Shown: piece after piece, positions 1 to 32,142 of the stretch
Position numbering within the stretch: the first letter of the stretch is position 1
Layout of the letters: each line of letters begins with the position of its first letter
Source: Oscillospiraceae bacterium
Lineage (GTDB): Bacteria; Bacillota; Clostridia; Oscillospirales; CAG-272
Length of the DNA stretch: 32,142 bases
NCBI GenBank assembly: GCA_015064065.1
Contig: SVSY01000012.1
Location: 1-32,142, forward strand
Reading direction: 5' to 3'
Notes under the pieces: generated by a model
Seen by the model: only the letters and a program-made list of their open reading frames with translations
The model's database searches: none
Told to the model about the DNA's origin: nothing
Made by a program: the position numbers and the translations under genes

Positions 1-321
1 GGGTTTGATAACTATATCGCCGGGGAGCTTTGCAACGGGAATAGCCGCGGGAACGATAGCGCCCTCAAAGATATTCTGAGCGCCTGTAACTATCTGCTCG
101 ACTTTGCCGCCGATATCTACCTGACATATCTGAAGATGGTCGCTGTTCTCGTGGGGAGCGATAGAAAGAATGCGAGCAACTACTACGTTTTCGATATCCT
201 CGCCGAGTATCTCATAACCCTCTACCTTCGATCCGGTATCGGTCATTCTGTCGCAATAATCTTTTATTTTAACGTCGGAAACGTCTACGAAATCCGACAG
301 CCAATTCTTAGATAAATTCAT
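1..321 (-). CDS. pheT: Phenylalanyl-tRNA synthetase beta subunit, N-terminal part (runs off window start)
   Basis: Minus-strand translation begins MNLSKNWLSDFVDVSDVKIKDYCDRMTDTGSKVEGYEILGEDIENVVVARILSIAPHENSDHLQICQVDIG; RBS GGAGG before the ATG; immediately downstream of pheS. Confidence 0.93.
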   Translation of the reverse strand, partial: MNLSKNWLSDFVDVSDVKIKDYCDRMTDTGSKVEGYEILGEDIENVVVARILSIAPHENSDHLQICQVDIGGKVEQIVTGAQNIFEGAIVPAAIPVAKLPGDIVIKP

Positions 322-340
322 TGTTCTACCTCCGTATCAA

Positions 341-1354
341 TCAAAACTGCTCAAGGAAACGGGTATCGTTTTCGTAGAGCAATCTCATATCGTCAATACC
401 GTAGTGCTTCATAGCTATACGCTCAACGCCCATACCGAACGCAAAGCCGCTGTATTCCTTGGGGTCGATACCGCAATTTTCAAGCACAAAGGGGTGTACC
501 ATACCTGCGCCGAGGATCTCTATCCAACCCTCGTTCTTGCAGACTCTGCAGCCCTTACCGCCGCATACGAAGCAGGAAACGTCTACCTCAGCAGAGGGTT
601 CGGTGAACGGGAAGTGGTGGGGACGGAAACGAAGTCTCGTATCCTCGCCAAAGAGGGTCTTTGCAAAGGTCTCAAGCATTCCCTTGAGATCTCCCATAGT
701 GATGCCCTTGTCTACTACGAGACCTTCTACCTGATGGAAGAGAGGAGAGTGCGTAGCATCTACGGCGTCAGAACGGAAAACTCGTCCGGGGGATATGATC
801 CTTATCGGAGGCTTCTGTTTTTCCATAGTTCTTACCTGAACGGGAGAGGTCTGAGAACGGAGAAGAATGTTCTCGGTGATATAGAATGTGTCTTGAGTGT
901 CTCTTGCAGGGTGGTTTTCGGGAATATTGAGAGCCTGGAAGTTATAGTAGTCGTACTCTACCTCAGGACCCTCGGCGATGGAAAATCCCATACCGATAAA
1001 GATCTCCTCAATTCTGCGCTGTATCTGTGTGAGGGGATGGAGATGACCTACTGCGAGAGCAGAGGAGGGCATAGTAACGTCGATCTTCTCGTCCTTGAGC
1101 TGCTTCTCAAGAGCCTGCTCCTTCTGCGCCTGTGCCTTTGCTGCGAGAGCCGCTTCGACCTCGGCGCGAACCTCGTTTGCTATCTGACCTACGATAGGTC
1201 TTTCTTCGCTTGAGAGAGCACCCATACCGCGAAGCACGGAGGTAAGCTCGCCCTTTTTGCCGAGATACTGAATTCTTATCTGTTCAATGTCGGCGTCATT
1301 GTCAGCGATAGCCGCCAAAGCAGCTTCTCGTATCTGATTAAGCTTTTCTTTCAT
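341..1354 (-). CDS. pheS: Phenylalanyl-tRNA synthetase alpha subunit
   Basis: 337-aa ORF with class II aaRS motifs ([65 protein letters not shown]). Confidence 0.97.
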
Positions 1355-1397
1355 TTTCTGTCCTTTCGTTTATATATCAAAAATTAAAAACATATAA

Positions 1398-1650
1398 AAA
1401 AGCCGTCCTATAGAAATAGGACGGACAAATTACCGCGGTACCACCTAAATTCCTGCCGTAAGGCAGACACTCTCGTCTTTTAACGGGGACTTACCGCGCG
1501 CTGCTACACAACCGTAAGGTCTTCACAGAGCGAGCTCCGAAGCGAAAGGCGAGATCTTTACTTGCAACCGCTCACAGCCAAGGCGGTTTTCTCTGAGGCA
1601 AGTGAATAAAGACGTGCCGACTTCATCAATGCTTTTTATTCAACTTAATA
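1398..1650 (-). promoter_or_regulatory. T-box leader (tRNA-Phe responsive presumed) upstream of pheST
   Basis: Minus strand has the T-box core AATTTAGGTGGTACCGCGGTAA, followed by terminator hairpin CCGTCCTAT-TTCT-ATAGGACGG-CTTTTTT (stem 1403..1424) just upstream of pheS. Confidence 0.93.
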
Positions 1651-1679
1651 ATTATATCACAACTTTTTTCGTTTTGCAA
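1651..1679 (-). promoter_or_regulatory. Promoter of T-box/pheST
   Basis: Minus strand TTGCAA-N17-TATAAT. Confidence 0.75.
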
Positions 1680-1719
1680 TAGAATTTTATATTTTTCTCT
1701 CTTTTTTATCTGATTTTTA

Positions 1720-1748
1720 TTGCAAAATTCTTTTGCATAAGGTATAAT
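1720..1748 (+). promoter_or_regulatory. Promoter upstream of TraX-family gene
   Basis: TTGCAA-N17-TATAAT about 43 nt upstream of the ATG. Confidence 0.65.
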
Positions 1749-1790
1749 AGTGTATAAGTCGGGCTCGACGTTTCAAAAGGAGGGAAGCAA

Positions 1791-2549
1791 ATGACTGATA
1801 GCAAGCCGAAAATACGCGTTCTCAGCGGAAATATGCTAAAGATAATAGCCGCGGTGTCTATGCTTATAGACCATATGGGCGCGGTCCTTTTTCCAGGCGT
1901 TATGATATTTCGGATATTAGGGCGTATTGCGTTCCCCATATTTGCTTTTATGATAGCCGAGGGGTGTCGATATACTAAAAACAGAATAAAGTATTTTCTT
2001 CTCGTTTTTTCTATGGGACTCGGATATACTCTCGTATTCTACGTTTACAGCAAAATACTTTATTTTTGTATTTTGATAACCTTTGCTTTTGCTATACTTA
2101 TGATATTTGGGCTTGATCGTTTCAAGTGCTCGATCTTTGATAAGAAGGCAAGTATCTTATCAAAGATTTTTTGGGGTATCGTTTTTCTTTCGTCGGTCCT
2201 TCTTTGCTTTTGGTTCAATTCTGAATTTCGGGTCGATTACGGCTTTGTAGGCTGTATAACTCCCGTGCTCGTCAGCCTTTTTCATCCACCGTCAAAAAAT
2301 GCTCCCGCGCTGTATGCCAAGATAGGCAACGGACTTTGGAGCGTGATAGGTGTTACGGTCGGCGTTGCTTTGTTGGCTATAGTTTACGGCGGAGTAAGAT
2401 ATTACGCATTTTTAGCCATACCGCTGTTGTTGCTTTACTCGGGCAAGCGCGGAAAGAGGAAGATGAAATACTTCTTTTACGTATTCTATCCTACGCACCT
2501 GTTGCTTTTAGAGGGCATATATATGCTTATAGAAATGATAAAGGGTTGA
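1791..2549 (+). CDS. TraX-family membrane protein
   Basis: Multi-TM ORF starting LSGNMLKIIAAVSMLIDHMGAVLFPG...RILGRIAFPIFAFMIAEGCRYTKN, typical of the TraX family; RBS AAAGGAGGG. Confidence 0.85.
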   Translation: MTDSKPKIRVLSGNMLKIIAAVSMLIDHMGAVLFPGVMIFRILGRIAFPIFAFMIAEGCRYTKNRIKYFLLVFSMGLGYTLVFYVYSKILYFCILITFAFAILMIFGLDRFKCSIFDKKASILSKIFWGIVFLSSVLLCFWFNSEFRVDYGFVGCITPVLVSLFHPPSKNAPALYAKIGNGLWSVIGVTVGVALLAIVYGGVRYYAFLAIPLLLLYSGKRGKRKMKYFFYVFYPTHLLLLEGIYMLIEMIKG

Positions 2550-2576
2550 TAACGCAAGCTATCGACCCTTTTATTT
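2544..2576 (+). terminator. Rho-independent terminator after the TraX-family gene
   Basis: GGGTTGATA-ACGCAAGC-TATCGACCC followed by TTTTATTTTTTC. Confidence 0.7.
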
Positions 2577-3305
2577 TTTCTTCTCTAAGAAAAATATACT
2601 GCCAACGTCATATAACGGCTCATTCGAAAGAGAACAGAGCACTGTGGAATGTCTTTTGCAAAAATCCGAAATAGCCTGATATTCCGGGTGCAGGGTGATA
2701 TCTCCACAGAAATACAGCGTGCCGTCGAAATATCCGCAAGCACCGCCGATAAATCCGTGATCGTAACCGTTAAGCCTTATTGCCGAAGAATTGCTTATAC
2801 GCAAAACGTCTATTCCGAGCGCTCGTGCCGCTGTTTCTATCGTTTTGTCGGCAGTGATAAGCGCTTTGTCTCCTATGATCGCCGATGAGCACTTGGCGTA
2901 TCCTTGCTTTACCGAACGGAGAGTATATCCGCTCTTCGACAGATAGCTTTTAACGCTGCTGTCGATATACGGTATATTTCCGAACACCTCTTTTTTGATA
3001 AGCGCGATATTGAAGAGAATATCGTGAGGATATTCGTTTTTTGGACTGTTATGGCTCAGGTGTATCTCATAGCCGTATTCGCAGAGAATATCTGTAAGCT
3101 GAGGGAAAGAGTCGGCATATTCTTTTGTAAGGAATAGCTTGCCGTCGGTACAGAAGAGAAGCATATCGGCGTGCGAGCTCACGGGCAGAGCAAGACGCGG
3201 GTCTCGCTTGAGTAGGAACACTTCAAAGCCTTTTTGAGCCAAAGCCTTCAGCGCAGAGGAGGGCGCGTCTTCGCCGATAAGAACGAGAGTGCTTTTATCC
3301 GACAT
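2571..3305 (-). CDS. DUF6873-like protein (GME-fold, arginine-deiminase-like superfamily presumed)
   Basis: ATG at 3305 with RBS GGAGGTATT (MSDKSTLVLIGEDAPS). Motifs NEYPHDILFNIALI, VKQGYAKCSSAIIGDKALITADKTI, HGFIGGACG, FCGDITLHPEY and LYDVGS match recalled DUF6873 proteins. The longer ORF start at 3392 lacks an RBS. Confidence 0.7.
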   Translation of the reverse strand: MSDKSTLVLIGEDAPSSALKALAQKGFEVFLLKRDPRLALPVSSHADMLLFCTDGKLFLTKEYADSFPQLTDILCEYGYEIHLSHNSPKNEYPHDILFNIALIKKEVFGNIPYIDSSVKSYLSKSGYTLRSVKQGYAKCSSAIIGDKALITADKTIETAARALGIDVLRISNSSAIRLNGYDHGFIGGACGYFDGTLYFCGDITLHPEYQAISDFCKRHSTVLCSLSNEPLYDVGSIFFLEKKK

Positions 3306-3332
3306 AATACCTCCACAGTAAAATAGAAAAAA

Positions 3333-3366
3333 TAAAAAGCAGCTTCGCACGCGAACCTGCTTTTTG
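3333..3366. terminator. Hairpin terminator (bidirectional shape) between rpmB and the DUF6873-like gene
   Basis: AAAAAGCAG-(CTTCGCACGCGAAC)-CTGCTTTTT with A-run/T-run flanks. Confidence 0.7.
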
Positions 3367-3411
3367 ATCTTTAATCCGTATTGCGCACGCAAATAGGATC
3401 ATACAGAGCAA

Positions 3412-3597
3412 TTAAACTCTGGTAACTTTGCCAGAACGAAGGCAGCTGGAGCAAACAGCAATGGTCTTAGGTGTACCGTTAACCATAGCCTTTACCTTAC
3501 GGATGTTGGGCTTCCAAGTTCTGTTTGTTTTACGATGAGAGTGGGAAACTGCCTGTCCGAAAACAACGCCCTTTCCGCAAACACTACACTTTGCCAT
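3412..3597 (-). CDS. rpmB: 50S ribosomal protein L28
   Basis: MAKCSVCGKGVVFGQAVSHSHRKTNRTWKPNIRKVKAMVNGTPKTIAVCSSCLRSGKVTRV; RBS GGAGGTGTCAAT before the ATG at 3597. Confidence 0.96.
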   Translation of the reverse strand: MAKCSVCGKGVVFGQAVSHSHRKTNRTWKPNIRKVKAMVNGTPKTIAVCSSCLRSGKVTRV

Positions 3598-3671
3598 ATT
3601 GACACCTCCTACAATGCACGTACGCGCATAACTTTTATCGTTAGAATTTATGAACTCATAGAACATTTGCT

Positions 3672-3700
3672 ATTATACCATATCTGAAAAGAAAATGCAA
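3672..3700 (-). promoter_or_regulatory. Promoter of rpmB
   Basis: Minus strand TTGCAT-N17-TATAAT. Confidence 0.7.
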
Positions 3701-3731
3701 GAGCTTTTTGAAAAATTTTTTAAAATATTTT

Positions 3732-5054
3732 TTACTCCTGAAGTTTAGCAAAAATAAGCTTCCCGTCAGTGCTCTCAAAGCTAACTTTACGGAGCGTAGA
3801 ACGCAGATCTGTAGCCGAGCGGACGCACACTTCAATAAAATCGTCGGTATGGCCGTAAGCGTGTCCGTTTTCATAGGTTTCAAATAAGACCGTGCGAACG
3901 CTGCTTGAAGCTACTTCGCGTTCAAGAAGCTCTTTTGTGACGGTAGCACATATATCTTCAAGCTCGTGCAGACGTCTGCTCTTTACATCTGTCGGAAGCT
4001 GATCTGCCATAGTTGCCGCAGGTGTGCCGTCTCTTCTCGAGTAGGGGAATATGTGTACTGTAAGAAATCCTGCCATCTTTACAAACTCGCAGGTGTTAAT
4101 AAAATCCTCTTCGGTCTCGCCGGGAAATCCGACGATAACGTCGGTGGTGAACTTTACGTTAGGGATCTCGGCTCTCAGAAGCTCTATTGCTCTCATAGCC
4201 ATCTTTGAGTTGTATTTTCTTTTCATCAGCGCAAGAACGCGATCGCTGCCGCTCTGAAGCGAAAGATGAAAATGCGGTGCTAAGCAGGACAGAGAAGAGA
4301 TCTTTTTTACAAAGTCGGGCTTGATCAGTGAGGGGTCAAGCGAGCCGAGGCGCACGCGTCCAATACCCTTTATCTTATCGACACGGCAAAGGATATCCGC
4401 AAGATCAACGTTTTCAAGATCCTTGCCGTAAGAGGCTGTTTCTATGCCCGTGAGAACTATCTCGCGGCAACCGCCCGCAACCAGCTCTTCGACCTCGCGT
4501 ATGAGCTCATAAGGGTCTTTTGAACGCACCTTTCCGCGTGCATATGGGATTATGCAGTAGGTGCATTTGTTTTCACAGCCGTCCTCGATCTTGACGTAAG
4601 CTCGCGTACGGTCAAATCGGGTTATAGACATCTGTTCAAATGAGGAATTTTCAATATCGTTTACTATTATTTGAGGCGCTTCGTTCTTTTTACCGCCGTA
4701 AAAAAACTCAATGATCTTTTCCGCCGCTAAAAGCTTATCGGTGTTTCCGATTATTACGTCAACGCCCGATATATTGGCGATACTTTGCGGTGAGGTTTGA
4801 GCAAAGCACCCCGTGACAACGATGAATGCCTCGGGATTTTTAGATATGGCACGGCGAATGAACTGCCGCGCTTTTCTGTCTGACTCTGCAGTGACGGTGC
4901 AGGTATTTATCACGTAAGCATCGCATATCTGCGACGGTGAGAGGATCGTCGCTCCGCCTTTGCAAAGCGCCTCTGCTATTGCTTCGGATTCATATTGATT
5001 TACTTTACAGCCAAGCGTGTAAATGCCAACCGTGCGCTTTCTATCGAGATCCAT
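3732..5054 (-). CDS. mtaB: tRNA (N6-threonylcarbamoyladenosine(37)-C2)-methylthiotransferase MtaB-type radical SAM enzyme
   Basis: GIYTLGCKVNQYESEAI..., radical SAM CENKCTYCIIPYARGKVRS, typical MiaB/MtaB layout with C-terminal TRAM-like region. Confidence 0.93.
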   Translation of the reverse strand: MDLDRKRTVGIYTLGCKVNQYESEAIAEALCKGGATILSPSQICDAYVINTCTVTAESDRKARQFIRRAISKNPEAFIVVTGCFAQTSPQSIANISGVDVIIGNTDKLLAAEKIIEFFYGGKKNEAPQIIVNDIENSSFEQMSITRFDRTRAYVKIEDGCENKCTYCIIPYARGKVRSKDPYELIREVEELVAGGCREIVLTGIETASYGKDLENVDLADILCRVDKIKGIGRVRLGSLDPSLIKPDFVKKISSLSCLAPHFHLSLQSGSDRVLALMKRKYNSKMAMRAIELLRAEIPNVKFTTDVIVGFPGETEEDFINTCEFVKMAGFLTVHIFPYSRRDGTPAATMADQLPTDVKSRRLHELEDICATVTKELLEREVASSSVRTVLFETYENGHAYGHTDDFIEVCVRSATDLRSTLRKVSFESTDGKLIFAKLQE

Positions 5055-5081
5055 AATTACGCTCCTATGTTTACTGCCATT

Positions 5082-5110
5082 ATTTTACCACGAAATTCTT
5101 TTTTTGTAAA
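5082..5110 (-). promoter_or_regulatory. Promoter of mtaB
   Basis: Minus strand TTTACA-N17-TAAAAT. Confidence 0.55.
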
Positions 5111-5115
5111 TAGCT

Positions 5116-6222
5116 TTATAAGAGCTTTCCGAGAATATCGGCTATTCTCTCGCTTGCGTGACCGTCGCCGAATACGTTGCTCGCTCTTGAGAGACGTCTG
5201 TATTCAACCGTATCGTTAAGCAACCGTTCAGCAGAGAAAAGGATATCTTCTTTGTTCGTTCCTGCCAAAAGCAGAGAATGCCCTATGCCTTCTTGACGCT
5301 CCGTAACGCTCCTGAGAACAAGCGTGGGAATACCTAACGCCACGGCTTCCTCCTGTATTCCTCCGCTGTCGGTAAGTACCATATATGCTTTTGAAAGAAG
5401 AAAATGAAAATCTTTTGTGTTCAGAGGTTCGCACAAGGCGATATTTGGAATATTATCAAAGTACTTTTTGGCGAGTTCTCTTATTCTCGGAGTTTTGTGA
5501 AGCGGATATATCGCACTGACGTCAGGGTGCCTTAAGCATAGCGTGCGTATCGCTTCGAATATTTCTCTTAATTCAAGCTCGGAATGTTCCCGACGGTGAA
5601 CCGTGATAAGAACGCATTTTTTATCGATTTCAATGCGTATATCTTCTATATCTTCGGAGGTAAAGCACTTTAAATTATACAGGAGAGTATCTATCGCGGT
5701 GTTTCCCACGGTGAAAATTCTGTTTTTATCCGTTCCTTCGGCGATAAGGGTATCTGCGGCAGTTTTTGTAGGCGCAAAATGATAGTCTGCTATTATTGAT
5801 ATTGCGCGGCGGTTAAACTCTTCGGGGTGCGGCGAAAAGATATTTTTGGTGCGGAGCCCCGCTTCTATATGTACGACGGGTATATGCCGATAAAACGCCG
5901 CGAGAGCCGAGCAGAATGCTGTGGTTGTATCTCCGTGAACTATAACGGCGCAGGGATTGAGCGTATCCAATATCTCGCCCGTCTTAGTTACGATAGAAGA
6001 GGTAAGATAGTCGAGAGATTGTCTTTCTTTCATTACGTCAAGGTCGTAGTCGGGAACTATTTCGTATTCATCTAACACCGAGTCAAGCATCTGTCGGTGC
6101 TGTGCACTAACGCACACCTTCAATTCAAAATTGTCCGAGCTTTTCAAGGTTCTTATGAGTGGTATGAGTTTTATGGCTTCGGGGCGCGTGCCAAACGTAA
6201 TTAACAAAGTTTTATTTTTCAT
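5116..6222 (-). CDS. wecB: UDP-N-acetylglucosamine 2-epimerase (non-hydrolysing)
   Basis: MKNKTLLITFGTRPEAIKLIPLIRTLK..., VHGDTTTAFCSALAAFY, VHIEAGLRT, TVHRREH, LTDSGGIQEEAVALGIPTLVLRSVTERQEG; RBS AAGGAGCG before the ATG at 6222. Confidence 0.95.
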   Translation of the reverse strand: MKNKTLLITFGTRPEAIKLIPLIRTLKSSDNFELKVCVSAQHRQMLDSVLDEYEIVPDYDLDVMKERQSLDYLTSSIVTKTGEILDTLNPCAVIVHGDTTTAFCSALAAFYRHIPVVHIEAGLRTKNIFSPHPEEFNRRAISIIADYHFAPTKTAADTLIAEGTDKNRIFTVGNTAIDTLLYNLKCFTSEDIEDIRIEIDKKCVLITVHRREHSELELREIFEAIRTLCLRHPDVSAIYPLHKTPRIRELAKKYFDNIPNIALCEPLNTKDFHFLLSKAYMVLTDSGGIQEEAVALGIPTLVLRSVTERQEGIGHSLLLAGTNKEDILFSAERLLNDTVEYRRLSRASNVFGDGHASERIADILGKLL

Positions 6223-6315
6223 TATCGCTCCTTGCATTTTATTGAATAGTTAAATATATGAGAGCCGAAAGTAAATAAGAAGCAAAGGAAAGCTTTCGGT
6301 TATACAGAAAATTGA

Positions 6316-6344
6316 TTGACAGTTTGGCTTTGGTGTGGTATAAT
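6316..6344 (+). promoter_or_regulatory. Consensus promoter upstream of the pseudouridine synthase-lnt genes
   Basis: TTGACA-N17-TATAAT, exact consensus. Confidence 0.85.
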
Positions 6345-6381
6345 GTTTACAGTTAAAATATCGGAAGGTATTATTTTGTAA

Positions 6382-7344
6382 ATGAGAATTATCACGGTAA
6401 AGAAAAACGACGCGGGGCAGAGACTTGATAAGTTTCTCGGCAAAGCCGTAAAAGGTCTTCCTGCGTCCATGATGTATAAGCTTATAAGAACTAAAAAAAT
6501 AAAGGTCAACCGAAAAAGGACCGACCAGAAATACGTTCTTTGCGAGGGCGACGAGATACAGCTCTTTATAAAAGAAGAGTTTTTCGATTCTCCCGAAAAG
6601 GATCTCGGCGCACTTGAAAGGATAGTTCCCAAGCTCGATATACTCTATGAGGACGACAATATAATGCTCCTCAATAAGCGTCCGGGTGTTCTTGTTCACG
6701 AGGACAGCGAAGCGGGGGAAAATACGCTTATTATGCACGTTAAGGCATATCTTTGTCAGAAGGGAGAATACGACCCGTATACAGAGCAATCCTTTGCTCC
6801 TGCGCTTTGTAACCGTATAGACAGAAATACGGGCGGTATCGTTATAGCGGCAAAGAATGCCGAGGCTCTCAGGTTGATGAATGAAAAGATAAAAAACGAC
6901 TGTCTTACCAAGACCTACCTTTGTCTTGTTCACGGCACACCCAAGAAAAAAGAAGCGGAGCTTCGCGCCTATCTGAGAAAGGATAGTAAAAATAATACGG
7001 TCGAGGTAAGAGACCGCGAATTTGCCGGATCAAAAGAAATAATCACCCGTTATCGCGTACTCAAGAGTGACGGCGAGATCTCCTTACTTGAGGTCGATCT
7101 TATAACAGGACGAACTCACCAGATAAGAGCTCATATGTCGCATATAGGGCATTCTCTCGTTGGCGACGGAAAATACGGCGTAAACCGAGAGGAAAAGACG
7201 AGAGGATACAAATATCAGGCCTTGTATGCATATAAGCTGTATTTCAAAAAAACGGAAGAGGAAAACAGCCTTTCATATCTTGAAGGAAGAACGTTTGCTC
7301 TCGATAAGAGCGATATATGGTTTTTGAAGGACGTAAAGGAGTAG
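6382..7344 (+). CDS. RluA/RluD-family pseudouridine synthase
   Basis: S4-like N-terminus (DAGQRLDKFLGKAVKGLPASMMYKLIRTKKIKVNRKR) and catalytic region LCNRIDRNTGGIVIAAKN; RTHQIRAHMSHIGHSLVGDGKYG. Confidence 0.93.
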   Translation: MRIITVKKNDAGQRLDKFLGKAVKGLPASMMYKLIRTKKIKVNRKRTDQKYVLCEGDEIQLFIKEEFFDSPEKDLGALERIVPKLDILYEDDNIMLLNKRPGVLVHEDSEAGENTLIMHVKAYLCQKGEYDPYTEQSFAPALCNRIDRNTGGIVIAAKNAEALRLMNEKIKNDCLTKTYLCLVHGTPKKKEAELRAYLRKDSKNNTVEVRDREFAGSKEIITRYRVLKSDGEISLLEVDLITGRTHQIRAHMSHIGHSLVGDGKYGVNREEKTRGYKYQALYAYKLYFKKTEEENSLSYLEGRTFALDKSDIWFLKDVKE

Positions 7345-7348
7345 GAAT

Positions 7349-8986
7349 ATGCAGCTTACACAGATATCAAACAAGCTGATATCGACAGTGAATAATAAAT
7401 ACAGATACATTTTCCTTGCTCTCGGCGGACTTCTTACGGGACTTATGCTCGTATTTACAAAGCTCGGATTTTTTGAGTGGATAACTATGATACCCGTAGG
7501 TATCGTTGTACTTGTGCGAGCATCCGACAGAGCAGTAAGGCTTCGTTCACTTTATTTTGACGGACTGATCTTTTTTTACGCGTATTATCTTGTTTGCTAT
7601 CATTGGTTCGTCTATTTGTATCCGTTGGAATTTATCGATGGAATGACAAAAGGCGCGGCACTTGCGGTAGTGATACTCGCGTGGTTTGGGCTTTCGCTTC
7701 TTCAGACTCTTATGGGCGGATGTGTTTTCGTCTTTGCGGGAATTCTGTTCAGATGTCGTTTGTGCGAGCGCTTTGCGTTGCTTCGTCCGTTCGTTGCGGC
7801 GGCTTTGTGGGCGGTTTTTGAATGGAGCCAAACGATAGGCTGGTGGGGCGTTCCGTGGGGACGTTTGCCGATAGGACAGTCAAAATATCTTGTGGGTCTG
7901 CAGACCGCATCCTACCTTGGTTCTTATTTCGTTACTTTTTTGATAGTAGCGGTTAATTTTTTGCTTGCGTATGCATTGATATGCCATACTAAGTGGAAAC
8001 GCGGTGTCATACTCGCGGCATCTCTTCTTGTTTTTCAGTACGGCGCAGGTACGCTTATTTGGTTTACGACGGATATCGAAGACGGAAAGGCAATAAAAGT
8101 AGCTTGTATTCAAGGAAATATCTCGTCGAGTGATAAGTGGAGTGACGATAGCGAGATAAAAACAACTGAGGTCTATACAAGACTTGTCGCAAAAGCGGCA
8201 GAGGAAGGCGCAGAACTTGTAGTTCTTCCCGAAACTGCGTTTCCGTATGATTTCGATTCAGATCAATACGCCTATTTTAATAAGACTTTTGGGGATATTT
8301 CGAAGCGTTACGGCATCTACGTTTTAGTTGGAGCATATACTCAAGAGGGAGAAAAAGATTCGCTCAATTCGCTGATATGCTATGCGCCGAGCGGCGAAAG
8401 GCTTGACACGGTATACTCAAAACAGCACCTGGTTCCGTTTGGCGAATACGTTCCTCTTCGCCCGCTTATAGAAACGCTGATACCTCCTCTTGCAGAGCTC
8501 GTTCTCAGCTCTGACGACATCGATGCGGGAGAGGGAGCTAACGTTATAGAAACGGGGGAGTTCGCTATAGGCGCTCTGATCTGTTTTGACTCGATATACG
8601 AGGAGCTTACGTACGATAGCGTACGCAACGGGGCAGAGCTTATATGCCTTGCAACTAATGACTCGTGGTTCAGCGATTCGGCTGCTCTGTATATGCATAA
8701 CGCACAGGCACAGATCCGAGCTATAGAAAGCGGAAGATATGTTACAAGGGCGGCAAATACGGGAATTTCCACCGTGATAACCCCGAGAGGCGAGGTGATC
8801 TCTATGCTTGATCCGCTCGTAGAGGGAAACGTATATGCTACCGTGTATGCGCGCAGTGCGGATACCGTCTGTGTACATATAGGCAATACTTTCGTATGGA
8901 TATTATTTGCATCGCTTATCGGTGTTTTCGCCGATGGTCTTGTTAATAAACTGAAAACTTCTAAGAAAAATGATAAAAAAGCTTGA
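7349..8986 (+). CDS. lnt: Apolipoprotein N-acyltransferase-like protein
   Basis: Polytopic N-terminus followed by a nitrilase domain; candidate catalytic residues in LVVLPETAFPYDF (E), VYSKQHLVPFGEYVPL (K), GALICFDSIYEE (C). Confidence 0.88.
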   Translation: MQLTQISNKLISTVNNKYRYIFLALGGLLTGLMLVFTKLGFFEWITMIPVGIVVLVRASDRAVRLRSLYFDGLIFFYAYYLVCYHWFVYLYPLEFIDGMTKGAALAVVILAWFGLSLLQTLMGGCVFVFAGILFRCRLCERFALLRPFVAAALWAVFEWSQTIGWWGVPWGRLPIGQSKYLVGLQTASYLGSYFVTFLIVAVNFLLAYALICHTKWKRGVILAASLLVFQYGAGTLIWFTTDIEDGKAIKVACIQGNISSSDKWSDDSEIKTTEVYTRLVAKAAEEGAELVVLPETAFPYDFDSDQYAYFNKTFGDISKRYGIYVLVGAYTQEGEKDSLNSLICYAPSGERLDTVYSKQHLVPFGEYVPLRPLIETLIPPLAELVLSSDDIDAGEGANVIETGEFAIGALICFDSIYEELTYDSVRNGAELICLATNDSWFSDSAALYMHNAQAQIRAIESGRYVTRAANTGISTVITPRGEVISMLDPLVEGNVYATVYARSADTVCVHIGNTFVWILFASLIGVFADGLVNKLKTSKKNDKKA

Positions 8987-9011
8987 CTTTATGTTTGATT
9001 TGTGATAGAAT
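8983..9011 (+). promoter_or_regulatory. Promoter of the small lipoprotein, overlapping the lnt stop codon
   Basis: TTGACT-N17-TAGAAT; the TGA stop at 8984..8986 lies inside the -35 hexamer. Confidence 0.6.
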
Positions 9012-9047
9012 TGTGATGTCATAATTTAGAAAGGAGATTTTATAATT

Positions 9048-9461
9048 ATGAAAAACACACTTAGAATTTTGGCAGTTGCAATGGTAGCGGTAATGCTTTG
9101 CTTGACTCTTGCATCCTGTGGCGGTCCTAACCCCGATCCTGATAAGGCTCTCGAGTCTCTCAAGGAAAACGGCGTTACTTTTGCAGGCAAGGATACTCTG
9201 GTTATCCCCACAGCGCTTAAGGTTTTGGGCGTTGACGGTATCTCCAGCGTTGTAAGCGGAACCGGCAAGATCGATGACAAGTATGCTCACGTTACTATTA
9301 TCTACTTCGAAGAAGCTGAAGATGCAAATAATGCTTTCGAGAAGGTTGAAGATTACGCAGACGGTAAGAAAGGCGATGCTGAGGATTCTGATTGGGTATT
9401 CAAGAAGTCCGGAAAGATGATCTACTACGGAACTAAGGATGCAGTCAAGGCTGCTAAGTAA
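9048..9461 (+). CDS. Small predicted lipoprotein
   Basis: MKNTLRILAVAMVAVMLCLTLASCGGPNPDPDK: signal peptide with lipobox LASC; 137 aa; RBS AAAGGAG. Confidence 0.85.
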   Translation: MKNTLRILAVAMVAVMLCLTLASCGGPNPDPDKALESLKENGVTFAGKDTLVIPTALKVLGVDGISSVVSGTGKIDDKYAHVTIIYFEEAEDANNAFEKVEDYADGKKGDAEDSDWVFKKSGKMIYYGTKDAVKAAK

Positions 9462-9477
9462 TTAAAATTTAATACTT

Positions 9478-9505
9478 ATCCCCCTTCGTACGAAGGGGGA
9501 TTTTC
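9478..9505 (+). terminator. Rho-independent terminator
   Basis: Palindrome ATCCCCCTTCGTACGAAGGGGGAT followed by TTTT. Confidence 0.85.
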
Positions 9506-9537
9506 AATCGGGAAATACTTATTAAAGAGGGAATACT

Positions 9538-10251
9538 ATGCGTAAGAAAGTAGTTGGAATATCTCACTCGGGCGATGCTGCAGAGGGAGTTTGCAGAATC
9601 AGTCAGGAATATATAAACAGTCTGATAGGCGCGGGGGTAATGCCAATTATACTTCCGTCTGCGACTGACGAAGAGAGTATTGAGCAGATGCTTGATATGT
9701 GCGATGGGATCTTGCTGTCAGGAGGACCCGATATAGAGCCTGCTCGATACGGCGAACAAAAGATAGAAAAATGCGGGGATATAAGTGCGGAGCGCGATGC
9801 GTTTGAAATTCTTCTTACACAAATGGCTGTAAAAAAAGATAAACCCGTTCTTGCTATCTGTCGCGGTGTGCAGATGCTCAACGTTTGCTTTGGAGGAACT
9901 CTTTGGCAGGATGTTCCGTCCCAGATAGAAAAGTCGCTGCAACATTCTACAGTGGAAAAAAAGCTTGCGGAACATACAGTGGATATAGTAGACGACAAAA
10001 TTTTTGACATTATAGATATCACAGATAAGAAGATATCGGTAAACAGCTTTCACCACCAAGCTGTAAAAAAGCTTGCGGACGGTTTTAAGATATTTGCGGT
10101 ATCAAAAGAGGACGGGGTAATAGAGGGGATATATATGCCTGAAAAGAAATTTGTTGTTGGATTTCAGTGGCACCCCGAGAGAATGACAGAATACGATCAG
10201 AATGCGATAAATATTTTTAAGGCATTTTCTGATTCGATGAAAAATTTTTAA
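9538..10251 (+). CDS. Gamma-glutamyl-gamma-aminobutyrate hydrolase-type class I glutamine amidotransferase (peptidase C26)
   Basis: VVGISHSGDAAEG, GILLSGGPDIEPARYGE, KPVLAICRGVQMLNVCFGGTLWQDVPSQ, FHHQAVK, GFQWHPERM. Confidence 0.92.
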   Translation: MRKKVVGISHSGDAAEGVCRISQEYINSLIGAGVMPIILPSATDEESIEQMLDMCDGILLSGGPDIEPARYGEQKIEKCGDISAERDAFEILLTQMAVKKDKPVLAICRGVQMLNVCFGGTLWQDVPSQIEKSLQHSTVEKKLAEHTVDIVDDKIFDIIDITDKKISVNSFHHQAVKKLADGFKIFAVSKEDGVIEGIYMPEKKFVVGFQWHPERMTEYDQNAINIFKAFSDSMKNF

Positions 10252-10270
10252 AATATTTTTCAATTTAGTG

Positions 10271-10299
10271 TTGACAAACCGAGCAAAGTGTGCTATAAT
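10271..10299 (+). promoter_or_regulatory. Promoter of tRNA-Lys
   Basis: TTGACA-N17-TATAAT, 19 nt before tRNA position 1. Confidence 0.9.
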
Positions 10300-10318
10300 A
10301 CTGCCGTTGCGAAAAAAT

Positions 10319-10394
10319 GCACCTTTAGCTCAGTTGGTAGAGCAACTGACTCTTAATCAGTGGGTCCCGGGTTCGAATCCCTGAAGGTGCACCA
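10319..10394 (+). tRNA. tRNA-Lys (anticodon CUU), CCA encoded
   Basis: GCACCTT...AAGGTGC acceptor stem, TAGCTCAGTTGGTAGAGCA D arm, ACTGA-CTCTTAA-TCAGT anticodon arm, TTCGAAT T-loop, terminal ACCA. Confidence 0.97.
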
Positions 10395-10438
10395 TAAAAA
10401 TAAGAGAGACCGATAAAATCGGTCTCTCTTATTTTTAT
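10394..10438 (+). terminator. tRNA-Lys terminator
   Basis: 21-bp perfect stem ATAAAAATAAGAGAGACCGAT-AAA-ATCGGTCTCTCTTATTTTTAT directly abutting the CCA end. Confidence 0.85.
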
Positions 10439-10571
10439 CGCTTCACAAAACGGTTCGAACCCCGCGACGAGACGCAAAGCGTCCGTCGCTAAAGCTTGCG
10501 CTACCGCTGCATAAACGATAATATGGTATTATTGCGCAAGCATAGGGTTCGATATCCCTGAAGCTTAACGA

Positions 10572-10601
10572 CAGACCGACATCGTCGGTCTGTTTTCTTT
10601 T
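10572..10601 (+). terminator. Terminator-like hairpin of repeat unit A
   Basis: CAGACCGAC-ATC-GTCGGTCTG-TTTTCTTTT. Confidence 0.7.
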
Positions 10602-10735
10602 ATTCGTTCACATAACGATTTGAACCCCGCAACGAGACGCAAAGCGTCCGTTGCTAAAGCTTGCGCTACCACAGCACAGACGATAATATGAAATAAAGGC
10701 GCAAGTATAGGGTTCGAATCCCTGAAAACAGTTCG

Positions 10736-10766
10736 CAGACCGACGATGTCGGTCTGTTTTCTTTTA
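10736..10766 (+). terminator. Terminator-like hairpin of repeat unit B
   Basis: CAGACCGAC-GAT-GTCGGTCTG-TTTTCTTTT. Confidence 0.7.
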
Positions 10767-10900
10767 TTCGTTCACATAACGATTCGAACCCCGCGACGAG
10801 ACGCAAAGCGTCCGTCGCTAAAGCTTGCGCTACCGTTGCATAAACGATAATATGGCATTATTGCGCAAGCATAGGGTTCGATATCCCTGAAGCTTAACGA

Positions 10901-10931
10901 CATACCGACATCGTCGGTCTGTTTTCTTTTA
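10901..10931 (+). terminator. Terminator-like hairpin of repeat unit C (one mismatch)
   Basis: CATACCGAC-ATC-GTCGGTCTG-TTTTCTTTT. Confidence 0.6.
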
Positions 10932-11153
10932 TTCGTTCACATAACGATTCGAACCCCGCGACGAGACGCAAAGCGTCCGTTGCTAAAGCTTGCGCTACCG
11001 CCATACAAACACGGTCTGCCGTTTTTTATTGTTAATAAAACTATTACTGTAATAAAATTTGAAAAATTCTATTCCATTTGATCGAAATATGTGATATAAT
11101 ATATTGAGAATGCTTGATGTGCATAATTTACTTTGTTGAAAGGGAGGAAAGCC

Positions 11154-13433
11154 GTGAAAAAGATACTGTCTGTATTCGTATTGTTGTGTATTTTGTGTGT
11201 TAACGTTGTTTTACCTTCCTATGCAATCGACGACGCCGATACGAACGATTCGTCACAAACGCCGAAAGAGAACGAAACGTTATCTGACGTTCTTACATAT
11301 ACGTGCATATACGACGTTGAAGAAAAGAGGGTAAGGCTTAGCGGAAGTATTGATAATCGTCTGTTTGGCAAGTATGGAGATTGTACGCTTTGCGTTTATG
11401 CCGTGCCTGTTGGTGTTACCGAGCAAGAGGTGGCGGCAGATCCGGAGGCTAAACCGCTTGCCGAAACTGCTGCATCGATAAAATTTGAATTTTCATTTAA
11501 GGCTGATAAGATAAAATACAGGTATTCGAGATACGCAATATTCTTTCGCTCGCCCGACGGTCTAATGACACTTGCCGCAAACGCACAATATCCAGAGGTC
11601 GAAGCCGTGTCGGAGGAGCAGAGCGGTATACGCAACTACAAAGGACTTGCAACGCAGTTTTCTTCATTTGCTACTGAGAGCGACGCGGGAACACTTATTT
11701 TGCCCGTATATTTTGAGGAGCTTTTTTCTCAGAATTCAAGTAATACTTTCATATTGGCAGAAGGGAAACAGTATTTTTTTAACAGCTCAGTAATAGACGG
11801 ACTTGACGTTGCAATAAACTCGGCATCTGTAGCGGGAACTAAAGTTTATCTTCGCTTTTTGTACAGAGAGACAAACACCGAACTTGGAACAGTAGTCGAA
11901 CATTCTGTTCCTCATCTTGATAAAGAGGATGAGCTTATCCGTATTCACGCGGCAGTGTCTTTTTTGACCGAGCGTTACTCACAACCGGAAAAAAATAAAA
12001 TATCCGGATTCGTCCTCGGTGACTTTTGGAATGAGCCGCGTAAAATATCTGACACGGAGTCGCTTAAGCGTTACGTGATGCTTTGCGGAGAATACGCAGT
12101 AGTGGTCGCTAATGCCGCAAGAACGGTGAATAATTCAATAGATATAGTCATTCCCTTTGACGGAAGTGACTTCGCTGAGAATACGGAGGAAGAACCACAA
12201 AATCCCTCAAAAATGCTTTTTGAGAAGGTTTTTGAGTATCTTGACAACGGATTCAACAGAGGCTTGAAGTGCTCGTTGCTTGTGTATTCAAGCCATACCC
12301 CTTTGGGTATAACCGAACTAACTAAAAATACGCTTATAGACGTTGCAATTCAAGGAAACACGGGAAAGTTTTGCGCGGGAGAACAAAAGAGCTTTTCGTC
12401 GTATTTGAATGAGATTTCCCACAGATATGAGAGCTGTCCGCAAAACTACATTTTTGAATGGATGCCGGCTCCGGTCCTGAGGGATAATGCACTGTCGACG
12501 GCGTACGTCTATTCCTATTATTCTTTGCTTCTCGATCCTGCCGTAACGGCTTTTGTGATCAGATCCTCTCCCAACGGTGCAGATCTGCGAGATATCGGGC
12601 ATATGATAAAATTTATAGATACGCACGAAGGAGCAGATGAAACCAAGGACATTCCAAGATTTTTTGGGAAAAAAGCGTGGAGTGAAATTTTAGGCACTAC
12701 CAGCGACACGAATTTATCTGTTAAGCACTATTTTAATTCCGAGCCTCGCCTCAACACCAAAGAAAAATTTTTGGGTGAGTTTGGATACTTTGATCCTTCT
12801 GCTACGGGTATGCTTGTCGATTGGCAGGAGGGAAATAACTGCTTGGGGATAAAATTGGAAAACACCCAAGAGGGTGAACGCTTATTAAGATCCGATCTGC
12901 TTATGGAAGATCAGGAATATGCAGAGACAATGTATGTTTTCGAATATTCCGAAAATATGATATACACTCAGAATATTAAATTGAGATTTGATATAGTCGG
13001 AGCTGAGGAAAATGCTCTTTACGAGCTTAAACTTATATTGGGAAGCTCGAAAAATAAACTCGAAAGCTCGTGTATCGTCAGTGGAAATTCCATAAATGAA
13101 ATGATCGTTGATATTTCAAAATGTGCTACCGTAAATATGATCGATTTTATCAGAATATCCGTCAGATCTCTTGACGGGAAGTCTGATACGTGTAGCTTGT
13201 TGCTTTATGAACTGTGCGGATTGAGTAATGAGTATGATTCGGAAGAATTAAAGAATCTCGTTCATGCGGAAAGAGAAAAGATCAGAGATACCGGGGACGA
13301 CGAGGAGGAAAAGAATTCTTTTGCGCAGATCCTGTTGGCAATGGGGATAGTAATGGTAACGGCAGTTCTTGGAGTTGCAATTTTCTTGAGTTTTAGAAAA
13401 GAAGATAAAAATACTGATACAAAGGACAAATAG
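11154..13433 (+). CDS. Secreted, C-terminally membrane-anchored protein, probable DUF5722 family (TIM-barrel glycosidase-like)
   Basis: GTG start at 11154 with RBS AGGGAGGA (VKKILSVFVLLCILCVNVVLPSYA signal peptide); C-terminal TM ILLAMGIVMVTAVLGVAIFLSF followed by RKEDKN. The upstream TTG start in the ORF track is less likely. Family call is by recall of sequence style. Confidence 0.75.
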   Translation: MKKILSVFVLLCILCVNVVLPSYAIDDADTNDSSQTPKENETLSDVLTYTCIYDVEEKRVRLSGSIDNRLFGKYGDCTLCVYAVPVGVTEQEVAADPEAKPLAETAASIKFEFSFKADKIKYRYSRYAIFFRSPDGLMTLAANAQYPEVEAVSEEQSGIRNYKGLATQFSSFATESDAGTLILPVYFEELFSQNSSNTFILAEGKQYFFNSSVIDGLDVAINSASVAGTKVYLRFLYRETNTELGTVVEHSVPHLDKEDELIRIHAAVSFLTERYSQPEKNKISGFVLGDFWNEPRKISDTESLKRYVMLCGEYAVVVANAARTVNNSIDIVIPFDGSDFAENTEEEPQNPSKMLFEKVFEYLDNGFNRGLKCSLLVYSSHTPLGITELTKNTLIDVAIQGNTGKFCAGEQKSFSSYLNEISHRYESCPQNYIFEWMPAPVLRDNALSTAYVYSYYSLLLDPAVTAFVIRSSPNGADLRDIGHMIKFIDTHEGADETKDIPRFFGKKAWSEILGTTSDTNLSVKHYFNSEPRLNTKEKFLGEFGYFDPSATGMLVDWQEGNNCLGIKLENTQEGERLLRSDLLMEDQEYAETMYVFEYSENMIYTQNIKLRFDIVGAEENALYELKLILGSSKNKLESSCIVSGNSINEMIVDISKCATVNMIDFIRISVRSLDGKSDTCSLLLYELCGLSNEYDSEELKNLVHAEREKIRDTGDDEEEKNSFAQILLAMGIVMVTAVLGVAIFLSFRKEDKNTDTKDK

Positions 13434-13478
13434 GCCAAGAAATTTATCAATATACGTAGATACTAAAGGAGGTGCGGA

Positions 13479-16400
13479 ATGTCAGGCTTTGTGCATTTGC
13501 ATTTGCATACTGAATATAGCTTGCTCGACGGCGCGTGTAGGATAAAAGATATTCCGCAACGTGCTGCAGAGTGCGGTCATACGGCTGTAGCAATTACCGA
13601 TCACGGTGTTATGTACGGGGTCTTAGCCTTTTATAACGAGTGCAAAAAGAACGGTATAAAGCCAATAATCGGTTGTGAGGTCTACGTCGCGTCAGGGTCT
13701 CGCTTTGAACGCAGTGCGAGCAGAGATAACTCGAAATACAATCACCTCGTACTTCTTTGTGAAAACGAAACGGGATACAAAAATCTGATGTATCTCGTTT
13801 CCAAAGGCTTTACTGAAGGATTTTATTCAAAACCGAGAATAGATATGGAGCTTCTCTCAAAGCATTCCGAGGGGCTTATCGCGTTGTCTGCTTGTCTTGC
13901 GGGACTAATACCTGCGCTTTTGCTTAAAGGCGAATACGGCGAGGCAGTAGCTGCGGCACAAGAGCTTTCGGCAGTGTTTGGGAAGGATAATTTCTATATA
14001 GAACTTCAGGATCACGGGCTTGCAGAGCAAAGGCAGATAATTCCCGAGCTCGTTCGACTTGCACGCGAGTGCGGACTTGGATTGGTAGCGACTAACGACT
14101 GCCATTATCTTCGCCGCGAGAACGCGCATACGCAGGCGGTCTTGATGTGCATACAGACCAATACCTCAATACTCGACGGACGTCCTATAGGCTTTGAGAC
14201 AGATGAGTTCTATTACAAGACCACGGGCGAGATGCAGATGCTATTCGGCAGATACGAGGGAGCGGTCGAGAATACCGTTAAGATAGCCGAGCGCTGCAAT
14301 CTTGAATTTAGCTTTGATTCATATAAGCTTCCTAAATACCCCACTCCGATGGGGCTTTCTGCCGCGTGCTATCTTCGCGAGCTTACCGAAAAAGGCTTTG
14401 GGAAGAGACTTTCGGACAGAAGCATAGTGCTCGACGGAAATGAGAGGATATACAAAGACCGAATAGATTACGAGCTCAACGTTATCGAAAAAATGGGGTA
14501 TTCCGATTATTTCCTTATCGTTTGGGATTACGTCAACTTTGCTCATAAAAACGATATTCCCGTGGGCCCCGGAAGAGGCTCGGGAGCGGGAAGCCTTGTA
14601 GCCTATCTTATAGGCATAACCGATATCGATCCGATAAAATTCGATCTTCTTTTCGAGCGTTTTCTTAATCCCGAGCGAGTAAGTATGCCCGATATAGACG
14701 TTGATTTTTGCTATAATAGACGCGACGAGGTCATTCGCTATATGTTCGATAAGTACGGTGAGGATCACGTGTCGCAGATAATAGCTTTTGGAACGCTTGG
14801 TGCCAAAGCCGTTATACGAGACGTTGGTCGCGTTATGGGAATGTCTTATTCCGAGGTCGACGTGGTGGCAAAGGCGATCCCTCGCGATCCGTCGGTAACT
14901 CTCGACGATGCATTGACCCTGCCCGATATGAAGGAGCTTTATGAGAGCTCGCCGCAGATAAAGAAACTTATCGATACAGCCCACGAGCTTGAGGGAATGC
15001 CGAGAAATATCACTATACACGCGGCGGGAATAGTTGTAAGCGACAAGCCCATAACCGAGTATCTTCCTCTTGCTACGAGCAACGGAGCTATCGTTACTCA
15101 GTTTGATATGGATACCGTGGCTATGCTCGGCCTGCTCAAATTCGACTTCCTTGCGCTCAGATATCTTACGATAATCGATGATACCTGCAGATCTATAAAA
15201 GAGAGGATCCCGAATTTTGATCTTGAATCTATACCGCTTGACGATGAGGCTACCTATAAGCTTATATCGGACGGTAATACTCAGGGCGTATTTCAGCTTG
15301 AGTCGGGCGGAATGCGACAGATGCTCACAGAGCTTGCCCCCGATCGCTTTGAGGATATAATAGCGGCTATTGCACTCTACAGACCCGGACCGATGGATTC
15401 GATACCAAAGTATATAGAGTCGCGCCACAATTCACAAACGGTGGAATATGCCCATCCTATGCTTGAGCCGATACTCAGATCTACGTACGGCTGTATAGTA
15501 TATCAGGAGCAGGTAATGAGTATTTTCCGTGTTATTGCGGGATATACCTACGGACACGCAGACATAGTACGCCGTTCCATCTCCAAAAAGAAGAGCGACG
15601 TGCTCAGATCCGAAAAGGAGAACTTCCTTAACGGAGCAATTTCCAACGGAGTTGAGCGAGGAGTTGCTGAAAAGCTGTTTGACGATATGGCTTCGTTTGC
15701 AAATTATGCCTTCAATAAGAGTCACGCCGCAGCATACGCACTGATCTCTTACCGAACAGCGTATCTTAAGGCGCACTATCCGTGCGAATATATGGCGGCG
15801 CTTATCACGTCGGTGCTCGGCAATATGACAAAGCTTGCCGAGTATATAGGCGAATGCTCGAAATATCGTATAAAGGTACTTCCGCCAGACATAAACGAGA
15901 GCAGAATGCTGTTCTATCCAAACGGAGAAAACATCGTGTTCGGACTTCTTGCATTGAAAAACGTAGGGCAGCAGTTTATAGACAATATCCTGCGCGAGCG
16001 CTCGATGGGCGGTAAATTTGCCGATTTTGAAAGCTTTATTTCGAGAATGTCGAAGTACGATATGAACAAGCGTATGGTTGAGTCTCTTATAAAGGTCGGA
16101 GCGTTTGACAGCTTTGGTATCTATAGGAGCCGATTGCTCGCTTCCTATGAGAGTCTGATGGATACCGAACAGCAGAAGAACAGAAATAACCTTTCAGGAC
16201 AGCTCGATATGTTTTCTGCCGTTCTCGATACCTCGCCTGTAACTCCAAAATTTCAGTATCCGTCGCTTGCGGAGGTGAGCGCCAAGGAAAAACTTAAGAT
16301 GGAAAAAGAGGTCGCGGGTATGTGCTTCTCGGGCAATCTGCTCGACAGCTATGCAAAGCACGTAGCAGAGCTTAACTGTAAGAAGATATCCGAACTTTAC

Positions 16401-17000
16401 GATGTTGATATGCTCAAGGATAGGGAAGCTGTTCGTATTGCGGGAATAGTTACTTCCGTAACGGTAAAAACCACCCGTAAAAACGACAAAATGGCGTTTT
16501 TCTCGCTCGAAGATAAATATGGCGAGATAGAATGTATAGCGTTTCCCGCGCAGTACGAAAAAAATTCTTCGCACATACGTGAGGACTGCGCGCTTTGTAT
16601 CGACGGAAATGTCTCCTTGCGTGAGGACGAGGACGCAAAGGTACTCGTAGGCAGGATAACCGAGCTTTACGAGGATGCCGACTATGAGATACTTTCGCAA
16701 AGCAAAAAGGTGAAGGAAGAGCCTGCAGAACCCAAGTCGGAGAGCTTGCCGACAAAGACGGACGAGCCGAGTCAAAAACCGATGCAAAACAAGCTTTACC
16801 TTAGAGTGCCGAGCCTTCGTTCGCGTGAATATCTTAAGGCAAAGAATATCGTAGATATTTTTGAAGGACAGACGAACGTTATATTCTACGATTCCGAAAC
16901 AGCCAAGTATATTCCTTATGCACACGGAATAGCACTCAGCGAGTATATTTACAACGAGCTCGTGCTTTTGCTTGGCAAAGAAAACGTAGTATCAAAATGA
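13479..17000 (+). CDS. dnaE: DNA polymerase III alpha subunit (DnaE type)
   Basis: PHP domain FVHLHLHTEYSLLDGACRI; catalytic region VGPGRGSGAGSLVAYLIGITDIDPI...MPDIDVDFCYNRRDEVIRYMFDKYG; OB-fold IAGIVTSVTVKTTRKNDKMAFFSLED; RBS AAAGGAGGTG. Confidence 0.97.
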   Translation: MSGFVHLHLHTEYSLLDGACRIKDIPQRAAECGHTAVAITDHGVMYGVLAFYNECKKNGIKPIIGCEVYVASGSRFERSASRDNSKYNHLVLLCENETGYKNLMYLVSKGFTEGFYSKPRIDMELLSKHSEGLIALSACLAGLIPALLLKGEYGEAVAAAQELSAVFGKDNFYIELQDHGLAEQRQIIPELVRLARECGLGLVATNDCHYLRRENAHTQAVLMCIQTNTSILDGRPIGFETDEFYYKTTGEMQMLFGRYEGAVENTVKIAERCNLEFSFDSYKLPKYPTPMGLSAACYLRELTEKGFGKRLSDRSIVLDGNERIYKDRIDYELNVIEKMGYSDYFLIVWDYVNFAHKNDIPVGPGRGSGAGSLVAYLIGITDIDPIKFDLLFERFLNPERVSMPDIDVDFCYNRRDEVIRYMFDKYGEDHVSQIIAFGTLGAKAVIRDVGRVMGMSYSEVDVVAKAIPRDPSVTLDDALTLPDMKELYESSPQIKKLIDTAHELEGMPRNITIHAAGIVVSDKPITEYLPLATSNGAIVTQFDMDTVAMLGLLKFDFLALRYLTIIDDTCRSIKERIPNFDLESIPLDDEATYKLISDGNTQGVFQLESGGMRQMLTELAPDRFEDIIAAIALYRPGPMDSIPKYIESRHNSQTVEYAHPMLEPILRSTYGCIVYQEQVMSIFRVIAGYTYGHADIVRRSISKKKSDVLRSEKENFLNGAISNGVERGVAEKLFDDMASFANYAFNKSHAAAYALISYRTAYLKAHYPCEYMAALITSVLGNMTKLAEYIGECSKYRIKVLPPDINESRMLFYPNGENIVFGLLALKNVGQQFIDNILRERSMGGKFADFESFISRMSKYDMNKRMVESLIKVGAFDSFGIYRSRLLASYESLMDTEQQKNRNNLSGQLDMFSAVLDTSPVTPKFQYPSLAEVSAKEKLKMEKEVAGMCFSGNLLDSYAKHVAELNCKKISELYDVDMLKDREAVRIAGIVTSVTVKTTRKNDKMAFFSLEDKYGEIECIAFPAQYEKNSSHIREDCALCIDGNVSLREDEDAKVLVGRITELYEDADYEILSQSKKVKEEPAEPKSESLPTKTDEPSQKPMQNKLYLRVPSLRSREYLKAKNIVDIFEGQTNVIFYDSETAKYIPYAHGIALSEYIYNELVLLLGKENVVSK

Positions 17001-17012
17001 TCAGGTAGAAAA

Positions 17013-17954
17013 ATGAAAAAGATCGATTTTCACGTACACGTAAGTGCGTCTATTTCGCCCGAGCGTTCGGCACAGTATCTTAGCGATATGTGTCAAAGAC
17101 ACGGATACGAGGGCGTTGGTATAATGTCGCTCTATTATAATTACGGTGAATTTTGCTCCGAGTGTAACGATATCGCTCTTCGGGTCAAGGACTTGCTAAA
17201 GAATTCATATGCTTTTGCCTCACTTTTGCCAAATGAAGATTTCGCTCTGCAGACAAAGAGGTTGATGTCGAGCGGTTTTGACGGAATAAAGCTTATTCGC
17301 GGAGGAAAGCCAAGCCATCACAGAATATCGGGACATTCCTACGACAGCGAGATATACAGAGATTTCTTTTCGTATGCAGAGGAAGAGAGAGTGCCGATAT
17401 TGATGCACAATAACGATCCTGCACTGAATTGGGATATAAAGCGTGCATCAAAGCGGGCGATAGAGAAAGGTTGGGTATATGACGACACGTATCCGTCGCA
17501 CGAATATTATTATTCGCTCGTCGACCGAGTTCTAAAAAAGCACCCGCTTTTGAACTTGACGATCGCGCATCTCGGTTTCTACAGTGAAAATATAGACCGC
17601 GCGATAGCCCTCCTTGAAAGATATCCAAATCTTCGCTTTGACGTAACACCCGCGCTCAATATCTATTTTGAGCTATCGCAGTATCCTGAAAAAGCAAAGT
17701 GCTTTTTTGAGACCTATCGCGACCGACTTATATTCGGTACGGATGCAGACAGTCAGCTTGAAGGCTTTGCACGCGACTACAACGACAAAAAGAATAGGAT
17801 CACCTCTGCGTTTCTTACGGGTGAGTACGGCTCACAGCAAGAGTTTGAGGGCGACGTCATAAGACCTATCGGTCTTACGAACGATATCCTTGCGGATATC
17901 TATTACAACAACGCAAAGAGATTTCTTGCGACCCGTAATGAAGTTAAAAAGTAA
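17013..17954 (+). CDS. Amidohydrolase-family metal-dependent hydrolase
   Basis: MKKIDFHVHVS (HxH), PILMHNNDP, LTIAHLGFYS, RLIFGTDADSQL. Confidence 0.85.
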   Translation: MKKIDFHVHVSASISPERSAQYLSDMCQRHGYEGVGIMSLYYNYGEFCSECNDIALRVKDLLKNSYAFASLLPNEDFALQTKRLMSSGFDGIKLIRGGKPSHHRISGHSYDSEIYRDFFSYAEEERVPILMHNNDPALNWDIKRASKRAIEKGWVYDDTYPSHEYYYSLVDRVLKKHPLLNLTIAHLGFYSENIDRAIALLERYPNLRFDVTPALNIYFELSQYPEKAKCFFETYRDRLIFGTDADSQLEGFARDYNDKKNRITSAFLTGEYGSQQEFEGDVIRPIGLTNDILADIYYNNAKRFLATRNEVKK

Positions 17955-18032
17955 AATATTGAAAACTCCGATTATATTGCCATTTTTTGAGGAAAAATAA
18001 CCTTGAAAATATGCGATCGATCGGAGTTTTTT

Positions 18033-20471
18033 ATGTACGCGGGAAAACGAAGCTTTCTGAAAAGAATTTTAAATCTGTTTTTGATAATTATATTTGTAAT
18101 TACACTCTTGGTGCTTACGGCGGGCGTGGCGTTTGGAATATACGCGGCATCTATCACCGAAAAGGAGATAGACGAGAGCGTATTTGACGTTTTGAGTTCA
18201 AATACTGCGTCGAAAATATACTATTACAGGACCGAGAGCGACAGAGAAGCGGGAATAGCTACGGAGCTTGAAGGTCAGGAGCTTTTCGGCGGATATAGAA
18301 GCATGCCCGTATCATACGGTGAGCTTTCGGAGGATATCATAAATTCATTCGTTTGTATAGAGGATAAACGTTTTTTCGAGCATAATGGAGTGGATTGGAA
18401 GAGAACGGCGGGGGCGGCGTTGAATTATCTTTTGCGTTTTCGTGACGAATTTGGCGGTTCGACGATAACTCAGCAGTTGATAAAAAACATTACCGAGCGG
18501 GACGAATACAGCTTGCAGAGAAAATTGCAGGAGATAATGTGGGCGCTCGATCTTGAGACGAAGATGAGCAAAGAAGAGATACTCGAGAATTATCTAAATA
18601 TAATAAATCTTTCTAACGGTTGCTACGGTGTCGGTGCTGCGGCTGAATATTACTTTTCCAAAAAGGTAAGTGAGCTGACTCTTATTGAATGTGCAAGTAT
18701 TGCCGCGATAACCAATAATCCTTCCTATTACGACCCTATACGCTATCCGCAGAACAACCGCTCGCGAGCCTTGCTTATACTTGATCAGATGTACGAGCAG
18801 GGATATATCGACCACGACAGATATACCCAAGCCAAAGAGAGCGAGATAGCCTTGAAGATAAAAGACGGAAAGGCAAGCAACGTAAATCTGTGGTACGTGG
18901 ATATGGTAATAGATGACGTTATCAATGCTTTGATCGCAGAGAAGGGATACACGCGGCAGATGGCAAATATGGCGATCTACCGCGGCGGTTTGAAGATATA
19001 TACGGCGATGGACCTTGAGATACAAAAAACGCTTGAAGCATATTACGCGAATGAAAGAAACTTCCGTATTGACGGAGAAAAAACACCGCAATCCGCGATG
19101 ATAATAATCGACCCATACAGTGGCGATGTACTTGGTGTCGCGGGAGCGATAGGAGAGAAAAACGCAAACCGTTTGCAAAATTTTGCCACATCTACTGTAA
19201 GACCTGCGGGTTCTGTCATTAAACCGCTTTCTGTATACGCCCCTGCTCTTGAAAAAGGACTTATATGCTGGTCAAGCGTTTATGACGACGTGCCTGTGAA
19301 TTTCGGCAACGGAAGTACACCTGTCGCGTGGCCGAAAAATGCAAACGGAGTCTACAGAGGACTTACTAACGTTAATTACGCTATTGCAAATTCGGTAAAT
19401 ACCGTTACAGTGAAGGTGCTTGAGGAGCTCGGGCTTGAAGAGTCGTTCGATTTCCTTTACGATAAGCTTCAAATGAAAAGTATTATAAGACAAAAAACGC
19501 TTCCCGACGGAAGCACTATAAGCGATATGGATTATGCCGCTTTGGCCCTTGGACAATTCAACTACGGAGTGAGCGTCAGAGAGATAAGCGCGGCGTATTC
19601 GATATTCGTCAATAAAGGGATATACAGCAGACCGCGCAGTTATTATAAGGTGCTTGACGCCGATGGCGGCATTCTGCTCGAAGATCGGTATTACGGAGAA
19701 GCGGTGATAAGCGAGGACAATGCCATAATTATGACCGAAATGCTTAAAAACGTCGTAGAGGAAGGTACGGCTACCAATATCACGCTCAGCGAAAAAATAG
19801 AATGTGCGGGAAAAACGGGAACAACGCAAAATAATTACGATAAGTGGTATATAGGATATACTCCGTACTACGTAGGAGGGGTCTGGTATGGATACGAATA
19901 TCCCGAAAGCCTTTCGTCGAGTGCGGGGAAGACTTCAACGAAGATATGGAACGAGGTAATGACTCTGTTGCACGCAAAATATCTTGCCAAAGGGAACGTA
20001 AAAGAATTTGAGGACAGTAATACCGTGGTAGAAGCCGAATACTGTGCGGATTCGGGAAAGCTTGCAAGTGAAGCCTGCAAAAAAGACGTGAGAAAGAGCC
20101 GTGTTGAGAAAGGATATTTCAGCATAGGGAGCGAACCCGACGAAAAGTGCGACAGACACGTGCTGGTGAGCTACGATAGAGTTGAAGGCGGTGTAGCCGC
20201 AGAGGGCTGTTACGGTGCTGACCTTGAGCTCGTGGGGCTTATAAAAGCAGAGCGCAGCTTTCCTATGCAGATATACGTCAGCGACGCGCAGTACGTTTAT
20301 CGGGAATTGCCGAGCGACGTAATGCCCGAGACCTCGCCCTCTCTGCCGTATTTCAACAATATCTTTAGGGAAGGCGAGTATTGCGGAATAAGCTACGGCG
20401 AAAAACAGTTCAACAGATATTGCAGAGCACATTTCGATTATTGGAAATGGAAAGAACAGACGGCACAATAA
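18033..20471 (+). CDS. Class A penicillin-binding protein (transglycosylase/transpeptidase)
   Basis: TM anchor; GT51 motifs CIEDKRFFEHNGVDWKR, GGSTITQQLIKNI, RKLQEIMWALDLE; transpeptidase motifs STVRPAGSVIKPLSVY, SVNTV, KTGTTQN. ATG at 18033 preferred (GGAG 6 nt upstream); an in-frame TTG at 18003 is possible. Confidence 0.94.
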   Translation: MYAGKRSFLKRILNLFLIIIFVITLLVLTAGVAFGIYAASITEKEIDESVFDVLSSNTASKIYYYRTESDREAGIATELEGQELFGGYRSMPVSYGELSEDIINSFVCIEDKRFFEHNGVDWKRTAGAALNYLLRFRDEFGGSTITQQLIKNITERDEYSLQRKLQEIMWALDLETKMSKEEILENYLNIINLSNGCYGVGAAAEYYFSKKVSELTLIECASIAAITNNPSYYDPIRYPQNNRSRALLILDQMYEQGYIDHDRYTQAKESEIALKIKDGKASNVNLWYVDMVIDDVINALIAEKGYTRQMANMAIYRGGLKIYTAMDLEIQKTLEAYYANERNFRIDGEKTPQSAMIIIDPYSGDVLGVAGAIGEKNANRLQNFATSTVRPAGSVIKPLSVYAPALEKGLICWSSVYDDVPVNFGNGSTPVAWPKNANGVYRGLTNVNYAIANSVNTVTVKVLEELGLEESFDFLYDKLQMKSIIRQKTLPDGSTISDMDYAALALGQFNYGVSVREISAAYSIFVNKGIYSRPRSYYKVLDADGGILLEDRYYGEAVISEDNAIIMTEMLKNVVEEGTATNITLSEKIECAGKTGTTQNNYDKWYIGYTPYYVGGVWYGYEYPESLSSSAGKTSTKIWNEVMTLLHAKYLAKGNVKEFEDSNTVVEAEYCADSGKLASEACKKDVRKSRVEKGYFSIGSEPDEKCDRHVLVSYDRVEGGVAAEGCYGADLELVGLIKAERSFPMQIYVSDAQYVYRELPSDVMPETSPSLPYFNNIFREGEYCGISYGEKQFNRYCRAHFDYWKWKEQTAQ

Positions 20472-20485
20472 ATTATTCAATGAAG

Positions 20486-20523
20486 AATATGCCCTCAAAA
20501 GCTGACGCTTTTGAGGGCATATT
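20486..20523. terminator. Strong hairpin between convergent genes (probable bidirectional terminator)
   Basis: 17-bp perfect stem AATATGCCCTCAAAAGC-TGAC-GCTTTTGAGGGCATATT; no clean U-run. Confidence 0.6.
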
Positions 20524-20551
20524 GTGAAAGGAAGTAGTTATCGCTTGCTAT

Positions 20552-21745
20552 TTATAAAATATTACGATCCAAGGCATTTAAAAATCCTCTAGAATTGTAG
20601 ACAATATATTTTCCTGTCTTTTCTCCAACATCTGCCATACGTGGAGGCGCTTCATTGTTGGAAACAAAAAATGTTTTTGGAGTCGGCAACAATATTAGTA
20701 TTTTTTTGTTTTGGCTCTCATAACCAAAGTCAAATTTTGTTAAAAACGCAAATATCTCGATGCGAAATAGGCGAATCGTATCTTGTTTAAGACCATTTCC
20801 TTTATCCGATAAAATGATGGGTGATCCAGGAAATATACCTGCTATAAATTTACAATCATACTTTTTACCGCTTTTCTCTATGGTAAAATCAAATCCATTT
20901 TGGGGAACGAAAAGCGAAAGATAAGGCTTCTTTATATCAGAAATATAAACAGAATTAGCAGCACAATATTTTTTTAGTTTGTTTACAAAAGATTTGCGCT
21001 TCAGTATTGCTCGAATATAGTATGCCATTATAGTTATCAAAATTGAAACTAATAATGCGAGCAATATCCAAACAAAAAGCATTATTCCACCAAAATTCCA
21101 CAATGTAACAAACATCGGGAAAAGCCATGGGAGCGCCATAGATGAGCAACAATAAATAACAGCAACGGTAATGACACTCTTGATAACCGGCGGTATTTTT
21201 GACTTTTTTTCTTTAGTAGAGTTTGCTTTTTCTCTTTGTGCATTGATATACCAGCTTTTTTGAATCAATATACGTGCAATCAAAAGAAGCAGAACCATTA
21301 TAGGTATGATTATAAGTAGGGTGTATAACTTATTATTAAAGGCGGTTAGCTCTATTCCAGCAAAGAAGATTTTGTGTACGAATTTGTATAAAAAATCCGT
21401 GGACAAAAATATCGATAAAACTACTACGCATCCAATTTCCAAATAAAAATCAAACGATGAAAAAATATATTTCACATTAGATATTAACTTGGCGTTAGTT
21501 ACACTTTCAAGAAATCTTTTGCAAGAATATTTATCGTGCTGATTAATAGCGATGATTAAAGAATTAAATATCAATAAAAAGAAAACCATATGCCAAACGT
21601 TTAATATTTGCTCTGAAAAATATTCTTGTCCGAACATATTGTCAACAAATAAAAAACGTGACAAGGCAGAAATTGCTACAGTTAATAACATATGAACAAC
21701 TGTTTTTATTGCAACAAATCCAATATTTTTCACTTTGTTATTCAT
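20552..21745 (-). CDS. Uncharacterised multi-TM membrane protein with C-terminal soluble domain
   Basis: ATG at 21745 (MNNKVKNIGFVAIKTVVHMLL) with RBS AAAGGAGAAAG; several TM segments then a ~130-aa soluble tail. No family recognised. Confidence 0.8.
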   Translation of the reverse strand: MNNKVKNIGFVAIKTVVHMLLTVAISALSRFLFVDNMFGQEYFSEQILNVWHMVFFLLIFNSLIIAINQHDKYSCKRFLESVTNAKLISNVKYIFSSFDFYLEIGCVVVLSIFLSTDFLYKFVHKIFFAGIELTAFNNKLYTLLIIIPIMVLLLLIARILIQKSWYINAQREKANSTKEKKSKIPPVIKSVITVAVIYCCSSMALPWLFPMFVTLWNFGGIMLFVWILLALLVSILITIMAYYIRAILKRKSFVNKLKKYCAANSVYISDIKKPYLSLFVPQNGFDFTIEKSGKKYDCKFIAGIFPGSPIILSDKGNGLKQDTIRLFRIEIFAFLTKFDFGYESQNKKILILLPTPKTFFVSNNEAPPRMADVGEKTGKYIVYNSRGFLNALDRNIL

Positions 21746-21816
21746 GAATCTTTCTCCTTTATAGAATGATACAAGAAATATTATATCACATTGCAGGATG
21801 GAATTCAATACAAGGA

Positions 21817-22626
21817 TTAAAATTGTATGGGATAATCACCGTATCCCATACAACATGAAATACCTTTCAATGAATAGCGTTGCATTTCAAGTGTGGCGAA
21901 AAGAATACACAGACAAGTATGATACATACTGTAAATCTCATAGGTAAAGCCCAAAGATTTATGCTTGGATTTCTTTTCGATGACGATGCTTGCCTCAATC
22001 AATTTATTAAGAGCTGTTCTTAAAGTGCTTTCGTCAAAATTCAATTTTTCTTGCATTTCTGTGAAACTAATGTCGCTCATGGAAATGATCGCTAAGCAAA
22101 CGAGCATATTGTTTTTCTCAGAGAGGACGGGTAATATTTTTTGCGCAAAGTCTACTGTATCTTGATCGATATTTTCAAAGAATTTTCTTGTAACGATCGC
22201 GCCATATCCTTTGCCCGATAACAGTGACAAACCATTTTCGTTAGAAATGTGTGCAGGCTGATCATGCATTTCCGTATTCTTTCCTCTGAGATTGCCTCGA
22301 GAAATACCGTGATGAGCAGGGGCAAATATTTTAAGAGCGTCTTCATAAGATGCCATACTCATTTGTGCGTGCTCTGCTACTTTATCAAAAACCTTATTGT
22401 AGATATCATTATAGGCATAGTTCTCACCGTAAAAAAGATAATCTATACTTACCTCAAAGTATGCAGCTATCAGAGGAAGCGTTTGCGCATCAGGAAAAGA
22501 TGTATTGGTTTCCCATTTCGAAATAGCTTGGGGAGAAATATTTAGAGCACCGGCCAACTGCTCTTGGGTAATGCCCTTACGCTTTCTGAGATCCGCTATA
22601 TTTTTTGAAATGTTTATTTCTTTCAT
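21817..22626 (-). CDS. XRE-family transcriptional regulator with an additional C-terminal winged-helix-like region
   Basis: N-terminal HTH NIADLRKRKGITQEQLAGALNISPQAISKWETNTSFPDAQTLPLIAAYF; second HTH-like segment NMLVCLAIISMSDISFTEMQEKLNFDESTLRTALNKLIEASIVIEKK. Confidence 0.85.
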   Translation of the reverse strand: MKEINISKNIADLRKRKGITQEQLAGALNISPQAISKWETNTSFPDAQTLPLIAAYFEVSIDYLFYGENYAYNDIYNKVFDKVAEHAQMSMASYEDALKIFAPAHHGISRGNLRGKNTEMHDQPAHISNENGLSLLSGKGYGAIVTRKFFENIDQDTVDFAQKILPVLSEKNNMLVCLAIISMSDISFTEMQEKLNFDESTLRTALNKLIEASIVIEKKSKHKSLGFTYEIYSMYHTCLCILFATLEMQRYSLKGISCCMGYGDYPIQF

Positions 22627-22676
22627 AATCAAGTTTCCTTTCCGAATTTCACAGTGAGCTCTTCGGCTGTGATTAA

Positions 22677-22705
22677 ATTATATCACAAAAACAGCAAGAA
22701 GTAAA
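22677..22705 (-). promoter_or_regulatory. Promoter of the XRE regulator
   Basis: Minus strand TTTACT-N17-TATAAT. Confidence 0.5.
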
Positions 22706-22776
22706 CAACTTGTTCGGTTGGTAAAACAACCAACGGTTGAGCGTGAAGGTATCGATACGACAGATAGTTGTTTTAT

Positions 22777-22825
22777 AAGCAAAGGCGTATCCGTTTTGTT
22801 GCGGATACGCCGTACTTGCTTATTT
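22777..22825 (-). terminator. Hairpin at the 3' end of the glycosidase gene
   Basis: GGCGTATCCG-TTTTGTTG-CGGATACGCC nested in outer AAGCAA...TTGCTT pairing; overlaps the stop codon at 22820. Confidence 0.65.
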
Positions 22826-24670
22826 TATTATTCTGAATATAGCCGCGTCGCACGCGTCGATGGTTGTGGGATCACCGTAAAGTATTTCGGATATTTTCCA
22901 ATCACCGTCGATCTCATAGGGATTGATAAGCTCTGTGTCCGAGTAGTTCAAGACCGAAACTATCGCGGTATCGTCCGACTCGTAGTGTACGGTAACTCCG
23001 GCATTTGCGTTTGTCGAGTGCGCGGGTTTGTGCTTGATATGCTCAAGCAGAGACTCATAAAGCGAACAGTAGGGCGCTTTATTGTATCCGTCAGCCTGAG
23101 AATGTGCTATCTGTTCTATCGGCATATTGAGGAAATAGATATTTCCTTTTCCGTAGGCATTTTTGAGAAGAACGGGATATCCCGCGTCATTCTTAAGTAT
23201 GACCTCGGCGGTAGTGGGAGCAAGAAGCACTTCTTTGGCGTTGTATCTTATCTCGCCGCGAGCTGTTATAACGCTATGCGACTGCGAAGCGAGAACTCCG
23301 CGCGACTGTGCGCCGACAACGTTCGGAAAATCGGTAAGCTGACCGCCTGCATAGGAAATAAACAGTGTAGCTCCGTTTTCAACTCGGCTGAGTATCTTAT
23401 CCCACGTTCTCTTATACGTTACCTGCCAACCGGTGATGCAGGGCATAAGATAAAGGTCGGAGTCGGGAACTTCGCTGTTGCAGTACGCGCAGGTAAGCTC
23501 GATACCCGCTTGCTTTGCAAGCGTGAGCGCACCGAATGCGATATTTTGCTGGTTTTGTCCAAGTGTAAGCACGCATACTCCGTCGACTTCGCGCTTCGGG
23601 AAGGGAGAGGGAAGCTTATCGAGTGCCTCGGACATCTTTTTCATAGTAAGTGCGACGGGTTTCGGCTTTCTGTCTTTGTCAAACAGACCGAGCTCGCGCT
23701 CTATCATAGACCAAGTGTACGGGGACTTTGTAAGATGATTTTGCTCCCACGCACACCACCAGAAGTATCCGCCCATATTGTGTACGAGCGAGGACAGTAT
23801 CTGTATCTGCATAAACTGCGCGGACATTTCGTTACTGCCGATAGATTGGCTGAAAGTGCCGCTTTCCTGTATCATAGCGGGCTTTTTGCCAATTCCCGAG
23901 TAGAATATACACTGCGCGGTAGGGATAAAGGTCATACGCAGTCTGGTATAAGGTTCAACGTCACCGCCGACCGTGGGCGAGGGGTAGGGGTGAGGAGTGA
24001 GCATATCGGTAAGCTCCCCTTGATCCTGAATATTCCAAGGCGCATTCGTCTCTGCAGAAAGACCGTGCATACCAGATGCTATCGGGCGGGTCTTGTCTTC
24101 GCAGCGGATAGCGTCGACGACGGTAGCCGCCCAATTGTAAGAATCCGCTCTGTTTTTGGGTTCTCCAAGGCAGTTGCACTCGTTTCCGATATCCCACATA
24201 ACGATATTCTCGCAGTCCTTCATCTCGCGTACGAAGCGGTGGATATATCTTCTCATCCACATAAGTGCTTCGGGGTCGTTTATGAGATTTTTACCCGTCA
24301 GCACAGGCGGAGTAAAAAGTCTGCCGCTCATCCAACCCGTAACTATAGCGACAACGAGCGAGATGCCGTATTCCTTTGCGGCATTTGCAAAATCCCTGAA
24401 ATTATCAAGCTGATCTTGCGAAACACCGTCGTCGAGCACAGGCTCTTCGGTTATGGAATTTGCATACTCTCCAAAGTATCCGCGCCACGCGTAGTGTGTC
24501 TCGACAGGCTGAAACTCTCGCCAGTTTGGAAACACTCTCATACAGCGAACTCCATACTCCGAGAGCTGCTTCATTTCTTTGCGTATGCGGACGGGGTCAT
24601 AGTGCCGCCACATATCAGTGCCGTGATCTGCACCCCAATAATTACAACCAAGTAAATACTCGTTTTTCAT
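22820..24670 (-). CDS. Clan GH-A (GH5-like) glycoside hydrolase, no signal peptide
   Basis: MKNEYLLGCNYWGADHGTDMWRHYDPVRIRKEMKQLSEYGVRCMRVFPNWREFQP; NIVMWDIGNECN acid/base motif; KPAMIQESGTFSQS nucleophile-like motif; RBS AAAGGAG. Confidence 0.8.
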   Translation of the reverse strand: MKNEYLLGCNYWGADHGTDMWRHYDPVRIRKEMKQLSEYGVRCMRVFPNWREFQPVETHYAWRGYFGEYANSITEEPVLDDGVSQDQLDNFRDFANAAKEYGISLVVAIVTGWMSGRLFTPPVLTGKNLINDPEALMWMRRYIHRFVREMKDCENIVMWDIGNECNCLGEPKNRADSYNWAATVVDAIRCEDKTRPIASGMHGLSAETNAPWNIQDQGELTDMLTPHPYPSPTVGGDVEPYTRLRMTFIPTAQCIFYSGIGKKPAMIQESGTFSQSIGSNEMSAQFMQIQILSSLVHNMGGYFWWCAWEQNHLTKSPYTWSMIERELGLFDKDRKPKPVALTMKKMSEALDKLPSPFPKREVDGVCVLTLGQNQQNIAFGALTLAKQAGIELTCAYCNSEVPDSDLYLMPCITGWQVTYKRTWDKILSRVENGATLFISYAGGQLTDFPNVVGAQSRGVLASQSHSVITARGEIRYNAKEVLLAPTTAEVILKNDAGYPVLLKNAYGKGNIYFLNMPIEQIAHSQADGYNKAPYCSLYESLLEHIKHKPAHSTNANAGVTVHYESDDTAIVSVLNYSDTELINPYEIDGDWKISEILYGDPTTIDACDAAIFRIIK

Positions 24671-24696
24671 TTAGATCTCCTTTTTGTATTATTGTT

Positions 24697-26469
24697 TCAG
24701 TTGGCATCGGGAAATTGGCTGTTATAGAGCGTGGAATAAAATCCGCCCTCTTCAAGCAGTCCTTCGTGCGTGCCTTGCTCGACTATATTGCCGTCTTTCA
24801 TAACTAAGATAACGTCCGACTCTTTTATAGTGGAAAGACGGTGTGCGACGACGAATGCCGTTCGTCCTGCCATAAGCTTTTTGAAGGCCTTTTGTATTCT
24901 TATCTCGGTGCGGGTATCTATCGAAGAGGTCGCTTCATCGAGAATAAGGATCTTAGGCTGTGTAAGCATTATTCTTGCGATACACAAAAGCTGTTTCTGT
25001 CCTTGCGAGAGAATACCGCCGTTCTCACCGATATAGGTCTCATAGCCCATAGGAAGCTTTTTTATAAAGCTGTGCGCGTGTGCGGCTTTTGCTGCGCTGA
25101 TTATCTCTTCGTCGGTAGCATCGGGATTACCAAAGGCGATATTCTCCTTGACGGTTCCGTTACAAAGCCAGGTATCCTGAAGTACCATTCCGTAATTATC
25201 GCGCAGGTCAGCTCTTGGAATGTCTCTTACGTCCTTTCCTCCGAGCAATATAGCTCCATCGTTGACGTCGTAAAATCTCATAAGAAGATTTATCAGCGTC
25301 GTCTTTCCGCACCCCGTAGGACCTACTATTGCGACGTGCTTTCCGTATTCTGCCTTGAAGCTGAAATTCTGTATCAGCGGCTTGTCGGGAGAATACGAGA
25401 AGGAAACGTTTTTAAATTCCACGGTATTAAGACCGTCGAGTGTGGTCGCAGGCGCATCGGGTGTCTGCGAGGGTGCTTCAATAAGCTCGAAAACTCTTCC
25501 CGCGCAAGCGAGCGCGTTCTGAAGCTCGGTAACCACACCTGATATCTCGTTGAAGGGCTTTGTGTATTGTGTCGCGTAAGAAAGGAAGCTTGAGAGCATT
25601 CCGACGCTTATCGCACTGCCGCCCGATATACATATCATAGCGCCCGTAAACGCAACGAGAGTATATACTATACTGTTTACAAAGCGTGTTGAGGGATTTG
25701 TGATAGAAGAGAAGAATATTGCGCGGAGAGATATCTTTCCGAGTCTTTCGTTTATTTCATTGAAGGTCTCGTTGGCCTTATTCTGATAACCGAACGCTAC
25801 GACTGTCTTGTGATCTCCGATCATCTCGTCTATAAGTGCGGTCTGCTCGCTTCGTATCTCGGATTGCTTTTTGAACATTGAAAATGTTCTGTTGGCAATA
25901 AACGCGGCAACAAAAAGCGAGAGCGGTGTGACGAATACGACTATAAGCGTTACTAACGGGCTGATAGTAAACATAAATATCAGCGTTCCGAGTATCGTCA
26001 TTATGCCGTTAAAAAACTGTGTAAATCCAAGCAGAAGTCCGTCGGAGAACTGATCCGAGTCGGCAATAAGTCTGCTTACGATGTCGCCCGAACGGTGAGC
26101 ATCGATATAAGAGACGGGGAAGCTCTGTATCTTTACAAAGGCTTCGTAGCGCACGTTCTTTACCATGCCGTAGACCATACGGTTGTTGAGTACGTTGATA
26201 AGCCACTGAAGTATAGCGGTCAGCGCAACGGATATAGCTATCTTTACAAGTAGGGCAAGGATAGCCGTCATATCGACGTTTCCTTTGCCTATCGCAAGAT
26301 CTATGGCTTTGCCGACAAGGATAGGAACGTAAAGCGTGAGCGCAACGGAAAACGCGGTAAAGAGTAGCGACAGTACGAAATGCACGCGGTAGCGCTTGAG
26401 ATATCTGAGAACTTTAAAGAAGGTATTCACGCTTGTTTTGAGAGATGCTCTGTTTTTAGCTTTCTTCAT
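24697..26469 (-). CDS. ABC exporter half-transporter (TMD-NBD), subunit 2
   Basis: ABC TMD; Walker A GPTGCGKTT, signature LSQGQKQ, Walker B ILILDEATSSID, H-switch AHRLST. Confidence 0.94.
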   Translation of the reverse strand: MKKAKNRASLKTSVNTFFKVLRYLKRYRVHFVLSLLFTAFSVALTLYVPILVGKAIDLAIGKGNVDMTAILALLVKIAISVALTAILQWLINVLNNRMVYGMVKNVRYEAFVKIQSFPVSYIDAHRSGDIVSRLIADSDQFSDGLLLGFTQFFNGIMTILGTLIFMFTISPLVTLIVVFVTPLSLFVAAFIANRTFSMFKKQSEIRSEQTALIDEMIGDHKTVVAFGYQNKANETFNEINERLGKISLRAIFFSSITNPSTRFVNSIVYTLVAFTGAMICISGGSAISVGMLSSFLSYATQYTKPFNEISGVVTELQNALACAGRVFELIEAPSQTPDAPATTLDGLNTVEFKNVSFSYSPDKPLIQNFSFKAEYGKHVAIVGPTGCGKTTLINLLMRFYDVNDGAILLGGKDVRDIPRADLRDNYGMVLQDTWLCNGTVKENIAFGNPDATDEEIISAAKAAHAHSFIKKLPMGYETYIGENGGILSQGQKQLLCIARIMLTQPKILILDEATSSIDTRTEIRIQKAFKKLMAGRTAFVVAHRLSTIKESDVILVMKDGNIVEQGTHEGLLEEGGFYSTLYNSQFPDAN

Positions 26470-28199
26470 TACAGCTCACCCCCTTTTGAAAACTGAGAAT
26501 TATATATCTCGCGGTATATTTCGCAGCTTAGGAGCAATTCGTCGTGCTTGCCCATACCTACGGGAATTCCGTCGTCAAGCACTATAATAAGATCCGCGTG
26601 CATTATTGATGAAGCACGCTGGGAAATAATGAACGTAGTGGGGGCGTGCTCGAGCGCACCGATATTGCGTCTGAGTGCCGCTTCGGTAGCATAGTCGAGA
26701 GCAGAAGCCGAGTCGTCGAGTATGAGTATTTTGGGCTTACGGACAAGCGCTCGCGCGATAGTCAGACGCTGACGCTGACCGCCCGAAAAATTCTTTCCGC
26801 CCTGAAGGACCTCTTCGTCAAGCTTGCCGTCTTTTTGTTCAATGAATTCCTTTGCACAAGCTCCCTCAAGAGCCTCCCAAAGCTCTTCATCGGTAGCATT
26901 TTCATTTCCTACGAGAAGATTGGAACGAACAGTTCCCGCAAAAAGCGTTGCCTTTTGCGGTACGATGCCAAACGTCGAGCAAAGCTCGTCACTTGAGAGA
27001 AGAGAAGCGTTCTTACCGAAAACGAATACGCTGCCTTCGGTCGCGTGATAAAAGCCGGGGATAAGGTTTGCGAGCGTGGATTTACCCGAGCCCGTTCCGC
27101 CTATGATACCGACGGTGTCGCCCGATCTTACTTTGAAGCTGATATCTTTGAGAACGTCATCACCCTCTCCACTCTTGTCATAGCTGAAGCTTACCGAGTC
27201 AAAAACGACGGCGGACGTGTCATCGGCAGACTTTGCAGAGGCGTCAAATTCGATATCCGAGGGGGTGTCAAGAACTTTAGATATTCTCGATGCGCTTGCC
27301 GCCGCTTTGTTGAGCGTTATAATGAGGCTTGCGAGCTTTATGAGCTCTACGAGTATCTGAGAGATATAGTTGTAAAGAGCAACGAGCTCACCTTGCGATA
27401 TAACGCCCGATTCGACTGTGAGCGCGCCGTTGTGGATAAGCACTATAACGGCAAAATTTATGATAGCGTAGGTAAGGGGATTCATAAGAGCCGATATCTT
27501 GCCCGAGAAGAGCTGAAGCTTGTTGAGGTCGTTAACTCTGTTGCCGAACTCATCTATCTCTGCCTGCTCCTTGTTAAATGCGCGGATAACTCGTGTTCCG
27601 TTATAGTTGCCTCTGACCTTGGAGACGACTCCGTCGAGCTTTGCCTGTGTTTTCTTCTGGAGCGATATGTTGATAAGCATAACGCCGAAAACTATGACGG
27701 CAAGTATCACGATAGCTACGGCAAAAATGAGTCCGAGCCAAATATCTATCAGCATCGCGCATATCATCGCACCGAAAACGATAAACGGAGAGCGCATAAA
27801 GAGTCGCAGAAACATATTTACGCCGGTCTGTACCGAGTTTATATCGCTCGTCATTCGGGTTATAAGTGTAGAAGTTCCGAGCTTGTCTGTGACCGAGTAG
27901 CTGAAGCTTTGTATCTTTTCAAAAAGAGCGGAGCGAAGTTTTGTTGCAAATCCTACTGCCGCACGTGCCGCAAAGAATTGTGCACAGATAGCGCTGACAA
28001 GTCCTACAATACCGAGGAGCAACATAAAACCGCACGCACGCCATATAACACCCGTGTCGTTTCCGTTTATTCCTTTGTCAATTATGATAGAGACAGCAAC
28101 AGGAACAAGAAGCTCGAAGATAGCTTCAAGCATTTTGAACGTCGGAGCGAGGATAGACTCCTTTTTGTAATCCTTCAAAAAAATTAAAAGCCTTTTCAA
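26469..28199 (-). CDS. ABC exporter half-transporter (TMD-NBD), subunit 1
   Basis: ABC TMD; Walker A GGTGSGKST, signature FSGGQRQ, Walker B ILILDDSASALD; stop overlaps the next start (TAATG). Confidence 0.94.
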   Translation of the reverse strand: MKRLLIFLKDYKKESILAPTFKMLEAIFELLVPVAVSIIIDKGINGNDTGVIWRACGFMLLLGIVGLVSAICAQFFAARAAVGFATKLRSALFEKIQSFSYSVTDKLGTSTLITRMTSDINSVQTGVNMFLRLFMRSPFIVFGAMICAMLIDIWLGLIFAVAIVILAVIVFGVMLINISLQKKTQAKLDGVVSKVRGNYNGTRVIRAFNKEQAEIDEFGNRVNDLNKLQLFSGKISALMNPLTYAIINFAVIVLIHNGALTVESGVISQGELVALYNYISQILVELIKLASLIITLNKAAASASRISKVLDTPSDIEFDASAKSADDTSAVVFDSVSFSYDKSGEGDDVLKDISFKVRSGDTVGIIGGTGSGKSTLANLIPGFYHATEGSVFVFGKNASLLSSDELCSTFGIVPQKATLFAGTVRSNLLVGNENATDEELWEALEGACAKEFIEQKDGKLDEEVLQGGKNFSGGQRQRLTIARALVRKPKILILDDSASALDYATEAALRRNIGALEHAPTTFIISQRASSIMHADLIIVLDDGIPVGMGKHDELLLSCEIYREIYNSQFSKGGEL

Positions 28200-28249
28200 A
28201 ACAAAACCTCTGCAAAGTAGAATTTTGCAAAAATATGCATATTCAGTTT

Positions 28250-28278
28250 ATTATAGCATACTTGCAGAAAATTGTAAA
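28250..28278 (-). promoter_or_regulatory. Promoter of the ABC-ABC-glycosidase operon
   Basis: Minus strand TTTACA-N17-TATAAT. Confidence 0.7.
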
Positions 28279-28307
28279 GTAAAAAATTCGTCTTAATGTA
28301 GCAGAAA

Positions 28308-28335
28308 ACAAAAAAACGCCCGTTTTGCGAGCGTT
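28308..28335 (-). terminator. Terminator of the SdpI-like gene
   Basis: Minus strand AACGCTCG-CAAAA-CGGGCGTT followed by a T-run. Confidence 0.7.
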
Positions 28336-28370
28336 TCAAAAGTAAATTTTAATACCAATTTATATTGAAT

Positions 28371-28748
28371 TTATTTACGAGTTCCATCCTCGTTAAATGT
28401 TTTTTTCAATGCAGCTTCTGTAGGAAAAATAGAAATTGTCAATACGACTAACTGAAGTATGGAAATGATTGATCCAATTATTACAACAACATCTTCGCTA
28501 CTATTGAAAGAAGGAATTTGTGCCACAACAGATGGAATCAAAGAAAACCACCCAATCTTCCACCAAAGTTTTCCGCAATAATTATGAGCAAATTTCCAAG
28601 TATCTATATTTTTCATTGAACGACTTGTTCTATACCCATATACTGAATTTATTTTTTGAGGACAATGTTTCCACATCATTCTTCCGGCAATTATTAAAAC
28701 AACAGGAATCAGCAGGTTACATACAAACATAAACCACCAAAACCACAT
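28371..28748 (-). CDS. SdpI-family-like membrane protein
   Basis: ATG at 28748 (MWFWWFMFVCNLLIPVVLIIAGRMMWKHCPQKINSVYGYRTSRSMKNIDTWKFAHNYCGKLWWKIG) with RBS GGAGGTAATATCT; NSVYGYRTSRSMKNxDTWxFA matches the SdpI-type motif. Confidence 0.85.
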   Translation of the reverse strand: MWFWWFMFVCNLLIPVVLIIAGRMMWKHCPQKINSVYGYRTSRSMKNIDTWKFAHNYCGKLWWKIGWFSLIPSVVAQIPSFNSSEDVVVIIGSIISILQLVVLTISIFPTEAALKKTFNEDGTRK

Positions 28749-28804
28749 AGATATTACCTCCGTCAAATTCAAGTTTTTTATAGTACACAACCTTTCTTGC
28801 TTAA

Positions 28805-28832
28805 ATTATATCACACTTTTATATATTGTCAA
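28805..28832 (-). promoter_or_regulatory. Promoter of the SdpI-like gene
   Basis: Minus strand TTGACA-N16-TATAAT. Confidence 0.7.
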
Positions 28833-28886
28833 TGCTTATTGGCGAAAAAGCGTAGCTTTGGGGATCTTATCTTTAATAGATCGTCA

Positions 28887-28940
28887 CCAAAACAAAAACG
28901 GACGTCGTTGACGTCGATATTATGGAGAGAAAGACAATTG
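28887..28940 (-). repeat. Degenerate copy of tRNA-Val 3' tail plus terminator
   Basis: CCAAAACAAAAACGGACGTC at 28887 is identical to the terminator arm at 29082 (195 bp apart); adjacent GACAATTGG matches the tRNA-Val 3' end. Confidence 0.75.
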
Positions 28941-29081
28941 GCATTTGCAATTCTTTGCGTTCCGCTAAGAATTGCAATATTCCGCGCCTTGCCGCTTACA
29001 AGCGAGCTTGACGCGCTCTTCGGCGGAAATGCGAACCAAATTCGCGCTTTGCGCGAGTTGTTTCGTTCAAATAAATCTCTG

Positions 29082-29124
29082 CCAAAACAAAAACGGACGT
29101 CAACGACGTCCGTTTTTGTTTTGG
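29082..29124 (-). terminator. tRNA-Val terminator
   Basis: 20-bp perfect stem CCAAAACAAAAACGGACGTC-AAC-GACGTCCGTTTTTGTTTTGG, overlapping the encoded CCA. Confidence 0.85.
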
Positions 29125-29198
29125 TGGAGACAATTGGGATCGAACCAATGACCTCATGCATGTCAAGCATGCACTCTAACCAGCTGAGCTATGCCTCC
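29122..29198 (-). tRNA. tRNA-Val (anticodon GAC), CCA encoded
   Basis: Minus strand GGAGGCATAGCTCAGCTGGTTAGAGTGCATGCTTGACATGCATGAGGTCATTGGTTCGATCCCAATTGTCTCCACCA; anticodon arm CATGC-TTGACAT-GCATG. Confidence 0.97.
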
Positions 29199-29209
29199 GC
29201 AGTGAGCCT

Positions 29210-29238
29210 ATTATATCACACAATTTAAAAAAAAGCAA
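29210..29238 (-). promoter_or_regulatory. Promoter of tRNA-Val
   Basis: Minus strand TTGCTT-N17-TATAAT. Confidence 0.75.
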
Positions 29239-29293
29239 TATGTTTTTTGAAAATATTTCTGAATATTTTTAAGTATTTGTTTTAAAAGTAAAA

Positions 29294-29322
29294 TTGACAG
29301 AGAATATATTTTGTGATATAAT
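29294..29322 (+). promoter_or_regulatory. Consensus promoter upstream of the zinc-ribbon membrane protein / uvrBA
   Basis: TTGACA-N17-TATAAT. Confidence 0.85.
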
Positions 29323-29364
29323 TATTTTGGAGTAATTTGAGTATCGATAAAAGGAGATATCCGT

Positions 29365-29976
29365 ATGAAAACTTTAAAACCCATATTACCCGATGACATC
29401 CAAAAGGAAGTAACGAGATATGTTCTTAAAAGAGCTTTGCCGTTTGCGATAGTAGAGATATTTATGATAGTCTTTATCCTTCTGTACGGTAACGAATCCT
29501 TTAAGATGGTAGACGTCACCGTCAGAATGCTTATATACGTGGCGCTTATAGTTCTTCCTGTATTTATCTTCAAAATTCACAAGCTTATTACAGACCGCAC
29601 TTGGAAGGGCGAGGTAATCGATATAAAGGTAGAGGCGGGATATTCAAGCACGGGAAAACATCTTTTTAAGGCTAATTATCTTATCTTGACTATAAAGCGC
29701 GAGGACGGTAAAATTATTGAACGCACAATAAATTCCTTCTACGTCGCCGAAAGAAGACCTACCTTTGTTAAAAGCGGTCTTTCAGCAGGAAAGGCTGAAT
29801 ATGCAGAGGATGATTATGCTATAGGAAATAAGGTATATCATTATTACGGGCTGCCGCATTTGTTAGTGGTACATAGTAACGACAGCCGCGAGTGTGTGAT
29901 ATGCGGTGCGAATAATCCTTCTCAAAACGACAGATGCTTTTATTGCGGACATTCTATTATAAAAAAGACTTTTTGA
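29365..29976 (+). CDS. Uncharacterised membrane protein with C-terminal zinc ribbon
   Basis: Two TM segments then a soluble domain ending ECVICGANNPSQNDRCFYCGHSIIKKTF (two CxxC pairs); RBS AAAGGAGATA. Confidence 0.85.
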   Translation: MKTLKPILPDDIQKEVTRYVLKRALPFAIVEIFMIVFILLYGNESFKMVDVTVRMLIYVALIVLPVFIFKIHKLITDRTWKGEVIDIKVEAGYSSTGKHLFKANYLILTIKREDGKIIERTINSFYVAERRPTFVKSGLSAGKAEYAEDDYAIGNKVYHYYGLPHLLVVHSNDSRECVICGANNPSQNDRCFYCGHSIIKKTF

Positions 29977-30015
29977 ACTAACACTTGAAATATGATATCA
30001 AGGAGGTGAGCGAGT

Positions 30016-31989
30016 TTGGACAGATTTGTTCTTCATTCGCCCTATTCGCCTACGGGTGATCAGCCCGAGGCTATAGCAGAACTTACCAAAGGAATAAAGA
30101 GCGGTCTGCGCGAGCAGACCTTGCTTGGTGTTACGGGCTCAGGTAAGACCTTTACAATGGCAAATATAATCGCGAACGTTAACAAGCCCACTCTTGTTCT
30201 CGCTCACAACAAGACCCTCGCAGGACAGCTCTGCTCAGAGTTTCGCGAGTTCTTTCCCGAAAATGCGGTCGAATACTTTGTTTCTTATTACGACTACTAT
30301 CAGCCTGAGGCGTATATTCCGGGAAAGGATATGTATATAGAAAAAGACGCACTTGTCAACGATGAGATAGATATGCTTCGTCACAGTGCGACCTCGGCGC
30401 TTTTTGAACGCCGCGACGTTATAATCGTTGCCAGCGTTTCGTGTATATATTCTCTCGGTGATCCCGAGGAATACAAAAATCTCGTGCTCGCGCTCAGACC
30501 CGGTATGGAGATGAGCCGCAACGATCTTATCAAAAAGCTTATTGCCATAAGCTACAACAGAAACGACCTGTCTCTTGAGAGAGACAATTTCAGAGTGCAG
30601 GGAGATACTATAGATCTTGTTACCGCAAACGTCAAGGATAAGGCTCTTCGTATAGAGTTCTTTGGAGACGAGATAGACAGGATATCCGAAATAAATATAG
30701 TAACGGGAGAGATATTGCGAGTTCTTAACTATGCTCCCATATATCCCGCAACTCACTATGCCGTATCCGATGACAAGCGCGAAAAAGCACTTAACGAGAT
30801 AACTATGGAAATGATAGAGCGTAGAGAATTCTTCCGTTCTCAAGGAAAGCTTATCGAGGCGCAAAGAATAGAGGAAAAGGTAAAATACGATCTTGAAATG
30901 CTTCGAGAAGTCGGATTCTGCTCGGGAGTTGAGAATTATTCAAGAGTTCTTGCCGGCAGACCTGCGGGCTCTACTCCGCACACTTTGCTTGACTATTTTC
31001 CCGATGACTTTCTGCTTTTGGTCGACGAGTCGCACGTTACTCTTCCTCAGGTAAGAGGAATGAGCGGAGGAGATACTGCCAGAAAGAAAAATCTCGTGGA
31101 TTTCGGATTCAGACTTCCTTCTGCTTATGACAACCGTCCGCTTTATTTTGAGGAATTTGAATCTAAGATAAATCAAGTAGTATACGTCAGCGCAACACCG
31201 GGAGACTATGAGCAGGAGCATTCCGAGGCAACTGTCGAACAGCTTATTCGTCCTACGGGACTTGTCGACCCCGAGATAGAGGTTCGCGCTATAGAAGGAC
31301 AGATAGACGATCTTATGGGTGAGATACGCATAAGAACGGCAAAGAACGAAAGAGTTTTGGTCACTACTCTTACCAGAAAGATGGCAGAGGATCTTACCGA
31401 ATATCTTGAAAATAACGGAATAAAGGTCAAGTATATCCATTTCAATATCGATACGCTTGAGAGAATGGAGATAATAAGGGATCTTCGACTCGGAGAATTT
31501 GATGTTCTGGTAGGAATAAATCTTTTGAGAGAGGGACTTGATATTCCCGAGGTATCGCTCGTTGCTATACTTGATGCGGACAAAGAAGGATTTCTTCGTG
31601 CAGAGCGTAGCTTAATACAGACCATCGGACGCGCGGCAAGAAACGCAAACGGAAAGGTCATAATGTATGCAGACAATATGACGGGATCTATGGAACGTGC
31701 TATTGCCGAGACTAACCGACGCAGAGCTATACAGACCGAATACAATAAGAAGCACGGTATCGTTCCCAAGACTATTATCAAGGATATCCGCGATGTTATA
31801 GAGATAGGAAAGAGCGAGAAGGATGCCCTCAAGAAGAACGGCAAGGGCGAAAAGAAGCTGTCGCGTCTTGAACGAGAGCGCCTCATAGAAGAACTTACCA
31901 AGCAGATGAAGGCGGCGTCAGCTAAGCTTGAATTTGAGCAGGCGGCATATATACGCGACAGAATAAAGGAACTCAGAAATCAAAAATAA
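30016..31989 (+). CDS. uvrB: Excinuclease ABC subunit B (TTG start)
   Basis: [65 protein letters not shown]-terminal UVR motif; strong RBS AAGGAGGTGAGCGAG-TTG. Confidence 0.98.
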
Positions 31990-31998
31990 GGTGAAATA

Positions 31999-32142
31999 AT
32001 GGCAAGATCAATTACTATAAAGGGTGCAAGAGTAAATAATTTAAAGAATATAGATCTTGAGATACCGAGAGATAAGCTCGTCATTCTTACGGGACTCTCG
32101 GGCTCGGGAAAATCTTCTCTTGCATTTGATACTATATATGCG
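31999..32142 (+). CDS. uvrA: Excinuclease ABC subunit A, N-terminus (runs off window end)
   Basis: [48 protein letters not shown]. Confidence 0.97.

Follow-up and report, generated by a model that had tools for sequence, protein, structure and literature searches.

Gene-free repeat units of about 165 bp behind tRNA genes, with ends that match the host T-arm: candidate mobile cassettes

What is the repeated DNA that follows a tRNA-Lys gene in an Oscillospiraceae genome, and how might it have come to lie there? The window, the whole 32,142-nucleotide stretch analysed here (contig SVSY01000012.1), contains a single array by Tandem Repeats Finder, at 10419-11001, with a period of 165, 3.5 copies and 86% matches. 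The first-pass annotation had described, 3' of the tRNA, a row of units of about 165 bp, three complete and a fourth truncated, built from hairpins, a T-arm mimic and a terminator, and explained by no ORF. The coordinates bear this out: the array occupies 10439-11005, with units starting at about 10450 (A), 10615 (B), 10779 (C) and 10944 (truncated D); the listed hairpins, T-arm copies and terminators are all in place, and the longest stop-to-stop stretch in the array is 68 codons, with no ORF to account for it. A CRISPR array is ruled out, as entire 165-bp units repeat at 86% matches, not short repeats with unique spacers.

All of the parts lie on the forward strand. The anchor is tRNA-Lys(CTT) at 10319-10394 (ARAGORN; 69.4 bits with the Rfam tRNA model), and its T-arm, CCGGGTTCGAATCCC, is the sequence copied by the units; its terminator hairpin, a 21-bp perfect inverted repeat located by inverted-repeat search, occupies 10394-10438. 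Unit A (10450-10604; 132.5 bits with the covariance model described below, and supported by sequence and folds) has a closing stem of 10455-10462 with 10545-10552, hairpin 1 at 10464-10489, hairpin 2 with arms at 10494-10501 and 10534-10541, the T-arm copy (T-copy) at 10544-10563 and a terminator at about 10569-10604. Unit B (10615-10768; 127.4 bits, direct repeat and folds) repeats this order: hairpin 1 at 10629-10654, hairpin 2 arms at 10659-10667 and 10698-10706, a T-copy at 10709-10727 that reproduces GGGTTCGAATCCCTGAA of the tRNA exactly, and a terminator at 10736-10768. In unit C (10779-10934; 131.7 bits and a fold), the same elements lie at 10793-10818, at 10823-10830 and 10863-10870, at 10873-10892 and at about 10900-10934. 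The T-copy reads GGGTTCGATATCCC in A and C and GGGTTCGAATCCC in B. Unit D (10944-11005; Tandem Repeats Finder ends the array at 11001) consists only of the strand complementary to the T-arm (anti-T), hairpin 1 and the 5' arm of hairpin 2, and is a partial-quality match at 40.8 bits. Several other arrays likewise end in a unit with the left half but no T-copy (L020 at 2084-2184; L017; L101), and the cut point differs between arrays.

The conserved shape is a three-way junction. The 5' GAACCC strand of the unit pairs with the 3' GGGTTC of the T-arm copy, closing a junction of closing stem, hairpin 1 and hairpin 2, which the terminator follows. The first-pass annotation overlooked this pairing of the 5' GAACCCC with the 3' GGGTTC; what it called a T-arm mimic is indeed a T-arm copy, but it is not an isolated T-arm hairpin, as its 5' half is a strand of the closing stem. 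Units A and B fold better than 200 of 200 dinucleotide shuffles (z -5.4 and -7.4). Across 33 units, standard pairs fill 95.1% of cells (slid controls reach at most 45.3%), 21 of 27 pairs show changes on both sides, and shuffling lowers the covariation score from 0.406 to 0.133. Watson-Crick pairs make up about 96% of hairpins 1 and 2. Among about 2980 cells, G-U pairs number 52 and A-C pairs 19, an excess that hints at constraint on the tRNA-sense strand, read with the proviso that the covariance model itself tolerates G-U.

The unit is not confined to the window. By blastn it also lies, in the source genome, 3' of a second tRNA-Lys, of tRNA-Gly(GCC), tRNA-His and tRNA-Leu(GAG), and near one contig end. 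A first covariance model, built from ten cores of that genome, matches 12 genomes, the source genome among them, of the 59 that were sampled as relatives; the match in G043 (L051) is weak and lacks the unit anatomy. The refined model, R2, finds matches in 53 of 248 genomes of the bacterial family (drawn evenly from a larger group) and in 19 of its 71 genera, and none in 287 other genomes sampled from the class. The figure of 53 is a lower bound, because the models miss diverged units such as the Leu units of contigs C100 and C103, and copy numbers are minimal, because many assemblies are fragmented and arrays often sit at contig ends. As GGGTTC belongs to the modelled closing stem, the models favour T-arm look-alikes; they do not favour proximity to a tRNA. 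Dispersal over many tRNA loci, which the first-pass annotation had not noticed, rules out an artefact of assembly in one contig, as it extends over the source and related genomes. That annotation had named recurrence at many tRNA loci with conserved structure beforehand as support for its reading, and this is what the genomes hold; the outcomes it had named as adverse did not materialize, as structure is conserved in relatives and, in a scan of the array with Rfam 15, only the tRNA-Lys exceeded its gathering score, the units having no match. The family is apparently undescribed: no published account of it was found in the open-licence literature, and a published RNA named HOLDH, followed as a lead, yielded no relevant open-licence paper.

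A positional survey covered 179 units in 128 arrays. A tRNA gene on the same strand precedes 97 of the arrays, in 95 of these at 46-62 nt from the tRNA end; the hosts carry 27 different anticodons, and no array is inverted. Another 21 arrays run into contig or locus ends, leaving ten exceptions. Four of these (L101, L106, L161 and L162) are preceded by a tRNA 3' remnant and two (L089 and L167) by the end of a large serine recombinase gene; one (L148) lies farther downstream of a tRNA-Ser, and L090 (two) and L091 make up the rest. At L090 (contig C128 of G107), two near-identical units, at 2724-2833 and 10123-10232, stand 7.4 kb apart with no tRNA within 20 kb, flanking apparent sugar-metabolism genes.

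The most unusual property of the family is that both ends follow the host. The right end copies the host tRNA from the T-stem onward, over 6 to at least 20 exact bases, and the left end reproduces the T-arm of that tRNA in reverse complement. T-copies agree with their own host at 10.2 of 12 positions, compared with 6.65 (sd 0.13) when hosts are shuffled, and left ends at 3.84 of 6, compared with 3.18 (sd 0.05). The copy is commonly interrupted by a single inserted base (87 of 129 units: T in 45, A in 41, G in one), placed exactly between TTC and the purine that comes next in the T-loop. If the host loop reads TTCAA, the insertion is mostly of two bases, as a rule GT. Of the 24 cases with an extra base at both ends, 22 have bases that are complementary to each other. 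In the window, unit B lacks the T-loop insertion, and A and C have an extra T one base further on (GATATCCC).

Units turn over beside the tRNA. The two tRNA-Leu(GAG) loci of the source genome (C94 and C105) have their distal units in common and differ in the tRNA-proximal one; the proximal unit on C105 shares its terminator stem with the unit that follows tRNA-Gly on C127. G119 has two tRNA-Gly loci at which one pair of cassettes stands in opposite orders, each with its own tail. Presence is patchy even within genera: G172 has 14 matches, and its congener G035 (98% complete) none at 27 tRNAs that are last in their operons; the source genome has many units, and its congener G010 (95% complete) no genuine one, the lone call being a neighbouring tRNA. 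These checks used a descriptor keyed to each tRNA's own T-arm, with a reversed-upstream control that gave zero; it is strict, and misses some true units in the source genome, for example at tRNA-Lys. This contrast, with units numerous in some genomes and absent from close relatives, favours an element that moves or multiplies in bursts over a host RNA under conservation. Recent movement is evident only in places, as near-identical cores at different tRNAs are few (11 pairs, each within one genome). No before-and-after pair was seen among strains of one species, and around the tRNA-Lys a search for an empty site by way of the downstream gene met poor synteny among relatives.

An account of these units must accommodate their anatomy and covariation, the anchoring to tRNA genes, the host-specific copies, the patchy presence and the turnover beside the tRNA. 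The reading preferred here, to which we give a probability of roughly 60%, is that they are mobile elements of a cassette-like, non-autonomous kind, whose integration at tRNA T-loops duplicates the 3' end of the tRNA; from the features above we infer an insertion event, a step that recognizes folded DNA and an enzyme. A cassette would run from the tRNA 3' end through terminator, short tail, anti-T strand, hairpin 1 and hairpin 2 to the T-copy. The integration site would be the T-loop of the tRNA gene; insertion there would keep the upstream tRNA whole, since the cassette supplies a 3' half, and the old 3' half would be pushed to the right end of the cassette, where it would become the T-copy. 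The stem of anti-T and T-copy, with the two hairpins, is most probably what the moving enzyme would recognize, as single-stranded or cruciform DNA. Two adjacent copies of the tRNA tail could then recombine unequally, giving tandem arrays such as that in the window. The first-pass annotation had offered two ideas, small structured RNAs or an amplification of tRNA tail plus terminator with a selfish or regulatory role; the second, in its selfish form, fits better, because tails match the host, presence is patchy within the genus and turnover occurs next to the tRNA.

Another way to understand the units is as small structured RNAs, transcribed under their own promoter or by read-through from that of the tRNA, with a role in tRNA processing or as ligands of a protein with affinity for T-arms. 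Covariation is strong, orientation never departs from that of the tRNA, a terminator closes each unit, and G-U outnumbers A-C in the stems; nevertheless, a terminator lies between the tRNA and the first unit, no promoter has been established, and G-U makes up <2% of hairpin cells, which is low for a conserved RNA. Nor does an RNA evidently need copies of 6 to at least 20 tRNA bases beyond the stem, have a match in Rfam or readily explain patchiness within a genus. Patchy presence and copied tails together favour folded single-stranded DNA over RNA, not decisively, and we regard an RNA family as an unlikely explanation that deserves to be taken seriously. If the action is at the level of DNA, it might still require neither enzyme nor function: the units could be by-products of replication, made by template switching or slippage at T-arms and kept perfect by hairpin-templated repair, which could also yield near-perfect Watson-Crick stems such as those observed. 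The T-arm sequence GGGTTCGAACCC is near-palindromic, the host T-arm is copied at both ends with one copy inverted, tandem arrays and truncated last units fit, no recombinase tracks the units, and other T-arm-bounded hairpin pieces lie at other tRNAs of the source genome. Yet the same three-way architecture recurs in 19 genera of one family and in none outside it, with related cores at different tRNAs, which bespeaks a family with descent rather than repeated accidents; a single fixed site for an inserted A or T in the T-loop would also be unexpected. Such an origin is distinctly improbable.

Least probable, with only a slight chance of being right, is that ordinary integrative elements or prophages once occupied these tRNA genes and left the units behind as worn ends (attR remnants). 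Displaced 3' fragments of tRNA do mark islands in tRNA genes (PMC4383910, PMC9897764); phage Ms6 uses a tRNA T-loop for recombination, with a core of 26 bp over the same stretch (PMC1762012); and units at L089 and L167 begin just downstream of where a large serine recombinase gene ends. Against this, one covarying fold in 179 copies is not what different islands would leave behind, nor are arrays of near-identical units; phage and plasmid records give no match, and the L167 island joins at the CCA end of the tRNA, not at the T-loop.

If the units are mobile cassettes, what would move them? In the genomes examined, neither a dedicated recombinase nor an autonomous, gene-bearing partner was found. 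RAYT/IS200 is rejected as the mover, as Y1 transposases show no association with the units: 23 of 53 unit-positive genomes have one, as do 69 of the 195 that are unit-negative, and the source genome has none. Integron integrase (TIGR02249) exceeds its cut-off in none of 16 unit-bearing genomes, several of them incomplete. A tyrosine recombinase of about 340-370 aa, Xer-type to judge by its size and ubiquity, is present in nearly every genome searched and four unit-bearing genomes (G166, G083, G158 and G197) have one tyrosine recombinase only; unit-rich G250, G187 and G203 have no serine recombinase. A dedicated enzyme of either class is rejected for its inconsistent presence across unit-bearing genomes. 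A phage or plasmid source was sought by blastn of such records, with no match. The mover may possibly be the host Xer-type recombinase, an enzyme since lost, or general recombination. At L089 (G119:C30; 10677-12353, minus strand) and L167 (G151:C52), the large serine recombinase genes end at tRNA 3'-end remnants; the L089 island seems, read by eye, to encode caspase-like, TIR-like and AAA-type proteins. These islands were dropped as autonomous partners because L167 joins at the CCA end and the three unit-rich genomes just named lack serine recombinases.

Other repeats share this neighbourhood. In the window, a second, different hairpin cassette bounded by T-arm sequence lies at about 28900-29121 on the minus strand, behind tRNA-Val(GAC) (29122-29198), in the order GGTTCG, CATTTCCGCCGAAGAGCGCG...CAAATG, tRNA-tail copy, terminator-like repeat; pieces resembling it lie 3' of tRNA-Pro(TGG), Glu(TTC) and Cys in the source genome. 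In G010, a different dispersed hairpin repeat (ATCCAAGCCGCAGGCTTGGCATATCATC and variants; L263, L282, L287, L294 and L296) starts immediately 3' of the terminator at several tRNA genes (His, Val, Arg, Trp, Leu), which suggests that tRNA terminators are general insertion hotspots here.

Mobile DNA classically docks at tRNA genes, where the known occupants mostly measure kilobases and bring an integrase with them. If the preferred reading is right, a gene-free family of 165 bp, with 27 host anticodons and ends fitted to each host, would serve as a minimal model for mobility aimed at tRNA genes, and would also be a source of tRNA-tail pseudocopies and extra terminators. As with islands and prophages in tRNA genes (PMC4383910), the host tRNA is whole at one end and a displaced 3' fragment lies at the other; the duplication extends from T-stem to acceptor end, like the core of the Ms6 integrase, a T-loop type (AGGGGTTCGAATCCCCTTAGCTCCAC; PMC1762012). 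Unlike such islands, the units are about 165 bp long, lack an integrase gene, share a conserved three-way-junction fold, form tandem arrays, carry an extra base in the T-loop copy, show the host T-arm in reverse complement at their left end and span 27 anticodons.

REP/REPIN-RAYT sequences and MITEs are also short, gene-free, hairpin-forming and dispersed, with inverted-repeat ends; in the units, the terminal inverted repeats of a MITE correspond to anti-T and T-copy. The units differ in lying only at tRNA genes and in having ends that follow the host tRNA. Their direct duplication is a tRNA tail rather than a short target-site duplication, no related autonomous element was seen, and Y1 transposases show no association of the REP/RAYT kind. 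The double-hairpin elements of fungal mitochondrial DNA are likewise tiny, hairpin-forming and thought to be mobile, and no enzyme is known to move them; the units differ in their bacterial chromosome, tRNA anchor, T-arm closing stem and accompanying terminator.

The core of an integron attC site has the consensus GTTRRRY / RYYYAAC, which the T-copy (GTTCGAA or GTTCNGA) does not fit. Integron cassettes otherwise resemble the units in forming an array on a fixed anchor, in fixed orientation and with variable inner hairpins, and attC in being a folded site of low sequence conservation, often with an unpaired (extrahelical) stem base (PMC8946536); unlike them, the units have no cassette ORF, no integrase above cut-off and a tRNA gene as anchor, and the likeness is an analogy only. 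It is conceivable, if on balance doubtful, that they form a cassette system distinct from integrons, in which the tRNA T-arm would be the fixed site and the folded three-way junction the mobile one, entry would occur next to the tRNA, both ends would come to match each new host, and a host Xer-type or other enzyme would do the work. Should cassette movement prove real, the units would offer a testable example, beyond integrons, of recombination on folded DNA; among known systems, they are filed with tRNA-targeted mobile DNA.

Follow-up and report, generated by a model that had tools for sequence, protein, structure and literature searches.

Behind the 3′ ends of tRNA genes (and of tmRNA), the genome of an Oscillospiraceae bacterium and those of related gut Clostridia probably harbor mobile elements that form an integron-like cassette system anchored at tRNAs. 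Reading outward from the tRNA, a unit of this system is composed of the CCA, a first terminator, the acceptor and T arm in inverted copy, a structured core, the T arm and acceptor end once more in direct orientation, and a second terminator. Two examples are found in the window, i.e., the whole stretch of 32,142 nucleotides analyzed, one behind tRNA-Val and the other behind tRNA-Lys (Table 1).

Table 1. Coordinates of the features discussed (positions refer to the window unless a locus is named).
Feature	Position	Strand	Remarks
T-box leader	1414-1638	-	RF00230, 98.3 bits
tRNA-Lys(CTT)	10319..10394	+	anchor of the second array
Terminator 1, Lys array	10394..10438	+	perfect 21-bp palindrome
Type-1 core, copy 1	10457..10551	+	three-way junction GAACCCC-HP1-HP2-GGGTTCG
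Type-1 core, copy 2	10622..10716	+	
Type-1 core, copy 3	10786..10880	+	
Type-1 core, copy 4	10950..11003	+	truncated
ABC transporter gene	26469..28199	-	right flank; adjoins tRNA-Val in relatives without the unit
SdpI/YfhL-family gene	28371..28790	-	probable cargo; PF13630, E 2.3e-20
Promoter of the SdpI/YfhL gene	28832-28827, 28810-28805	-	TTGACA, TATAAT
Second terminator copy	28885..28915	-	5′ A-rich arm lost
Direct copy of the tRNA 3′ end	28922..28941	-	decayed; CCAATTGTCTTTCTCTCCAT
HP3	28943..28978	-	hairpin TTGCAATTCTT..AAGAATTGCAA
HP2	28979..29031	-	type-2 core hairpin, CATTTCC..TCAAGCTCGCTTG..GGAAT
T-arm 5′ strand copy	29032..29040	-	TTTGGTTCG, immediately before the core
HP1	29042..29057	-	apex hairpin, CTCGCGC AAA GCGCGA
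P′	29058..29083	-	decayed inverted copy of the acceptor/T arm
Terminator 1, Val unit	29082..29124	-	perfect 20-bp palindrome, 3-nt loop, from the tRNA CCA (29124) to TGG (29082)
tRNA-Val(GAC)	29122..29198	-	anchor of the Val unit
PF05635 gene	L294:2688-3047		
PF05635 gene	L295:1349-1705		
PF05635 gene	L060:1844-2194		
PF05635 gene	L024:5-346		
PF05635 genes, further loci	L066, L068, L142, L242, L019, L298		
RtcB-type RNA ligase gene	L294:5277-6449		array cargo

A preliminary description of the window had noted that tRNA-Val ends in a 20-bp terminator stem, which is indeed a perfect palindrome, and that two hairpins follow, CGCGC-AAA-GCGCG (about 29056-29042) and TTGCAATTCTT/AAGAATTGCAA (28945-28977), both of which are present. 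The first of these, HP1, varies more than any other part of the unit. The inverted copy P′ is clearer in relatives, the version of L056 being TGGTGACGATCTATTCGATCGAAACAA. The second terminator and the decayed tRNA tail that had been described about 195 bp further on are both there, but the terminator lacks its 5′ AAAACAAAAACG arm, with GACGTC-AAC-GACGTC and a T-run as its remnant, and the tail copy by itself lies within chance (score of 21, against 23 for the best of 100 shuffles). The second terminator region is a 41-nt copy (28875-28915) with 80% identity, 195 bp beyond the first, and the tail copy (13 nt at 28932-28944, 92% identity, spacing of 196) is in register with it. Because of this register, and because the same arrangement is present in three close relatives (L056-L058), the tail copy is secure.

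The layout is not particular to these two tRNAs. Inspection of the DNA behind all 36 tRNAs of this genome (a 2.07-Mb metagenome-assembled genome [MAG], 82% complete) found it, by our count, at about 17 of the roughly 25 tRNAs that could be assessed, in agreement with the general process that the preliminary description had suspected. An occupied tRNA is followed first by a terminator and then by its own 3′ end in inverted form; a structured core comes next, succeeded by a direct copy of the tail and, in many cases, another terminator. Copies of the own tail score above all 100 shuffles at 13 tRNAs or more (Lys twice, His, Gly, Pro twice, Trp, Glu, Arg-CCG, and five Leu). In a comparison of four genomes, a tRNA may be occupied in one and its ortholog empty in another. 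Occupied tRNAs mostly carry perfect terminator palindromes of 17-22 bp and their comparable empty orthologs shorter stems (21-22 versus 10 bp for His, 19 versus 9 for Leu-TAA, 18-19 versus 3-10 for Leu-TAG, and 18-19 versus 4 for Arg-CCG), with exceptions that include Glu-TTC and Pro-CGG in this genome. From this contrast, the terminator probably arrives together with the element. Many G000 contigs stop within a few hundred base pairs of a tRNA (e.g., C11, C20, C81, C99, C124, C125, and C127), and repeat units probably break the assembly at these ends.

Empty sites are also found for tRNA-Val. The gene upstream of this tRNA is conserved, at 79-82% DNA identity, among its three nearest relatives. 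In three members of the genus without the unit, the ABC transporter gene begins 75-139 nt past tRNA-Val, against about 920 nt in the window, and the extra DNA consists of the unit and an SdpI-family gene. Because of this difference, the window probably carries a one-gene cassette at tRNA-Val.

Several mutually unrelated cores occupy the same position within the units. Type 1 is a three-way junction, GAACC-HP1-HP2-GGTTC, found behind tRNAs Lys, His, Gly, Leu, and Arg-CCG. Type 2 lies within the T loop of the copied tail (GGTTCG^CAT..AAGCTCGCTTG..^AATCC) and is found behind Val, Pro, Cys, Glu, Gln, Ser, Met, Thr, and Arg-CCT. Type 3 is a series of hairpins separated by short repeats. The Lys array of the window is made of three and a half tandem type-1 units of 165 bp. 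A fragment of a type-1 Lys array also lies beside an aminopeptidase-like gene in L046 (G000:C108:15694-17525), with no tRNA in view and the contig end near. The preliminary description had regarded the Lys and Val spacers as related and a GCAAAGC-apex hairpin as common to both. Alignment of the Val and Lys cores gives no match, so the two belong to different families and the AAA apex is incidental. Nor did the 80-odd named type-2 loci yield any type-1 core, and the folded elements have no match in Rfam. Of that earlier interpretation, the insertion process at tRNA 3′ ends is supported by the recurrence, the empty sites, and the cargo genes between units (see following), and the shared apex hallmark is not supported.

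The units match the tRNA behind which they lie. Across 47 type-2 units, the local tRNA gives the best fit among 14 tails to the direct copy in 34 cases (p about 6e-29) and to the inverted copy in 27 (p about 3e-19), values that are overstated because the units are related and the counts treat them as independent. The inverted copy is best preserved in L222, L216, L184, and L198. In the type-2 HP2, 97.5% of cells are paired, versus 84.3% in shuffled data and at most 49% when slid, and there are 88 double changes versus 27 in shuffles; its apex is invariant and its internal loop conserved. This covariation shows selection on a folded strand, which may be RNA or single-stranded DNA and may be either of the two strands. 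Wobble pairs in HP2 lean towards A-C, and those of the inverted and direct arms are even (GT 63, AC 55).

The type-2 (Val-type) core has a narrow distribution. A pattern scan of 84,980 species genomes returned 99 stretches, nearly all in MAGs of gut Clostridia/Oscillospiraceae, many of them ruminant, and about 95 copies lie in such related MAGs. At least three outlier matches (Chloroflexaceae, Lokiarchaeota, and Bradyrhizobium) look like chance. Among 96 copies examined, 64 are located at most 1.2 kb 3′ of a tRNA on the same strand, mostly at 73-121 bp. One copy lies behind tmRNA. Many copies without a nearby tRNA are close to contig or locus ends; all the genomes are MAGs, and arrays fall at contig ends. 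A search of 394 genomes of the order gave matches only in the window's own family. Within the genus, 12 of 24 genomes match a slightly looser pattern, and the other 12 lack a match.

Genes are found between units in several arrays. In this genome, C124-C18 (two contigs joined by a 31-nt overlap inside ORF1) has tRNA-Cys followed by a core, ORF1, a core, ORF2, a core, and ORF3, with near-identical cores. ORF1 is present in 6 of 295 genomes of the family, with an identity of 98% to the copy in another genus and of 92% to that in a second; in L296, it lies behind tRNA-Gln instead of tRNA-Cys. In L294, more than ten genes lie behind tRNA-Cys, all on the strand of the tRNA, with five copies of the end site GGCATCTTTTTTGTCAAC, and a new, long hairpin of the terminator kind comes after four of these. 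The genes of these larger ORF1 arrays (L294 and L296) are mostly without assigned function and include members of the RtcB and SUFU families. Several small genes lie behind tRNA-Gln in L213, with a repeated T-loop-like end site, an AlwI-like restriction-modification pair lies between units in L202, and an AbiL-like pair lies between tRNA-Met and a unit in L148. Few gene-bearing arrays are bounded by type-2 cores on both sides (C124-C18, L202, and L213), and the genes directly 3′ of type-2 cores are, with the exception of one pair, not clearly common to different loci.

As in integrons, there are co-oriented arrays of small genes separated by structured, near-repeated sites (C124-C18, L213, and L294), units with and without genes, and horizontal exchange of single array genes. 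In contrast with integrons, the anchor is the 3′ end of a tRNA instead of attI, the arms copy the local tRNA, and each cassette opens with a terminator. IntI was not found where checked: on TIGR02249 (cut-off of 265), this genome's own XerC/D-like protein scores 83.7 bits and a second recombinase 49.8, in MAGs that are incomplete. The attC core GTTRRRY is also absent, since by eye neither the T-loop site (GTTCGAA/GTTCGCA) nor the cassette end (GTCAAC, reverse GTTGACA) fits it. In the reading favored here, the system would work like an integron without being one, as judged from the lack of IntI and of GTTRRRY in these tests. The open-access literature gave no description of tRNA-downstream repeats, tRNA-targeted miniature inverted-repeat elements, tRNA cassettes, or S23-tRNA links that matches it.

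Genomic islands and CIMEs targeted to tRNA or tmRNA share with these units the insertion at 3′ ends, the tandem arrays, the absence of a recombinase gene from the element, and a far boundary marked by a direct repeat of the tRNA 3′ end, a hallmark of such islands that is present here. The strongest rival explanation is ordinary tandem accretion, in which integrase islands (IMEs/CIMEs) would insert at the T or anticodon loop by means of double-stranded att sites, the units being eroded ends and the hairpins terminators. Such tandem islands, bounded by repeats of the ssrA 3′ end, are known in Dehalococcoides (PMC3146451), and accretion clearly also happens in this lineage: in L174, the tRNA-Arg tail, from the anticodon loop onward, is directly repeated over 42 nt around a single lipoprotein gene, and the island of L172 encodes a tyrosine integrase and has a tail copy that likewise extends into the anticodon loop. 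However, the units differ from islands in their size (165-800 bp), in lying behind most tRNAs of a genome, and in having conserved folded cores and inverted copies of the own tail. Accretion predicts neither an inverted copy matched to each tRNA nor strongly covarying cores common to different tRNAs, and it does not predict that perfect terminators of 17-22 bp should occur mostly at occupied sites, or that there should be gene-free arrays of 165-bp units. As an account of the whole, it is unlikely.

The covariation, the invariant apex, and the conserved internal loop of HP2, together with the location of the units downstream of transcribed genes, would also be expected if the folded elements were functional RNAs, for example regulators or elements of tRNA 3′ processing or termination, that spread by gene conversion beside incidental neighbors. 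Against this stand their patchiness among close relatives (half of the 24 genus genomes have no type-2 match), their absence from orthologous tRNAs, the unrelated cores in the same position, and the lack of an Rfam match, and we regard it as improbable. Least probable of all is an origin without any mobile element, in which template switching (fold-back synthesis) at the terminator palindrome would produce the inverted copy, and the tail and terminator would be duplicated locally by slippage or unequal crossing-over: it accounts for the single long palindrome that terminator and inverted copy form from each tRNA and for near-identical tandem units, but the same core behind many different tRNAs and in several genera already strains it, and units flanking different genes, an ORF1 that is 98% identical across genera, and empty sites in relatives speak against it.

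The enzyme of a cassette system would act in trans. Tyrosine recombinases are few: the sole one found in the carriers G006 and G022 is XerC/D-like, and this protein is also present in relatives where no type-2 core was found. In each of eight genomes of the genus (L245-L252), a conserved XerC/D-like recombinase, about 335-357 aa long, occurs once, and a second Xer was not seen. An integrase occurs in L172 only among the inspected loci, and in none of the units. For the carriers G000 and G022, a Y1 (HUH) transposase was rejected as common driver, with none in G000, G022, and G010 and fragments or weak matches in G006 and G007, as was a reverse transcriptase (of a retron or group II intron), with none in G000, G006, G007, and G022. 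Palindromes of the REP type or derived from IS200-IS605 are likewise small hairpin elements without genes of their own, but here three carriers have no Y1 transposase, and the units have no shared ends independent of the tRNA.

Another candidate is the protein associated with intervening sequences of 23S rRNA (S23/IVP; PF05635, E 6.5e-28). In ten loci, a tRNA is followed by its gene at a distance of 235-471 nt, positions that account for only about 4.5% of the DNA examined, in a sample biased towards tRNAs since many loci were chosen for carrying one. This gene is often the first cargo gene, has one further copy as a later cassette, and is not in every unit. PF05635 genes usually come after a hairpin series between short repeats, e.g., ATGATGT or GTGAAAT. 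Intervening sequences of 23S rRNA have inverted-repeat ends that form extended stem-loops within a stable-RNA gene, and some carry this four-helix protein (PMC4990558). The units share with them the association with stable-RNA genes, the inverted repeats and stem-loops, and, in some, the protein. They differ in lying behind tRNAs instead of inside a helix of 23S rRNA, in forming arrays, and in carrying other genes.

Under the cassette reading, insertion would be a site-specific recombination with a folded single strand as its substrate, as with the attC of integrons. A cassette would open right after the CCA with a perfect-palindrome terminator, followed by a folded element made of the inverted copy of that tRNA's T arm and acceptor and a core of two or three hairpins, and optionally by cargo, a single gene or a small number of genes that bring a promoter of their own. 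Its end would stand in for the tRNA tail, so that the tRNA is left intact and the next cassette can start likewise. Repeated insertion and unequal exchange between copies would then produce the arrays, with empty units (Lys), one gene (Val with SdpI), or many genes as outcomes. A more specific version, in which the tRNA is a platform, the stems of the folded single-stranded sites are copies of the local tRNA, and a non-integrase factor, possibly the S23/IVP four-helix protein, drives capture, is offered as a tentative possibility that we hold to be considerably less probable than the cassette system itself.

Since units sit behind most tRNAs, some in arrays with different genes between them, tRNA genes appear as docking points. 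If the cassette reading is true, an abundant gut lineage acquires genes and stores them in arrays behind its tRNA genes, and the genes so stored would include a restriction-modification pair and an abortive-infection-type pair. As arrays of near-identical units probably break assemblies at tRNA genes, such loci are likely to be under-reported in MAGs. The system would also give a handle on the origin of folded attachment sites and on the movement of 23S rRNA intervening sequences and S23 proteins; gene capture driven by S23/IVP, if true, would explain the movement of these rRNA sequences as well.
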